Shown here: positions 1 through 64,000 of the stretch, piece by piece
Position numbering within the stretch: the stretch's first letter is position 1
Layout of the letters: the number at the start of each line of letters is the position of its first letter
DNA from: Chrysophaeum taylorii
Taxonomy: Eukaryota > Sar > Pelagophyceae > Pelagomonadales > Pelagomonadaceae
Assembly (NCBI GenBank): GCA_029834535.1
Contig: JAQMWT010000348.1
Location: forward strand, 1 to 64,000
Reading direction: 5' to 3'
Length of the DNA: 64,000 bases
Made by a program: the position numbers and the translations under genes
The notes under the pieces: model-generated
What the model was told of the DNA's origin: nothing
Databases searched by the model: none
The model's input: only the letters and a program-made list of their open reading frames with translations

Positions 1-1060
1 AAGTTCCCCTAGTCCCAATCTCTAACCCAGTAAATTCGGCGTAAACCCAATCTCTAACCCCAGTAAGTTCGACGTAAACCCGCACCCAATCACCTCTCTC
101 TCCTCCTTCGCGCTCGTCGCTCTTCACCCTCCACCCAATCTAAGCTGCTTTGATCCGCAGACGCGCTAAGCTTTGAGTTTACTCTAAAAGCCCCAGTAAG
201 TTCACACTTGGTCTCAGTAAGTTCCACCTGGTCACTAAGTTCACCTAGTCCCAATCGCTGACCCCAGTAAGTTCACGTGGTCACAGTAAGTTAAGTTCAC
301 CTATAGTGCGCGTGTAGACGCCGGGAGGGGGCTTATCGGTATTGCGCAGCACGTGTGGGTAGGGTGGAGTCGTCGACCAGAAGAGGATATCCTCGGGGTT
401 GCCGATCGACAGAGAGCCACGTAGAGCTGGACGTGGCAGAAGACGGGCTTCGCCAAGAGGACGCCGACCTCGCGGGGCGTCTGGCCCTGGCTCTTGGTGA
501 TCGTTTGGCGTCGGCGGGCCTTAAGGGATACAGGTTGGAGGAGCCTCGGTGACAACGACACGATCGATCATGTATCTGGTACCGTTGCAGTGGCCGTGCG
601 ACGGGTCGAGGTTGCGAAGACTTTAAGCTCGCGATCAAAGTCAGCATGCCGTTGGTTGTCAGGGAGTTGAAAACTCGACTGTAAAGAGCGAGGCGTCGTC
701 TTCCGACCCAACCTAGTCGGCCGAAAAGAACTCCGACGCCTCGTCTCCGGGAAAAAAAGGCCGCGGTCATGCGCACGTTGTCAGCATCGACAACATCGTT
801 TCGACGGGGCGTGAGAATGGCGCGCTGAAAGAGCCGCCGCGGGTCGTGGAAATAGTCTGCGAGGTCGCCGTAGACGGCTTGGAGGATCACTGTCTGGCTC
901 TCGCGCCTGCCTGATCCTTACTCTCGCGCCTACCTGATCCTTACGCTAAATCGAGGGACAGACAGACAAACAAACAGACAGACAGACAAACACATCCTTC
1001 ATGCTCCCCACACACACCCCCCCCTCTTAGCAGTCGACATTTAAAGACAGACAAACACAA
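1..1060 (-). repeat. Pif1-repeat element, copy 1 (cut by window edge)
   Basis: Read on the minus strand, the element has a C/G-rich block with CCCCTCTTAGCAGTCGAC and a CAGACA/AAACA microsatellite at its right side (about 955-1060), two GGATCAGGTAGGCGCGAGAG-type units (about 905-950), a decayed helicase fragment (301-890), and a run of short tandem units containing AAGTTCACC, CCCAATCTCTAACCCC and CAGTAAGTTC (1-300). The same order recurs in six other places in this window, so it behaves as one repeat family. The left terminus lies outside the window. Confidence 0.75.
301..890 (-). pseudogene. Decayed Pif1/Helitron-type helicase C-terminal fragment, copy A
   Basis: Two minus-strand reading frames must be joined to follow the protein. 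The first part (about 890-640) reads LFQRAILTPRRNDVVDADN and then FNSLTTNGM, like the segment 'ERAILTPRNDDVDEIN...EFLNSLxxxGxP' that precedes motif V of Helitron and PIF1-like helicases. The second frame (about 561-380) reads TITKSQGQTPREVGV, then PVFCHVQLYVALCRSATP, the motif V/VI region (KSQGQT; GQLYVALSR in active enzymes). The frame break between them, loss of the Walker A/B motifs and of any Rep domain show that this is a dead fragment. Family assignment is from motifs alone; Helitron versus cellular PIF1 origin cannot be decided here. Confidence 0.7.
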
Positions 1061-2075
1061 GTGCAGGCCAGTAAGTTCACCTGGTCCCAATCTCTAACCC
1101 CAGCAAGTTCACCTGTTCCCGTTAAGTTCACCTAGTCCCAATCTCTAACCCCAGTAAATTCGGCGTAAACCCAATCTCTAACCCCAGTAAGTTCGACGTA
1201 AACCCGCACCCACTCACCTCACTCTCTCCTTCGAGCTCGTCGCTCTCACCCCCGCCAATCTAAGCTGCTTTGATCCGCAGACGCCGCTAAGCTTTGAGTT
1301 TACTCTAAAAGCCCCAGTAAGTTCACACTTGGTCTCAGTAAGTTCACCTGGTCACTAAGTTCACCTAGTCCCAATCTCTAACCCCAGTAAGTTCACGTGG
1401 TCCCAGTGAGTTAACCTATAGTGCGCGTGTAGACGCCGGGAGGGGGCTTATCGGTATTGCGCAGCACGTGTGGAGTAGGGTGGAGTCGTCGACCAAGAAG
1501 AGGATATCCTCGGGGTTGCCGATCGACAGAGAGCCACGTAGAGCTGGACGTGGCAGAAGACGGGCTTCGCCAAGAGGACGCCGACCTCGCGGGGCGTCTG
1601 GCCCTGGCTCTTGGTGATCGTTTGGCGTCGGCGGGCCTTAAGGGATACAGGTTGGAGGAGCCTCGGTGACAACGACACGATCGATCATGTATCTGGTACC
1701 GTTGCAGTGGCCGTGCGACGGGTCGAGGTTGCGAAGACTTTAAGCTCGCGATCAAAGTCAGCATGCCGTTGGTTGTCAGGGAGTTGAAAACTCGACTGTT
1801 GAGAGCGAGGCGTCGTCTTCCGACCCAACCTAGTCGGCCGAAAAGAACTCCGACGCCTCGTCTCCGGGAAAAAAAGGCCGCGGTCATGCGCGCGTTGTCA
1901 GCATCGACAACATCGTTTCGACGGGGCGTGAGAATGGCGCGCTGAAAGAGCCGCCGCGGGTCGTGGAAATAGTCTGCGAGGTCGCCGTAGACGGCTTGGA
2001 GGATCACTGTCTGGCTCTCTCGCGCCTACCTGATCCTTACTCTCGCGCCTACCTGATCCTTACCCTATATCGAGG

Positions 2076-2107
<32 letters not shown>

Positions 2108-2125
2108 TCTGTCGATTAGTAGTTA
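1061..2125 (-). repeat. Pif1-repeat element, copy 2
   Basis: It begins at AGTGCAGGCCAGTAAG (1061), the family terminus also seen at 3192, 3357, 13267 (reverse) and 40981. It then has AAGTTCACC tandem units (1061-1400), the helicase fragment (1411-2007), the GATCCTTACTCTCGCGCC units, a (CAGA)n tract and ends around the TCTGTCGATTAGTAGTTAG motif. It forms a giant inverted pair with copy 3, with the centre near 2125. Confidence 0.72.
1411..2007 (-). pseudogene. Decayed Pif1/Helitron-type helicase fragment, copy B
   Basis: Nearly identical to copy A over its whole length, with the same frame change between the RAILTPRRNDVVDADN part (2007-1760) and the KSQGQTPREVGV part (1678-1530). The identical lesion in independent copies means the element multiplied after the helicase had already been broken. 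Confidence 0.7.
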
Positions 2126-3185
2126 GGATCTGTCGATTAGTAGTTAGGACTGCTAAGAGGGGGGGGTCTGTCTGTTTGTCCCTCGATTTAGGGTAAGGAT
2201 CAGGTAGGCGCGAGAGTAAGGATCAGGTAGGCGCGAGAGCCAGACAGTGATCCTCCAAGCCGTCTACGGCGACCTCGCAGACTATTTCCACGACCCGCGG
2301 CGGCTCTTTCAGCGCGCCATTCTCACGCCCCGTCGAAACGATGTTGTCGATGCTGACAACGCGCGCATGACCGCGGCCTTTTTTTCCCGGAGACGAGGCG
2401 TCGGAGTTCTTTTCGGCTGACTAGGCTGGGTCGGAAGACGACGCCTCGCTCTTTACAGTAGAGTTTTCAACTCCCTGACAACCAACGGCATGCTGACTTT
2501 GATCGCGAGCTTAATGTCTTCGCAACCTCGACCCGTCGCACGGCCACTGCAACGGTACCAGATACATGATCGATCGTGTCGTTGTCACCGAGGCTCCTCC
2601 AACCTGTATCGCTTAAGGCCCGCCTACGCCAAACGATCAACAAGAGCCAGGGCCAGACGCCCCGCGAGGTCGGCGTCCTCTTTCCCAAGCCCGTCTTCTG
2701 CCACGTCCAGCTCTACGTGGCTCTCTGTCGATCGGCATCCCCGAGGATATACTCATCTGGGTCGACGACTCCACCCTACCCCACACGTGCTGCGCAATAC
2801 CGATAAGCCCCCTCCCGGCGTCTACACGCGCACTGTAGGTGAACTTACTGGGACCAGGTGAACTTACTGGGGTTTGAGATTGGGACTAGGTGAACTGAGT
2901 GACCAGGTGAACTTACTGGGGCCAGGTGAGCTTACTGGAGTTTTTTGACAACTCAAACTCAAAGGTTGGCGGCGCGTGCGGATCAAAGCAGCTTAGATTA
3001 GCGGAGGTGAGAGCGGCGAGCTCAAAGGAGAGTGGGGTGAGTGGGTGTGAGCACGAGTGGGTTTACGCCGGGATAGAGATTGGGACTAAGTGAACTAACT
3101 GACCAGGTGAACTTACTGGGACCAGACCTGAACTTACTAGGGTTGGAGATTGGGACTAGGTGAACTTACTGGCCTGCACTTGTTT
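2126..3185 (+). repeat. Pif1-repeat element, copy 3 (plus orientation)
   Basis: Mirror image of copy 2. It starts in the TCGATTAGTAGTTAGGACTGCTAAGAGG region and has GTCTGTCTGTTTGTCC, two GGATCAGGTAGGCGCGAGAG units (2196-2240), the helicase fragment, degenerate AAGTTCACC units on the opposite strand (GGTGAACTTACTGG; 2838-3170) and the terminus GGCCTGCACTTG at 3171-3182. Confidence 0.72.
2250..2830 (+). pseudogene. Decayed Pif1/Helitron-type helicase fragment, copy C
   Basis: Plus-strand copy. The region at 2576-2806 gives the clearest helicase sequence in the window: TINKSQGQTPREVGVLFPKP followed by VFCHVQLYVALCRSASP. Asn in 'INKSQGQT' and Pro in 'LFPKPVF' match the family consensus better than copies A and B, which read ITKSQ and LLAKP, so two sub-lineages of the repeat are present. 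It is frameshifted like the others. Confidence 0.72.
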
Positions 3186-3191
3186 AGGAGC

Positions 3192-4344
3192 AAACAAGTG
3201 CAGGCCAGTAAGTTCACCTAGTCCCAATCTCTAACCCCAGTAAATTCGGCGTAAACACAATCTCTAACCCCAGTAAGTTCACCTGGTCCCAGTTAGTTTC
3301 ATATAAGTTCACCTGGTCAGTAAGTTCACCTAGCTCACACGAACTCCTTTGATAAAACAAACAAGTGCAGGCCAGTAAGTTCACCTAGTCCCAATCTCCA
3401 ACCCCAGTAAATTCGGCGTAAACACAATCTCTAACCCCAGTAAGTTCACCTGGTCCCAGTTAGTTTCATATAAGTTCACCTGGTCAGTAAGTTCACCTAG
3501 CTCACACGAACTCCTTTGAGCTCGTCGCTCTCGCCTCCGCCAATCTAAGCTGCTTCGATCCGCACGCGCCGCCAACCTTTGAGTGAGTTTACTCTAAAAT
3601 CCCTTTGCTCTAAAACCCCAGTATGTTCATCTGGTCCCAGTTTCACCTGGTCACTCAGTTCACCTAGTCCCAATCTCAAACCCCAGTAAGTTCACGTGGT
3701 CCCAGTAAGTTCACCTATAGTGCGCGTGTAGACGCCGGGAGGGGGCTTATCGGTATTGCGCAGCACGTGTGGGGTAGGGTGGAGTCGTCGACCCAGATGA
3801 GTATCGACAGAGAGCCACGTAGAGCTGGACGTGGCAGAAGACGGGCTTGGGAAAGAGGACGCCGACCTCGCGGGGCGTCTGGCCCTGGCTCTTGTTGATC
3901 GTTTGGCGTAGGCGGGCCTTAAGGGATACAGGTTGGAGGAGCCTCGGTGACAACGACACGATCGATCATGTATCTGGTACCGTTGCAGTGGCCGTACGAC
4001 GGGTCGAGGTTGCGAAGACTTTACGCTCGAGATCAAAGTCAGCATGCTGTTGGTTGTCAGGGAGTTGAAAACTCGACTGTAAAGAGCGCGGCGTCGGCTT
4101 CCGACCCAACCTAGTCGGCCGAAAAGAACTCCGACGCCTCGTCTCCGGGAAAAAAAGGCCGCGGTCATGCGCGCGTTGTCAGCATCGACAACATCGTTTC
4201 GACGGGGCGTGAGAATGGCGCGCTGAAAGAGCCGCCGCGGGTCGTGGAAATAGTCTGCGAGGTCGCCGTAGACGGCTTGGAGGATCACTGTCTGGCTCTC
4301 GCACCTACCTGATCCTTACTCTCGCGCATACCTGATCCTTACCC
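3192..4344 (-). repeat. Pif1-repeat element, copy 4, with duplicated terminus
   Basis: The terminal segment AAACAAGTGCAGGCC... occurs twice in direct orientation (3192-3348 and again from 3357), a tandem duplication of about 160 bp of the element end. The rest is collinear with copies 1 and 2, through the helicase fragment to the GATCCTTACTCTCGCGC units near 4310-4345. Confidence 0.7.
3692..4288 (-). pseudogene. Decayed Pif1/Helitron-type helicase fragment, copy D
   Basis: Collinear with the other copies. It carries the INKSQGQT / FPKPVF sub-lineage residues and has lost about 15-20 bp just after the LYVALCR motif (near 3800, compared with copy C). No catalytic helicase motifs I-III are present. 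Confidence 0.7.
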
Positions 4345-5005
4345 TATCCAGCTCTACGTGGCTCTCTGTCGATACTCATCTGGGTCGACGACTCCACCCT
4401 ACCCCACACGTCCTGCGCAATACCGATAAGCCCCCTCCCGGTATCGGTATTGCGCAGCACGTGAGGGGCAGGGTGGAGTCGTCGACCCAGATGAGTATAT
4501 CCTTGGGGATGCCGATCGACAGAGAGCCACGTAGAGCTGGACGTGGCAGAAGACGGGCTTGGGCAAGAGGACGCCGACCTCGCGGGGCGTCTGGCCCTGG
4601 CTCTTGTTGATCGTTTGGCGTAGGCGGGCCTTAAGGGATACAGGTTGGAGGAGCCTCGGTGACAACGACACGATCGATCATGTATCTGGTACCGTTGCAG
4701 TGGCCGTGCGACGGGTCAAGGTTTCGAAGACCTTAAGCTCGCGATCAAAGTCAGCATGCTGTTGGTTGTCAGGGAGTCGAAAACTCGACTGTAAAGAGCG
4801 CGGCGTCGGCTTCCGACCCAACCTAGTCTGCCGAAAAGAACTCCGACGCCTCGTCTCCGGGAAAAAAAGGCCGCGGTCATGCGCGCGTTGTCAGCATCGA
4901 CAACATCGTTTCGACGGGGCGTGAGAATGGCGCGCTGAAAGAGCCGCCGCGGGTCGTGGAAATAGTCTGCGAGGTCGCCGTAGACGGCTTGGAGAATCAA
5001 TGCCT
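4345..5005 (-). repeat. Pif1-repeat element, copy 5, with fold-back duplication
   Basis: A short plus-orientation fragment of the helicase end (4346-4428) faces the same sequence in minus orientation (from 4442), giving a hairpin with 55-nt arms (4374-4428 and 4442-4496). The minus copy then continues through the helicase remnant (4442-4995). The AAGTTCACC tandem part is missing, so this copy is truncated at the fold-back. Confidence 0.68.
4442..4995 (-). pseudogene. Decayed Pif1/Helitron-type helicase fragment, copy E
   Basis: Minus strand. It holds RAILTPRRNDVVDADNARM (around 4940-4880) and, in another frame, TINKSQGQTPREVGVLLPKP (around 4620-4560). Its 3' end is joined to the fold-back described above. 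Confidence 0.7.
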
Positions 5006-5009
5006 GGCT

Positions 5010-5455
5010 CGCGGCAAAAGGTGAGGGTAGGAATGCCGGTCCTGGTGTGTGCGAGTGCCCGGGGCTATATATACCCCTGTGCTTCCCCATCATAGTGAAA
5101 CGTGAACATCTGGGGCGAGTCAAGCATGTATGTGTATGCGAGACGATGGGGACCCAGCAGACGACGACGACATCTGCTTAAGATGAACATCTGCGTCGGA
5201 GATGAACACCCGGTCCTGGTAAGTGAAAGCGCCCAGATGAGGGGGGTCTAGTGTTTGTGCTAGACGATGGGGCTCCAGCAGTTGGCGATGGCAACTGGTT
5301 CGAAGGCACTCACACACTCCTTGCGGCGCAGCGGTGGGGCGGATTCGAACGCGCGATCCACCTCGAGCGCTTTAAGGGCCCATAACCAAAAGGTGAGGGT
5401 AGGAATGCCGGTCCTGGTGTGTGCGAGTGCCCGGGGCTATATATACCCCTGTGCG
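5010..5455 (-). repeat. SINE-like repeat, reverse orientation, two partial units
   Basis: Two units ending in AAAAGGTGAGGGTAGGAATG and TGCCCGGGGCTATATATACC (about 5017-5080 and 5391-5455) flank a block with GGATTCGAACGCGCGATCC (reverse of GTTCGAATCC, a tRNA T-loop/B-box-like core). The same units recur in plus orientation at 33667-34700. No complete tRNA cloverleaf is visible, so I call it a tRNA-related or Pol III-type short repeat only tentatively. Confidence 0.5.
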
Positions 5456-5684
5456 CGGGCCTACCTGATCCTTACCTTAAATCGGGGGCCATACCCCACA
5501 AACCCACCCACATCCTTCATGCTCCCCGCACACACCCCCCTCTTAGCAGTCGACATTTAAAGACAGACAAACACCCACCCACATCCTTCATGCTCCCCAC
5601 ACACCCCCCCCTCTTAGCAGTCGACATTTACAGACAAACAGACAGACAAACATCTGTCGACTAGTAGTTAACTAACTAACTAAC
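5456..5684 (-). repeat. Pif1-element terminal fragments and CAGACA microsatellite
   Basis: Two copies of the C-rich block (CATCCTTCATGCTCCCC, CTCTTAGCAGTCGACATTTA) and the CAGACAAACATCTGTCGACTAG end motif, without a helicase part. This is the G-rich half of the element on its own, in the same form as 11842-12300. Confidence 0.6.
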
Positions 5685-6312
5685 TTCGGACCTCTCCCGG
5701 GCATGGGAGCCAGGCTGGGCCGGTAGTAGCCGGTCCAGGATCACAGAGCAAAAAATCACACAGTTGGGGTAGAAGCTTGGGATGAAAGTGAATGGATGGC
5801 GGACCGCCACTGCGCGCGGTCTTGTGCGAGGTCGTGCCACGAGTTGAAGGGGATGTCGCATTTCCGGAGTGCCTTGGCGAGCGACCTCCCGTACGTCATC
5901 TACGGAGCCCCCGGTGGGCGCTTGGAGCGGACCCAAGACGAGAGCATCTTGCGAGGGAGTCGGGAGAAGGGCATGCGGGCGACGTGACCGGCCCAGCGGA
6001 GCTGGCGGCGCGTGACGTAGACGTCGATGGACTCGAGGCCGAGGCGCCGCCGCAGGATCTCCGTTGAGATGTGGTGGGACCAGGTGTGTTTCCGGGTCAC
6101 ACGACACATGACGCGGGCGCACTGCGCGTGGAAACACCGCAGCCGGCGGAACAGGACCTCGGTGAGGCACCACGATTCCGCACCGTGAAGGAGGATGGCC
6201 AGGACGAGCGAGACATAGACGAGGCGCTTGGCGCGAGCAGAGACGGACTTCGAGGCGAAGATGCAGTCCCGCAAGGCACCGAAGGCCTGAGACGCCTTCT
6301 TGATCCGCGTAG
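5685..6312 (-). pseudogene. Non-LTR (LINE) retrotransposon 3' fragment: end of the ORF2 reverse transcriptase
   Basis: The minus frame from about 6312 reads AFGALRDCIFASKSVSARAK, then VSLVLAILLHGAESWCLTEV, LRRLRCFHAQCARVMCRVTR and RRQLRWAGHVARMPFSRLPR. This is the typical C-terminal region of RTE/CR1-like ORF2 proteins (LLYGSETW...RRLNxFHxRCLRxI...RRLRWLGHVxRM). An in-frame TAG at 5897-5899 interrupts it; beyond it the frame continues with YGRSLAKALRKCDIPFNSWH to a stop near 5762. The 3' end carries CCCGGGAGAGGTCCGAAGTT and a short (AGTT)n tail (5685-5697 reversed). Everything 5' of the RT C-terminus is missing, as expected of a 5'-truncated LINE insertion. Confidence 0.78.
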
Positions 6313-6319
6313 TAGTTAG

Positions 6320-6445
6320 GAAAGAGAAATTACCTATAAGACGCGAGACTGCTTCCAAACCAGGATAGAAAGAAGATAAAGAAAAAAGATAAGCCGTAAG
6401 TATATTGCTAGAAAGAGAAATTACCTATAGGACGCAAGACTGCTT
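6320..6445. repeat. 35-bp direct repeat at the LINE/copia junction
   Basis: GAAAGAGAAATTACCTATAA... at 6320-6354 recurs at 6411-6445 with two mismatches. The pair brackets 56 bp of A-rich sequence between the LINE fragment and the start of the copia reverse transcriptase; it may be a recombination or deletion scar. Confidence 0.6.
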
Positions 6446-6468
6446 AGGACGTCTTCCGGTTTTTCACG

Positions 6469-8029
6469 ATGACCGCAATCCGGGTACTACTGGCTATTGC
6501 AGCATACAGGCAATTGCCTGTCTACCACGCAGACGTCCCGAACGCCTTCGTTCAGTCTGACATTGATGCCAACGTCTATGTTCAGTTACCAGACGGCATC
6601 AAGCTTATCTACCCCGATGACGCTAAGTACAAGGGCCGACGCCTACCGAAACTGCTGAAGTCACTTTATGGACTTCGACAATCACCATCTCTTTGGAACA
6701 AAGAGATAGACGGCTTCTTCCGTAGCCTTGGCTACAAGCGCCTGCATTCGGACTCTTGCCTATATGCTCGAGTATCCGCACATGCTAAGTTCGTCGTATG
6801 CAGTCTGTCTGTAGACGACATTGTTATTGTGTCCAACGATGACACTCTTCGTACTGAGTTACAGGATGCCCTTCACAAACGGTATGCTGTAGAGCAGTTT
6901 GAACCTGTCCATACCCTCCTAGGCATGCGTGCTGTAGAGCAGTTTGAACCTGTCCATACCCTCCTAGGCATGCGTGTGTGTCACACATCTGATGGATCCA
7001 TTTCTCTGGATGTGCAAGCCAAGCTTGATGAACTCTTCGCTGATCACCCTGTCTTGCAGCAACTGACCCCGCTTAAATATCCTATGCCATCGTCCTTCAA
7101 GTATAAAGATGGCACTCCCAGCTCTGAAACAGAGTTGTACATCAATTCGCACTTTGCCACCCTCCTTGGCAAGCTGGTGTTCATGCAAGTGGCCTGCAGA
7201 CCTGACTTCTCGCAAGCCCTGGGCAGATGTTCGCGTGGTATGCATGCACCCACGTATGTTCACGTCCAAATGCTAGAGCACCTGCTTCGCTACCTCAAGA
7301 AGCCGGAAAACCGCTCACTTCGCCTCTGGTTCCATCCTAAAGGTAATGCTATTGAGCTCACCTTCGCACTGTCTCCGCTAATCGAATTGATCTCTCCACT
7401 GTGGTCGACTACCAACCGCAGGATGTATCCACTGGACAGTTTGATCTCTTAGTTGCCATGGTTGACGCTGACAACGCCCCTTCCTTAGCACAGGAAGATA
7501 GGAAATCTACCACCGGGTTTGTCTTCTATCTTTTCAACTGCCTTATAGGTTGGAAAAGCAAGCTTCAACCGATTGTCTCCTGCTTAACTCACGAAGCTGA
7601 GTTGATAGCCCTCAGTATTTGTGCTGATGAAGCTGTTTGGCTACGCAAGCTGCTGTTGGAACTCTCCTTTGTCGTCAACCCCACCTCTACGTCAACAATA
7701 TTAATGGTGAGAACACCGCTGATCCCGTTGATTTCGATGACAATGACAACCCAATTGCTGAAGATATGCGCTTACCTCTCTTGTCTGACAATGCCGCTGC
7801 TGTTCACATCTCTAATAACCCAGATGGATCCTCTCGATCCAAGGCACTGTCGACCAGATGGTTTAAGATCCGTGAGTACATCTCGCTACAGAAAACTCGA
7901 GTCCATCATGTTCCCGGCAAGCTAAACGTGGCTGATGGTTTTACAAAACCACTTGCGGCTGAGTTCTCCACTTTTCGTTCTCTACTCGGTATGCATCATG
8001 CCTCTCACGACAATCCTTTACAGGATTGA
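6469..8029 (+). pseudogene. Ty1/copia retrotransposon pol remnant (reverse transcriptase and RNase H)
   Basis: Frame 6469-7452 carries the copia RVT_2 landmarks: DVPNAFVQSDIDANVYVQLP, SLYGLRQSPSLW, LSVDDIVIVS (consensus YVDDxxI, Tyr replaced by Ser), LLGM and KLVFMQVACRPDF. RNase H follows in two further frames: 7401-7690 (DRKSTTGFVFYLF, GWKSKLQPIVSCLTHEAEL, ADEAVWLRKLL) and 7637-8029 (STRWFKIREYISLQ, VHHVPGKLNVADGFTKPLA), so at least two frameshifts have broken it. A 45-bp segment is exactly duplicated in tandem (6886-6930 and 6931-6975), adding 15 in-frame residues. Gag, protease and integrase are absent upstream: the element is 5'-truncated. Order RT then RNase H at the end of pol fits copia, with no integrase after RNase H. 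Confidence 0.9.
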
Positions 8030-8045
8030 AGATACCTAACTCTAG

Positions 8046-8067
8046 TGACCGCAACGTCGTTAAACTA
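8046..8067 (+). promoter_or_regulatory. 22-bp motif upstream of extra ORF 1 (paired with 9355)
   Basis: A 22-bp sequence beginning TGACCG and ending GTCGTTAAACTA recurs at 9355-9376 with one mismatch. Each copy lies just 5' of one of the two extra ORFs of the copia element. Position suggests a shared expression signal (internal promoter, splice acceptor or primer site), but this is inference. Confidence 0.45.
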
Positions 8068-8218
8068 TCCCTGGCCTTACCTTCTCTTGCCACATTTTTT
8101 TTTGTACGCGTGTGAGTGTCGCACATGTCTTTTTCTTGGCACTCCCGTGGCCGCGGCATCTCCCCAGTCGTTCGAAGGACAGTCCCACGCTCGCTCTCCA
8201 CGGCTGAACCTTCTCCCA

Positions 8219-8240
8219 GGTTGTCGCAAAAGCGACAACC
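8219..8240 (+). promoter_or_regulatory. Perfect 9-bp hairpin immediately before the extra ORF 1 start
   Basis: GGTTGTCGC, AAAA loop, GCGACAACC; the next in-frame ATG is at 8242, one base after the stem. The stem is perfect although the flanking retrotransposon is decayed, so it may be a functional RNA structure of the element. Confidence 0.5.
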
Positions 8241-8241
8241 C

Positions 8242-9321
8242 ATGACCGCTGTTACTGCTACCCCACAGGCTGCTGCTGTTGCACCGACATCAGCCGAACA
8301 TACCTTACATCAATCGCTAACACTCCAGGACGGCCTCAGCATTGATTATGCTCTGTACGAACGGGGAATCTCTCTCCTTGAGAACTTCCGTGTCCCTGTC
8401 ACCCCATTTCTCTCTTCTTTTATGCCAGTGGAACTCATCACTGCCCTAAACTCTATCTATGAGTCTACTGACCTTTCATTGTTTGTGGAACTGACCACAT
8501 TCATATCCATGCGCTTACCCATTACTATACCTTGGGAGGCTGCTCCTGCTATTGCTTCTATTGGCTGCTACAGAGGCCCCAAACGCGAACGTTTCATTTT
8601 GTCATCTTTTTGTGCGCAGTGTCTCAATGATCTTGGACAACCGACTTTCCTTGTCTCGACCACGTACAGTTCCAAGGCACGAACACCTCGTGAATTCCCC
8701 ACTGAAGTGCTGAGTCACCTCAACACGGACGAGTCACCTCAACACGGACGACCATAAGAAGAATGGTCACATCCCCATCTCTGCTATTACAATTGGAATG
8801 TGCTTGCTTGTCACAATACTGATCAGGTGCCTATACAACCTACCGTATGTGCTCGCAATGATACTTCCTTCCAATTCCCTTGTGATGCGCGCTCAGCTGG
8901 TCATATACGCGCTACCCTCATACGCATCTATCAACTGCCAAGGGAGTTATATATTCATTTGACAAGCGTACTAACAAAACACCCGTCGCTTGTTAACTTA
9001 GTCTTATCTGTATCCGCTCAGTCCTCAACAGATCCTACTACACAATGGCCATTCGCACTGGATCTTCGGATTATAACACAGATGCACCTTGAGCATCTTA
9101 ATTTCCTTGTAACTCTTGTTCGAACACAGAGTCGCAAAGCTCAGGCTATGTTCAAGCCCTCCAAATTCCAACCTGTGGTTACCACTGTTGCCCAATCGTG
9201 GGCACAACATCTTGACGACTACGTATCATCTTCAGATGATACAAAACCGCCGTCACTCCTGGATGTAGTGTTTGGCCCCACTTATACTCAGGCAGAACAC
9301 CAAGACTTTCTGCGTTTTTAA
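8242..9321 (+). pseudogene. Extra ORF 1 of the copia element, downstream of RNase H (broken)
   Basis: From ATG 8242 one frame runs to 9321 with a single internal stop (TAA 8755-8757). Just before that stop a 19-bp sequence, GAGTCACCTCAACACGGAC, is exactly duplicated (8712-8730, 8731-8749), and this is probably the lesion that introduced it. The product has helical segments rich in Leu/Thr/Ser and no motif I recognise; it contains none of the gag CCHC, protease or integrase signatures. Codon use is AT-richer than that of the host genes and like the pol remnant beside it. An env-like or regulatory ORF, as found after pol in some plant copia lineages, is possible; host sequence captured by the element is the alternative. 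Confidence 0.5.
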
Positions 9322-9354
9322 ACGCGAAACACCCCCTACTTGCACAGCATGTGT

Positions 9355-9376
9355 TGACCGAAACGTCGTTAAACTA
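9355..9376 (+). promoter_or_regulatory. 22-bp motif upstream of extra ORF 2 (paired with 8046)
   Basis: Second copy of the TGACCG...GTCGTTAAACTA motif, 21 of 22 identical, 32 bp before the ATG of the next ORF (9408). Confidence 0.45.
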
Positions 9377-9407
9377 CTCACTCTACACATCAGACCCTAC
9401 TCTGGAG

Positions 9408-10118
9408 ATGTCTTCGCCATCGACACACCCTGCTCCTGCTGCCTCGCTTGATGATGTCGATGCCTTGCGTCAACAAGTCGAGCAACTCCAGGAAACTCTT
9501 CGATTACATATCCGCAAGGTCAACACCCTCAGTGCTGAGAATCTATCTCTGCGCACAGATCTACAGGCTGCCATTGCTTCAATCACCTCTCTGGAGAACC
9601 GGCTCTTTCCTCCTACAGCCAATGCACACGTGCTACTTACATCACTGTATAAGATCACAGAGCTGCTGTCTCGCTTAACGCTTACCGCTCATGACCAATA
9701 TGCCGACAACCACTCCTCCCCGGACGATCACCTCCATCATCTGCGTGACAAGCTGCTCTCGTGTATTCAAAGCATTCCCCTCGCATGTGAATCGGAAGAC
9801 TCTTCTATCTTCTCGGATCCGTTCGCTGAGTCCAACTTCTTGGAAAACCAACTGGACACCCTACAACTTGACTCGCTGGTGCCATCCATACTGAATGCTT
9901 TACTTGCACTCACGTTTCGTATGGTACCACACCATTCTGCTATTGGTGTTCACCACCTGACAGCAGAAGCTGACGACGACGATACCGATACTCTCGAACC
10001 AGTAACGATGTCCACCACCTCAGAGAGCCTTAACACACTGTCTGTCGCACCTGTGTTTCGTAATGCTCTGTTCAAAAGCGTCAAGTCGACTCTCACCTCC
10101 ACCAAGTCCAAGCCCTAA
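9408..10118 (+). CDS. Extra ORF 2 of the copia element: coiled-coil protein of unknown function
   Basis: Intact 236-codon frame from ATG 9408. Residues about 18-70 form a heptad-like coiled coil (DDVDALRQQVEQLQETLRLH and a following Leu-rich helix), then a helical middle and a Ser/Thr-rich C-terminus ending in a basic TSTKSKP tail. It has no recognisable enzyme motif. It is open while the neighbouring ORFs are broken, which may be chance or recent activity. Coiled-coil gag-like or nucleocapsid-associated function is possible, but there is no CCHC knuckle. It ends about 150 bp before the putative polypurine tract, so it lies inside the element. Confidence 0.5.
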   Translation: MSSPSTHPAPAASLDDVDALRQQVEQLQETLRLHIRKVNTLSAENLSLRTDLQAAIASITSLENRLFPPTANAHVLLTSLYKITELLSRLTLTAHDQYADNHSSPDDHLHHLRDKLLSCIQSIPLACESEDSSIFSDPFAESNFLENQLDTLQLDSLVPSILNALLALTFRMVPHHSAIGVHHLTAEADDDDTDTLEPVTMSTTSESLNTLSVAPVFRNALFKSVKSTLTSTKSKP

Positions 10119-10272
10119 GCCCTAAGACACCCTGCTATACTCTTGATGCTTCGTATGTGACCTCTGCGACCATCAAGACTGCATTCTCCTTTTTTTCTTT
10201 CTTTCCTTCATCATCATTTTTCTCAAGAGATGTTCTATAGTCGCACCTTGCGCTTAAGACATCTCGAGGGGG
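10119..10272 (+). other. Copia 3' untranslated region with polypurine tract
   Basis: There is no ORF here. It is T-rich (10190-10225) and ends in CTCGAGGGGG (10263-10272), a plausible polypurine tract directly before a TG dinucleotide at 10273. Confidence 0.4.
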
Positions 10273-10560
10273 TGCAGAGAAATCTGCTGCCTCTTACCCT
10301 TATCCGTCCGTTGAGAACGTGATCTCTTCCTTACTCTTCTTCTTCCTTTCTACACAGTCAATTAGTCCTCTGATTTGTGCTCGAGCTCATCATCATGGTC
10401 TAGCGCGTCCCGAGGTATGTAGCACTATACACTTATCCTTTCTCGTGTAGTTCTAGATGCCGCCTGTCGTGTTCTGAGGATATAGGGAACATACCTTTCA
10501 TTCCCCGAATTAAATACTTCCAGACGTGCATGATGAGACGGGATGGTTTCCCAGGTGACT
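10273..10560 (+). mobile_element. Putative copia 3' LTR (end not determined)
   Basis: It starts TGCAGAGAAATCTGCTGCC, with an internal GCAGA-GAAA-TCTGC inverted repeat, right after the purine tract. Copia LTRs commonly begin with TG and a short dyad in this position. No 5' LTR remains in the window for comparison, so the right boundary is a guess. Confidence 0.35.
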
Positions 10561-11519
10561 TACCACTGCATGCCAAATGCTCTGCAGTGAGGTCGTTGAC
10601 ATCCCTTCGCGGTTGAGATGCCGCGGCTCGAGTTTGCCGACGTCCTCGCGCAGTGCTCGACGGTATCTTGCGGCAGGGCGAGGTTGTTGAGGTGCTCGAG
10701 GAGGAGCATAAGGAAGTGTTCAGTTGTGGTCGTGCGAGTTGTTGATGCGGGCGTTAAGGCACGTGTTCGCGTTGCGGTCCCACGTCCCAGCTGATCGGAT
10801 AACCCCGGATCGGGTACGCGACGGTAAAGGACGCCTGAACGGCGTGCGTGGCGCCGAACTGTCTCGCTTAGGCGTGGGACTACGAGGTACGGTTGCTCCT
10901 GGAGCGTTGCCTTGCCTAGCCTCGCGGAGTTGCTCGAGATTGTCGAATTGCGCACTCTCCGTCTCACGCTGACCATGTACATCTATCTACCGCCAAAGAA
11001 TGGCGGGTGACAACAGCAACATGGCGAGTCGCGGTTTGGGATGCTCCTACGATGGAAGGTGCGAAAATGGGCCCGTTTAAACCACGCCAAGCCGTGGGAA
11101 ACTGCTGGTGAGGCCGCGAATCGCTGTCCTAACTCCTACCCCAATCTCCTCGCGTATCTCCGCGTATCTCCTTCTATGGCGGTCATTGGAGAGTGCCCAC
11201 AACGTGCGTGTACCGCGAAAGTAGGATCTGCGTAGCTGCAAGCGCCTAGCTCGTACTTGCAGCATCCTCGGTGCCACCAACTAGCGCTCACGCCCCCGCT
11301 TAAAATGCCTCATTGAGTTTGGTGCGAGCGCTAACCGTTGGTTGCGATGGAGGACGGCACCTAACACGCTTGCTCCCTGCGGCGGCCCCGGCCGTCCCGG
11401 AGTGGGACGGTGCCTGCTCGCCTCCCGGGCTGGCCGGTTAGCACCCGGAAAGTCCGCGCTGGGATGGGGTTCGCTCGGTTGGGCAGAACGCGACGGACAG
11501 GTCGATTGTTCGTGGACCA
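10561..11519. other. Unassigned spacer
   Basis: Several overlapping frames of up to 140 codons are open on both strands (for example 10560-10982 minus), but none shows a motif or protein-like composition. I see no gene, only a local repeat of CTCGCGTATCTCCGCGTATCTCC near 11150. Confidence 0.4.
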
Positions 11520-11529
11520 ACACGTTTGC

Positions 11530-11715
11530 GGCCTGCGACGCTTTTGCACGACTTCGCACAAGACCGCGCGCAGTGGCGGTCCGTCATCAACGAGTCCTCG
11601 TCCCTCGCCTCAGCCCCAACTGCGTGATTTTCCTCTGTGATTCAGGATCGGCTCCTGCCTGTCCGGCCTGGCTCCCATGCTCGGGAGAGGTCTGAAGTTA
11701 GTTTAGTTAGTTATT
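11530..11715 (+). mobile_element. LINE 3' end, second copy
   Basis: CACGACTTCGCACAAGACCG, CGCGCAGTGGCGGTCCG and CATGCTCGGGAGAGGTC match the 3' end of the non-LTR element at 5685-6312 and 44626-44905. It ends in GAAGTTAGTTTAGTTAGTTA, a diverged (AGTT)n tail. It is heavily 5'-truncated (about 185 bp). Confidence 0.7.
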
Positions 11716-11841
11716 GAGTTTGGTTGTCATAGCCAAAATTTGATCAATGCTAGTGGAAGTTGAGGCGTAGAGATCAAACTTGTTGACCAAACTTTGCGCA
11801 CAATGATCTACTAACTTAATAGTCGTGTGATCATCTTAACT

Positions 11842-13267
11842 ACTAATCGACAGATGTTTGTCTGTCTTTAAATGTCGACTGCTAAGAGGGGGGGGGTGTG
11901 GGGAGCATGAAGGATGTGGGTGGGTTTGTGGGGTATGAGGGATGTGCCTGACGGGCGGAGATAAGTACGCGGGACCTAGTCGGGTTCATCGCCGAGGTGT
12001 TTGTCTGTCTGTCTTTAAATGTCGACTGCTAAGAGGGGGGGGTGTGTGTGGGGAGCATGAAGGATGTGGGTGGTTTGTCTGTCTGTCTGTTTGTCTGTTT
12101 GTCTTTAAATGTCGACTGCTAAGAGGGGGGGGTGTGTGTGGGGAGCATGAAGGATGTGGGTGGGTTTGTGGGGTATGAAGGATGTGCTTGACGGGCGGAG
12201 ATAAGTACGCGGGACCTAGTCGGGGTTTGTCTGTTTGTCTTTAAATGTCGACTGCTCAGAGGGGGGGGTGTGTGTGGGGTTTGTCTGTTTGTCCCTCGAT
12301 TTAGGGTAAGGATAAGGTAGGCGCGAGAGTAAGGATCAGGTAGGCGCGAGAGCCAGACAGTGATCCTCCAAGCCGTCTACGGCGACCTCGCAGACTATTT
12401 CCACGACCCGCGGCGGCTCTTTCAGCGCGCCATTCTCACGCCCCGTCGAAACGATGTTGTCGATGCTGACAACGCGCGCATGACCGCGGCCTTTTTTTCC
12501 CGGAGACGAGGCGTCGGAGTTCTTTTCGGCTGACTAGGCTGGGTCGGAAGACGACGCCTCGCTCTTTACAGTAGAGTTTTCAACTCCCTGACAACCAACG
12601 GCATGCTGACTTTGATCGCGAGCTTAATGTCTTCGCAATCTCGACCCGTCGCACGGCCACTGCAACGGTACCAGATACATGATCGATCGTGTCGTTGTCA
12701 CCGAGGATCCTCCAACCTGTATCCCGTAAGGCCCGCCGACGCCAAACGATCACCAAGAGCCAGGGCCAGACGCCCCGCGAGGTCGGCGTCCTCTTGGCGA
12801 AGCCCGTCTTCTGCCACGTCCAGCTCTACGTGGCTCTCTGTCGATCGGCAACCCCGAGGATATCCTCTTCTGAATCGACGACTCCACCCTACCCCACACG
12901 TGCTGCGCAATACCGATAAGCCCCCTCCCGGCGTCTACACGCGCAATGTAGGTGAACTTTACTGGGACCAGGTGAACTTACTGGGGTTTGAGATTGGGAC
13001 TAGGTGAACTGAGTGACCAGGTGAAACTGGGACCAGGTGAACATACTGGGGTTTTTAGAGTAAAGTTTTTAGAGTAAACTCAAAGGTTGGCGGCGCGTGC
13101 GGATCAAAGCAGCTTAGATTGGCGGAGGCGAGAGCGACGAGCTCAAAGGAGTTGGTGTGAGCTAGGTGAACTTACTGACCAGGTGAACTTATACGAAACT
13201 TACTGGGACCAGGTGAACTTACTGGGGTTAGAGATTGGGACTAGGTGAACTTACTGGCCTGCACTTG
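11842..13267 (+). repeat. Pif1-repeat element, copy 6 (longest, complete to both end motifs)
   Basis: It starts at AACTACTAATCGACAGATG and contains about four tandem G-rich units (TTTAAATGTCGACTGCTAAG, AGGGGGGGTGTGTGTGGGG, AGCATGAAGGATGTGGGTGG; 11868-12290), two of them also carrying GACGGGCGGAGATAAGTACG. GGATCAGGTAGGCGCGAGAG units, the helicase fragment, GGTGAACTTACTGG tandem units and GGCCTGCACTTG at 13256-13267 follow. Flanks on both sides are AT-richer unique sequence (11716-11841 and 13268-13410), so this copy gives the best estimate of the element ends. Canonical Helitron ends (5' TC, 3' CTRR with a hairpin) are not evident. Confidence 0.72.
12359..12945 (+). pseudogene. Decayed Pif1/Helitron-type helicase fragment, copy F
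   Basis: Plus strand; it carries the ITKSQGQT / LLAKPVF sub-lineage residues as in copies A and B. The frame break between the RAILTPRRNDVVDADN and KSQGQTPREVG halves is retained. Confidence 0.7.
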
Positions 13268-13410
13268 TCAAACTTTAAAGCACAACCTGAAAGTGTGACG
13301 AAACTCAATTGATCAAGCTTTCACAACCATGATCAAACTTGCGCAAAATGACGATAAAGTACACCAATGTTGATCAAGAAACTTCAAAGAGATTGATAAA
13401 ACTTTTACTA

Positions 13411-13671
13411 GTAGGGTCGGATAAGAAAACGAGACTAGCCCGCGCCGCAACGACGGGTCCTACAACGCGTGGGCTTTTCCATTTTTTTGCGTGAGGGGAC
13501 GAAAGGATGCCGACTTCACTATGGGGACTAGTTCCATCGCGACGATCTCGCGGCGTGGCGGCACATACTGCTTGAGTACAAATGAACATAGCTCAGCGAT
13601 CCGTTGAGTATGTCTGAGTACAAACTGAAACATAGTTAGCGGCTCGTACGAACTTTCTTATCCGACCCTGC
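13411..13671 (+). mobile_element. 261-bp MITE, copy 1
   Basis: Terminal inverted repeats GTAGGGTCGGATAAGAAA (13411-13428) and TTTCTTATCCGACCCTGC (right end, 13654-13671; last bases mutated). The body is nearly identical to 53460-53720, also exactly 261 bp. There is no coding capacity. A target-site duplication is not clear for this copy (TACTA left, TTTTA right). Confidence 0.85.
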
Positions 13672-14074
13672 TTTTAGACCAAACTTGACCTTAAAACCGC
13701 ACTCTCTCCCTGAGCTTCTTTATATGTTCACTTCCGGGGCCTCCCTCGCCTTCTTCTTCTTCTTCTTCTTCTTCTTCTAGCGCCCTCGTGGTCCTTGAAT
13801 AATTTCTTGCTTGCGTCGTCGCGTGACCACCTCCCCCTTGAAAGGAGATTTCCAAGCACCACGAAACGCCGTCTCAAGTCTCGGCAATTGCGCCCGAAGA
13901 TCTCTCGCATCTCCCATTGTTTCCCAATATGCCCCATCATAATCAGCTTTGAAATACCAACCAGAGAAAGGGAGTTTCGTCTTTAGAGCCCAGGATTATA
14001 ATTATTATTATTCTTGTTTGCGTGGATGGGCGCGTGTTGTTGAAGAATACGCGGTCATTCATGCATTCATTCAT
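13672..14074. other. Intergenic, with (CTT)n microsatellite
   Basis: (CTT)n at about 13749-13778 and ATTATTATT / CATTCATTCATTCAT runs near 14000-14080. No gene recognised. Confidence 0.5.
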
Positions 14075-14233
14075 TCATATTCGGTAGGAGTGCCGAAGGA
14101 GGCGGGCACCAAGCGTGTAGGCCGCGAGCCAGAGGAGAAGAAAGGTGCCGAACATGACTATAGCGCTCTGCAAGGGCCGCGGGGCCAGCCAAGTGACAAG
14201 AAAAGCCGCTCCGACGAAGAGCGTTAGGCGCAT
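14075..14233 (-). CDS. Possible small two-helix membrane protein (52 aa)
   Basis: ATG at 14233, TGA at 14077-14075. Two hydrophobic stretches (LTLFVGAAFLVTWLA and IVMFGTFLLLWLAAYTLG) are separated by a short PRPLQS loop, with basic ends. It is divergent from the gene at 14293 with a 59-bp gap. Small hydrophobic subunits of respiratory or ER complexes look like this, but I recognise no family, and a chance frame cannot be excluded. Confidence 0.3.
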   Translation of the reverse strand: MRLTLFVGAAFLVTWLAPRPLQSAIVMFGTFLLLWLAAYTLGARLLRHSYRI

Positions 14234-14292
14234 GACGCATGGATGCCGTTATTATTTTCTATCGGTCCGTTGATCTTCATTAGATCCTCAAG

Positions 14293-15738
14293 ATGATGTT
14301 TTTTTTTGTTGTGGTCTTCGCTGGCATCGCTGAGGGCGTGACGACCAACTACGTCTCGGGGGCGTGCGCGGAAGATGCGGTGGGCGACCTGTTTCCCGAG
14401 AAGTGGGAGTCGCGGCCCGAGTTTTCCCTCCTGTGGAACGTGTCGTACCACGAGTCGTACAAGATTCTGACTAACAGGGTGACAGAAACCAAGTTTGTGC
14501 TGTACCAGTGCGGGACCACGGCGCCCGAGATCCCGAACGCAACCCTGGTACAAGTGCCCGTGACGCGCGCGGCGACGACCTCGACCACTTATCTTCCGTT
14601 TTTCGAGATGATCGGCGAGCGGTCGTCGTTGAAGGCGTACACGTCATCTTTCGACTACGTCTCGTCACCGTGCCTGCGGCGGATGTATGTGGAGGGCGAG
14701 ATCGAGGAGGCCTACGACGCGTCGACCTGGTCGATCAACCAGTCCAAGCTTGAGGGCATCGAGCTGACGATCGCCGATGCTTGGACGGCCTCGAGCGTTC
14801 CGAACGGGTACGTCATGACCGACACCTCGGAGGACTCGGTGCTGGAGACGGTCGAGTACGTGCACGTGGTGGGGCTCTTCTTCAACCGCGAACGAGAGGC
14901 GACCGAGGCCGCGCAGCACATCTACGACTCGTACCGATGCGTCTCCGAGGAGGTTTCGGCGGTGACCGCCGACCTTCCAAATCGCAAGGTCGTTTGGGCC
15001 TCGTACTGGGACGCGGCCGACGGTTGGAGCATCGCTGCGTGTCCCAACTGGTACTGCGAGATCGTCGAGAGCGCGGGTGGCGAGATCATCGTGCCGGAGG
15101 TCGAGCCCGAGGTCGACTACTTTGGCTATCCCTATCTCTCTACCGACCAGATCCGCGATCTGCTGGTTGATGCCGACCTCCTCGTGTCTCCCGGGCCCTT
15201 TCCCGACGACATGACCCTTAACATCACTGTCTTCGATAACCAGGGCCCCCTCGGCGCCAACGATTGGTTCGAGCGCCGCCACGTCGAGCCCGACGTTCTC
15301 CTCCAGGATCTCGCCACCGTCTTCTGGCCGGACGTCTTCGACTACTCGCGCAAGTTTCTCCGTAACGTCGAGACCGAGGCCCCGGGCCAGCGTCCCAGCG
15401 ACGACGAGCTCGTCGACCTCTGCCCGGACGTTGAAGCTCCCTATGACTTCGAGAGCGCCGAGTGCCCTTCGCTCGACGACGCCGCCTCCGGCGCGGGTAC
15501 TTCCTCCTCGTCTTCATCCAAGAAGAAGAAAAAGGGAAAGTCCGCCGTTGTCTGGGTCGCCGCCGTCGTCCTCGTCCTCTTCATCTTCGCGTTGATCTAC
15601 TGTATCCTCGCCTGCGCCAAGCGCGCCACTTTCGCCAAAAAGGCCGCCGCTGGAGCCCCCGACGAGATGAAGAAGCTCCCCCAGGACGACGACGACGACG
15701 ACCACCACCACCACCACGAGGAATACGACAAAAAATAG
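14293..15738 (+). CDS. Type I membrane protein with a periplasmic-binding-protein (FecB/TroA-like) ectodomain
   Basis: 481 aa. The N-terminal signal peptide is MMFFFVVVFAGIAEG. An extracellular domain of about 380 residues has SYHESYKILTN, ETKFVLYQCGTTAPE, RAATTSTTYLPFFEMIGE, EYVHVVGLFFNREREATEAA and a CPNWYCEIVESAGGEII segment, the pattern of eukaryotic proteins with a class III periplasmic-binding fold (relatives in diatoms include siderophore-binding FBP1). A Ser-rich and KKKKKGK stop-transfer region precedes one transmembrane helix (about 423-445, VVWVAAVVLVLFIFALIYCI) and a short cytosolic tail with D6H5. A role in capturing a metal-chelate or similar ligand at the cell surface is inferred from the fold only. 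ATG 14293 is chosen for the signal peptide. Confidence 0.6.
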   Translation: MMFFFVVVFAGIAEGVTTNYVSGACAEDAVGDLFPEKWESRPEFSLLWNVSYHESYKILTNRVTETKFVLYQCGTTAPEIPNATLVQVPVTRAATTSTTYLPFFEMIGERSSLKAYTSSFDYVSSPCLRRMYVEGEIEEAYDASTWSINQSKLEGIELTIADAWTASSVPNGYVMTDTSEDSVLETVEYVHVVGLFFNREREATEAAQHIYDSYRCVSEEVSAVTADLPNRKVVWASYWDAADGWSIAACPNWYCEIVESAGGEIIVPEVEPEVDYFGYPYLSTDQIRDLLVDADLLVSPGPFPDDMTLNITVFDNQGPLGANDWFERRHVEPDVLLQDLATVFWPDVFDYSRKFLRNVETEAPGQRPSDDELVDLCPDVEAPYDFESAECPSLDDAASGAGTSSSSSSKKKKKGKSAVVWVAAVVLVLFIFALIYCILACAKRATFAKKAAAGAPDEMKKLPQDDDDDDHHHHHEEYDKK

Positions 15739-15911
15739 GAATGCAGCGTTGTAGGTAGACTGGCACGCACCACCACATAGCGCTATATTATATAGGCAAG
15801 TATATCATTGCGCTGTTTTTTTTTTTTTTTTTACCGACGCGCTTGACCACCCACTTCGGGGAAAAAAAACGCCGAGACTAATAGACACACCTGAAAAACT
15901 ACATTTGCGAA
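15739..15911. other. Intergenic, poly-T tract
   Basis: 3' flank of the preceding gene; T16 run near 15816-15832. Nothing else seen. Confidence 0.5.
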
Positions 15912-16188
15912 CTAGGTCTTCGTAGTGGCCTCGAGAGAGCGCTCGTCCTTGTCGTAGCGTCGGCACGAGGAAGTCGCCGAGCTCGTCAGTGCACTTGTTG
16001 CGAGGGGGCGGAAGTTGACGTAGGTAAATGGAGAGAGGGTGAAAAGGCGCGTCTTGGTGAGGTGAATAAGCTCGTGGGCCTTGCAGACTCGCTCGACGTC
16101 GGTGTCAGAGTCGCCAGTCGTCGGCGACGGACATCACCCGGGACTGCTTGAAGATCTCGCGCTTTGTGGACGTCTTGTCGAGTCGCAT
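15912..16188 (-). pseudogene. Possible small gene with a one-base frame break
   Basis: From ATG 16188 a protein-like frame (MRLDKTSTKREIFKQSRVM..) stops at TGA after 27 codons, while the frame one base over continues GDSDTDVERVCKAHELIHLT, TRLFTLSPFTYVNF to TAG at 15912-15914. Total length is 3n+1. Either a sequencing or assembly indel, an unseen intron, or chance. No family recognised. Confidence 0.25.
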
Positions 16189-16428
16189 GTTGGCGGGTGG
16201 TTTGATGAGGCTGCGTTCGATGAGCCGTCCATGTCTGCGTCTCCTCCGAGTATTTAATGGCAGCCCTGCGCCGAATGCGTCATTTGCTTCTCGGAGAAAT
16301 TCGTAGGTCCTTTGACGACGTGGACGATGCGCTATTTGCGGCCAGCCTTCAACGACACGCGCGAAAGTGGAAAAAAAGAGCGCGAACCTTACCACGCTCG
16401 CTGTCCGAAAGAAAAGCCCTGACGTGGC

Positions 16429-17472
16429 ATGCCGGAGCTCCCAGAGGTCGAGGCCGCTCGGCGGTTCATGGAGCGTGTGGGCGTGGGGCGGCGGATCGTG
16501 GAGGTGGTCGCGGTGGAGCAGGGTACGGGACCGCGGTCTGGTCTGTTCGACGACAAGGTGATCTGCGAGGAGTCGGCCTCGTCGTTTGCCACACGGATCC
16601 AAGGTCGAGATATCTGCGGCGCGCGGCGCAAGGGTAAGCAACTGTGGCTGGAGCTGGACGGGGTCGGATTGGTGGTGCATAACGGCATGACGGGCGCACT
16701 CGTCGCCAAGGGCCTGGCCGTCCCCCAGTACAAGAATGCCAAGTTCGACGACGAAGAGTGGCCCCCAAAATTCGCCAAGCTCGAGCTCGTGCTGAGCGAC
16801 GGTACGCGCATATGCTACTGCGACTCGCGCCGCTTCGGCCGCGTCTTACTGCGGGACGATCCTCTCCAATCCCCGCCCATCTGTGACCTCGCCCCCGATC
16901 CCGTCGCCGAGTGCCCTGGGAAGGACGTTTTTGCCGCAAAATTCGCTGCCAAAAAATGCGCCATCAAGGCGGTCTTGTTGGATCAGAAGGCTGTGGTCTG
17001 TGGGGTTGGCAACTGGATGGCCGACGAGCTTTTGTATTTGGCGGGCGTTCACCCGGCGACGATTGCGAGCGAACTCGACGACTTTCAGGTTGGCCGCGTC
17101 CGCGACGCGCTCATCGAGGTCTGCCGCGTCGCCTGCGACGCCGACGCCGACGCCGCCAAGTTCCCGCCTTCCTGGCTCTTTCATCACCGCTGGGCTAATC
17201 AAACCTCGGGCTCCAAGCCCTCCCCCCTCGGCCAAATCCACTTCGCCACCATCGGCGGCCGCACGACCGCCTTCGTCCCCTCCAAGCAGAAAAAGATGAG
17301 TCCTCCTCCTCCTCCTCCTCCTTCTCCTCCTCCCCCTCCTCCTTCCGAAGGAAATCAAGCCACGCCGAAGCGGCGGCCACGTTCGAAAAATAAACGTCCT
17401 CGCGCCCCCGGAGTACCGAAGGCGGCTGCTGCCGACGTCGTCCCGCGACGCACGTCGCCGCGCCGGAAGTAA
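16429..17472 (+). CDS. FPG1: Formamidopyrimidine-DNA glycosylase (Fpg/MutM family, plant-type)
   Basis: 347 aa. Removes oxidised purines (8-oxoguanine in pairs with C, FaPy) and nicks the AP site by beta/delta elimination. It starts MPELPEVE, giving after Met removal the catalytic Pro2 and Glu3. The conserved Lys lies in RRKGKQLWLEL (about 66-74) and the void-filling segment is HNGMTG (84-89; consensus HLGMTG). DSRRFGRV follows near 130, and the helix-two-turn-helix motif is LLDQKAVVCGVGNWMADELL (about 183-202). No C4 zinc finger is present; GGRTTAFVPSKQ near 270 occupies its place, as in the zincless finger of plant FPG. The C-terminus is a low-complexity Pro stretch and a Lys/Arg-rich tail that may serve as nuclear localisation and DNA-binding extension. 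Nuclear action is inferred. Confidence 0.93.
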   Translation: MPELPEVEAARRFMERVGVGRRIVEVVAVEQGTGPRSGLFDDKVICEESASSFATRIQGRDICGARRKGKQLWLELDGVGLVVHNGMTGALVAKGLAVPQYKNAKFDDEEWPPKFAKLELVLSDGTRICYCDSRRFGRVLLRDDPLQSPPICDLAPDPVAECPGKDVFAAKFAAKKCAIKAVLLDQKAVVCGVGNWMADELLYLAGVHPATIASELDDFQVGRVRDALIEVCRVACDADADAAKFPPSWLFHHRWANQTSGSKPSPLGQIHFATIGGRTTAFVPSKQKKMSPPPPPPPSPPPPPPSEGNQATPKRRPRSKNKRPRAPGVPKAAAADVVPRRTSPRRK

Positions 17473-17538
17473 CTGAGAGAGAGGCGGCACGCGCCCCCAA
17501 GCCTGGCGTGGACTAGTTTAATGTAAGAGAGACGGCAC

Positions 17539-17838
17539 TTAGATCTCATCCTTGGTGACCAGGATGAACCCCAGTGCCATTCCCATCGCCGGCAGGAAGA
17601 GAGTCATGACCGGGACCAAGATAGGGGGCAAGTAGTCCGCGGTGAAGGCGTTCGCGGGTGCTGCGGCGAGGACGGGCGCGAGGGCCGCCGCCTGCATCAA
17701 TGCGGTCTTGTCCAAGCTCTCGAACGGCTTGTCGGTCGCTTGAGTCGTCGCCAAGGACGCCCGCGTCATCTCGAATCGCTGGGGTGCGGTGAAGGCGGCC
17801 GCGGTCGCGAACAGAGCGAGAAAGAGAAGCCGAGCCAT
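17539..17838 (-). CDS. psaI: Photosystem I reaction-centre subunit VIII (PsaI), nuclear-encoded precursor
   Basis: 99 aa. Residues 1-15 are a signal peptide (MARLLFLALFATAAA) followed by FTAPQRF, an ASAFAP-like cleavage context with Phe at +1 typical of secondary red plastids. Residues 16-44 are a Ser/Thr-rich transit region. Residues 45-64 are a second hydrophobic segment ending APANA, resembling a thylakoid lumen signal. The last 35 residues match PsaI (SYLPxILxPxxGxxFPAxxMxxxFxxxE): ADYLPPILVPVMTLFLPA followed by MGMALGFILVTKDEI, one transmembrane helix. PsaI is a small membrane subunit near PsaL in PSI and is plastid-encoded in most algae and plants, so a nuclear copy implies gene transfer. 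The tripartite leader argues against a plastid-DNA insertion (NUPT). Confidence 0.82.
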   Translation of the reverse strand: MARLLFLALFATAAAFTAPQRFEMTRASLATTQATDKPFESLDKTALMQAAALAPVLAAAPANAFTADYLPPILVPVMTLFLPAMGMALGFILVTKDEI

Positions 17839-18470
17839 GGGTCCTGTGCGTCGAGGTCAGCTTACTGCGGTGCACAAATGAATGCGCGCGCCTTAGTAAA
17901 AAAGACGTGTGTCTTGAAGCTGAATCTTGCGAGACTACGCTACGAACACAAAACCCTTGTTGATGTTGATACGGCGACCAAATTTTGGCGGAGGGTATCC
18001 ATCCGCGCCTAAACTTTACTGCCGCTAAACGAAAACAGAAAAACCAATAACTGCCCCGGGGCTCGGAGATGACCACGACTAGGCCCCACGGGACACCTTC
18101 GCCGGCACCCCTCACGTCTATCTTCGCGCAATCCACCAAAGCCCGTTACCGCCCCCGTTCTTCGCAGTCGACTTACAAAAAGGTACCCACGTGCTCCTAA
18201 AATCAAGAAGAGGAGGAAAAAGGCCCTCCCTCCTCCGCACACAGTGTCCAAGAAAAAGTCGAACGAGGTATGAATCAGCCTAGTTGCGTAAGCCGTGGTG
18301 ATTGACCAGCGAGAGCATCGCGTCGTCGTCGAACGGTGTAAATAACTACGCACGTGTTCCCCCGGGCCCTTCGTCACTTCCCAACAAGGAGAAACCTCTA
18401 AACAGTGATGAAAGCTAAAATAATAAGGTGTGCGTCTAGTAATAATATGCATCATGGAGGATGGGTCGGA
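17839..18470. other. Intergenic, no gene recognised
   Basis: Contains the short promoter region of the PsaI gene (right of 17838). A 148-codon minus frame (18009-18455) has no motif or credible composition. Confidence 0.4.
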
Positions 18471-18777
18471 TCAGCGAGGTTGTTGTTGGTCTACGATGCC
18501 GTACTTGATGGTCCTGCGAATCTTCTCGGTGCGATGTTTTTTGGCGCGGCATGCTTGCTCATACACGCGGCACGCGTCGTCCCTCGCGCGACGTGCTTGA
18601 TCATCGGTCAGCTTTGTCTGGCGCTTCGAATGAGCGAGAGCTTCGCGAAGGCCGTTTGCCGCTGCCGCGCGCGAGCGCCGTCCCGCCCAGTTTGAGCGCT
18701 TCCGCGAAGAGCTCTGCGGCGACGAGCCGATACTCCTCGTCCGGCGTGGGCGCCTTTGGCCATTCCCCTTCGGCCAT
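18471..18777 (-). pseudogene. Small helical protein gene, apparently with a one-base frameshift
   Basis: ATG 18777 opens MAEGEWPKAPTPDEEYRLVA and an amphipathic helix. Around 18650 the frame must shift by one base to continue GLREALAHSKRQTKLTDDQA and an Arg/Lys-rich helix to TGA at 18471-18473. The joined length is 3n+1 (about 101 residues). Both halves look like one acidic-then-basic helical protein, so an indel (real or assembly error) is the simplest reading. A PPR/MAT-type regulatory role cannot be assigned. Confidence 0.35.
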
Positions 18778-18784
18778 GCTCTCC

Positions 18785-18840
18785 CAAAGAAGAAGAAGAA
18801 GAAGAAGAAGAAGAAGAAGAAGAAGAAGAAGAAGAAGATC
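18785..18840. repeat. (GAA)n microsatellite
   Basis: About 18 GAA/AAG units just upstream of the small gene on the minus strand (CTT)n. Confidence 0.9.
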
Positions 18841-19028
18841 TTGAGAGGCTTTAGAAGAATTTATTTATTTGCACGCGCTTTGTTGTATTTCTAAACACAC
18901 CAAGGTCCGTTGCTGTCGTCGTTTACATTTCTACTGGTGGTGAGCGAAGCTGCTGGTACAATAATAATCTCTAAACGTTGAGATGACGGGTATAGATAGC
19001 CTCGACTCGCTCTTTCTCGAAATACACA

Positions 19029-20129
19029 CTAGCAGGCGTGCTTGCGGAAGGTGTTGGCATTTTCTTTGCCCGCCGGCTGGAGGTGGTAGGCAGCCGTCGG
19101 GGGCTTGTTGCGATGGTTGTGGTGGCTATTGTTGACCGCGATCAGCTTCGTCGTCTTAGTAGCAGAGGCATCGGCCTGAGGCGCATCCTCCTCTTCCTCC
19201 ACCTCCTCCTGGAGGTCAGCTGGGTTCGTGTTGCTGAAGACGCCTTCGTCGAAAAAGAGAGCGGAGAGGCGGCGGGCGTGTCTGGCCGCGGCGACGAACA
19301 TGAAGAGGCGGACCCAGAATTGGGGAGGATTTTCGGGAAGGATCTTCGAGCCCTGATCGTGGACGAAGACGGTGAGACCCCACAAGACATACTTGTTGAG
19401 CCGCAAGTGCTGGCGAAGCTCCTTGGCAATACCTCCCAACAAGCCGGCAAACGCGAGCCGCGAATCGATAAGATTCAGACAGAGCATAAAGCCGTAGACA
19501 GACCAGAGCGCTGCTGCGTAGACGAGGTGCCACTGGAGCGTGGTGATTTTGTGCTTGCGCGCGAGGGTCATCGCAAAGCTTGCCAGTTGAATCGGCAGAG
19601 CGCTCATAAACGAGAGGTTCGGTTCCGTTACCGATAACAGCGTCGCGTGGAACTGGCACTGCATGTAAAAGGACTTGAGCCGCGTGATCGACAGAACCTT
19701 CGCGCCGCGCGGGTACGGCATGCCGCGCGTCGTGGCGTCGCCCTGGCTGTGGACCCAGGAGGCGAGGTCTGCGAGACCCATAAACACAAAAACAAAAACG
19801 ACCCGGGCGGCCAAGCTCTCGAGCCACGACGTCTCGATCAGCAAGAATGCTCCCAGAACGTTCCGGGTCGCGAAGACGGCGTTGTGGGACCGATACGCGG
19901 GCCAGATCATCGGAGCGTGCGCGTTACGTCTCTGCGGCAGTGGAAATATGTACGACGTCGCGTGGAGCATGATGTGAATCGCCAGGAGGAACCACCGCAC
20001 GCGTCCCTCGAAGGCGTCCCCCCGCACAACGAGGAGCCACGCGCGGTACGCGAAGTGGACCAGCGCGGCAACCCCGAGAATCTTGTGGACGTGCCATTGG
20101 TCGTGGTGCTTGGAGAAAAACCGGGCCAT
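19029..20129 (-). CDS. Multipass membrane protein of unknown function
   Basis: 366 aa from ATG 20129 (frame is open further 5' but without a credible start). The N-terminus reads HKILGVAALVHFAYRAWLLV and is followed by hydrophobic helices near residues 55-75, 105-145, 190-215 and 225-260. Polar landmarks are FPLPQRRNAHAPMIWPAYRS and HATLLSVTEPNLSFMSALP. After the last membrane segment come a short basic/aromatic stretch, an acidic QEEVEEEED region and a His/Asn-rich tail. I have seen the combination HKILG..HF.YR plus FPLP.RRN..PMIWPE in uncharacterised algal proteins, but no function is known to me. It may be an enzyme of membrane lipid metabolism given the conserved His residues, but that is speculation. 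Confidence 0.7.
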   Translation of the reverse strand: MARFFSKHHDQWHVHKILGVAALVHFAYRAWLLVVRGDAFEGRVRWFLLAIHIMLHATSYIFPLPQRRNAHAPMIWPAYRSHNAVFATRNVLGAFLLIETSWLESLAARVVFVFVFMGLADLASWVHSQGDATTRGMPYPRGAKVLSITRLKSFYMQCQFHATLLSVTEPNLSFMSALPIQLASFAMTLARKHKITTLQWHLVYAAALWSVYGFMLCLNLIDSRLAFAGLLGGIAKELRQHLRLNKYVLWGLTVFVHDQGSKILPENPPQFWVRLFMFVAAARHARRLSALFFDEGVFSNTNPADLQEEVEEEEDAPQADASATKTTKLIAVNNSHHNHRNKPPTAAYHLQPAGKENANTFRKHAC

Positions 20130-21743
20130 AGAAAGGTCCACGACGTCTCCCTCTACTTGAGGATACGAACTCGGACTTCCAGTGACGTCATAACTGCTTT
20201 TTTTTAGGGTCCGAGCACCACCGGCTGCGGTCAAGCACGTCGTCACCCAGACGCTGCGGCCTGGAGATGTAATAATAAATAATAATAAAACCGTCTTTCC
20301 TTCGGGTTTTACATCCGCTCCCGTCAATTATAGGTCTCCGTCAATTATTGGTCTGCGTCAATCGCGGTCGCAGCTCCTCTCAACTGCTCGCCGCCTCGAC
20401 ACTTTTTCTTGGCTCGAAACCATCACCGGGGGAAGCACACTTTGTTACGTGTTACCATGATGAGCTCGGATCGGCGGGGGGACCATGCCGCGACATATAT
20501 ATGCCTATTCGTCGTCTCCGAGCCCACGCGCGCGTGCCTCGATTGACGCCGCAGCGCTTTTTGGATCTAGAGTGGACGTTAACTACGCGGCGAAATGTGA
20601 TGCAAATTCTAAACGACCGCCATGCCCGGCGCATATTCTCGCCACCACGAACTCAAACACAACCGAGGTCGACGGGCATTGACCCTGCCAACGCCAAGAC
20701 CTACGATCTGTTCGAGGGCTAGGCTCCAGACGACGAGTCGCACGAACATGAACTCGGGCTTCCAGCCGCTTACTCTTCTTGCAAATATCATGTTCCAAAC
20801 GAGCGCTACCTCCTCCTCGTTTTTTCTTCTGTCGAAAATATGGCGGATTCGAGCTCCAAGGCCAAGCCGGCATCCGCCATGCATGGTGTTTGGCGGTTGT
20901 GCCGAGCTTAAGCTCAACTTTTTCCGCCGGGCCTCTCCAAAAATACGCGCCGTGCGTTCAAGCTTTCATTCGCGCTTCGAATATCAAATGCAGCTTTCGT
21001 GCTCTTATATGCACAAACTACATGAACCCCGCGGGTTATGATGACAACGACGATGATGTCTTCCCCGTTCTTGCGGGCGGACCGGGGCCGCCTCCTTCTA
21101 CCACCACGTCGGCGACGAAAGCCGATCGCAAGGCGTATTGATAGCGTCTGCATGTTATAGGTGCGGCAGCCCCGCTGCTATCGTCAAGAAAGCATGCGGC
21201 AGAAGACCACACTCACACAGTGCTGTGCATCAATGGGCACAACAAAGGTTGGGGCAACACGAGTTCTTCTCCTTCTCCTTCTTCTTCTTCTTCTTCTTCT
21301 TCTTCTTCTTCTTCTTCTTCTTCTTCTTCTTCGTCCATAGCACGAAAGCCTGTCTCAATCAATAGGCGCGAGTGTATGCTGCGCACGAAAATTGCGACCT
21401 CCTCGCTCAGCAGTACACAAAGCGCAATACAACTGCGGAGGAGCCGCCAAGTTATCTATCGCCCACGAGGAGGAGGAGGAGGAGGAGGATTGCGGCACTC
21501 GATGCCACCTTGAACTTTCGCCACTCATCACCATGGCGCGAGTCGCATGCCTGATTCTTCGTCCGTCACGACCTGGGTTGGAGCGACGCATCGAAGGAAC
21601 CACACTACGGACGGACGAGAGCTTGGTTTGACCAAAGACCGAGTCCCAGGATTGATATCACAGGACGAACCGTTTCGTCTGGCGTCGTGAAAATTCCGCG
21701 TCAGGCGGTTGAAGTATTGTTTGAAGTAATAAGCGACTTGCGA
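20130..21743. other. Long intergenic stretch with microsatellites
   Basis: No frame has recognisable protein features. (TTC)n at 21267-21333, (GGA)n at 21467-21489, and AATAATAAATAATAATAAA near 20270-20288. Frames of up to 139 codons exist on both strands but change composition abruptly and share no motifs. Confidence 0.5.
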
Positions 21744-22541
21744 ATGTGGTGGTTGTGGGCATTTGTGGTGGTTGTTGCGAGCGCGCATCGGGCGGCCGTC
21801 GTGCTGCGGGGTATGAGCGTCCCCGACAGCCACCAGAGGGGCCCCATCGATTGGCGAGAGTGTTTCGCATCGCTCCAGGAAAATTACGTTAAGCCGCGGG
21901 AAGCGATGAACTATAGTGTCGACTTTTATTTTCATTCCTACGAGAGTGCAGAAATTGAGGCGTTGCGCGAGGCGTACAAGCCCGTGGCGTACGCGACGAG
22001 CCCGTTGGTATTCCAGCGGGTAGCGCAACAGAAGTCGCTCATCGCGGGTTTGGAGCTCGTGAAGAACGCGTCAGAATACGACGAGGTGCTTTCGACGCGA
22101 TTCGATTTGCTATTTTTGAGACCTGTGACCGCGTGGAATCTCGTCCCCGGGGCCTTCAACGTTCCGTGGCGCGACATCGACGGAAGAAAGCACTCGGACG
22201 TTTTGTGGTGCTTTCCGGGCAGCGCGGTCCCCCAAATATTGGAAGACCTCGGGCGAATTCTCCGCGACCCCCCCCATAAAAACTGCTGCGGCGGCGAGCT
22301 CCATTTTTATCGTCCCGACACTCTCAAACGACACTTTATGTTCTCTGGGAGTTATTCCTCGGACACCGACTGGCCCGACGTCTTCAAGTACAACGTGAAT
22401 CCGCTATATAAGCTTCACAGAGTAAGAGGCGGCGGCCAGCGCGCACCACCCCCCTTAACGCCGCCACACCGGAGGCCCAGACGGCAGCGCCGTCATCAAT
22501 CCCCCCAGGCACGCGAGAGCTCGTCGCCTCGAAGAAGATGA
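21744..22541 (+). CDS. Secreted or Golgi glycosyltransferase-like protein
   Basis: 265 aa from ATG 21744, chosen because MWWLWAFVVVVASAHRAA makes a good signal peptide or anchor. The body has VVLRGMSVPDSHQ, YSVDFYFHSYESAEIEALRE, ASEYDEVLSTRFDLLFLRPV and KNCCGGELHFYR. The R-x-D-L-x-F-x-x-P segment within an alpha/beta pattern resembles algal Golgi glycosyltransferase-like proteins, where an Asp-containing loop binds metal and sugar nucleotide. No DxD triplet is plain, so the enzyme class is unsure. The last 50 residues are Pro/Arg low complexity and may not be translated as shown. Confidence 0.5.
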   Translation: MWWLWAFVVVVASAHRAAVVLRGMSVPDSHQRGPIDWRECFASLQENYVKPREAMNYSVDFYFHSYESAEIEALREAYKPVAYATSPLVFQRVAQQKSLIAGLELVKNASEYDEVLSTRFDLLFLRPVTAWNLVPGAFNVPWRDIDGRKHSDVLWCFPGSAVPQILEDLGRILRDPPHKNCCGGELHFYRPDTLKRHFMFSGSYSSDTDWPDVFKYNVNPLYKLHRVRGGGQRAPPPLTPPHRRPRRQRRHQSPQARESSSPRRR

Positions 22542-22826
22542 TGATGCTCCTTCCTCCTCCTCCTCGCGAAGCACCTTCCTTCCTTGATGATCGGGGCTAC
22601 CTACCTACCTACCTAAACTAAACTAAACTAAGCTAAGCTAAGCTAAGCTAAGCTAAGCTAAGCTAAGCCGTGTGTGGGAATTCGAAATGAGGAGGCGTTG
22701 CTTTTTGTTTGTTAACAGGGTGGGTCGGCGCCGCGCGTTCAGTACTCTGGCAACGGCCGCGCGTCATTATAACGAACGGGCCCGTCTTTGTCTACGAAAA
22801 AAAAAAAAAACTCCTCCTCCTCAATT
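22542..22826. repeat. Convergent intergenic region with TACC and (TAAGC)n microsatellites
   Basis: (CCTA)n at about 22595-22614 and AAACT / AAGCT pentamers at 22615-22668. It contains the 3' untranslated region of the SelO gene (minus strand), where a SECIS element would be expected; a T14 run lies directly downstream of the stop (22797-22810 as A on plus). Confidence 0.6.
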
Positions 22827-24296
22827 CTAGGAGGATCACGTGAGGATCGAGACACCCCGCTGAGGCGGCGCGTTCGCGGGTGGCGGCGTGTTGAGATGAG
22901 CCAGACGAGCGACGTCGTCGGCAAACGGATTTAAGACGCCTCGATGAAGCTCTCGGAGAGTCGCGGGCTCGCCGGTCGCGAGGTAGTCCTCGACGGCACC
23001 GTGGATCGCGGCATTGCGAAGGGCGAATCTCGGGTTGAGTTCCGTGCGCGCTCTGAGAAGCGCTGCTCTGGCGGCCGCGGGGTCGGCCAGCTCGAAGTTC
23101 CGTCTGCGAGCCGCCCACCGCCGGAACCACGGGTCGTCGAATTCGTCCGCCGCGCCCCACGCGAGATCGGCGAAGAAGGTTGTGAAGTCGTGTCCCCGGA
23201 GCACCTTCTGGTCGGCGAAGCGCTCGTTCTCGACCGAGACCTCGAGAGCCAGCTTGCCGCACCAGAGGCGACGGCGCTCGGCCGCGTAGGCGTCGCGAAA
23301 CGCGTCTTCGCAGTCGGCGCGCGACGCGCCAAAAACAGCAAGAGCGTCGGCGAGGCGCGACACCGCCCAGGCCGCCGCGTCGACCTGGCGGCTCAGGCGG
23401 TAGCGACCCTCGCGGTCGCTCAAGTTCGGCGAGAAATCAGGGTCGTAGCGTTCGACGAACCCGAACGGACCCAAGTCGACCGTATGTCCAAAAATCATCA
23501 AATTGTCGGTGTTCAGGACGCCGTGGACGAATCCAAAGGCCTCCCACAACGCCACGAGCCGGCCCGTCGCGACGGCCGCACCTACGGCGAGCTCCGGGGC
23601 CGCGGCGCCCGCGTGCTCTACCAACGACTCGAGCAGTCGGACGTCGCCTCGCCGAGCCGCGAGCTCGAAGGTCCCAAAACGCAGCGCCAGAGACCGCGCC
23701 GCGCGCGAAATCATGCCCGCACGCTCCTGCCGCGCCTCGCCGCTCGCGTCGGGCATCGACCGCCACACCGTGGTCTCCCCCAGAGACCAGAGTCCCAGCG
23801 CGCGCGTCGTCGGCACGCCGATCGCTGCGAGATATTCAGATCCCAAAAATTCTCGCGCGCACGACCGAAAGGCCGCCAGACCGTCGCCCCCCCGCGAGTA
23901 CTGCGTCGGCCCACTCCCCTTGAGTCCGACCTCGAACCCCCCTATCTCCCCGAGCGTGACCGCGCGGCCGTCGCCCAGCTGACCCGCCCACTGTCCGAAC
24001 TGGTGCCCCCCGTAACAAACAGCAAGGCTCCGGCATTCAGATCGGCGTCCCGTCATCAAAATCTCGTACGGATCTTCTTCTTCGTCGATTCCTTGCTCCG
24101 CAAGCGACGACACCTCAACTCCCAGTTGACGCGCGAAGGGGCTCGAGAGGACGAGTCGAGCGTCGCGCCGTCGCACGGGGGCGCACAATGACGCGGCGAC
24201 GCCACGCACTTCGCGCGGACCCATCGCGCGGAACCACGGCGCCCTGTCGATGGGACACTGCCGCAGCAGCGACGCTTCTTCAAGCCCCGCGACCAT
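22827..24296 (-). CDS. SELENOO: Selenoprotein O (SelO/YdiU) pseudokinase AMPylase with UGA-encoded selenocysteine
   Basis: 489 residues from ATG 24296, reading TGA at 22838-22836 as Sec. SelO transfers AMP to protein hydroxyl groups, mostly in mitochondria. Signatures: SLAVCYGGHQFGQWAGQLGD, VGLKGSGPTQYSRGGDGLAA, SCAREFLGSEYLAAIGVPTT, FVHGVLNTDNLMIFGHTVDL followed by GPFGFVERYD, and near the end RTELNPRFALRNAAIHGAVE. The reading after the apparent stop is TGA TCC TCC TAG, that is U-S-S-stop. In animal and many algal SelO proteins Sec (Cys in bacteria) is exactly the third residue from the end, followed by Ser-Ser. Stopping at the TGA would lack the invariant C/U-S-S. I could not fold a convincing SECIS; one ATGA lies at 22767-22764. 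A CT-rich tract (24383-24425) precedes the gene. Confidence 0.88.
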
Positions 24297-24379
24297 GATT
24301 TTCTTCTTCACCAACCGACCGGATTCCTTCTGTCTCGCCACAACGGACTTCTTTTGCCGCCACAGTCCTTTGTTTTTTT

Positions 24380-24417
<38 letters not shown>

Positions 24418-24765
24418 CTCTCTCTAAACACATTATCACACAAACACACGGGGCCGGCGGTGCGCCCCATGAGCAAGAAGGAGACACACGGACAAGTCGA
24501 TGATGATATGTCCCTGGCGGCTGATACTATCGTCAGCCTCCTCCAGGGACGCGGCGGCGAGAAAAGGGTCCTGGTATTCCATATGAACGACCAGAGCCGC
24601 CCGAATGGACTGTGGAGGAAATATCATCATTGGACGGACAGACAGACAGACAGACAGACATCATCATCATCGTCAATATGTACCACATCGTCGTCGTCGT
24701 CGTCGTCGTCGTCGGGAAGAAGAGGGGTGATAGATAGGATAGATAATGACAGGATCGGTCGACGG
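24297..24765. repeat. Intergenic with (CT)n, (CAGA)n, (TCA)n and (GTC)n microsatellites
   Basis: (CT)n at 24384-24425, (GACA)n at 24637-24660, (ATC)n at 24660-24675 and (GTC)n at 24688-24714. No gene seen. Confidence 0.7.
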
Positions 24766-26844
24766 TCAAAATATTAATTTCTCAGGAGGGAAGGTTGGTT
24801 CTACCCGGGATCTGGCTTGCAGGCGGAAGTAGGTGAGGATGTCGTTGATGCGGCTGATGTAGGTGTGCTGCCTCGCGACGCGGGGACTCGCGTTTGGGAT
24901 GTGTTTGAAAGAGCACATTTTTGAGGCGGGCGCGTAGGGTAAACCGAGGATGCTGGCGGAGAATTGGTTGTTGGTGATCGCTCGTAGGCCGAGGGCCGCC
25001 GCCTCGATCGTGCGATCCGAAACGTACGAGTTGTTGCCGTTGAGATGACCTTCGCCCTGGAAGCACGGCACGAAGAGGCCGTCGTTCTGGAGCTGGCGCT
25101 TCTCGTCTTCCGGTACGTAGCGGGGGTCGTCCTCGAACTCGGCCGCGGCGCCGCAGATGTTGGGTGGAACAGAGTTGAGGCCGTGGCGGATCACCTTGAC
25201 GCCCTCGCGATTGCAGCCGACGACGAGGTCGCAGAAGGCGCGCTGGTTGAGGTGCCAGACGGTCCCAACAAAGTGGACGACGGTATCGTCGAAGGAGGTC
25301 GAGTTCGGCGGCGCGCGGGCGGGCCGGACACGGGCCGCCCAGGGCGCGACGTAGACGTGGCGATTGAAGCAGGTGATGCCCTCGCACCTGGCGAATTGGT
25401 GAAGGGCGTAGTGTTCGGCGTCGAGAGCGGGGCTGTTGCCGTCGGGACCGCGCACGACCCACTCGACCACCTTGCCCTGCCGGAGGAGGTCTTTGAACTG
25501 CGGCGGCGCGAGCTCGTGGAAGATGTAGCGGTTGGTCGCGCTCACGGGGAGGTGTGAAAGCGTCGGATCTCGAGTGAAGACGGCGTGCTTGGGCGACGCG
25601 AAGACGAGCGCGCGTTGAACCTTATCGCAGAGGCGAACGTTGGACGGCACCCAACACACTCGCCGCTGCCGAAGGTGCTGCTGCTGCTGCTGCTGCTGGT
25701 GATTCGAAGGTCCGACGAGCGCTCGGACGAGGGATTCGTTGAGGGCCGCGTGGATGAAGCGGTGGGTGTGGAGTTCGTTGGGGCGCAGCCCCCACAACAA
25801 AAAGGTGTCGAGTTGCAGATCGTCGAAGGACCTCAACAGCTTCTTCTCGTCGGGATCTCGCGCGTTGTCTTCTTCGGAGGATGATGTGCAGAAGCGTTCG
25901 AGCCGCTGGCACACGGGGGGCGTCGAATTCGTGTGAAACAAGTGCGCATCTCGGGGCGTGTAGGTGGCGCGGAGCCACGATCGCGTCCACGAATCCTCCA
26001 TTCTCTTGAGGACGTTGAGGTCGGTCTTTCGCACGTCAGGGACGCGCTTGAGCGTCTCTCGCTCTTTGGGATCGCACTCCTTGAGACCCGTGGGGTCGTG
26101 GGATTCGGAGGAACGCTTTTGGTTGAACACGGGCTCGGTGACCGCGTACGCGTCGACGACGCCGACGCGGCCCAACGTCTGCATCAGATAATCGATCGGA
26201 GCGACGTAAGGGAGAGACCACGAGAGGAGCCGCAGCGCGCCGCGGCGCGAGACGAGGTAGGCGTGCGTGCAGCCCGCCGCCATCGACTTGACGAGTTTTT
26301 GGTGGTTTCCGATGTTGGCGACGACCTCCTGGCGCTGGCAAAAGTCCCAGCAGCGGCCGACGTTGACCAAGTCCCAAGATGGCGCTTCGCGCGTCGCAAC
26401 CTCGGCCACCGCCGCGAGATAGTCATCTTGAGAACCATTCCCCGTGAACACCACATCTTCCTCGAAGACGATGCCTATGTCGGCGCCCGAGGCCACGACT
26501 TGGGTCCAGGCTCGTCGGTGCGTCCACACGCACGCGACCGTGAAGGGTGAGTTTTGCGTTCGCGCACTCAGGCCCTTCTCACGCATCGAGGCCACGAGCT
26601 TCTCCCACGGTACCCACCTGTACATCGAGCTCGGCCCAGCTATCGACCCGTCATCAATGTGCTGGCGCAAATCACGCTGAATGTCGCGCGTCAGCACGGC
26701 TGGCACGAAGGTCGTGTCCGCGGGCCACCTCCCAGGAGCGGGTTCGTCCACACCGAGGACGAACCGCCGGATCGTCAAAATGGAGGAGGATGAGGCGGCC
26801 GCCGCGGCGCTCGAGGTGAGCACCAGCACCATTATTACCACCAT
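24766..26844 (-). CDS. Two-domain secretory-pathway glycosyltransferase (GT25-type N-half)
   Basis: About 692 aa from ATG 26844. Signal peptide or anchor: MVVIMVLVLTSSAAAAA. Residues about 45-230 are GT25-like: LTRDIQRDLRQHIDDGS, SPFTVACVWTHRRAWTQVVA, then GIVFEEDVVF (the metal-binding E-x-D of this family), WDLVNVGRCWDFC and AAGCTHAYLVSRRGALRLL, as in LPS- and collagen-type GT25 enzymes. The C-half (about 360-690) is a separate domain with RYIFHELAPPQFKDLL, VVHFVGTVWHLNQRAF, VKVIRHGLNSVPPNICG and DRTIEAAALGLRAITNNQFS, resembling a GT-B donor-binding half. A Q-rich linker (HQQQQQQQH) sits between. A bifunctional glycan-building enzyme of the Golgi is inferred. Confidence 0.65.
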   Translation of the reverse strand: MVVIMVLVLTSSAAAAASSSSILTIRRFVLGVDEPAPGRWPADTTFVPAVLTRDIQRDLRQHIDDGSIAGPSSMYRWVPWEKLVASMREKGLSARTQNSPFTVACVWTHRRAWTQVVASGADIGIVFEEDVVFTGNGSQDDYLAAVAEVATREAPSWDLVNVGRCWDFCQRQEVVANIGNHQKLVKSMAAGCTHAYLVSRRGALRLLSWSLPYVAPIDYLMQTLGRVGVVDAYAVTEPVFNQKRSSESHDPTGLKECDPKERETLKRVPDVRKTDLNVLKRMEDSWTRSWLRATYTPRDAHLFHTNSTPPVCQRLERFCTSSSEEDNARDPDEKKLLRSFDDLQLDTFLLWGLRPNELHTHRFIHAALNESLVRALVGPSNHQQQQQQQHLRQRRVCWVPSNVRLCDKVQRALVFASPKHAVFTRDPTLSHLPVSATNRYIFHELAPPQFKDLLRQGKVVEWVVRGPDGNSPALDAEHYALHQFARCEGITCFNRHVYVAPWAARVRPARAPPNSTSFDDTVVHFVGTVWHLNQRAFCDLVVGCNREGVKVIRHGLNSVPPNICGAAAEFEDDPRYVPEDEKRQLQNDGLFVPCFQGEGHLNGNNSYVSDRTIEAAALGLRAITNNQFSASILGLPYAPASKMCSFKHIPNASPRVARQHTYISRINDILTYFRLQARSRVEPTFPPEKLIF

Positions 26845-27338
26845 CACGCGTGTTTGCAGCGTAAACAGGACACGACGAAAACTCGAAGTATTCCAGGAAT
26901 AGTCCGGGCATTCGGTCTGTTATAGGGACAAAAATGGGGACTTCTTTTCCCACTTTTGTTGTACATACTTATCTACGCCTGTCCGGCACACCCCTCCTAC
27001 CCCACAAAACCATTCATCACTACATCCGAAAAGCGAGAATCGACACCCATATACTTTGGGTGTATGTACATAAACCACCCACATCCTTTCCCCCTCTTAG
27101 ACGTTTTTTTTTTTTTTTTAATGGCTTCTATATAATATCAATATAAAACGAAAAAAAAACACGATATTATATTTTTGGCAATATAATATATAGCGCTGTT
27201 CGACTAACTACACCTCTCCAGTAGCATCATGGCTGGCTCGAGTTGATATTAGCCTCAAGTATAATGCGTCGCAAACCTCCTCCTCCTGCTCTGTCGTCGT
27301 CATGGCAACAACCCTTTGTTGTCTCAACCACCCGAACC
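26845..27338. other. Divergent intergenic region, AT-rich
   Basis: Promoters of the GT25-like gene (minus) and the ankyrin gene (plus). The T-rich and ATATAATATA sequence (27105-27195) includes inverted TATAATATC / GATATTATA arms. No gene. Confidence 0.5.
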
Positions 27339-29513
27339 ATGATGGTGGTTGTTGCGTTGTTCTGGTTGGCAGTCGTTTGTGGTGGTGCGAAGAATGAGGA
27401 GGTGACGCAGGAGGTGTTGGTTGGGTCGACGGGGTTGAGCGTGCGCATCTCGACGCCGGGCGAGGGCGGGGCTTCCCTGGTGCGATGGGCTCGAGAGATC
27501 GGGGAGCGCGGCGCGACGGCGGGCGAGGCGAGCATGCGGGAGGCCGCCGTGAACGGCGCCGTCGCGTCGGGGGCGTGGCCCGAGATGGCTTGGCACGAGT
27601 ACCAGCGCATCGCGGCGGGGTCGGGGAACGTGGACTCGGCGGCGCTGCTGCTGCACTACGGCGTCGGGGCGACGGTCGAGGAGCACGCGTCCAAGGGACT
27701 CGAGGACGCCGTGTCGGCGGCCGCGCGCGGCGACGCGGCGCGCGTGCTGCGGGGCAGCGCGGTGCTTCCTGATGGAACGAGCGCGCTCCACGCCGCCGCG
27801 TTGTCGGGGTGCGTCGCGTGCGCGGTTTTCCTGGTCGAAGCGATGCCCGAGCTCCTCGAGCGCGAGGGTTCGCACGGGCTGAGGCCGTTGCACGCGGCGG
27901 CGGCGGCGGGGCACGAGGGCGTCGTGAAAGCGCTGGTGGATCTCGGCGCCGACCAGGACGCCCGGCACGCCTTCGCCAACACGACGGCACTCCACATGGC
28001 CGCGGAGAACGGACACGCGAAAGTCGTTCAAGTTCTTCTCGAAAAAAAAGCCGACGCGAACGCTCGAACCTCGTTGGGCGGGACGCCCCTCCACGCGGCG
28101 GCCCAGCGCGACCGCGCCGCCGTGATCCGCGCGCTCGCAAAACGCGGCGGGGTCGACCTGAACGCCCTCCTGAACGGCGACTCGACCGCCCTCTACTTGG
28201 CGGCCCAGGAGGGCTTCGCGTCGTCGGTCGAGGCGCTTCTATCCGCGGGAGCCGACCCCGAGCTCGCGGTAACGACGACGACCACGACCACCGCCGCCCG
28301 GGAGGTCGTCGCGACCACCAAGGGCATCGACCCGAACGCCTTCCTTCCGAACCTCGAGGCGGCGAACGGCGCGCGACCGCTGCACGCGGCCGCCGAAAAC
28401 GGGAGAGTCGCGGCCGTCGAGAAACTTCTCGCCGGCGGCGCCGATCCCGACGCGGGCTTCTCGATGCTCGGCGTCTCGCCGCTCCACTTGGCCGCGCAGT
28501 ACGACCGGCCCGAAGTAGCGGCGCGGCTCGTGGGCGCGGGCGCGAGCCTCGACGCCCCCTCCCGCAACGCCGACGGCGCGACGGCGCTCTACTACGCCGC
28601 GGGCGCCGGTTTCGCGAGAGTCGTGAACGCGCTGCTCGATGCGGGGGCCGACGTCGACGCGCGCCAGAGACGCTCCGGCGCGACGCCCCTCGTTTACGCC
28701 TGCGTCGCTGGCCACGACGAAGTCGCGGCGACACTCCTTCGCCGCGGCGCCGACCCCAACCTGGCTGCCGACGACGGCGCGACGCCGCTCGCCGTCGCGG
28801 CTACTACGAATCGCCACGGCCTCGTCGGCGCGTTGCTCGACGCCGGCGCGCGGCCGACGGCCGAGGCAATGCTCGCGACGACCGACGGCGCGATCGCGCT
28901 GGACCTCATCGAGCGCGGCGCGGACCCCGCGGCCGCCGCCACCTCCGGAGGGACGACGATTCTGCACGCGGCCGCGAGCCGCGACGACGCCGCGTTGGCC
29001 AAGATGATCGTCTCGACGCGACGCGTCGACCTCGACGCGCGCACCGCGAACGGCATGACGCCCTTGTATGTTGCTGCGGCCGCCTCCTCCCCCGCCGTGG
29101 CTGCCGTCCTGCTGGACGCGGGCGCCGACCCCGACGCGGCCGCGAACGACGGCGACACGGCGCTCCTCGCGGCCATCGCGCGCGGCGACGTCGGGGTCGT
29201 CCGCGCGCTCCTCTCCAAGGAGACCGAGCCCCCCGGGAGGACGGCGGACCCCGATCTCGGCGCCCCCCCCCACGCCCGGCCCTCCTCGCTCCACCAGTCC
29301 CCGATTCTCCTCGCAGTTGTCCGGGGTCATTCGCGCGTCGTCGAGGCCCTCCTCCGCGCCGGAGCCAACTGCGCCGTGCTCGTCCAAAAGACAAAGGGCG
29401 GCGCCGGCGGCGGCGCCGGCCCCGACAACCTCGTCGACATTGCGCGGTCGCGCAGGGACCACGACACCATGCAGCACCTCCTCCGTTACGACTGCGACGT
29501 CCGGGCGAGTTAG
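27339..29513 (+). CDS. Ankyrin-repeat protein with a predicted signal peptide
   Basis: 724 aa from ATG 27339 (an in-frame ATG at 27264 would add 25 residues). MMVVVALFWLAVVCGGA is a good signal peptide or anchor. From about residue 85 to the end it consists of ankyrin repeats (for example GLRPLHAAAAAGHEGVVKAL, TALHMAAENGHAKVVQVLLE, GTPLHAAAQRDRAAVIRALA, ATALYYAAGAGFARVVNALL), roughly 16-18 of them, with irregular linkers such as VTTTTTTTAA. Ankyrin repeats are normally cytosolic, so a secreted or ER-lumenal array is unusual; either the leader is an anchor or this protein acts outside the cell. The stop codon overlaps that of the convergent gene at 29510. Confidence 0.85.
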   Translation: MMVVVALFWLAVVCGGAKNEEVTQEVLVGSTGLSVRISTPGEGGASLVRWAREIGERGATAGEASMREAAVNGAVASGAWPEMAWHEYQRIAAGSGNVDSAALLLHYGVGATVEEHASKGLEDAVSAAARGDAARVLRGSAVLPDGTSALHAAALSGCVACAVFLVEAMPELLEREGSHGLRPLHAAAAAGHEGVVKALVDLGADQDARHAFANTTALHMAAENGHAKVVQVLLEKKADANARTSLGGTPLHAAAQRDRAAVIRALAKRGGVDLNALLNGDSTALYLAAQEGFASSVEALLSAGADPELAVTTTTTTTAAREVVATTKGIDPNAFLPNLEAANGARPLHAAAENGRVAAVEKLLAGGADPDAGFSMLGVSPLHLAAQYDRPEVAARLVGAGASLDAPSRNADGATALYYAAGAGFARVVNALLDAGADVDARQRRSGATPLVYACVAGHDEVAATLLRRGADPNLAADDGATPLAVAATTNRHGLVGALLDAGARPTAEAMLATTDGAIALDLIERGADPAAAATSGGTTILHAAASRDDAALAKMIVSTRRVDLDARTANGMTPLYVAAAASSPAVAAVLLDAGADPDAAANDGDTALLAAIARGDVGVVRALLSKETEPPGRTADPDLGAPPHARPSSLHQSPILLAVVRGHSRVVEALLRAGANCAVLVQKTKGGAGGGAGPDNLVDIARSRRDHDTMQHLLRYDCDVRAS

Positions 29514-30580
29514 AAGCCGCAGTATGGTGGTGGTGGTGGTGGTGGTGGTGGTGGTGGTGGGAAGCGGAAGTAGTCGGCGGCGAGGAGGTCGCCGGCGTCG
29601 AGGTCGTCGAGGAAGCCGAGGGTGGCCCTGGTGTTGGGGTGGTCCATGCCGAGGACCCGGGTCTGAACCTTGAGGACCTGGGCGAAGACGTCTCGACTCT
29701 CGTCGACGCGGCCCGCTCTCGCCAACGTGAGAGCGTACGTTCCCTTCATCGACATAGCACCGGCACCGTCTTTGCCGAAAAAGGCGTCGGCCGTGTCTGC
29801 TGTCTCGATCGCGATCGGAAGGGCGTCCGTGGCCCTGTCGAGCCGATTGAGGTTGCGGACAATCTCGGTATTGGCGATGAGCGCGAGGTGGACCGCGCCC
29901 GTCCCTTTCGCCGTTCTCGCGGTCTCCTCCAGGACATCGATCGCCGCGAGAGCCCGTTGTTCCGTCGTCACCCTCAAGCAGGCCCTCTTTATCGCACTCT
30001 CGAGGCACCGGGGGTCGTCGGCCGGGAGCCCCCGGACGACCTCGTCCTCGAGAAGTTCTATCGCGTACGATTCGTCGTAGTCGACCAACAACCCCGACAA
30101 GCACGAGGACACTTCGCGTCGCTGGGGGCCCCTTCGGTGTCGGCGCCAGTAGTTCCGATGCATTTGTAGAGCGAGAGCTCCCGTGTAGACCTGGCGGCAC
30201 GTCGAGCAGGACGTCCACGAAGGGTACGAACTTCTCCTCCGGTCCTCGAGCGCCAGTTTCGTCAGGCACTCGACGTGGACGAATCCCGCCCCACCGCGGC
30301 ACGCGCACCCCCTCAACACCTCCCCGGTGGCCTCGAGGCAGATGTAGCAGCAGCAGGACGCCCCGGATTCCTCTTTTTTCCTCCTCGGGATTTGGGCGAG
30401 GGCGCGCTCGACGGCGGCTTCGATTGGAACGAAGGCGCGGAGACCCGGCTCCCCCGTGCACACGCGTTTGTGGATATCCCACCCGGCCCTCTGACACCCT
30501 CTGTCGCAGAAGAAGGAGCTCTTACACTTGGAGCACCTTTGCCGCGCGTTTTCGGCGTAGCAAGCCTCGCAGGATGGCAT
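29510..30580 (-). CDS. MYND zinc finger plus RINGv protein with TPR-like C-half
   Basis: 356 aa from ATG 30580. Residues 4-41 form a MYND finger (CEACYAENARQRCSKC, then FCDRGCQRAGWDIHKRVC), usually a protein-protein docking module. Residues about 74-135 form a C4HC3 RING-variant domain (CYICLEATGEVLRGCACRGG, FVHVECLTKLA, CSTCRQVYTG) of the kind found in MARCH-type ubiquitin ligases. The rest is helical with TPR-like pairs (ALIANTEIVRNLNRLDRATD, AGRVDESRDVFAQVLKVQTR) and a Pro tract before the stop. There is no membrane helix, unlike most MARCH proteins. MYND-RINGv-TPR proteins are common in stramenopiles; ubiquitin ligase activity is inferred. The TATATATATAAG 11 bp upstream of the ATG lies between this gene and the previous stop (30624). 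The stop overlaps the convergent ankyrin gene. Confidence 0.85.
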   Translation of the reverse strand: MPSCEACYAENARQRCSKCKSSFFCDRGCQRAGWDIHKRVCTGEPGLRAFVPIEAAVERALAQIPRRKKEESGASCCCYICLEATGEVLRGCACRGGAGFVHVECLTKLALEDRRRSSYPSWTSCSTCRQVYTGALALQMHRNYWRRHRRGPQRREVSSCLSGLLVDYDESYAIELLEDEVVRGLPADDPRCLESAIKRACLRVTTEQRALAAIDVLEETARTAKGTGAVHLALIANTEIVRNLNRLDRATDALPIAIETADTADAFFGKDGAGAMSMKGTYALTLARAGRVDESRDVFAQVLKVQTRVLGMDHPNTRATLGFLDDLDAGDLLAADYFRFPPPPPPPPPPPPYCGF

Positions 30581-30623
30581 ACGAGAATATCTATATATAT
30601 AAGGTACAATAAGCTTCTTCTTT

Positions 30624-32180
30624 TTAGGCGGCAGCAGCAGCAGCAGCAGCGGCGGCGGCGGCGGCGGCGGCGGTGTTGAGGGCAGTTTGGCGCTTGAGGG
30701 CGAGGTCGTAGGCGTGGGCGAGGTCCGAGTCGGCCTTCTTCGGTTTTGGCTTGGAGTCGAAGGGGGCGACATTCGCCACGTCCAAGATGTCGTACTGGGT
30801 GTCGCCAAAGTAGAAGACGAACTTCTTCTTGCGCCGCTTTGGGTCGGGAAGCTTGGAGGGCGGCGGCAGGCTCTCGACGAACTTGTCGGCCGCGGGCAGG
30901 CAGAGCTCGGCGGGCCACCACGGATGGGCGCCGCTCTTGGCCCACACCAAAATACCGAGTTTCTGGACGGAAATGAGCGCGGCGTCGTCTTCGACGATCG
31001 CGTCGCCGGGACCCAGGACCCTGTACTTCTCTCTCGAAAGGTCGATCCACTCTGTCTGGCCGTCGTCGTACTCGACGCGGAAACGGTGGTCCTTCTTCCG
31101 AAAGTCCTGGACCACGGCCGCGTACCAACGGTTGTCCCTATCCCAGAAAATCTCGACGCGCGTCGCGACCAGGGCTTCGGGGTCGGCGATGGGCGTGGAA
31201 GATTTTGTTGTTGTTGCTGAAGTTGTGGATTTTTTTTTGGTTCTCGGCGGCGGCGGCGGCATGGCGACCGGCGCCTCGACGGACCCAAAATCGACGGCAG
31301 GTTCTTTGTCTTTTAACGCGGCTCGCCATCGTCCTTCGAAGGCGGCGATCATCACTTGCGCGGCCCGGTAGACCGTCGCGTCCCCGGCCTCTCCGGTCTC
31401 GCAGAAGAGAACGGCGTTCGAATGGACGAGGCGAACGTCGCGCGCGAAGGCGGCGCCGTCGGCGTACCTGCCCTCGCGCAAGTTTAGCTGGACCGTCCCG
31501 AGGTCCATCGGAGCGTCGACGATAGAGGCGTAGGCGGGAACACTCCGGATATCGACGGGTCGCGCAAAGGGCTCCACCACGTCGAGCTGGCGGAGCCACG
31601 AAAGAACGGCAGCGCAGTCCTTGGCGGTCGCCCGGTCGTCGACCGGCTCGCGGTCGTCCGGCGTCAGATCGGACGTTTCGGTCCATTCGAGGCAGAGATC
31701 CGCGTCGCTCAGAAGAAGACACAAAGACCCGCGCACAGCGATCACCGAGTACGCGGCTTTCTTTTTTTTGTCCAAGACGCGCGCCGCGAGACTTCCTCGA
31801 ACGTCCGTCACGATAGCGTCGTTGTCCACGCGAGCGCGCTTCGCTTCGCGACGACTCGTTTCTTCCTCCGCTTCTTCTTCGGCGAGGGGCCGCTTCTCGA
31901 TCTCGTCGAGGAGCGCGAGGGCCTCGCTCTCGTCGCCGCGATTCGCCAGATACGTCTCCAATTCGCCGCACACCTTGTCCCCGAGCTTGGCGAAGTCCAC
32001 GGTGAACTCGTCCCCCGTCACGATCTCGGTCGTGTGCCCAAAAATTATGTGCACCACGTCGCTCAAGCACGGCGGCGGCAGCTGCGAGACGCGGTCGCAC
32101 AGCTCCTGTCGGGCCTCGAAGCTCCACCGGCTCAGCTCCTCGCTCATACCACCAACAGCTCCGGTCTCCTCCGGCATCAT
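30624..32180 (-). CDS. Chromatin reader: NET, bromodomain, Tudor-like and PWWP domains
   Basis: 518 aa. Residues about 15-75 resemble the NET domain of BET proteins (RWSFEARQELCDRVSQLPPP, LSDVVHIIFG). Residues about 185-285 are a bromodomain (PFARPVDIRSVPAYASIVDA, PMDLGTVQLNLREGRYADGA, DVRLVHSNAVLFCE; the acetyl-lysine-binding Asn is in HSNAVLF). A Tudor-like barrel follows (VEIFWDRDNRWYAAVVQDF, FRVEYDDGQTEWIDL), then PWWP (GILVWAKSGAHPWWPAELC, FVFYFGDTQYDILD). The polyalanine end is encoded by a GCC/GCG repeat (30648-30675). BET proteins place bromodomains before NET, so this order is unusual. Binding of acetylated and methylated histones in the nucleus is inferred. Divergent from the NSUN5-like gene (62 bp). 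Confidence 0.88.
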   Translation of the reverse strand: MMPEETGAVGGMSEELSRWSFEARQELCDRVSQLPPPCLSDVVHIIFGHTTEIVTGDEFTVDFAKLGDKVCGELETYLANRGDESEALALLDEIEKRPLAEEEAEEETSRREAKRARVDNDAIVTDVRGSLAARVLDKKKKAAYSVIAVRGSLCLLLSDADLCLEWTETSDLTPDDREPVDDRATAKDCAAVLSWLRQLDVVEPFARPVDIRSVPAYASIVDAPMDLGTVQLNLREGRYADGAAFARDVRLVHSNAVLFCETGEAGDATVYRAAQVMIAAFEGRWRAALKDKEPAVDFGSVEAPVAMPPPPPRTKKKSTTSATTTKSSTPIADPEALVATRVEIFWDRDNRWYAAVVQDFRKKDHRFRVEYDDGQTEWIDLSREKYRVLGPGDAIVEDDAALISVQKLGILVWAKSGAHPWWPAELCLPAADKFVESLPPPSKLPDPKRRKKKFVFYFGDTQYDILDVANVAPFDSKPKPKKADSDLAHAYDLALKRQTALNTAAAAAAAAAAAAAAA

Positions 32181-32242
32181 TCGAGTGTTGTGTAAACTTT
32201 ACATTTTTGCTTAGAAGAGGGTAAGCAAAGCAATCAAGGGGG

Positions 32243-33583
32243 ATGGCGTCGGCGTATGGCGAGGTGGCGCGGGCTCTGGAAGCTGTGGAGGGCGGCCGCG
32301 GCTGGGGAGCTGTCTACAAGAGTCGCGATGCGCAGCGGGCGTTGGGGCTGGTGAAGGGCGTCCGGGCGCAGAGGCCGGCCCTCGAGGCGGCCCTCGGGGT
32401 TATCGGGGTTGAGGCGACCTCGGTGGCGCTCCTCGCGACCTTCGACGCCGTCGCGGGGAAGGGTCTGCCGAAAAGGGGTGGAGGGGCGCTCCTGCGGTCG
32501 CTGCGAGACAATCTCGCGAGCGTCCGAGCGGCCTACGCGGCACGAGCGGTCGTGCCGCGACGCCGCCGGCGCTTCGCGCGCGTCGTGTTGTCCCTCGAGG
32601 AGGAGGAGGAGGAGGAGGAGGAGAAAAAGCTTCCGGTCGAGACCTCGGAGGACCCCCACGTCCCGGGGTTGCTGGAGTTTGAGGCCGCGGATGCGAAGCG
32701 CCTCCTTCCGTTTGTGGAGGCGGGCCGCCTCGTTCTCCAGGACAAGGGTTCGTGTTTTCCGGCTCAAGCCCTCGTCGGCGAAGCGCCTCGGCCGCCGAAA
32801 GCCGTCCTCGACGCCTGCGCGGCTCCCGGAAACAAGGCCACCCACGCGGCCTCGCTGTTCGGGGGGACCGTCTACGCTCTGGACCGCGACCCCGAGAGGC
32901 TCCGGGTCTTGGAAGAGAGAGCCTCTCTCGTCGGCGCGGCGACCGTCGAGCCTATCCTCGCGGATTTTCTCGGCGTCGACCCCCGAGAATTTAATGACGT
33001 CACCGCGATTCTGCTCGATCCCTCGTGCTCGGGCGGACACCGCGTTTCCCCCGATCGCCTGGCCCGCCTCGCAAAATTTCAGCTTATGGCCCTCACCAAG
33101 GCTCTGACCGAGTTTCCCAACGTCGATCGGGTCGCCTACTCCACGTGCTCCTCCAACGACGCAGAGAACGAGGCGGTGGTGGCCCAGGCGCTCCAAAACG
33201 CCAACGGTGCCTTTACGATTGCACCCTGCCTCCGATCGTGGCCGCGCCGGGGCCACCCCCACGCCCAGATTGATGCCGAGGCCCTCGTCCGCGTGGACCC
33301 CATCGAAGACAACCTGGCCACGCCTTTTTTCCTGGCGCTCTTCGTGCGCGCGGCACCAGTCCCGTCCCGCAACAACGACGATCATCCTACGAAGAAGAAG
33401 AAGAGGCCTCGCGAAGACGACCGACGAGCACACGACGATTCTCCTCCTCCTATCAAGAGGCCCCGCGAGGACGACCGAGGTCGTCGCAGCGCGCCGGACC
33501 CGCCTACGAAACAACATCCTTTCGTTTCGAAGAAGAAGAAGAAGAAGAAGAAAAAGAAGAAGAATGTTGTTGTTGTTGTATAG
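32243..33583 (+). CDS. NSUN5: NSUN5/Rcm1-type rRNA cytosine-C5 methyltransferase
   Basis: 446 aa. SAM-dependent methylation of a cytosine in large-subunit rRNA. Landmarks: LQDKGSCFPAQAL (about 166-178), the SAM motif VLDACAAPGNKATHAASL (about 189-206), ALDRDPERLRVLEERA, the catalytic-loop LLDPSCSGGHR (motif IV, Cys near 263) and AYSTCSSNDAENEAVV (motif VI, nucleophile Cys). TCSSNDAENE with the DPSCSG form is characteristic of NSUN5. Part of the N-terminal RNA-binding region is replaced by an acidic EEEEEEEEEKK stretch. The C-terminal 70 residues are repeats of KRPREDDRR type and a poly-Lys/poly-Val end, suited to nucleolar targeting. The SINE-like array begins about 80 bp after the stop. Confidence 0.9.
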   Translation: MASAYGEVARALEAVEGGRGWGAVYKSRDAQRALGLVKGVRAQRPALEAALGVIGVEATSVALLATFDAVAGKGLPKRGGGALLRSLRDNLASVRAAYAARAVVPRRRRRFARVVLSLEEEEEEEEEKKLPVETSEDPHVPGLLEFEAADAKRLLPFVEAGRLVLQDKGSCFPAQALVGEAPRPPKAVLDACAAPGNKATHAASLFGGTVYALDRDPERLRVLEERASLVGAATVEPILADFLGVDPREFNDVTAILLDPSCSGGHRVSPDRLARLAKFQLMALTKALTEFPNVDRVAYSTCSSNDAENEAVVAQALQNANGAFTIAPCLRSWPRRGHPHAQIDAEALVRVDPIEDNLATPFFLALFVRAAPVPSRNNDDHPTKKKKRPREDDRRAHDDSPPPIKRPREDDRGRRSAPDPPTKQHPFVSKKKKKKKKKKKNVVVVV

Positions 33584-33666
33584 AACTACTTCGATCCGTT
33601 GTTTTTGTTACTGGGGAACTTCTTTCTCCCAAAGAAGTCAGAAGTCCACACGACCAACTTGAACAC

Positions 33667-34700
33667 AGGGGTATATATAGCCCCGGGCACTCGCACACAC
33701 CAGGACCGGCATTCCTACCCTCACCTTCTGGTTATGGGCCCTTAAAGCGCTCGAGGTGGATCGCGCGTTCGAATCCGCTCCACCGCTGCGCCGCAAGGAG
33801 TGTGTGAGTGTCTACGAAGCAGTTGCCGTCGCCAACTGCTGGAGCCCCGTCGTCTGCTGGGTCCCCATCGTCTCGCATACACATACATGCTTGACTCGCC
33901 CCAGATGTTCACGTTTCACTATGATGGGGAAGCACAGGGGTATATATAGCCCCGGGCACTCGCACGCACCAGGACCGGCATTCCTACCCTCACCTTCTGG
34001 TTATGGGCCCTTAAAGCGCTCGAGGTGGATCGCGCGTTCGAATCCGCCCCACCGCTGCGCCGCAAGGAGCGTGTGAGTGCCTTCGAAGTAGTTGCCATCA
34101 CCAACTGCTGGAGCCCCATCGTCTAGCACAAACACTAGACCCCCCTCATCTGGGCGCTTTCACTTACCAGGACCGGGTGTTCATCTCCGACGCAGATGTT
34201 CATCTTAAGCAGATGGCGTCGTCGTCTGCTGGGTCCCCATCGTCTCGCATACACATACATGCTTGACTCGCCCCAGATGTTCACGTTTCACTATGATGGG
34301 GAAGCACAGGGGTATATATAGCCCCGGGCACTCGCACACACCAGGACCGGCATTCCTACCCTTCCTTTTGATCCGCCCCACCGCTGCGCCGCAAGGAGTG
34401 TGTGAGTGCCTTCGAAGCAGTTGCCATCGCCAACTGCTGGAGCCCCATCGTCTAGCACAAACACTAGACCCCCCTCATCTGGGCGCTTTCACTTACCAGG
34501 ACCGGGTGTTCATCTCCGACGCAGATGTTCATCTTAAGCAGATGGCGTCGTCGTCTGCTGGGTCCCCATCGTCTCGCATACACATACATGCTTGACTCGC
34601 CCCAGATGTTCACGTTTCACTATGATGGGGAAGCACAGGGGTATATATAGCCCCGGGCACTCGCACACACCAGGACCGGCATTCCTACCCTTACCTTTTG
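33667..34700 (+). repeat. Tandem SINE-like repeat array, about 3.5 units
   Basis: The boundary sequence ACAGGGGTATATATAGCCCC occurs at about 33666, 33936, 34308 and 34637, giving units of about 270, 370 and 330 bp. Full units carry CACTCGCACACACCAGGACC, GGTTATGGGCCCTTAAAGCG, GTTCGAATCCGC (B-box/T-loop-like), CTGCGCCGCAAGGAGTG, GCCAACTGCTGGAGCCCC, and for two units CAGGACCGGGTGTTCATCTC. The third unit lacks the GGTTATGGG-TTCGAA block. The same units occur in reverse at 5010-5455. Confidence 0.75.
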
Positions 34701-34735
34701 TTGAAGCCTTTTTTTGAGAATACGACCGTTAATGA

Positions 34736-34762
34736 GAAGAAGAAGAAGAAGAAGAAGAAGGT
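34736..34762. repeat. (GAA)n microsatellite
   Basis: Nine AAG/GAA units upstream of the small gene at 34817. Confidence 0.85.
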
Positions 34763-34816
34763 CGGGGCGGCAGCATTATTTGGATACACAAGAACGAAAA
34801 CGACGACGACGATAAG

Positions 34817-35170
34817 ATGCGGAGGGTGTGGTGGCGGCGGCGGCGGCGGCGACCCGAACAACAATCGGCCGTCGTCATCAAGGCGCCGATCGTTGTGGAC
34901 TCCAAGCCGCAACCGAAAAAATGTGGTGGTGAAAGGGCGTGGCCAAAAACGGGAAGGAACGAGGACGCGCTGCCGTGCTCGTCGTCGCCCTTAACTCGAC
35001 GACGACGATATCGCGCCGCCGAGCCCAAGACCCTCGTCGTCGTCCGAGTCCCCGGGCGGCCTTTGGGGCCGTGGGAGGCCTGCTTCGTCGAGCTTCCGGA
35101 CGGACGACCGACGCAAGTCAAGGTCCCGCCCGGCACGGTCCCTGGGTCGATGCTGACTATCCAATTATAA
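34817..35170 (+). CDS. Small basic protein with a VxVP...PGxxxxIQ-type domain
   Basis: 117 aa. The C-terminal 45 residues (TLVVVRVPGRPLGPWEACFV, DGRPTQVKVPPGTVPG, then SMLTIQL) fit a short beta domain often seen in oomycete and algal proteins (VxVPxGxxxGxxxxVxxPDGRxxxVxVPxGxxPGxxFxV). The N-terminal half is Arg-rich and of low complexity, so the start is uncertain. The stop codon shares the palindrome TTATAA with the convergent NFACT-R gene, which supports this frame. Function unknown. Confidence 0.55.
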   Translation: MRRVWWRRRRRRPEQQSAVVIKAPIVVDSKPQPKKCGGERAWPKTGRNEDALPCSSSPLTRRRRYRAAEPKTLVVVRVPGRPLGPWEACFVELPDGRPTQVKVPPGTVPGSMLTIQL

Positions 35171-35911
35171 TTGCTTCGTTGCGAGAAGGCGGCGGAGGCG
35201 GTCGTGCTCCGCGTCGAGGTCGACCTGGACCGCGCGAACGTCGGCGGCGGCGATGATCTGGACGAGGCCGGGTTTGGCGAGGGGCGGTTTAGTAACACTC
35301 CCGGCGCGGCAGACGGTGACCGTGGCTCTGCCGGAGGCCTTGTGGGGCTGGTCGGGGGGCGGCTTTGTTTTTACGGCCTTGGAGAAGAGCGCGGCGAGGC
35401 AGGCGGCGTCGAGCTCGGTCTCCGCGTCGATCGCCGGCGACCTTACGACGACGTGGGAGCCCGCGCACCCGGTCGCGTGCATCCAGAGGTCGTCCGGGTC
35501 GCGGTGCTCGAGGGAGAGGAGGTCGTTGTCCGGCGCCGATCGGCCGACCCGGATCTCGACGCCGTCGACGGCTCGGAAGCGCCAGTAAGGCTTGCGCTGC
35601 CCCGCCGGGACGACTGGGTGTTGCTTTTTCTTGGTCTTTTTTTGGGGCCGGGGCCGGGGGGGGGGAGCGTCGGTGACGTTGAGCTCGCGAGCGCGGCGCA
35701 CCCCCCGGTCGACGTCCTCCTCGAGGAGCACGCAGAGATCCTCGAGGTCGCGGCGCTGGGCGTCGAGGGCGGCGACGTTGTCGGTGGGTCTCGCCTCGGC
35801 GGCCGCGACTTTTTTCACCACGCGGTCGAGGCGTCGCTTCGCCTCGAGGCGGAGACCCCCTAGGTCCAACGCCCTGCACCGTAACCACGTCACGACGACC
35901 AGCAGCCTCAT
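35165..35911 (-). CDS. NFACT-R (DUF814) domain protein, RqcH/NEMF-related
   Basis: 248 aa from ATG 35911. Residues about 110-215 match the RNA-binding NFACT-R domain: KPYWRFRAVDGVEIRVGRSA, PDNDLLSLEHRDPDDLWMHA and CAGSHVVVRS (family pattern F.s.dG..i.vGr.a.qNd.L......DlWfHa.g..GSHVvir). A helical stretch precedes it (LRLEAKRRLDRVVKKVAAAE), and there is a Pro/Lys linker, PPPRPRPQKKTKKK. The NFACT-N and C modules of full NEMF/Tae2 are absent, so it is the single-domain form that also occurs in plastid-bearing eukaryotes and bacteria. MRLLVVVTWLRCRALD could be an organelle or signal leader. Ribosome-associated quality control is inferred from the family. Confidence 0.82.
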   Translation of the reverse strand: MRLLVVVTWLRCRALDLGGLRLEAKRRLDRVVKKVAAAEARPTDNVAALDAQRRDLEDLCVLLEEDVDRGVRRARELNVTDAPPPRPRPQKKTKKKQHPVVPAGQRKPYWRFRAVDGVEIRVGRSAPDNDLLSLEHRDPDDLWMHATGCAGSHVVVRSPAIDAETELDAACLAALFSKAVKTKPPPDQPHKASGRATVTVCRAGSVTKPPLAKPGLVQIIAAADVRAVQVDLDAEHDRLRRLLATKQL

Positions 35912-35995
35912 TCGAGCCTCCCCCCTAAAGGGGGGGTTGCCGTCAAGAGCCACGAGTCGTCTCGCAGGGAGCGCGCGCGGGAGAGTTTGGCGACT

Positions 35996-38900
35996 ATGTT
36001 TGGGTGCCACGAGCAGGTCTACATGCCGCGCTTCGTCGTGGTCAACGGCGCCGGGGGCGTGCCCGCGGGGCCCCTCCACCGGGACCGCGACTCACCCCCT
36101 TCTTCGTCGCCCGCGGGACTACCGGTTCCCGCGGCGGCGGCGGGCCCTTTGGGTGAAACGGACCCCTTTCTCCTCGGGGGCGTGCAGGTCGACCAAATCC
36201 GCGCCTCGCCGGTACCCGGCTCGGACGACGACACCCGCGATGCCCTCGTCAAGGACATCGCCGGCGCGGGCGCTCGAGGACTCGAACCCTCGGCCGCGCG
36301 CGACGTGCTGGCCACGTTTGAGCGCCGGGCCGCCGCCCTGGTGGCTGCGGACGACGATGCCTCCCCCAAGCCCAAGCGGCCCAGTGCCTCCTCCTCGAAC
36401 GGCGAGCCCGCCAAGAAGCCGGCGAAGCGTCGCCGCGTCGTCGCGCGAGCCCCGACCAAGCGCGACGCCGCCGCCGCCGCCGACGACGCCGCCGCCGCCG
36501 CCGCCGATCAGGGCGGCGGCGGCGGCGGGGGCGGCGAGACCCCCGCGCCCGCACCGGGGACCCCCAGCAGCAACGCCGAGACCACCTGCGACCGGTGCGG
36601 CAAGGTGTGCGCGACGGCGGTCGCACTCTCCGGCCACAAAAGGTGCGCGCGTCGTCTCGATCCGAGCGCAGAACGAACGACCGAATGACCGCCGCAGGTT
36701 CTGTGATGGCGGGGTGTGGCGGTGCGACTGGTGCAAGTGCCGCGCCGACGAGTGCTCCGGCAAGAACCCGGGCCCGCGCGGGCGGTCGACGCTGTGCGGG
36801 GCGTGCGGGTCGCGGTATCGCGCGGGCCACTCGGGACCGGTGCTGCCGAACGAGCGCGGTAAGTTCACGTGCGAGGCGTGCGGCAAGGAGCTCGACTCGA
36901 TCGGCGCGCTGGGCGGGCACCGTCGGTTTTGCGACGGCGGCCAGTGGCGGTGCGACTGGTGCAAGTGCAGCGCGGCCCAGTGCTCGGGCAAGAATCCCGG
37001 TCCGCGCGGCCCGGCGACGCTCTGCGGCGCGTGCGGCTCGCGGTACCGCGCGGGCCACACTGGTCCGCCGCGGACGACGCGCGACGGCAAGTTCGTCTGC
37101 GAGACCTGCGGGAAGCTCCTCGACTCGATCGGGGCGTTGGGCGGCCACCGGCGCTTCTGCGACGGCGGCCAGTGGCGGTGCGCCTGGTGCCGATGCAGCG
37201 CCGCGCAGTGCTCGGGAAAGAACCCCGGGCCCGACGGGCCCGCGACGCTCTGCGGGGCGTGCGGCTCGCGGTACCGCGCTGGGCACAGCGGTCCTCCCCG
37301 GCAGGACAAGGCGGGCAAGTACGTCTGCGAGGCCTGCGGCAAGGCCCTCGAGTCGATCGTCGCGCTCGGCGGGCACCGGCGGTTCTGCGACGGCGGCCAG
37401 TGGCGCTGCGAGTGGTGCGGCTGCAAGGCGGACGCGACCTCGAGCAAGATGAGCGGCCCGAGCGGCCCGGCGACGCTCTGCGGGACCTGCGGCTCGCGGC
37501 ACCTCGCCGGTCAGGATGGCGGGCCCTCGCCCGCGACCCCCGACGGCAAGCACGCCTGCGAGGCCTGCGGCAAAATCCTCGATTCGATCCTCGCGTTGGC
37601 GAGCCATCGCCGCTTTTGCGACGGCCGCCTCAGCGCGCACGTCTACGACGACGGCGCCGAGTGGCTCGGCGGCCGCCGCGGGGAGCCCCTCCCCTGTCCC
37701 GTATCGGGGGACCTCGGCTTCTCGCCCTACCGCGAGGCGGACGTCCGAGAAGAAGAAGAAGAAGAAGAAGCGGCGGCGGCGGGGGGGGGGGCGTTGTTAC
37801 CCCCTCTGGCGTTCCCGGAAGCGGCACGGCCGCTGCTGTCGGGAAGGGACGCGGGCGCGGCGCTCGAGGCCTGGGACCTCGCGCGGCACCTCGCGCGGCG
37901 GCTCGAGGACGTGGTCCAGGACGTCGACGTCGAGGCGGGCGCCGCGCGCCACGGCAAGTGGTGGGGGCGCGTCGTCGCCGGCCGGGCGGGGGCCTCCGAA
38001 GATTGGTCTTGGGACGCCTACGAGCGCGCGCTCCTCGGGCACGCGTCCTCGGGGTTCCACCACCTGAACGCGGCCATCGCCAACGCGCTCCTCCACTCGC
38101 GCGACGCCCACTACCCCGACACCAACAACGGCGCGACGCCCCCGCAGCGACCCGCGACGACGACGACAACCAAGTGGCTCTACGTCGACGAACACAACTG
38201 GCTCGCCCGCCTCGCGTCCGCCTTCCCCGACCAGCCGTTCGCCGAACTCGCGACCGCCGCCCTCGCGCGGCGCCAGGCCACCAAGCCCCGGCCCCTCGTC
38301 GACGCCGATACCGACGACGAGACGCAGTCGGACGCGGACGACGACCCTTCGACCCTCACGAGCGCAGATCTGATGGCTTCCCTCGAATTAGACGATCGCC
38401 TCCGAGTCGTCTCGAGCCTCAACGACCTCGTCCTCGCCTCGAGCCTCGTCCGCGACCACATCACCGACATCTCCGCGCGCCTCGACCGCCTCGCCGCCCT
38501 CAAGCGGGAGGAGTGGGCCCGCCGAAAGGCGCTCGCAGAAGCGACCGCCGACCTCCTCTCGAGCGACCCGCCCAAGCTCGCCGCAACGGGCGACGGGTCT
38601 TCGCCCGCATCGGTCCTCGTCGCATTCCACCAGCCGCGCTACGTCCGCGTCGTCTCGGACGTCTTCGTTTCGGCCCCTGTCCAGCGCGGAGGCGAGCCCC
38701 TTCTCGGGGACGCCAACCTCGCCAAGACTAACTGGTTGAGAGAAACGCACGACGACCAGAGACAGGAACTCGAAACCAAGTTTTCCGCGCTCCGAGCGCT
38801 CTTGGGCTCCTATCGCCGTCTTTCGCTCGGCGAAGACCGCGACGGCCGCGCCTATTTCCTCCTCGGCGACGTCTGGGACCGCCTCTTCCTCGTCGACCCC

Positions 38901-39092
38901 AACCGGGCCTGGTTCTCCCTCTCGCCCCGCCAGACCGCGGCGCTCCGCGCCACCCTTTGCCCAAAAAAAGAAGCCAAACTCGCCCGAACCCTCGACCGCG
39001 TCTTGCCCAGCCTTCTCCTCCCCACCTCGCAAAAAATCCCCACCATCAGAATTCCCGCCGCCGCCGCCGCCACCACCACCACCTCGCGATAA
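35996..39092 (+). CDS. Nuclear multi-zinc-finger WHIM-domain protein (two exons)
   Basis: Exons 35996-36642 and 36698-39092, together 1,013 aa. The frame changes at a repeat unit, and splicing restores GHKR/FCDGG, the same GHRRFCDGG seen in the other units, so the intron is well supported. Exon 1 has a disordered Ala/Gly-rich region then CDRCGKVCATAVALSGHKR. There are 4.5 tandem units, each a C2HC finger (CEACGKELDSIGALGGHRRF) followed by a GATA-like finger (CDWCKCSAAQCSGKNPG, LCGACGSRYRAGH). After acidic and Gly runs comes a helical region with LDDRLRVVSSLNDLVLASSL and SYRRLSLGEDRDGRAYFLLG, resembling the WHIM motifs of ISWI/DDT-type remodelling subunits. DNA binding plus nucleosome-remodelling partnership is inferred. 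Divergent from NFACT-R, 84 bp apart. Confidence 0.82.
36643..36697 (+). other. 55-nt spliceosomal intron
   Basis: Exon AAAAG, then GTGCGCGCGTCG...GACCGCCGCAG, then exon GTTCTGTGATGG. GT-AG borders, phase 2; removing it joins K-R-F-C-D-G in frame. It contains CCGAATGAC, a possible branch site, 11 nt before the acceptor. Confidence 0.85.
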
Positions 39093-39891
39093 TGAATAAC
39101 AACCGACCGGAGACCTGTCTTTCCCCACTCCAACGACCAACGACCAACGACCAAGGACCAAGGACAGGGCGAACCACCACGCACTTCTCTTTTCGACGAC
39201 GAACGCGCGACAGACGACGTCGTCGGAGTCGCGCCACCATCCATTATTGTGGTGCCGTCGGTAGGTGGTGGCTCAACTTACCTTACCTTCCCTTCTACCT
39301 TCCCTTCTACCTTCCCTCCCCTCCCTTCCCTTCCTGGTGCACCACACGTCAATCATCATCTTCTTCTTCTTCTTTGTGTAACAACGCCTGTGAATCGTCG
39401 TGATCATGCCATGATGATCACTGTTTTTGTGTCCAACAGCCCCCAAAAATTATTATTATTATTATCACACTACACGGACCACCACATCTTGCACACGAGA
39501 GAGTGATGAGTTTATTATTGTTACTTGGATGTTGGCGGCTTATTTTCGACCATTTTCGTCTTTTGCAGGCCTCTCTCTTCTTCGATTCGACGCGGCGGCG
39601 GCATCAGCAACATGAATGGGGACTTCAAGCGCGGCATCATTGTTTGCCACCTCTTTTCCCCCCACTCTGACGACGACTGTTTTTGTCTGCGGCTTATTAT
39701 TATGCCAGATCGCCACGCCGTTTTCATCATGATGATGATGATGTCCGACCAAAGCGCTTTCACATCGTCTCGCGCGAGGTCGCGCGTCCAGCCTGCCCAG
39801 CATACTGACTGCTTAAAATAGGTTAAAATTTTGCGGGGTCTCCCAACTATAGTATTTGTTGTTCGCCCCCCTCTTGCTTGCGTCGTCACTG
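39093..39891. other. Convergent intergenic region with low-complexity tracts
   Basis: (CTTCC)n-like 39277-39330, (CTT)n near 39358-39373, (ATT)n near 39450-39465, (ATG)n near 39726-39743. No gene recognised. Confidence 0.5.
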
Positions 39892-40950
39892 TCACTGTGG
39901 TGGGGAGAAAAGACGGACGGCGCGGTCGATATCGTCTGTGGTTTCGAAGGCGACAGAGACGCAGGCGAGGTGGTCCTCGTACCTGCGTCGAAGAGTGGCG
40001 AGCGCCCAGTCGGCGAGGGAATCGTCCGCGTTCAGCAAGCCACACAACTTGCGCGTCTCCACGTTGGCGTGCCAGCGCACGACCTGGCCATAAGCCCGAA
40101 AAAAGTTCTGGAGGTGGTCGGCCGAGTCCTCGTCTAGTTCCTGGAACTTGTCGTGGAGCATCGGCACGATCTGGGTCGCGATCTCGCGCTCCCACATCTC
40201 AAAAGACGTGAAGTTGGCGACGTTGGTGTTGAGGTCGGCAACGAGTTGTTGTATCCACGCGCATCCCTCGCGGGTCTCGGGGTCGTCCATTTCGTCGGGC
40301 GGCGTGAAGCGAGCGAGGGCTCGGGCACACGCGTCGACATACGTCTGCTGCAGCGTAGGGGCGTCGCTCTCGAGAGGCTGGTCGACGAGGCGGCGCTCGC
40401 GCCAGAGGAAAGGGCGATGCCCCACGACCTCGAAGCGCGCGGCGAGGCTCGCGATTATCTCGGCCTCTCGGACGTCGTCGAGCGCCGACGCCGGCGCACG
40501 CACCACCGTCATGGGTCCCTTCGCGTCGACGAGGCTCGCCGGAGCGTTGGTCGAAACCCCGACCCTTCCCCCAATCCCCCGAAGCGCCTCGAGTGCGCCG
40601 AAAGGGTTGTCGCAAGCCTCGGGGTGGTGCAGCAGCACGTCGACCTCTCGGCCCGCGAGCTCCACAAGCTGCGCGGCCTCGGCCGCCACGAAATCGGGCG
40701 CCAGCGAGTGCCCGACGACCTCGGACACCTGCCTGCCGCCGGCGAGCCAGTGCCGCGTCTCGTCGTTCACTTCGAAGTATCCGACCTTGGCGATGATGCG
40801 CGCCTCGGGATGCGCGCGCAGCGCCTCGAGAACGAGTCGCGTCGTGCGGTGCTGCGACCCCAGCACGTCGAAGATTCTCACGCCCTTCTCGATCGCATGC
40901 TCCACCATCGCGGCTCCGCGCAATCGATGCGCGTTCACCGCCAGCCGCAT
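39892..40950 (-). CDS. Aldo/keto-reductase-like protein, N-terminally shortened
   Basis: 352 aa from ATG 40950. GAAMVEHAIEKGVRIFDVLG resembles the second beta-alpha unit of the aldo/keto reductase barrel (A...A...GI..FDTA); RIIAKVGYFE, EVDVLLHHPEACD, GGRVGVSTNAPA and TVVRAPASAL fit the following strands, including the HxPE/D strand. The catalytic Tyr and the first barrel strands (GL.VS.LGLGT) are not present, and the C-terminal 130 residues (TLQQTYVDACARALARFTPP, SFEMWEREIATQIVPMLHDK) are an unrelated-looking helical extension. A Pif1-repeat copy abuts the gene 30 bp upstream, so the true first exon may have been cut off or lie beyond it. Enzyme activity is doubtful. Confidence 0.6.
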   Translation of the reverse strand: MRLAVNAHRLRGAAMVEHAIEKGVRIFDVLGSQHRTTRLVLEALRAHPEARIIAKVGYFEVNDETRHWLAGGRQVSEVVGHSLAPDFVAAEAAQLVELAGREVDVLLHHPEACDNPFGALEALRGIGGRVGVSTNAPASLVDAKGPMTVVRAPASALDDVREAEIIASLAARFEVVGHRPFLWRERRLVDQPLESDAPTLQQTYVDACARALARFTPPDEMDDPETREGCAWIQQLVADLNTNVANFTSFEMWEREIATQIVPMLHDKFQELDEDSADHLQNFFRAYGQVVRWHANVETRKLCGLLNADDSLADWALATLRRRYEDHLACVSVAFETTDDIDRAVRLFSPPQ

Positions 40951-40977
40951 CAGATTCTTTCTTTCTTTCTTTAAATG

Positions 40978-42175
40978 TCGACAAGTGCAGGCTAGTAAGT
41001 TCACCTAGTCCCAATCTCTAACCCCAGTAAGTTCACCTGGTCCCAGTAAGTTTCATATAAGTTCACCTGGTCAGTAAGTTCACCTAGCTCACACCAACTC
41101 CTTTGAGCTCGTCGCTCTCGCCTCCGCCAATCTCAGCTGCTTTGATCCGCACGCGCCGCCACCCTTTGAGTCTTAACTACTAATCGACAGATGTTTGTCT
41201 GTCTGTCTGTTACTCTAAAACCCTTTACTCTAAAGACCCCAGTATGTTCACCTGGTCCCAGTTTCACCTGGTCACTCAGTTCACCTAGTCCCAATCTCAA
41301 ACCCCAGTAAGTCCACCTGGTCCCAGTAAGTTCACCTACGGTGCGCGTGTAGACGCCGGGAGGGGGCTTATCGGTATTGCGGAGCACGTGTGGGGTAGGG
41401 TGGAGTCGTCGACTCAGAAGAGCATATTCTCGGGGTTGCCGATCGACAGAGAGCCACGTAGAGCTGGACGTGGCAGAAGACGGGCTTGGGAAAGAGGACG
41501 CCGACCTCGCGGGGCGTCTGGCCCTGGCTCTTGTTGATCATTTGGCGTAGGTGGGCCTTAAGCGATGCAGGTTGGAGGAGCCTCGGTGACAACGACACGA
41601 TCGATCATGTATCTGGTACCGTTGCAGTGGCCGTGCGACGGGTCGAGGTCGCGAAGACTTTAAGCTCGCGATCAAAGTCAGCATCCCGTTGGTTGTCAGG
41701 GAGTTGAAAACTCTACTGTAAAGAGCGAGGCGTCGTCTTCCGACCCAGCCTAGTCAGCCGAAAAGAACTCCGACGCCTCGTCTCCGGGAAAAAGGCCGCG
41801 GTCATGCGCGCGTTGTCAGCATCGACAACATCGTTTCAACGGGGCGTGAGAATGGCGCGCTGGCTAAAAGAGCCGCCGCGGGTCGTGGAAATAGTCTGCG
41901 AGGTCGCCGTAGACGGCTTGGAGGATCACTGTCTGGCTCTCGCGCCGACCTGATCCTTACTCTCGCGCCTACCTGATCCTTACCCTAAATCGAGGGACAA
42001 ACAAACAAACAGACAAACAGACAAACAAACAGACAAACAGACAAACAGACAAACATCTGTCGATTAGTAGTTAGGATCTGTCGATTAGTAGTTAGGACTG
42101 CTAAGAGGGGGGGGTGCGTGTGGGGAGCATGAAGGATGTGGGTGGGTTTGTGGGGTATGAGGGATGTGCCTGACT
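40978..42175 (-). repeat. Pif1-repeat element, copy 7
   Basis: From GACAAGTGCAGGCTAG (40980) through AAGTTCACC units (40990-41340), the helicase fragment, GATCCTTACTCTCGCGCC units, a (CAAACAGA)n tract (42000-42055), two TCTGTCGATTAGTAGTTAGG motifs (42057-42095) and the G-rich block to GATGTGCCTGAC (42174). An extra TCTTAACTACTAATCGACAG fragment is inserted inside the AAGTTCACC region at 41171-41210, apparently the end of another copy. Confidence 0.72.
41340..41925 (-). pseudogene. Decayed Pif1/Helitron-type helicase fragment, copy G
   Basis: QMINKSQGQTPREVGVLFPK (around 41545-41487) and VFCHVQLYVALCRSATP on the minus strand; a 4-bp insertion (GCTA, near 41863) distinguishes it. Same broken frame as the other copies. 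Confidence 0.7.
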
Positions 42176-42233
42176 TCCTTCTTCGGTTTGTTGCTGTCAT
42201 TCATTACCCTATAAGATTTCGATTCGCAACGCG

Positions 42234-43694
42234 ATGATGCTAGAGCCGTCGTGGACGTGCAAGCTGCTGTGTGAAGAGGGGTGGACCCCATGCGTCGTAT
42301 CGGTGCGGGGCGACGCCCTGGCGTTCGACGACGTCAACGGAGTTGAAGTGTGCCGGATTTCGCTGCGGCGCAGGCAGCTATGTTCGGTGCTCTTCGGACA
42401 CGGCCTCGTCGTGAGGATCGTGAGTGCGAGCGTGCCCTCCTTCAACGTCAAGGGCAACCTGAAGGTCGCATGCCTCGAGATGGAGTCGGAGGCGGCGCGA
42501 TGGTGCTTAAAACGCACCGTTCTCGCGGCGTCGCGCTCGCTCCCCGTCGCGTCGAGCCCGTTTCGCAGAGACGACGACGCGCTTGCTCTCTGTCGCGCGG
42601 CCTTTGCCGGGGACATCGACCACGTTCGGGAGCTCCTTGCGACGAGGCGAGCGCAGGCCCGAGACGCGAACGAGGCGGGAGAGTCGGCGATTCTGCGAGC
42701 GACCAGAGGTGTGCTCAACGCTCCTCGGAACGAGGAAGCGCAAAAAAGGGCGCTCAAAGTTATTGACGTGCTGATGGACTACGGAGCCGACCCATACGCG
42801 ACCAATGCGACGTCCCACGAATCGGCGCTCGACGTCGCCGGAAAACACGACATCATCGTACGCCGCCTGCGCCGCGCGACGCTGCGGTACGACGACGACG
42901 GCGGCGTCGACTTGGAGGGACACCCCTCGCTGCTGGTACCTGAAAGGACGACAACACCACAAATCAACCCACAGGCCTCCCGCTGGATTCGAGACGCGCG
43001 GCATTTGGGATCGAGCAATCTAGGCAGGGACCGGCCTCGTCCCGGAGGTGGGGGCTACTCGCTGTTGACCGAGCACCAGATGCGCATGAAGGAACGCGCG
43101 CATGCCAACTACCTCGACGCGCTCGACCCCACGCGCGTGGCGCGCTTCTATCAAAAATCCTTCGCTCTCAGGAATATCGCTCGTCGCGATGATCAAAAGA
43201 TGAGGAAAATCCCCCGAAGACGACGGACGCCGCCTCCGCCGCAGCCTCGGACGGCCGACGACGCCCTCCTCGCCGCGGCACCGCCGGAAAACCGCACCGG
43301 ACGCGCCGGCAACGCAACCGCGGATCCAAGGATGCGCCACAGTCGCCTGCCGCGCCGAGGTGAAGGGACAGTGATGTGCCAACCAGACGACAGCAGCACC
43401 TTGTCGTCGTCGTCGCGACCGCGTACATCACCACAATGTCGAGATGTACTCACTTTGGTCGTCGAACGGCGACCGTGCACTGCAGACACGTGGGCACAAC
43501 ATCGCCACAAGGAGACGATGACGAAGACGAGGGCACAAACGGCGCGGCTAGCTCGCCGCGGGCAAGAAGAAGGAGAATATCATGACGCGGAGCCCGGCGT
43601 ATGCAAGCGCGCGGTGGACAAATGGCGGCGCGCCCAGACTTCTTCGCCAAAAAAGGGTCGGCGACTCGTGAAGCAGCCTCGCTGGAGGAGATAG
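42234..43694 (+). CDS. Ankyrin protein with PH-like N-terminus and disordered basic tail
   Basis: 486 aa. Residues 5-95 alternate short strands and end in a helix (WTCKLLCEEGWTPCVVSV, RISLRRRQLCSVLFGHGLVV, EMESEAARWCLKRTVLAA), consistent with a PH-like fold. Residues about 112-205 hold ankyrin repeats (LALCRAAFAGDIDHVRELLA, ESAILRATRGVLNAP, ALKVIDVLMDYGADPYATNA, SALDVAGKHDIIVRRLR). The C-terminal 250 residues are Pro/Arg/Ser-rich and disordered. Function unknown; an adaptor at membranes or cytoskeleton is possible. It starts 59 bp after the Pif1-repeat copy, so its promoter must lie in or next to the repeat. Confidence 0.65.
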   Translation: MMLEPSWTCKLLCEEGWTPCVVSVRGDALAFDDVNGVEVCRISLRRRQLCSVLFGHGLVVRIVSASVPSFNVKGNLKVACLEMESEAARWCLKRTVLAASRSLPVASSPFRRDDDALALCRAAFAGDIDHVRELLATRRAQARDANEAGESAILRATRGVLNAPRNEEAQKRALKVIDVLMDYGADPYATNATSHESALDVAGKHDIIVRRLRRATLRYDDDGGVDLEGHPSLLVPERTTTPQINPQASRWIRDARHLGSSNLGRDRPRPGGGGYSLLTEHQMRMKERAHANYLDALDPTRVARFYQKSFALRNIARRDDQKMRKIPRRRRTPPPPQPRTADDALLAAAPPENRTGRAGNATADPRMRHSRLPRRGEGTVMCQPDDSSTLSSSSRPRTSPQCRDVLTLVVERRPCTADTWAQHRHKETMTKTRAQTARLARRGQEEGEYHDAEPGVCKRAVDKWRRAQTSSPKKGRRLVKQPRWRR

Positions 43695-44625
43695 ATGATC
43701 GCCGCCAGGTTTAGGTTTTGCTCGGAGGCGGTCCGGATATTATCTTTTGTGATAGAAACTTCGTCGTAGGTGCCCGAGTCCAGTCCTCGTGTTGTGGCCC
43801 AAACAACCAAAAAAGCCCCATGATATAATCGCGGATTTTTGGGCTTTGTGAGTCGCACGTGCTCGCGACAAGAGTGTGCACGCGACGGGAGCGGAATACA
43901 GCTGTCGCGAGAGTGCGACGTCGGCATCTCGGTGAATTAATTACGTGCGGATAAAAATGAATCGCACGCGTGCGCGACAAAAAAAAAATCGAATTGCCAT
44001 CTTCTTCTTAAATAAAAGGTTCGCGGGGTCGTTCCGTTCTGACCAACAGCAGCGACGTGCGCAATATCGTTGGACACCAAGCTCAGCAAAGTCTGGCGAG
44101 CGGGATCGGTGATGGCGTGCTCGTATATTAATCGGGCGATCGGAGTGTTGACATTCGTCGGGGGTCGTACGTCGAGCAACTCCAAGAGAGTCGCTGACTT
44201 TCCGCCGGAAGCTGCTGCGTATCGGTGGAACAGGGATAGCTTCGGTGGGTATTGCCACTGGTTTCCAAGATCGCGGTCATTCTCGCGTATTGGCAACCAT
44301 CGCGCGTGCGCTCGCGAGTCGCGTCAACATAAACACCAAAGCTCCGATGCCGCTCGAACGGCCGCTTATAACCGAGATTCTTGAGTCGATGCTGCTGTGT
44401 GTTTCGCATCGACGCGATTTCAAAAAAAATGGTGCGCATCGTTAATCATCCTATTTCGTGATTTCAATGTCGGGCGGGTTCTATCCAGTATCATCGCGCG
44501 ACACGATCATCTTCTCCTGCTGCGATTTGATGCGGCGAGCGTGTTGTTGCAGTCTGGAAATGTGTCATCATCATAATGTCGCGCTGTAGAATGACGAGGC
44601 TCACTACTTTTCGTTTTGATGCTGA
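43695..44625. other. Intergenic, no gene recognised
   Basis: Frames of about 100 codons on the minus strand (for example 43937-44296) lack an ATG near their start and show no motif. Confidence 0.4.
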
Positions 44626-44905
44626 CTGCTCTCGTCTTGGGTCCGCTCCAAGCGCCCACCGGGGGCTCCGCAGATGACGTACGGGAGGTCGCTCGCCAAG
44701 GCACTCCGGAAATGCGACATCCCCTTCAACTCGTGGCACGACCTCGCACAAGACCGCGCGCAGTGGCGGTCCGCCATCCATGCAATTTCTTCCCAAGCTT
44801 CTACCCCAACTGTGTGATTTTTTGCTCTGTGATCCTGGACCGGCTACTACCGGCCCAGCCTGGCTCCCATGCCCGGGAGAGGTCCGAAGTTAGTTAGTTA
44901 GTTAG
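44626..44905 (+). mobile_element. LINE 3' end, third copy
   Basis: Plus strand. CTCTCGTCTTGGGTCCGCTC, then TACGGGAGGTCGCTCGCC and CACGACCTCGCACAAGACCG to CCCGGGAGAGGTCCGAAG and AGTTAGTTAGTTAG. It is collinear with the 5685-5950 copy but has CAG where that copy has the in-frame TAG stop, and a small difference near the ORF end (CATGCAATTTC). 5'-truncated at about 44626. Confidence 0.75.
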
Positions 44906-45177
44906 ATTGTGATTGATTAAAAGTGTCGCTGCCGGGAGCCTGTTTCTGGAAGTGACTGCTAGCTCGCCGCATTGGAACGAACACGCGTCACCGCGCGATA
45001 ATGAAAGAACAACCGGTGCGTGAGGGGGGCTGTGTGTGATACAACATTCAGATGAATGACCTCAGTACAAGTAGTGTGGTTGCGAATGAGGGCGGCGCGC
45101 GATGTTGGCGGACGGACCGCGGTGCTGCTGCAGCTGCTGCTGCTGCTAGATGTCAGTCAGTCGAGGTTGGGCCACAG

Positions 45178-45217
<40 letters not shown>

Positions 45218-45678
45218 TTTGCCACTGCTACTCAACCAAGACGAGAACGACACACACCCCCCTCTTAGCAGTCGACATTTAAAGTCGAGAACGACCGATG
45301 CAAGTTCAAAACCAAGTGAAAAAAATGCAATTATAAAAGCAACGAGTTCCCAAGAATGGTATAATAATTTGAGGAGGGTGGGCCACGTCATCATGATGTG
45401 AAAAAAAGGTAGATCGCCAAATCGTTGAACTTTTTGTCAACAGGAATGTCGGATAAGAGCCGGCATCTTCGTAAATTCCCAAAAAAGAGGGAGTGTGAAT
45501 GACGTCATCCGCGAAAACAAATTTGGTGGAGTGTGGTTGTAAGATTTTTGAATAATGTTGGTAGTGGGACTGTGAACATTCTTCAATTACGACGACCTAC
45601 ACCTACTGAAGTCGACTGGCGGTCGTGGCCTTGCGGTTGCCAGCAGCAGCAGATGGCTGAGGCGCGTTGAGCGAGGAG
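44906..45678. other. Intergenic with (GAT)n and a Pif1-element fragment
   Basis: (GAT)n at 45179-45213 and (CTG)n near 45121-45148. CACACCCCCCTCTTAGCAGT and CGACATTTAAAG (45250-45283) is a lone piece of the G-rich Pif1-element block. No gene. Confidence 0.6.
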
Positions 45679-47142
45679 ATGGGTGACGCGAAGGAGGCCC
45701 TCGCGCAGTACCGCGAACGGAGGCGCATCCACCGGCTGTCGTGCGTTGCGAGTCCTCCAAAGAATCTCGCGAGCGTGGCCCCAGAGGAGTGTCGTGTGTC
45801 GATCGAGAAGGCGCTGCGGGAGTGGGTGTGCTTGGAGGAAATCCAGGCTTTGATTTGGGGCCCAATCACGGCCCTGTCGATTGGGTCTCTGGAAAACGCC
45901 CCAGAGTTTCACACAGATCTGGCGCAGATATTGAGAGACGTCGTTCGGGGCGATAGGCCGCTTTCGGGGAACGGAGGATTGGCCGAGATTTTGATGCAAC
46001 GACTCCCGTTCTTGCGGAGTCTTCTCCTCATATACGCGGACCGGCTTCTGGATCTTGCGGCGACCGTGCGAGACCTCGTCGACGACGACGACGACGACGA
46101 TTCGCCGAGGACCTCGGTACGAAAGACGTCGACGTGGGAGGACAAGCTGGACGCGATCCGAAACAAGCGACCGCCGTCGTTTCGGCGGCGGCCGCAGTCG
46201 ATCGCGCTCGACAAAAAAGACCTTTTCCGTCCCGTCGAGGCCCTCGCCGAACGTCGGAAATTCGTCGAGGCGTTGCTGCGGTACGCGTCGTCGGACGAAA
46301 AAACGTCGCGCGATAGCGACGACGGGGAATTTCCTTTTAGATGGTCCGAGGCCGACGCGGCCTTGCTACGGGCGAGCCTCTCCGAGTTGGACCAGGCCTC
46401 GCGGGCAATGGACGTCTGCGTTCACCCTATTCGCGGCACGTTTTCGCTCTACGCTCGCCTCGCGCGCGCCGGCTTCGCGGCCGTGCCGAGGTCGGTCGCG
46501 GCGCCGCGCCGCGAGCTTCACCGGTGTGGGGTCCTCGACCTCCGGTACCAACGCTCCTTTTTTAGCCTGCGTCGCCGCACGACGACATGCCTCGTGGCGC
46601 TCCTCGTCGAAGACAACGTGACGTGCTACGTCGCGTACGCCAAGGAGCTAGCTCGAGACGCCAACGCGGCCCGCGACGACGACGACAACAAAAACAGCAA
46701 CAAGCCCGGCTCCTTCGCCAAGCAGCGATCGCTGCCCCGAAGGATCGGCGGCCAACGCAGGTTCACAAAGCAGCGCAGCGCCATCCTCGAGCCGGTGCCG
46801 TCGACGCGGTCGCTCCGGGCCTCGAGTTCGGGCGAGGGCGGCCACTTTGGCGCCCCCGACCTCTACTACCTCCACGCCGCCAAGGCCGGCGCCAAACCCG
46901 ACGAAATCGTCTTCGTTCTCGCACCCTGCGTCCCGTCGAGACCATCGCCGCCGCTCGAGTCGACGGTCGTCTTCAAGGCCCTCGACGACGCCGACGCCCG
47001 CGCCTGGCTCCACGACCTCGAGGCGGCGATCAACCGGACCAGCCTCGAGAAAAACAGGCTCCTCGCGAGGCCCGCGCTCAGGAAAGTAGCGCGCTGTGAT
47101 TCCGAGCTCCCGATGCTCCCCCCGCGGAGCCCGGATTATTAA
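45679..47142 (+). CDS. DH/PH-like protein (possible Rho-family GEF)
   Basis: 487 aa from ATG 45679 (frame is open upstream without ATG). Residues about 15-200 are helical: VSIEKALREWVCLEEIQALI, AEILMQRLPFLRSLLLIYAD, RLLDLAATVRDLVDD, and after an acidic insert, RRKFVEALLRYASSDEKT, ELDQASRAMDVCVHPIRGTF. This helix order with a conserved 'P-F-L-R-x-L-x-x-Y-A-x' is reminiscent of a divergent Dbl-homology domain. The C-half (about 285-470) looks like a PH barrel (GVLDLRYQRSFFSLRRRTTT, TCLVALLVEDNVTCYVA, VFKALDDADARAWLHDLEAA) interrupted by a Lys/Arg/Ser loop. Small-GTPase activation at membranes is inferred from this weak resemblance. Confidence 0.5.
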   Translation: MGDAKEALAQYRERRRIHRLSCVASPPKNLASVAPEECRVSIEKALREWVCLEEIQALIWGPITALSIGSLENAPEFHTDLAQILRDVVRGDRPLSGNGGLAEILMQRLPFLRSLLLIYADRLLDLAATVRDLVDDDDDDDSPRTSVRKTSTWEDKLDAIRNKRPPSFRRRPQSIALDKKDLFRPVEALAERRKFVEALLRYASSDEKTSRDSDDGEFPFRWSEADAALLRASLSELDQASRAMDVCVHPIRGTFSLYARLARAGFAAVPRSVAAPRRELHRCGVLDLRYQRSFFSLRRRTTTCLVALLVEDNVTCYVAYAKELARDANAARDDDDNKNSNKPGSFAKQRSLPRRIGGQRRFTKQRSAILEPVPSTRSLRASSSGEGGHFGAPDLYYLHAAKAGAKPDEIVFVLAPCVPSRPSPPLESTVVFKALDDADARAWLHDLEAAINRTSLEKNRLLARPALRKVARCDSELPMLPPRSPDY

Positions 47143-47955
47143 TACCTAGATCTTTTTTCTCACGGCCCTTGGGCGAGTTCGGGGCTGCAGCTGCAGCACT
47201 CTTTGGCCCAAAAAGGAAACCACGCGCAGCACCTGCTGCGCCACGCGCGATCGCACACCTCGCACGCGCAGCAATCGATCACGTGAGCCCAATTGTCGCC
47301 TGAACGATTCATTGATAACAACGTCGTCAGCGAGGCGCGGTTTATTACCCTCCCACCAGCAGCCCTCGCCCGCGACGAGTTCGGCGCCGAGTTCGGGGCT
47401 CGCGGGCAGGCGCCGCCGCGGGCCCCAGTCGCCGCGAGACGCGACCGCGAACAAAAAAAAAAACAACAAGGAGAATCGAAAATTGGTTGTCATTTTTGTT
47501 GGTAGATTGGTTCCGGTGCCTCGGACTGTGTGTCCGAGGAACCGGAACATGACATTACTTACCCCTAACCTGCTCAATCTCTTCATCAACCAGTCATCTC
47601 ATCGTAGCGCAGCGCAACGCAACAAGGTTTTTTTTTATTATTTTAGAGCTCGAGGTCATCCAAGGTTCTGGCGTCGTCTTCTTCTTCCTTCGACGAGAGG
47701 CTAGATTCGTTAAGTCAAAACACACACAGATAGAGGGAGAGTGGGTGTATAGCCAGCCGCTGCTAAGCGACGACGTCAGGTCCGCACGACTATAGTAGAT
47801 GGCGTCGTCGTCGTCGTCGTCGTTTCGCAACCGCACTACATCATATCTTTCTCCTTGGCCGTCCGCCGCAGAAGAAGAAGGAGAAAACGACAGCAGCAGC
47901 AGCAGCAGAGGAAGGTCCTTCTTCTTCTTCTTGTTCTTCTTCTTCTTCTTCTTCT
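47143..47955. other. Intergenic region between convergent genes
   Basis: A 50-codon minus ORF (47160-47312) encodes a Cys-rich peptide (DCCACEVCDRAWRSRCCAW) and is the only protein-like item; it may be chance. It also contains the 47510-47548 hairpin and (CTT)n at 47919-47955. Confidence 0.4.
47510..47548. other. Strong hairpin (17-position stem, one mismatch, 5-nt loop)
   Basis: GTTCCGGTGCCTCGGAC, loop TGTGT, GTCCGAGGAACCGGAAC; the only mismatch is G/A at the ninth position. It lies between the 3' ends of two convergent genes, so it could act in transcript termination or be a structured RNA; it might also be a small foldback element. Confidence 0.6.
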
Positions 47956-50460
47956 TCAAAAGAAGTCTGAGGATGATGCTTCGGGGTCGTCGAGGTTGTT
48001 GTTGGCGTCGTCGCGGGCGGGGTCACAGGGGAGGAAAGAGGGGAGGTCGAAGGAGACGATGGCGGGGGTGTTTTTCGGCTGGTCGTCGTCGTCGTCGTCG
48101 ACGACGACGTGGTGGCGGGCCGTCGAAGCGGCGGAGCGAGGGGGCGCGTAGTACGGGCGAGGCTTGACCTGCTGCGGCGAGGAGGCCGACGGCGCGGGGA
48201 CGAGAATGGATCGTCGACAGGTTTGGTTGTCGTCGACGAGGTTTTCGAGGTCGAGGGCCTCGGGATCCTCGTGGTGAAGTTCCTCGAGCTCCTCGAACTC
48301 GAGGAGATCGTCGACGTCGTCGCTTCCAGCGAGATCGGGTTTGTGTCGCTTGAGGGGTTGCGGCTCGTACTCCTCGTCCTCGTCGTCGGCGCGCATGGTG
48401 CGCTGCTTCTGGTTCTCGAATAGTTCGCCGAGAAGCAACATCTTGTGCTGGATGCAGGGCCAGAGGACGTCGTCGACGCAGTCGTCGGCTAGGAGGTACT
48501 CAATGACGACCTCCGAGGTCTGGCCGATGCGGTGCGCGCGGTCTTCGGCTTGGAGGAGGGCCGCGGGCGTCCAGTAGAGCTCGGCGAAGAGGACGCGGGA
48601 AGCGGCAGTCAGGGTGAGGGCGACGCCGGCGGCCGTGATGCCGAGCAACGCGACTCGAACCGTGGCGTCGTTCTGGAACTTGGTGACTCGCGCCTGTCGC
48701 TCCTTGGCCGGGGTAGAGCCGTCGATTCTGACGTAGGGCGTGTTCGAAAGACAGCCGTCGGCGAGCGAGTCGAGGACGACGCGGTGGTGCGCGAAGACGA
48801 GGAGCTTGCCACAGGCGGTCGTGGCGAGGAGGGCGCGAACGCGCCGTTCGATCGCCGGAAGCTTAGCCCGGCCCGTCCGGCGGAAGAGTTCCATCAAGAG
48901 CGCCTTCTTTTGGGCGGCCATCTCCTTGCGCGCGTCGTCGACCTTTTCGCGCGCACGCGATTTGGAGAGCTGGGCGAGCTCCGAGGCGCGCTCGCGGAAC
49001 TCGTCGAGGTCCGCGCGGAGCTGCGCGGCGAGATCTTTGTCGTCGATGAGCGCGCGACGTCGGACGCGCCGCTTCGGAGGAAGCTGCGTAAGGATCGCGG
49101 CCTTGTTCCGCCGGAGCATGAGGGTCGCGCGTAAGAGCGTGTGCAGTTCCTCGAGGTGGGACGCGGCCGAGTACGAGCCGTCCTTGTTCGAACAGTAGCG
49201 CTTGTGGAATTCGGCCGAGTCGGCCCACTGCCGCGCGTCGAGCGCGTGCAGCTGCCAGAACACTTCGATCGGCCTCGAGAGGGCGGGGGTTCCCGACAAC
49301 AGAATCGCGCGCCGCGCGGCCTTGAGGAGCGGCAGCAACGCCTTGGTGCGCTGCGCCTTGCCGTTTTTTAGATAGTGGCACTCGTCGCAAATAACGATGT
49401 TGGGCGCGACGCGCGCCAACGACTTCTTGACCGCGTCGCGATGGACGAGGTCGTACGACATCACGATCACGAGCGCGCGGTCGAGGTACTGTCGCGCGGC
49501 AGATTTTTCCGAGGTGACCACCAACACAGCGTCCTGGGGGAGGTACGCCTCGTCGGGCAGCCACTGGCGAAATTCCGCCTCCCAATGGAAACGCGCGCTC
49601 GACGGCGACACCACCAGAACCGGCCACTCGTGTCGGTACGCGCACGCCGCCCCGATCGCCTGGATCGTCTTCCCGAGGCCGGGCTCGTCGGCGAGAAGGG
49701 CGCGCCCGTTGTTCCGCACGATCCACGACACCCCCGCGCGCTGGAAGGGCGCGAGCGCCGACCACACGCTCCTGGGTATGTCCGAAACCGCGTTCGAATC
49801 GGCCTCCTGCGTGGCCCGCGCGTACCCGTCGTCGTCCATGCGCGAATTCCCCGCGGCCCGCCCGTCCGACGCGTTGGCCGTCGCGATCTGGTTCAGCACG
49901 CGCTGCGGGATTCGATCGCACGCTATTCTGCTGTCTTCCAACGCGACGCAAAAGTTCATGTGTTGGGACAACGGCAGCTCCCAGGCCCCCTCCTTGTTTT
50001 GGATAGCCCCGGGCGTCGACCGCGCGACCTCCGCGGCCGCCGGCGCGAGCGCGCCCTCGCACGTCACCTTGAACGTCGTCGGCGACGCGACCGACAAAGT
50101 CAACGGCGAGTAGTAGTACAACGCGCTCTGGTGGACCAGACCCCCGCCCTGAACAACGCCTCCCGCACCGCCGCTCCCGTAAAGCTGCTGCCGCGCCTGC
50201 GCGACGATCAGCTGCTGCCGCTGCTGCTGTTGCTGCCGGTACGACGACGCCTGCCGGCTCGCGGCGCTGGAGTACGACGACGCGCGCTGGAGCGCGGCTT
50301 GGATTATAAAGTTCGCCGCCACCTGCGGCTGCTGCTGCGCCTCCTGACGCTGGTGCTGGCCGCCGCCGTTGAGGTAATGCCCCCCCATCGGCGGCGGACC
50401 CTGGTAGGTCGTCGCGTCCTCCTCCTCCTCGTCGTCGCTGTTGGTCAGGTCGACGATCAT
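47956..50460 (-). CDS. SMARCAL1: SMARCAL1/HARP-type SNF2 annealing helicase
   Basis: 834 aa. ATP-driven reannealing of RPA-coated DNA at stalled forks, nuclear. Q-rich N-terminus (35-90); HARP-like region about 118-175 (SPLTLSVASPTTFKVTCEGA, VARSTPGAIQNKEGAWELPL). SNF2 ATPase: FQRAGVSWIVRNNGRALLAD, Walker A EPGLGKT (259-265, Pro where most have Met), VVSPSSARFHWEAEF, motif II DECHYLKN, motif III LLSGTPALSRPIE, then LLVFAHHRVVLDSLADG, GITAAGVALTLTAAS and motif VI DRAHRIGQTSEV. The accessory insert is shorter than in ISWI/SWI2 and the arrangement fits SMARCAL1/ZRANB3. The acidic C-tail ends in D6, encoded by a (GTC)n microsatellite. No RPA-binding motif was identified with certainty. Confidence 0.9.
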   Translation of the reverse strand: MIVDLTNSDDEEEEDATTYQGPPPMGGHYLNGGGQHQRQEAQQQPQVAANFIIQAALQRASSYSSAASRQASSYRQQQQQRQQLIVAQARQQLYGSGGAGGVVQGGGLVHQSALYYYSPLTLSVASPTTFKVTCEGALAPAAAEVARSTPGAIQNKEGAWELPLSQHMNFCVALEDSRIACDRIPQRVLNQIATANASDGRAAGNSRMDDDGYARATQEADSNAVSDIPRSVWSALAPFQRAGVSWIVRNNGRALLADEPGLGKTIQAIGAACAYRHEWPVLVVSPSSARFHWEAEFRQWLPDEAYLPQDAVLVVTSEKSAARQYLDRALVIVMSYDLVHRDAVKKSLARVAPNIVICDECHYLKNGKAQRTKALLPLLKAARRAILLSGTPALSRPIEVFWQLHALDARQWADSAEFHKRYCSNKDGSYSAASHLEELHTLLRATLMLRRNKAAILTQLPPKRRVRRRALIDDKDLAAQLRADLDEFRERASELAQLSKSRAREKVDDARKEMAAQKKALLMELFRRTGRAKLPAIERRVRALLATTACGKLLVFAHHRVVLDSLADGCLSNTPYVRIDGSTPAKERQARVTKFQNDATVRVALLGITAAGVALTLTAASRVLFAELYWTPAALLQAEDRAHRIGQTSEVVIEYLLADDCVDDVLWPCIQHKMLLLGELFENQKQRTMRADDEDEEYEPQPLKRHKPDLAGSDDVDDLLEFEELEELHHEDPEALDLENLVDDNQTCRRSILVPAPSASSPQQVKPRPYYAPPRSAASTARHHVVVDDDDDDQPKNTPAIVSFDLPSFLPCDPARDDANNNLDDPEASSSDFF

Positions 50461-50690
50461 CGTCGCGCGTTGCGTTGTCCAGTCGTCGTCGTCGCCGCGA
50501 CGACGACTTTATAATTAATTACCAAACAACAATCCGCTCCTCTGCCCGCCCGGGTGTGTATTTTGTATACATCATTCCGGTTACACGGTTCAACATTGCT
50601 GCGTCACTTTTTCGTCGCCAGCGAACACTTCTTTTCACGCACGAGGGTTTGTTTGGGCTTTTTTCAGGCATCATATGTAGTCTTTTGGTT

Positions 50691-51269
50691 ATGGCCCAGC
50701 AGATGCGCGGTCGCCTCGAGAAGCGGTCGTCCGACGGGACCTGGAAGCTCCAGGCCTTTTCGATCCACAAACACAAGCTCTACTACCACGACCCGGCGGC
50801 GCTCAAGGGGCCCCCACGAGCTTCCCTCGACCTCCTCGACGTCGTCCGGACCGAACGCGTCGGCAACAAACTTTACCTCTGGATCGACGAAAAGCGCAAG
50901 CACCAACTCCGCCAAGTCGAGAACGAACCAACCCTCGACCATTGGGAAAAAGCCATCCATGAACGGATCGCCATCGCAAAGAAACGCCGCCGCCGCCCCC
51001 CCCCGCCCTTGAGCCCCACTCAGGAGGAGCGGGGGCCTTCGGAAGACAAAGAGAGGGGGGCGTTCGCGGAGGCCAAGGAGGACGACCGCACCATCGACCG
51101 CGCCTTCTACAGGGCCCAGATCCTCGACTTCTACCGTCGCAACAATCCCGACAAAATCGACGACGTCGACGCCCTTATCTTCAAGTATAGCGAGATCGGT
51201 ATCAACGAAAAAGACCTCCTCGCCGCCATCCAGAACAAGTACACCAAGACGAGGGTCCCCAAGTACTAA
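50691..51269 (+). CDS. PH-domain protein with a C-terminal helical motif
   Basis: 192 aa from ATG 50691. Residues 4-98 are a PH domain: MRGRLEKRSSDGTWKLQAFS, HKHKLYYHD, LDLLDVVRTERVGNKLYLWI, with the invariant C-terminal Trp in TLDHWEKAIHERIA. A Pro/Glu linker follows, then a compact helical end (AFYRAQILDFYRRNNPDKID, VDALIFKYSEIGINEKDLLA, AIQNKYTK), a module that recurs in protist PH/kinase proteins. Phosphoinositide binding is inferred. It is divergent from the SMARCAL1-like gene; the 230-bp gap contains a TTTTTTCAG that could be a 5' UTR splice acceptor. Confidence 0.78.
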   Translation: MAQQMRGRLEKRSSDGTWKLQAFSIHKHKLYYHDPAALKGPPRASLDLLDVVRTERVGNKLYLWIDEKRKHQLRQVENEPTLDHWEKAIHERIAIAKKRRRRPPPPLSPTQEERGPSEDKERGAFAEAKEDDRTIDRAFYRAQILDFYRRNNPDKIDDVDALIFKYSEIGINEKDLLAAIQNKYTKTRVPKY

Positions 51270-52406
51270 TTATATGTATACCCACGACTGACCGGACCCC
51301 TTTTCATATGCATGTGCTATTGTAGACTTTTTTTTTTTAGAAAATATTAATGCCTGCCACCGTGAACGTCGAAAATAATCCCGGAGCAACCACTACATTA
51401 TTATCGCGAAATCACATCATCGGGATCGAGCTTGGTATCGACGTATAAAAGACCTCCTCAGAAGAAGAAGCATATGGACTTATAATAAAGTCCTATGGCA
51501 ATCAGCATATCGCGGAATCATCGTCAGGATCGCAGCAGCCCAGGCCAGGTGGTCGTTCGTTCGATTAACTGCAGAAAAGAAGAGAGTCGCGGAGCAGTTG
51601 GATGTCGCAGGCACACGGTCTTTTGCGTGTGGGAGTGCAACGTTGGTATTTTCGGAGCGGCTTCTAAGACCATATTTGAACTGCACTGTGGGGACCGTGT
51701 TAAGAGACGCCGTACTATGATGAGAGGAAAGGAGGGCATCTTATCTTATCTTATATTATCTTGTCTTCCTTCCGAGGGACACGGTTCCATGGCATGCGGG
51801 CGGCACGCCCAGCGGAGTAGGCGGCGAAGTATTGATAGTCTCTAGGCCAAAGCACGGAGGGTCGATATGGTGGCGTTCACAGCATCGTGTGACGCGGAAC
51901 ATCGCGCGTGCGCACTGTGCGCGGAAGCATCGCGGGCGAACGAAGACGAATTCGCCGGGATTCCGCAGCGACGGCGAGGATGAGACAGTTCGCGTGTCTC
52001 GAAAGTGTCGACGTCCGAAGAGTCATCACTACAGCTTGGAGAAAATTCCGAGCCCAGGTGCATTTGAACATCGCCACAACCGGAAAGAAGTCGGATATAG
52101 GTCTACGTCGTCGGTTCATTGCATGCAGAGAATGTCTCGAAAAGATGTCGGATTTTGACTCCTACCCTCGTGGACGACGCCCATGATGTATCTGGCAAAG
52201 CAGCGCTTGATGAGACGAGATGTCGCAGCGCGACGACAGTCGGGGAACGGAAGCGCCACATCATAATATGTTACAAGCATATTCGACCATGTTGAACCAT
52301 GACAACATAGTTTACGATTTTGTGAGGGTTTAGTGTCACGTTCGTTGTTCGGCCACCTAAACAGAATGCTTCCCTTCCTGCACCACAATTCTTGCCCCCT
52401 ACGATC
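51270..52406. other. Intergenic, no gene recognised
   Basis: ATCTTATCTTATCTTATATTATC run near 51739-51765. Several 70-120-codon frames on both strands lack motifs or consistent composition. Confidence 0.4.
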
Positions 52407-53459
52407 ATGATGCGGCCGCGCAGGCGGTGGCAGCGCGAGCCCGTGGCCCTCGCACAGGCCGGCCGGATCTCGTATCCCGACCGTCCGGCGACGGCGCCAA
52501 ACACCGTGCAACCTCGTGATCATCCCGCGCGACCAGCGACGGCGCGACGTCTCTCGGATGTCGACGATGATGATGTTAGCTGGAAAGCGTGCTGCTACGA
52601 CCGCGAGACTGGATCGCTCCGGCTCGAGGCGCCGGTCGGGTGCGTCGTCGGCGACGCGAAGAGCGGCGCACGTTACGTTCGGTGCTACTATCACGGCGCG
52701 TCGGGCGCGACGCGCTGGAGCAGCCTCGGAGCGCTGCTCGAGGCTGACGATTCGCGGGCTGTCGCGGAGCACCCTTTGCTCGTGTCTCGGGCGCGGCGCG
52801 CCTGGCGCCGCGACGACGAGTCTTACTTTGGCGCGCTCCGGCGAGCCCCGAGACTCCTCGACGAGGACGGAGACAAGAAGGCGCTCTGCGCCGCTATCAG
52901 AGCGATGCTCGCTCCCGCGCTCGAGGTTAACTCGCGCCTCGACGACGACCGCGCGACCACGGTCCTCGCCGTGATCCGCGCCCTCTTGCCGCTCGCGGTC
53001 TTCGACCAGGACGACGACGCCCGCAGGGCGCTCGCCCCTGCCGTCGCCCTCGCCGGACGCGCACCCTCGGGACCCCTCGCCGTTCGGGCCTGCGCCAACG
53101 ACGCGACCGCGAGGGCGCTCGTCGCCGTTTTCGACGGCCTCGCCGCCAAGGCCCTCTCCGTGCTCTTGCGGGCCTGGCGCAAGCAGAGACTCGCCCCCAT
53201 GCCCCTCGAGGACCTCCTCGACGCGGCCGTCCGCGCCGCAAATTCCGAGCCCCCCGACTCGCGCGATACGGCGGCCTACCTCGCCCTCGCGGCGGCCACC
53301 ATCGGATCCGCTGCGCCCGACCACCGTATCACCGAGGACCGCGTCGACGCCCTCATGGCCACCCTCGAGCGCGTCCTCCACCTCGCCGCGACGGACCCCG
53401 ACCGCACCGACCGCCGAGCGACCGCCCAGGCCAGGCTCTTGCTCGATCTTCTGCTCTAG
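52407..53459 (+). CDS. Protein of unknown function, all-helical C-half
   Basis: 350 aa from ATG 52407. The N-terminal 60 residues are Arg/Pro-rich. Residues about 60-120 have beta character (VSWKACCYDRETGSLRLEAP, ARYVRCYYHGASGATRWSSL), and the remainder is Ala/Leu-rich helix pairs (TTVLAVIRALLPLAVFDQDD, TARALVAVFDGLAAKALSVL, LMATLERVLHLAATDPDRTD), like a HEAT/ARM-type solenoid. No family recognised. The stop codon TAG is part of the 5-bp target-site duplication of the MITE inserted immediately after it. Confidence 0.6.
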   Translation: MMRPRRRWQREPVALAQAGRISYPDRPATAPNTVQPRDHPARPATARRLSDVDDDDVSWKACCYDRETGSLRLEAPVGCVVGDAKSGARYVRCYYHGASGATRWSSLGALLEADDSRAVAEHPLLVSRARRAWRRDDESYFGALRRAPRLLDEDGDKKALCAAIRAMLAPALEVNSRLDDDRATTVLAVIRALLPLAVFDQDDDARRALAPAVALAGRAPSGPLAVRACANDATARALVAVFDGLAAKALSVLLRAWRKQRLAPMPLEDLLDAAVRAANSEPPDSRDTAAYLALAAATIGSAAPDHRITEDRVDALMATLERVLHLAATDPDRTDRRATAQARLLLDLLL

Positions 53460-53720
53460 GTAGGGTCGGATAAGAAAACGAGACTAGCCCGCGCCGCAAC
53501 GACGGGTCCTACAACGCGTGGGCTTTTTCCTTTTTTTGCGTGAGGGGACGAAAGGATGCCGACTTCACTATGGGGACTAGTTCCATCGCGACGATCTCGC
53601 GGCGTGGCGGCACATACTGCTTGAGTACAAATGAACATAGCTCAGCGATCCGTTGAGTATGTCTTAGTACAAACTGAAACATAGTTAACGGCTCGTACGA
53701 ACTTTCTTATCCGACCCTAC
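53460..53720 (+). mobile_element. 261-bp MITE, copy 2, with TCTAG target-site duplication
   Basis: Termini GTAGGGTCGGATAAGAAA and TTTCTTATCCGACCCTAC are perfect inverted repeats. TCTAG flanks both sides (53455-53459 and 53721-53725). If the TA inside the termini is counted as target, a Tc1/mariner-like TA duplication is the alternative. The body is nearly identical to 13411-13671, suggesting recent activity. Confidence 0.88.
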
Positions 53721-53799
53721 TCTAGGGTTATTAATTATCAACCCTTGTGTCAAGCTTTTTGACTTGACGGTCAGAAGAAGAAGAAGAAGAAGAAGAAGC

Positions 53800-56526
53800 A
53801 TGGATCTGCCCGGTGGGTTCGCCTTGGAGAACGTGTGTCGGTGTGGGAAGGAGGCGTGCCGGAAGCACGTCGGGGAGGCCGCCGACCAGGCGCGCGTCGT
53901 GCTGGGCACGCAGGTGGTGCCGACCAAGTACGACCTGAGGCTCGCGTTGCGTTTGGAGGATTTTGCTTTCGACGGCGTGTGCAAGGTGTTGGTCGAGGTG
54001 GGCGACCCGAGGCAGAAATCGATCACGCTCCACGCCAAGGAGCTGAGGTTTGAGAAGGCATGGTTCGAGGACCGGGAGGCGACGAAGATCTCGACGGACG
54101 AGGAGGCGACGACGGTCAGGTTCGAGTTTGGCGAGGAGCTGGGCCCGGCGCCGCGAGGCTTGCTGTGGATCGAGTACTCGGGCGTCCTGAACAACCTGAT
54201 GTGCGGGTTCTACCGGTCGACGTATACGAACGTCCGCGGCGAAAAGAAGGTGATGGCGTCGACGCAGTTCGAGTCGATAGACGCGCGGCGGTGTTTCCCT
54301 TGCGTCGACGAACCGCTACGCAAGGCGAAATTCGCGTGCGCGCTCCGCGTGCCGACCCACATGACCGCCCTCTCGAACATGCCCGAGGCGTCGTCGTGCG
54401 ACCACGGGGACGGCACCAAGACAATCCGGTTTTTCGAGACGCCGCGCATGTCGACGTACCTCGTCGCGTTCGTCGTCGGCGAGTTCGACCACGCGTCGGC
54501 CCTGACGAAAAACGGCGTACTGGTCCGATGCTTCGTTCCGCCGGGAAAGCCCGAATTGGGTCGGTTCAGCCTCGAGTGCGCGGTCGCGGCGCTCGACAAG
54601 TACGACGCCACCTTCGGCATCCGGTACCCCCTCCCCAAGGCGGACATGGTCGCGATTCCCGAGTTCGCGGCCGGCGCGATGGAGAACTGGGGACTCGTGA
54701 CCTACCGGGAAGTCGACATGCTGATCGACCTCGAGACCGCCTCGAGCCGCCAGAAGCAGCGCGTCGCCGAGGTTGTAATTCACGAGCTCGCGCACCAGTG
54801 GTTTGGGAACTTGGTGACGATGGAGTGGTGGCAGGATTTGTGGCTGAACGAGGGCTTCGCGACCTGGATGGAGACGGGGATCGCGGCCGAGCTCTATCCC
54901 GACTGGTCGCTCTGGGAGCAGTTTATAACCGACATGCAGGGCCACGCCTTGAGCTTGGACGCGCTCCGGTCCTCGCACCCGATTCAGGTCCCGATCGCCA
55001 AGGCCGAGGAGGTCGAGCAGGTGTTCGACGCCATATCCTACTGCAAGGGCGCGTCGGTCGTCAGAATGGTACACGCCGTCGTCGGCCGAGACAACTTTTT
55101 GCAAGGTCTCCGCGCCTACATGCGTGAGTTCGAGTATGGAAACGCCACGACCGAAGACTTGTGGGTCGCGTGGGACGAGACCTCTGGCCAACCCGTTTCG
55201 GAGATGATGGGCCTCTGGACCAAGCAGACGGGCTTTCCGCTCGTCGAGGTTGTCGCCTGGGATCCTCCGAATCTATCTTTGCGCCAGTCCCGCTTTTTGG
55301 CGGACGGCGCCGCCGACGACGCGAACGCCCTCTGGATGGTGCCGTTGACCTACGCGAACGACGACGTCGACGTCGACTCCTCCGAAAAGCTGGTCATGAT
55401 GCCGCGAAAGGCGACGGCTACTCTTGTCGTGGTCGACAAGACGACGAGTTGGATCAAGCTCAACGCCAATCAGCGCGCCCCGATCCGCGTGAAGTACCCC
55501 GATTCGATGATCCCCGAGCTGGCGGAACGCGCGATTCGACGCCGCGAGTCCTCGGCTGCCGACCGCATCGGGTTGGTCTCGGACGCGGCCGCGCTCTCGC
55601 GCGCCGGGAAGCTCCGCGCCGACCTCTTCATGGAAATCGTGTTTTCATTCCAAGAAGAAACCGACGCGACGGTCGTATCGACCGTCTCGGCAGAGGTCTC
55701 GGCTTTCTCCAAGACGCTACGGGGCGGCGGACGCAAGACGGCTCCGCTCCGCGCGCGCTTCGACGACCTCGCGAGAAGAAAAATCCTCGCGCCCCAGTTC
55801 GAGGCATTGGGCTGGGAACCGCGGGCGTCCGACGCCCACTTAACCCGGAAACTCCGGGGGGAACTGATCGCGGCGCTTCCGACGTTCTGCGGATCCGATC
55901 CCGCCGTCGTCGCCGAAGCCCGGCGCCGGTTTGCGTCTTTTCGAGAAAATAGGAATTCGCTCCCCTCAGAGTATCAGTCGACCGTCTACAAGCTCGTCCT
56001 CGCGAATTCCCCGAATCCCGAGGCTACCTTTTCGGACCTAATTTCGCTCCGAGCGCGCCTCGACCTCAACGAGGAAAAGAAGGCCGTCCTCTTGGGCCTC
56101 GGCGCGGCCCCGACCGACGACCTCCGCGGGAAAGCCCTCGACTTCGCGCTCCGCGAGGTCAAGATGCAGGACTTCTTCTACGTCGCCATCTCCATGCACG
56201 CCTCGAGCGTCGCCGGCCGCGACTTCGCGTGGCTCCACTTCCAGCGCCACTTCGACGCCTACAAGACCAAGGTCGGCGATTCGAGCTCCTCCATCATGGA
56301 CGCCGTCATTTTCGGCGCCTGCTCGGCCTTTGCGACCAAAGAAAAAATCGACGAGGTCGAGGCCTTCTTCAAGAAAAACCCCCTCCCGCGCAACGAGCGC
56401 AAGATCGCCCAGGTCCTCGAGGCGGCCCGCACCAACGCCAACTACCTCGACGCCATCGTCCACTCCCCCGCCCTCGACTGGCTCGAAAAATACTACCATT
56501 CTTCTTCTTCTTCTTCTTCTAGTTGA
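53800..56526 (+). CDS. M1-family metallo-aminopeptidase (puromycin-sensitive type)
   Basis: 908 aa from ATG 53800, which directly follows a (GAA)n tract. Cytosolic removal of N-terminal residues from peptides. The N-domain begins VVPTKYDLRLALRLEDFAFD; the exopeptidase motif GAMENWGL lies near 290, the zinc site HELAHQWFGNLVTMEWW near 328-344 with the third ligand in LWLNEGFATWME (about 347-358). The motif YCKGASVVRMVHAVVG near 420 and a long helical C-domain (ERAP/PSA type) complete it: PEATFSDLISLRARLDLNEE, GACSAFATKEKIDEVEAFFK. There is no signal peptide or transmembrane anchor, consistent with the PSA/NPEPPS branch. The N-terminal Cys/His cluster (ENVCRCGKEACRKH) is extra. It ends in a Ser run encoded by a (TTC)n microsatellite. 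Confidence 0.93.
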   Translation: MDLPGGFALENVCRCGKEACRKHVGEAADQARVVLGTQVVPTKYDLRLALRLEDFAFDGVCKVLVEVGDPRQKSITLHAKELRFEKAWFEDREATKISTDEEATTVRFEFGEELGPAPRGLLWIEYSGVLNNLMCGFYRSTYTNVRGEKKVMASTQFESIDARRCFPCVDEPLRKAKFACALRVPTHMTALSNMPEASSCDHGDGTKTIRFFETPRMSTYLVAFVVGEFDHASALTKNGVLVRCFVPPGKPELGRFSLECAVAALDKYDATFGIRYPLPKADMVAIPEFAAGAMENWGLVTYREVDMLIDLETASSRQKQRVAEVVIHELAHQWFGNLVTMEWWQDLWLNEGFATWMETGIAAELYPDWSLWEQFITDMQGHALSLDALRSSHPIQVPIAKAEEVEQVFDAISYCKGASVVRMVHAVVGRDNFLQGLRAYMREFEYGNATTEDLWVAWDETSGQPVSEMMGLWTKQTGFPLVEVVAWDPPNLSLRQSRFLADGAADDANALWMVPLTYANDDVDVDSSEKLVMMPRKATATLVVVDKTTSWIKLNANQRAPIRVKYPDSMIPELAERAIRRRESSAADRIGLVSDAAALSRAGKLRADLFMEIVFSFQEETDATVVSTVSAEVSAFSKTLRGGGRKTAPLRARFDDLARRKILAPQFEALGWEPRASDAHLTRKLRGELIAALPTFCGSDPAVVAEARRRFASFRENRNSLPSEYQSTVYKLVLANSPNPEATFSDLISLRARLDLNEEKKAVLLGLGAAPTDDLRGKALDFALREVKMQDFFYVAISMHASSVAGRDFAWLHFQRHFDAYKTKVGDSSSSIMDAVIFGACSAFATKEKIDEVEAFFKKNPLPRNERKIAQVLEAARTNANYLDAIVHSPALDWLEKYYHSSSSSSSS

Positions 56527-56593
56527 TGACCTGACCTGACCTGACCTGACCACCACCACTTGTCGTGTGTGCGCACGCAAACCCGCCCGTATT

Positions 56594-57547
56594 ATGCTTT
56601 TTTTCGTTTTCGTGAACGCCGCCGCTGAGGCCGCCGGGTGCAGCGACAGCGTGTGCGGGCGGTATTGCACCGCGGCGCACAAGTGCTACCGGTCGTCCAA
56701 GTGCGCGGGCGTGGGCGTCGCCTGCGCCGCCTCGTTGAATCGATCGCGTCACGTTAGGGGTCTGGTCCTCGGCCTCAAAGACGCGAGACCCCAGCTCGGG
56801 ACCTGCGCCGTGGTGTCCTCGTCGGACGCCCTTCTAGGCCGCGACCTCGGCCCGCGCATCGACGCCTGCGACGAGGTCTTCCGCATCAACATGGCCCCCG
56901 TGACCGGCTTCGAGCGCGCGGTAGGCGCGACGACGACGTTCGCCGTCACGAACGCGCCTAGCTGGCTCCACCCGAACGAGTTCGTCAACCGGACGGTGCT
57001 GCGGCGCGACTACTTTGATTCCGGCCACAAACGACCCGTCGTGTTCGTGCAAGACCCGCTTGTCGCAAGCGAGAGTGTCAAGTGCGGATTCAAGCACACG
57101 GCGAACGCGTACCGCCTCAAGGCGAGCGCCGCGCTCCGCGCGTGCACGAAGCTTGGGGGGTTTCGGTGCATCCTGATGAACCGGACCGTTGTCGACGCTG
57201 CCTGGCGGGTCTTCTGCGCCGCCGTCGTCGCGACTCGCTCCAAGAGTCTGGCACCGTCGACCGGCCTCGTCGCGGTCGTCGAGGCCGCGACGCGTTGTCG
57301 CCGCCTCGTCCTCTTTGGCTTTGGGAACCCGACCCGCAAGGGTCACTACTACGCGCCCGCGAGACGCGTCGGCCCCGAGCTCCACGGGGCCGTCGAGACC
57401 GCCGTCTTCCGCATATGGCAGCAGGCGGACCCCGCTCGTTTCGAGATGGTTGCCACTTCTGTCGCCGCCGCCACCGCCGCCGCAAGAGTACCTCGGAAGA
57501 GGAGCGGAGGAGGAGGACGACGTGATTTATTATTATTATCATTATAA
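56594..57547 (+). CDS. Sialyltransferase-like protein (GT29)
   Basis: 317 aa from ATG 56594; MLFFVFVNAAAEAAG is a signal peptide or short anchor. Sialylmotif L: GTCAVVSSSDALLGRDLGPR, then IDACDEVFRINMAPVTGFER (CAVVGNSGxLxxSxxGxxID.HDxVxRxNxAP in animals). Sialylmotif S: PSTGLVAVVEAATRCRRLVL, then FGFGNP. The C-terminal HGAVETAVFRIW contains the His and Glu of motifs III/VS (H...E). A Cys-rich stretch (CSDSVCGRYCTAAHKCY) follows the leader. In algae GT29 proteins may transfer Kdo or related acidic sugars rather than sialic acid; the substrate is not determined. The 3' end overlaps the convergent ligase gene by six bases. Confidence 0.85.
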   Translation: MLFFVFVNAAAEAAGCSDSVCGRYCTAAHKCYRSSKCAGVGVACAASLNRSRHVRGLVLGLKDARPQLGTCAVVSSSDALLGRDLGPRIDACDEVFRINMAPVTGFERAVGATTTFAVTNAPSWLHPNEFVNRTVLRRDYFDSGHKRPVVFVQDPLVASESVKCGFKHTANAYRLKASAALRACTKLGGFRCILMNRTVVDAAWRVFCAAVVATRSKSLAPSTGLVAVVEAATRCRRLVLFGFGNPTRKGHYYAPARRVGPELHGAVETAVFRIWQQADPARFEMVATSVAAATAAARVPRKRSGGGGRRDLLLLSL

Positions 57548-59245
57548 CAAGAGTAGGTGGGCTTTCCAGGCCTTTACGAGGTCTGGGATCAGGACGACGC
57601 CCTTGAAGTTGCGGGGGAGGGGGGCGACGCGGAGCTTGTCGGGCTTGGCGCCCTTGGAGACGCCTGCGTCCCTCGCGGCCGCGAGGAAGGCCTGCTCGTC
57701 GGGGGGGTCGATGTCGTCGCGCTTGAGCTCGAGGGTCACGCAGCAAGAATCCTCGTGCTCGGACTGGATCTTGATGCCGACGACGGCGAGGTCGAAGTCG
57801 GTCTTCGGGACGAGGGCGTATTTCCGAGCGACGAAGGCGACGAGCTCGGCGTTGATCTGCTCGTAGGCGTAGTTTGCGCCGCCGCGAATCAGCATCGCCG
57901 AGTCGCGCGAGTACCAGTACAAGTCCTTTCCGAGGCGGAAGCCGACGTCCCCGAGATTCAGGTACCATCCATCGTCGGAAAAGGCTTTTGCCGTCGCGTC
58001 GGGGTTACCGACGTAGCCCGACATGAGGTTGTCGCCGCGCGTGACCAAATACCCGGGTTCGCCGTCGTCGCAGTCTTCCATCGATTCGACGGAGCGCACG
58101 ACGCGCACCTCGGTGAGGGGGGCGTGGTCGCGGCCGATGTAGTACCCGACCGTCGCCTGGCCGCGCCACGAGTGTTCCCAGCCGCGCCTGAAGCGCTCGA
58201 GGCGATCGGCGGGCGTCATCGCGAGCGGCGTGCCCGCCACCTGCAAGCACGTCTCGGTCGAGCCGAACCGGACGACCGGGAGGGAATCGACGAGGCGTTC
58301 GAGGCGATCGACGGTCGTGGGACCCACGGGCGCCGAGCCCAACAGCAACACGACGCCCCTCGAGCTCGCGAGACTCTTCGACGGTACCGGAAGCTTGCCT
58401 CGCGCGCACAAATCGTCGAGAAAGTCGATGTGTCGCGACACTAGCGGACACACGACGCGGTACGCGTCGTCGTCGGTCTTGAGGTCGGCCGTCGAGCCGA
58501 AGGGCGCGCGCCGCGCGGCGGCGGCGACGACGCTCCAGTACGCGGTCGTGTACCGCTGCAGCAGCCGCAGCTTCGACCCGGGACGACGTAATGCCCAGTC
58601 CGTGATCGCCGTCGTGTTCGTGTGATGGAACGGGTTTGTCACGACGCAGTCGAGCTGCACGCCTTCCCCCACCATCAAAAAGTCCTCGAAGGTCTCGCGA
58701 TTTGCGTCGTACGCGCCGTACGACAAACGCACGCCCTTGGGCATCCCCGTCGTTCCCGACGTGAAGATGATGATCCGCGTGTCTGCGGTCGTGGTCGTCT
58801 CGCACACCTCGAGGCTTGGCGACTGGGACCCTTCCAGCGCCTCCCGCGCGTCGAGACATTTTAGAGGTAAGCTCCACGCGGGGAGACCTTTGTCGACGAG
58901 ACACAATTTCGCGCCGGTCGACGACGCTTTGTACCGGACCCGTTCCGCGTCGTCGCTCTGCCAATTCACCGTCACCGGCACACTCCCCACGAGCACCGAC
59001 GCCAGTCGGAACACGAGATCTTCGAACCTGTTGTCGGTGAAGAAGTGCAAGCAGCACTCGCCCGCGCCGAGATGAGAGCGAAGGACCCCCGCGCCCTTCC
59101 GCGCGAGGGCGAGAACCTCGCGTCGGGAGTACCACGTTGCTTCGAGCTCCTTCTTCGCGTTCACCGAAAGGTATTCAACAAACGAACCATCCGTTTTGAA
59201 CGCGCCGAGGTACTTCTCGACGACAAAGACGACCTTATTTGCCAT
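57542..59245 (-). CDS. AMP-forming acyl-CoA synthetase / ligase
   Basis: 567 aa from ATG 59245, preceded directly by a (GAA)n tract. ANL-superfamily adenylating enzyme: P-loop IIIFTSGTTGMPKGVRLSYG (about 160-179), FHHTNTTA, the A5-like VVRFGSTETCLQVAGTPL, A7-like DDGWYLNLGDVGFRLGKDLY and the hinge YSRDSAMLIRGGANYAYEQI. The final Lys-containing motif (family P.T..GK) is replaced by PLPRNFKGVVL, with Lys present. N-domain: WYSRREVLALARKGAGVLRS, NRFEDLVFRLASVLVGSVPV. The acid substrate is not predictable. No plastid or peroxisome signal is evident. Confidence 0.88.
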   Translation of the reverse strand: MANKVVFVVEKYLGAFKTDGSFVEYLSVNAKKELEATWYSRREVLALARKGAGVLRSHLGAGECCLHFFTDNRFEDLVFRLASVLVGSVPVTVNWQSDDAERVRYKASSTGAKLCLVDKGLPAWSLPLKCLDAREALEGSQSPSLEVCETTTTADTRIIIFTSGTTGMPKGVRLSYGAYDANRETFEDFLMVGEGVQLDCVVTNPFHHTNTTAITDWALRRPGSKLRLLQRYTTAYWSVVAAAARRAPFGSTADLKTDDDAYRVVCPLVSRHIDFLDDLCARGKLPVPSKSLASSRGVVLLLGSAPVGPTTVDRLERLVDSLPVVRFGSTETCLQVAGTPLAMTPADRLERFRRGWEHSWRGQATVGYYIGRDHAPLTEVRVVRSVESMEDCDDGEPGYLVTRGDNLMSGYVGNPDATAKAFSDDGWYLNLGDVGFRLGKDLYWYSRDSAMLIRGGANYAYEQINAELVAFVARKYALVPKTDFDLAVVGIKIQSEHEDSCCVTLELKRDDIDPPDEQAFLAAARDAGVSKGAKPDKLRVAPLPRNFKGVVLIPDLVKAWKAHLLLL

Positions 59246-59272
59246 TCTTCTTCTTCTTCTTCTTCTTCTTCC
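59246..59272. repeat. (CTT)n microsatellite abutting the ligase start codon
   Basis: Nine units; on the coding strand AAGAAG..GAATGGCAAAT, i.e. a purine (GAA)n leader ending at the ATG. Confidence 0.85.
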
Positions 59273-59296
59273 TAGTAGTGTGCTATCCTTTTTTTC

Positions 59297-60511
59297 TCAA
59301 GGGGGGCCTGCGTGAAAGCTTAGGTGGGGTCGGTGCCTCTTCACCCAGGTCGCTTGCTTATCGCGGGGGGGCTGCTCGCCCGCCTGCCGCGCCAGCACGC
59401 TCTTGTGCTTGGCGTGGTGCGGCAGCCCCGGCCGCCTGGTCGTCGAGGGGGTGACGGTGCCTCCCTCCTCCGCCTCCTCATCCTCGAGCGGGGCAGTAAC
59501 AAGAAGGGGTCGTCTGAGACGAGGGGTTGTTGCGTCGCCATCGTCAAAAACGAGGGGGGCGAGGAGCTGGTGGAGAAAATAGGGGAAGTAGAGGCGCCGG
59601 AGGTCGAAGTCGGCCCTTCGCCGGAGGAGCGAAGCGTACGCGTCTCGCAGCGCTGCGCTGGTGAGGCCTCGTCGGAGGTAGAGTACGGGCATACTCGCGT
59701 AGACCCGGCGGCGCCGGTAGCTGCCACCGTCGTCGAGAAGCGGCACGGCCCCCGCGGCGAGCGCCTCGACAACACACGGAGACCAGAAGAACTTCTTTTT
59801 TGATCGCGGACAGAGAGCGAAGCGAGCAGAAGCGAGGGTTTTCGCGTACGACTCTTTGTCCGCAGAGCGTGCGACCACCGAGCACGGAACCCAGTCGTCG
59901 CGCTCGGTATCCACGCAGCACACGAGCTCAGAGCGCGTTGGCACCGAAACTTGCGCGGCGAGGGTCTCCTCGACGCCAGGCCGGGGGCCCGCGGGGATCG
60001 GGACCAGCGGTAGGGCTTCCAAAGCGGCGGAGTCGGCGAAAGTCGTGAAGAATCTGCCACGCATGTGCCGGACCAGCCTACTCTGGGTCGTGGTGAGCGC
60101 GTCGAGCGACGGGCAAGGCTTTCCGGTGGCGACGACGACGCTCGACTCGTTCCGGATCGCGCTCGTCGCCCGCCCGAGGTCGCACTCGGTGACCACCACT
60201 GCCCCCGGGACCGTCGTCGGTCTCAAAAGCACGCTCGACGCCTCGAGCTTGGCATGGTGCAGCCAATGCTCTGTGCACCCTCGAAAGCAGCACTCGACGA
60301 CGCGGACGGGCGTTTGCCAGGGGACCCGAGTGCGGAGGCACTCGAATTTCCAGCTCCCATTGGTTGGGCGACTGCACCTCTGCCTCGCGAGGCACCCCCC
60401 GACCTCTTCGCCGAAAGCAACGCCCGCCGCGAACAACAAAAACACGACGACGACGATAACTCCTCCGGTCGTGGTCGTCGTCGTCGTCGTCGTCTTGAGG
60501 CAGAACCGCAT
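59297..60511 (-). CDS. Exostosin-like (GT47-related) secretory glycosyltransferase
   Basis: 404 aa from ATG 60511. MRFCLK followed by a Thr run and GGVIVVVVFLLFAAGVAFGE is an unusual signal anchor. The middle has two Cys-rich loops (VGGCLARQRCSR, VVECCFRGCTEHW). The key domain is SYAKTLASARFALCPRSKKK, FFWSPCVVEALAAGAVPLLD (exostosin pattern Y...L..S.FCL.P.G....S.R..EA...G.IPV). Upstream FFTTFADSAALEALPLVPIP fits the N-part of the GT47 fold. The C-terminus is Pro/Arg-rich. The Golgi is the likely location. The region encoding the start and leader, with its 5' flank, is present in triplicate upstream (60430-60975). Confidence 0.65.
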   Translation of the reverse strand: MRFCLKTTTTTTTTTGGVIVVVVFLLFAAGVAFGEEVGGCLARQRCSRPTNGSWKFECLRTRVPWQTPVRVVECCFRGCTEHWLHHAKLEASSVLLRPTTVPGAVVVTECDLGRATSAIRNESSVVVATGKPCPSLDALTTTQSRLVRHMRGRFFTTFADSAALEALPLVPIPAGPRPGVEETLAAQVSVPTRSELVCCVDTERDDWVPCSVVARSADKESYAKTLASARFALCPRSKKKFFWSPCVVEALAAGAVPLLDDGGSYRRRRVYASMPVLYLRRGLTSAALRDAYASLLRRRADFDLRRLYFPYFLHQLLAPLVFDDGDATTPRLRRPLLVTAPLEDEEAEEGGTVTPSTTRRPGLPHHAKHKSVLARQAGEQPPRDKQATWVKRHRPHLSFHAGPP

Positions 60512-60975
60512 CGCGCAACGGATAATAATGTTTTCCGTATCTCCAACGGATCTTTCTTCTTCTCGCTCGAAGTGATTCATGTCACAACAACACAAAGGTG
60601 CGTGCGTGCGTGGCCGACGACGACAACTCCTCCGGTCGTGGTCGTCGTCGTCGTCGTCGTCGTCGTCGTCTTGAGGCAGAACCGCATCGCGCAACGGATA
60701 ATAATGTTTTCCGTATCTCCAACGGATCTTTCTTCTCCTCGCTCGAAGTGATTCATGTCACAACAACACAAAGGTGCGTGCGTGCGTGGCCGACGACGAC
60801 AACTCCTCCGGTCGTGGTCGTCGTCGTCGTCGTCGTCGTCGTCGTCTTGAGGCAGAACCGCATCGCGCAACGGATAATAATGTTTTCCGTATCTCCAACG
60901 GATCTTTCTTCTTCTCGCTCAAGGCGATTCATGTTACAACAACACAAAGGTGCGTGCGTGCGTGGCCGATGAGGA
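60430..60975 (-). repeat. Three tandem copies of the exostosin-like gene's 5' end (167-176 bp units)
   Basis: TCCTCCGGTCGTGGTCGTCG occurs at 60461, 60628 and 60804. Each unit contains, on the minus strand, TTTGTGTTGTTGTGACATGA, GAAAGATCCGTTGGAGATAC, ATTATTATCCGTTGCGCG, ATGCGGTTCTGCCTCAAGAC and a (GAC)n tract of differing length. Only the leftmost unit continues into the gene; the other two are start codons with leaders but no body. The rightmost copy differs slightly (GATTCATGTTACAAC). Confidence 0.88.
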
Positions 60976-61100
60976 GAGCCTTTGGATAAATCTCACGACG
61001 GTCGTATGAGCTCGACTGTGATTTTGTGTCCTTGTTTGTCCCGAACGTGCAAAATGTGCGGTCGGCTGAGGCTCGCGCGCGCCCCGCAGGCTCTCTACAT

Positions 61101-62408
61101 CTACTGCTTGATCTTATATAACAAGACGCGGCCCCGGTCGTTGCCGATTGCGAGGTAGCGGAAGTTCTGTTGGAGCGGGGAGAAGGCAAGGGAGTGGACG
61201 TAGTGGAGGGGCGTGGCGGAGGTGGGCCAGTTATGGTAGACCGAAAGGGTAGCGAGGTCGACGACGCGGAGAGCGTCCTTGGCCCACTTGCTCGCGTAGG
61301 CAAGCGTTGTCGGGCGGTCCCTGTCGTCGAGGGCGACCGAATCGACGGTCGTGGTGAGGTTGAGGAGGGCCTTGGCAAAGGTGCGACCGCGGTAGCAGTT
61401 GACGACGCCGCTTTCCGAGGCGACGGCGAGGGCGCCGTCGCCGGCGACGATGGAGGCCGTCGGCGAGGCACCGGGGTCCTGCCACTTGGCGACGCACCGG
61501 TGGGTGCGGAGGTCCCACTCGTAGATATCGGCGTGGCCGCCCGCGGAGAGGAGGGTCTGGTCGTCTACGAAGTCGCACGCGCGCGACGATCCGTTCATTC
61601 GAAGAGCACCCCCCCATACCCCCGACCTCGAGTCGCACAACAAGACTCTTCCGTCGCTGGCGGTGAAGGCGAGTCTCGGGCCGCGCGAAGCGAAGCGTTC
61701 GAGGGACTTGACGTCGCGGTGCGCGAGAGAGACCGGAAATCGTGACGACCGTTTCGTCTCGACGTCCAGTTTGTAGAAGAATGCGCGCCGCCCCGAAAAA
61801 ATTATAGTGTCCTCGACGAACCGCGCCGCGTGCACGGGGATGTCGGTCTGGGCCGTCGCGACCGTGGCACCGTCCCGGAACAACCGGATGATCTTGTCGA
61901 AACCGGCGGCCAGCAACACGTCGCCGCGCCAGTCCAGAGCTTGGATAACGGCGCGCGCCGGGTCGCGCGCGTTGGCGTCGCGCACGCGCTCCACGTCCAG
62001 CCGGAACGTCGCCGCGAAGCTCTCGTCGGAAGCGGCGAGGGTTTGGAGCTCGGAGGACGCCGCGCGCTTGGTCGCCCACGACGCGGCCTCGCCAATCTGG
62101 AAACGCGCCCGCAGCCGTTCCTCGAGATCAGACCCCCGGATTCGCCGCTCTTTATTCTTCGACCGCAGTTTTTTCAGCCGACTTTCCTTTACCTCTAGGG
62201 CGAAATCATCCTCGTCCACCCACGCGTTTGTCGCTTCAGGTGGTGAAGGAGGTACGCCGCCCCGGTCCACGACGAACACTTCTTCCTGGTTTGTTTTCTC
62301 CTCCTCCACGACCCCCGTCCCGAAAAGCTGCGAGGCGAGCCGGGCCTCCTCGGCCTCGAGCTCCTCGGGCGACGCCTTTCTCTTGTTGATTGACTTGGAG
62401 AAGGACAT
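61101..62408 (-). CDS. UTP18: UTP18-like U3 snoRNP WD40 protein
   Basis: 435 aa from ATG 62408. Nucleolar component of the small-subunit processome needed for 18S rRNA maturation. The N-terminus has the short acidic LFG motif typical of UTP18 (EARLASQLFGTGVVEEE) and LEERLRARFQIGEAASWATK. The seven-blade WD region follows (ARAVIQALDWRGDVLLAAGF, TDIPVHAARFVEDTIIFSGR, LLSAGGHADIYEWDLRTHRC, TASIVAGDGALAVASESGVV). The C-terminus, DLATLSVYHNWPTSATPLHY, VHSLAFSPLQQNF, AIGNDRGRVLLYKI, is the most conserved part of the family (VFSNFP...V....FSP..GY.AIGN..G.A.LYRL). The costars gene ends 24 bp upstream on the same strand. Confidence 0.9.
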   Translation of the reverse strand: MSFSKSINKRKASPEELEAEEARLASQLFGTGVVEEEKTNQEEVFVVDRGGVPPSPPEATNAWVDEDDFALEVKESRLKKLRSKNKERRIRGSDLEERLRARFQIGEAASWATKRAASSELQTLAASDESFAATFRLDVERVRDANARDPARAVIQALDWRGDVLLAAGFDKIIRLFRDGATVATAQTDIPVHAARFVEDTIIFSGRRAFFYKLDVETKRSSRFPVSLAHRDVKSLERFASRGPRLAFTASDGRVLLCDSRSGVWGGALRMNGSSRACDFVDDQTLLSAGGHADIYEWDLRTHRCVAKWQDPGASPTASIVAGDGALAVASESGVVNCYRGRTFAKALLNLTTTVDSVALDDRDRPTTLAYASKWAKDALRVVDLATLSVYHNWPTSATPLHYVHSLAFSPLQQNFRYLAIGNDRGRVLLYKIKQ

Positions 62409-62431
62409 TAGGGTTTTCGGATCACTATTCT

Positions 62432-63023
62432 TTAGGAGGGGCAGGTGATGAGGACGTGGTCGTCTTTGGTCTGGAAGAGCATGTCGCCCTCGTAGTAGAG
62501 CCGCTTGCGTTTCTTGGCGCGCATCAGGATGCCGACTGCAGAAATAAATGAATTGCAAATCACCACAAGACTCACCGAGGCTGTCGCTGATGTCGGCGTA
62601 GGTGTAGAAGAGGTCGCCAAAGGTGACGATGGTCGCGCCGTCCTGAGTGACGCCGATCTTGCGGATGACCTCGATTAGGTTGTCGATCTGCGTGTCGACC
62701 CACGCCTTGCCTTTTTCCCACCGCTGTTCCGTCAGAGACCCGGGAGCCGGCGTCCCGTACCCGGCCTCTTTCGTCGCCGGCTTGTGGACTCCCTCGTAAT
62801 GTTTGGAAAACACGTTCACCTTCTGCTCCGCGGCGATGGCCTCGGCGCGCCGCGACCACACCTTGGCGGTCTCCTGGACGAGCGTCTTTTCGAGGGCACT
62901 CGGGTTCTCGCTGGTCGACAAGTGAGGGGGCTCGCGCTGCGCGGGGGGGGGGTCCTGCTGCTTGGGAATCCGCTTGGGGGGTTCCGGCTTGGGCCGGGGG
63001 GAGGGCTCCGGCTTGGCCTTGGC

Positions 63024-63063
<40 letters not shown>

Positions 63064-64000
63064 GGGGGGGGCTCCGGCTTGGCCTTGGCAGGCTGCTGCT
63101 GCTGCTGCTGCTGCTGCTTCTGGCGAGGGGGGGGCTCCGGCTTGGCCTTGGCCTTGGCAGGCTGCTGCTGCTGCTGGGAGCAATGGTCGTCGAAAAGGTC
63201 GCGTTTCTTCTTGAGAGCCTCAAGCTCAGCCTCTATGGCCTCACGTCGCGCGGCCTGATCTCTCCCGTCCTTCTCGGCCGCGCGCTTGGCGGCCTCCGCC
63301 GCGTCGATCCGTCCCCGCAGCTCGCGCCTATCCTTCTCGAGCTCGGCGACCCGGTCCTTGGCCCCGCGGAGCCTCGCGACCTCCCCCTCGAGCTCTTTGG
63401 TCTTGCGACCCAGCACCGACGCTCGCTCGCGCTCCTTCTCGAGGGCCTTGGTCCACGTGGCCGCCTGATTGTCGATCTTCGCCTCGGCATCCGCGCGCAG
63501 CCGCCGCTCCGCTTCGAGCTCGGCCTCCGCCGTCCTCCGCAAGCCCGTCATTTCCGCGCGCAGCTTCTCCGCTACGGCGTCGCGCGTCGCCGCGCGCTCG
63601 AGGTCCGAGATCTGCGCCCTCAGGGCCTCCTCGGTCCTCGCCGCTTCGGCCTCGACATCCTTTATCTTGCGCTTAAGTTTCTCCCGCTCCGCGTCGAGAG
63701 CCTTGCTCCACTTCTCCTCCTCGACCTTGGCGTTCCGCCGCACCTCTTCGAGCTCTGCGGCGACCGAACGGGTCTCGGCCTCGCGGGACTCGACGGTCTC
63801 GACGAGGCGGGCGGTCTCGGCGCGAGCCGCCTCGACCTCCGCCTCGAGGCCCCCGACCTTGGTCTCCAGCCCCTCGCACCGCTCCTCGAGGACTCGCGCT
63901 TCTTCTTCCGCGTGGCGCGCGAGCGCGGCCTCGCGCGCGGCCTTCGCCTCTGCGTCGTCCCGCAGCGCGGCCTCGCGCTCGGCCTTCGCCTCCGCCTCGT
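62432..64000 (-). CDS. Coiled-coil protein with C-terminal costars domain (5' end beyond window)
   Basis: Exons 62432-62535 and 62576-(beyond 64000); the frame is open to the window edge. The visible N-part is a long charged coiled coil (EEEKWSKALDAEREKLKRKI and many similar heptads, about 63170-64000), followed by Pro/Gln repeats (AKAKPEPPPRQ plus Q runs), then helical sequence. The last about 75 residues are a costars domain: VDTQIDNLIEVIRKIGVTQD, ATIVTFGDLFYTYADISDSL, VGILMRAKKRKRLYYEGDML, FQTKDDHVLITC, as in ABRACL and the STARS C-terminus, which act on actin/SRF signalling or cell motility. Coiled coil plus costars suggests a cytoskeletal scaffold; that is inference. Confidence 0.87.
62536..62575 (-). 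other. 40-nt spliceosomal intron in the costars domain
   Basis: On the minus strand: exon AGCCTCG, GTGAGTCTTG...TTATTTCTGCAG, exon TCGGCATCCTG. Removing 40 nt joins DSL/VGILMRAKKR, matching the conserved costars sequence ('ALVGTLRAAKKR'). Retaining it would frameshift the protein. Confidence 0.9.
63025..63180 (-). repeat. CAG-coded polyglutamine with tandem PAKAKPEPPPR units
   Basis: Three CTG/CAG tracts (63030-63058, 63093-63117, 63162-63177), each following a CTTGGCCTTGGCAGG unit, encode (Q)n-PAKAKPEPPPR repeats of about 63-70 bp inside the costars gene. The variable Q length suggests slippage. Confidence 0.8.

What the first reader, a model, noticed from the sequence alone, without database searches (positions are those of the whole stretch)
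17539..17838. Nuclear-encoded PsaI with tripartite targeting leader
The last 35 residues match photosystem I subunit PsaI, normally plastid-encoded. They are preceded by a signal peptide with an ASAFAP-like AFTAPQRF junction, a transit segment and an A-x-A thylakoid signal, i.e. a complete route ER - plastid - thylakoid. This is endosymbiotic transfer of one of the smallest PSI genes. It also implies insertion through the lumen-signal route, unlike plastid-made PsaI.
Basis: partly seen in the sequence, partly recalled or inferred. Interest (0 to 1): 0.8.

Follow-up and report, generated by a model that had tools for sequence, protein, structure and literature searches.

The report
Nuclear gene for photosystem subunit PsaI
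A small photosystem I gene that normally sits in the chloroplast appears to have moved to the nucleus of this alga and gained a three-stage address label that sends its protein back into the chloroplast's inner membrane.

Summary
Confirmed. The minus-strand ORF at 17539-17838 (99 aa) is a nuclear psaI gene. Its mature part hits PsaI in 57 of 57 PDB sequences (best E 3.4e-6); a profile of four PDB PsaI segments scores it 45.7 bits. Curated Pfam and NCBIfam cut-offs are not reached. All 30 relatives found keep A-x-A-F before the mature part; three are in transcriptome sets. The leader reads ER signal, AF junction, variable transit part, A-rich lumen signal. Ten of 12 antenna-gene loci of this genome show the AF junction; PsbO shares the lumen signal but not the AF. 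This genome's plastid contig carries psaA, psaB and psaJ but no psaI in its visible 95.6 kb; 8 kb is withheld. psaE is nuclear too. The closest named plastid relative is a pelagophyte, a group in which PsaI was scored absent for Aureococcus (PMC5643376). Nuclear psaI is known from Chlamydomonas (PMC11449065), so this is a new member of a known kind. The insertion machinery is not shown; a PsbW/PsbX-like route is as likely as a lumen translocon.

The parts
17539..17838 (-). nuclear psaI gene, single exon, 99-aa PsaI precursor with stop codon
   Evidence: ORF; PsaI matches; 30 relatives
17794..17838 (-). residues 1-15, ER signal peptide ending ...ATAAA before F16
   Evidence: hydropathy peak 2.2 at residues 4-18; A-F junction also in 10 of 12 antenna-gene loci of this genome
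17707..17793 (-). residues 16-44, plastid transit segment beginning F-T-A-P
   Evidence: least conserved part of nine full-length members, mean pairwise identity 0.35 against 0.78 for the mature part; its border with the next part is my choice
17647..17706 (-). residues 45-64, thylakoid lumen signal ending P-A-N-A
   Evidence: second hydropathy peak, residues 46-60; A[NSGH]AF[TSA] in 31 of 31 family members; similar stretch in this genome's PsbO leader
17542..17646 (-). residues 65-99, mature PsaI
16429..17472 (+). neighbour: formamidopyrimidine-DNA glycosylase gene, convergent, 66 bp from the psaI stop; context only
   Evidence: Pfam Fapy_DNA_glyco and H2TH

Best explanation
[quoted passage not shown] Shown: the protein is PsaI-like, the gene lies among nuclear-type genes, no psaI is in the visible plastid genome, and relatives keep the leader design. 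Inferred: the first 15 residues take the precursor into the ER; the A|F site admits it through the inner plastid membranes; the transit part is removed in the stroma; the A-rich signal and the PsaI helix insert as a hairpin; the lumen peptidase cuts after A64, leaving the mature N-terminus (FTADYLPP) in the lumen and the C-terminus (TKDEI) in the stroma, where PsaI joins PsaL and PsaB. The new leader would thus restore the topology that plastid-made PsaI reaches from its own start codon. The insertion machinery is open: direct insertion as for PsbW/PsbX, or cpSec.
For: PsaI identity. Nuclear context: ORF third-position GC 0.83 against 31.7% GC in the visible plastid; ORFs in the window include SNF2 helicase, M1 peptidase, sialyltransferase and a reverse transcriptase. 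One match in the 70.8-Mb assembly by full protein and one by PF00796 (weak, E 0.98). Plastid contig C697 carries psaA and psaB and psaJ, and by eye psaC and psaM, but no psaI frame above 10.4 bits. In Heterosigma psaI and clpC are convergent neighbours (PMC2410131, passage); here about 120 bp of spacer and trnT follow clpC. Leader controls in this genome: A-F junction in 10 of 12 FCP loci, six distinct leaders; PsbO with a lumen signal ending APAVA; PsaE, a stromal subunit (recalled), with only the two-part leader. Topology: PsaI residues 4-16 at a lumen-side cavity in Galdieria PSI (PMC12083527). Relatives in transcriptome sets and in Pelagophyceae sp. CCMP2097.
Against: 8,000 of 103,599 plastid bases are withheld, so absence is not complete. 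Curated PsaI models score below their cut-offs. No transcript, protein or localisation data for this species. Leader borders were read by eye and hydropathy; no TargetP or ASAFind was available. Only 14 of 31 family entries show the ER-signal A-F junction; the other 17 are short or have unlike N-termini. PsbO's own first junction reads S-L, not A-F; FCP locus L020 shows no A-F junction and L019 was not printed by the script.
Confidence: 0.88

Rival explanations
1. A plastid psaI still exists in the withheld 8 kb, and the nuclear gene is a second, partly redundant copy caught during transfer.
For: 8,000 N at C697:64001-72000. A gene in such a dual state is described for Psb28 in Thalassiosira pseudonana (PMC2950852, start of abstract in the listing).
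Against: The hidden stretch presumably holds the rRNA operon (no rRNA hit in the visible part; no trnI(gat) or trnA), the end of atpA and most of psbB, and probably psbT/N/H (not seen elsewhere by a rough motif scan). By my estimate that leaves about 1 kb. Aureococcus, a pelagophyte, was scored as lacking PsaI (PMC5643376).
Confidence: 0.06
2. It is another single-helix thylakoid protein, such as PsbW or PsbX, that resembles PsaI by chance.
For: Two PsbW chains match weakly over residues 2-84 and 4-84 (E 0.15 and 0.24), that is, the leader and half of the mature part.
Against: The mature part alone hits PsaI in 57 of 57 PDB sequences, and no PsbW; the two NCBIfam hits of the window protein are both PsaI models, though below cut-off.
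Confidence: 0.03
3. It is a plastid DNA fragment in the nucleus without function.
For: Nuclear plastid-DNA insertions are common in general (recalled); no RNA data for this species.
Against: A recent fragment would lack the leader and be AT-rich; this ORF has third-position GC 0.83, eight full-length relatives 56-68% identical, and three transcriptome-labelled relatives.
Confidence: 0.02

Closest known systems
Plastid-encoded PsaI (PSI subunit VIII; PF00796, TIGR03052)
   Same: Residues 66-99 align without gaps to PDB PsaI residues 2-35, including LPP-ILVP and the acidic C-terminal end
   Different: Encoded in the nucleus with a 64-residue leader; below the curated model cut-offs
Nuclear PSAI of Chlamydomonas (PDB 6ijj_I, 106 aa, organism recalled) and PSAI1 (9mgw_I, 109 aa)
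   Same: psaI moved to the nucleus in Chlamydomonas (PMC11449065, passage); precursor of similar length, alignment reaching 14-20 residues into the leader
   Different: Primary green plastid, so no ER signal is expected (recalled); taken as an independent transfer, not tested by a tree
Dinoflagellate PsaI
   Same: PMC4079212 (one passage) cites a model with psaI among nuclear-encoded peripheral photosystem subunits; PsaI is in the Symbiodinium PSI structure (PMC11026431, passages)
   Different: Different plastid lineage; sequences were not compared here
PsbW, PsbX and CFo-II precursors
   Same: Nuclear or lumen-signalled single-span thylakoid proteins (signals recalled); spontaneous insertion per PMC8790069 (passages)
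   Different: Photosystem II or ATP synthase subunits; the mature part of our protein does not hit them

Membership tests
PsaI (photosystem I subunit VIII) | Sequence homology of the mature chain to known PsaI | tested here: met
   57 of 57 PDB hits are PsaI; 45.7 bits with a profile of four PDB PsaI segments
PsaI (photosystem I subunit VIII) | Curated model cut-offs reached (an annotation threshold, not a biological trait) | tested here: not met
   PSI_8 15.3 of 19.8 bits; TIGR03052 29.1 of 38.2 and NF008830 32.8 of 50
PsaI (photosystem I subunit VIII) | About 35 residues with one transmembrane helix | tested here: met
   35-residue mature part, hydrophobic windows 64-78 and 80-94; that they form one helix rests on homology
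PsaI (photosystem I subunit VIII) | Part of the PSI complex beside PsaL and PsaB | not testable with these tools
   Of six Galdieria PsaI cavity residues (S4, P7, S8, I9, P12, L16) four correspond to identical residues here (P71, I73, P76, L80) and two do not (D68, P72), by the numbering; no complex data
Transferred plastid gene (endosymbiotic gene transfer) | Gene in nuclear DNA | tested here: met
   Contig C348, 49-75% GC by 2-kb step, with eukaryotic neighbours
Transferred plastid gene (endosymbiotic gene transfer) | Gene absent from the plastid genome | tested here: inconclusive
   Absent from the visible 95.6 kb; 8 kb withheld
Transferred plastid gene (endosymbiotic gene transfer) | Expressed | tested here: inconclusive
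   Three relatives with transcriptome labels; nothing for this species
Tripartite-leader thylakoid precursor of complex red plastids | ER signal with A-F junction, transit part, lumen signal with A-x-A | tested here: met
   By sequence and hydropathy with FCP, PsbO and PsaE of this genome as controls; no dedicated predictor run
Tripartite-leader thylakoid precursor of complex red plastids | Delivered to the thylakoid and cleaved there | not testable with these tools
   needs cell experiments

The most novel reading that the evidence does not exclude
psaI, together with psaE, left the plastid early in the pelagophyte lineage, so the PsaI reported as missing from Aureococcus was overlooked in the nucleus. 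The move worked because a signal gained upstream is cut in the lumen almost exactly where the plastid gene used to start, making these algae a natural test of how a single-helix subunit keeps its topology after relocation.
Probability: 0.6. Interest if true: 0.5.

Novelty: new member of a known kind. Interest (0 to 1): 0.42.

Why it matters
A published survey counts PsaI as absent in Aureococcus, while noting that divergent sequences may have been missed (PMC5643376). This gene and its relative in Pelagophyceae sp. CCMP2097, deposited as a hypothetical protein, suggest relocation instead. Some diatom plastids also lack psaE and psaI (PMC12412971; PMC4169464, where the fate of the genes was left open); nuclear copies with leaders of this kind are the thing to look for. 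In one genome a stromal subunit (PsaE, two-part leader) and a membrane subunit with a lumenal N-terminus (PsaI, three-part leader) can be compared directly.

Tried and rejected
Viral origin or mobile element: 53 pattern matches in viral contigs, none confirmed as a relative; no phage DNA match for window 16300-18100. RNA families in the window at gathering score: none; tRNAs: none. 18S identification of the species: all 11 RF01960 requests did not complete, so the class rests on plastid Ccs1 and is not settled between pelagophytes and dictyochophytes. Structure prediction was not run: a single helix with a leader would not discriminate. The motif scan used recalled motifs and missed psaJ, which the profile search found, and psaF, so it counts only as a rough check. 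P0010 was left out of the mature-part profiles because an insertion interrupts it. No tree was built: the mature part is 35 residues long.

Full report
What is there. The finding lies on the minus strand: an ORF of 99 residues from 17838 to 17539. The window is part of contig C348 of a 70.8-Mb, 697-contig assembly, 49-75% GC by 2-kb step. A formamidopyrimidine glycosylase gene converges on it, 66 bp away. Of ten further ORFs scanned, eight have Pfam hits, among them SNF2 helicase, M1 peptidase, ankyrin repeats, sialyltransferase and a reverse transcriptase.

Identity. Residues 66-99 align without gaps to PsaI. Of 54 PDB sequences at E<=10, 50 are PsaI; the other four (two PsbW, PsaF, PsbO) have E 0.15 to 1.5. 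With the mature 33 residues alone, 57 of 57 are PsaI. Pfam, TIGRFAM and PRK models of PsaI hit, all below their curated cut-offs; 11 of 12 members of alignment A1 hit PSI_8 at E<=1, best 0.00069. A profile of four PDB PsaI segments gives 45.7 bits to this ORF and at most 9.2 to any other of 1516 frames in the window.

Family. One search gave 11 relatives, a second, by alignment, 30 including those 11 (E<=1, capped at 7996 candidates). The 11 are 55-71% identical to the window protein; the eight full-length ones in alignment A2 are 56-68%. Three carry transcriptome labels (P0009, P0012, P0014) and one, P0017, is named a hypothetical protein of Pelagophyceae sp. CCMP2097. All 31 members, the window's own included, have A[NSGH]AF[TSA] before the mature part. 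By segment, on nine full-length members, mean pairwise identity is 0.66 (signal), 0.35 (transit), 0.62 (lumen signal) and 0.78 (mature), as expected of a targeted precursor. An AF junction near the N-terminus is plain in 14 of 31; the other 17 are short or have unlike N-termini. The script's own count of 17 with a junction includes three where it caught another site (P0013, P0024, P0032). P0010 carries 24 extra residues inside the helix that read like an unspliced intron; its DNA was not seen.

Leader. Two hydrophobic stretches precede the PsaI part, at residues 4-18 and 46-60. The first ends AAA|F-TAP. Of 12 antenna (FCP) loci fetched from the same genome, 10 show an AF junction, in six distinct leaders such as SSAAAF-AP and VIAF-TNVP; L020 does not, and L019 was not printed by the script. 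PsbO of the same genome has a leader ending LATFAATAPAVA|ITS, like LAPVLAAAPANA|FTA here, but its first junction reads S-L. PsaE of the same genome, a stromal subunit, has only signal and transit: SAF-AP, a short transit part, then PsaE, with one intron with GT-AG ends. So the lumen signal sits where topology needs it and is missing where it does not.

Plastid genome. Contig C697 (103,599 bp, with a repeated end of 127 bp, so apparently a circle) holds psaA and psaB and psaJ; by reading ORFs by eye also psaC, psaM, psaL, psaF and psaD. No PsaI-like frame exists in its visible part: best 10.4 bits, E 0.086, a 19-residue frame. In Heterosigma psaI and clpC are convergent neighbours (PMC2410131, passage); here about 120 bp of spacer and trnT follow clpC. 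But 8,000 bases (64001-72000) are withheld. They presumably contain the rRNA operon (no rRNA hit elsewhere; no trnI(gat) or trnA elsewhere), the atpA end and most of psbB, probably also psbT/N/H. I estimate about 1 kb unaccounted for. PF00796 found one match in the assembly, this ORF, but that model is weak here (E 0.98).

Taxon. Among the best 120 of 1441 hits of the plastid Ccs1 protein the closest named relative is Aureoumbra lagunensis (57%), ahead of three named diatoms (44-46%); ten unnamed proteins rank above or beside it at up to 64%. The genome has at least 60 FCP-type matches. This puts it on the pelagophyte side; a dictyochophyte is not excluded.

Mechanism. In Galdieria PSI, PsaI residues 4-16 line a lumen-side cavity with PsaB and PsaL (PMC12083527, passages). 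I infer that the PsaI N-terminus is lumenal, so that a lumen-side cut after A64 gives the right topology. Of the six cavity residues four match here (P71, I73, P76, L80) and two do not (D68, P72). Whether insertion uses cpSec or is direct, as for PsbW, PsbX and CFo-II (PMC8790069, passages), is unknown.

Literature. psaI is nuclear in Chlamydomonas (PMC11449065, passages). A survey scored PsaI absent in Aureococcus, noting that divergent sequences may have been missed (PMC5643376, passages). psaI is lost from some diatom plastids (PMC12412971; PMC4169464; passages). Nine searches of the open-access library that bore on psaI (of these, 23, 28 and 36 listed only the first 20 of 24, 79 and 478 papers) showed me no report of nuclear psaI in a pelagophyte or other ochrophyte, in titles, abstract starts or the passages that I opened in 15 papers. 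The main pelagophyte plastid paper (Ong et al. 2010) was seen only as a reference.

Verdict. Relocated psaI is a known kind; the ochrophyte case with this leader is a new member.

Noticed in passing
L030 (G000:C359:201591-201731), 1314-1692: psaE is also nuclear here, with one intron and a two-part ER-signal plus transit leader (SAFAP junction); the only PF02427 match in the assembly, so not in the visible plastid.
   Followed up: partly
P0010 (protein): A relative carries 24 extra residues inside the PsaI helix that look like a translated, unspliced intron, which would mark that copy as nuclear.
   Followed up: no
G000:C697:64001-72000: 8,000 bases of the plastid contig are withheld; the rRNA operon presumably lies there.
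   Followed up: no
L014:1-138 (C697:90001-90138), minus strand: Rfam IsrR antisense RNA hit opposite psbC; probably only because psbC is related to isiA, the target of IsrR (recalled).
   Followed up: no
G000:C88:35406-41267 and C539:24843-30127: Five antenna (FCP) gene matches in a row in each of two places, alike in score; in C88 the printed leaders are identical.
   Followed up: no
window 6469-7452: Reverse transcriptase ORF of the RVT_2 (copia-like) family, E 2.7e-28.
   Followed up: no
window 56594-57547: Glycosyltransferase family 29 (sialyltransferase) ORF, E 2.8e-21.
   Followed up: no
window 18787-18838: Run of about 17 AAG units.
   Followed up: no
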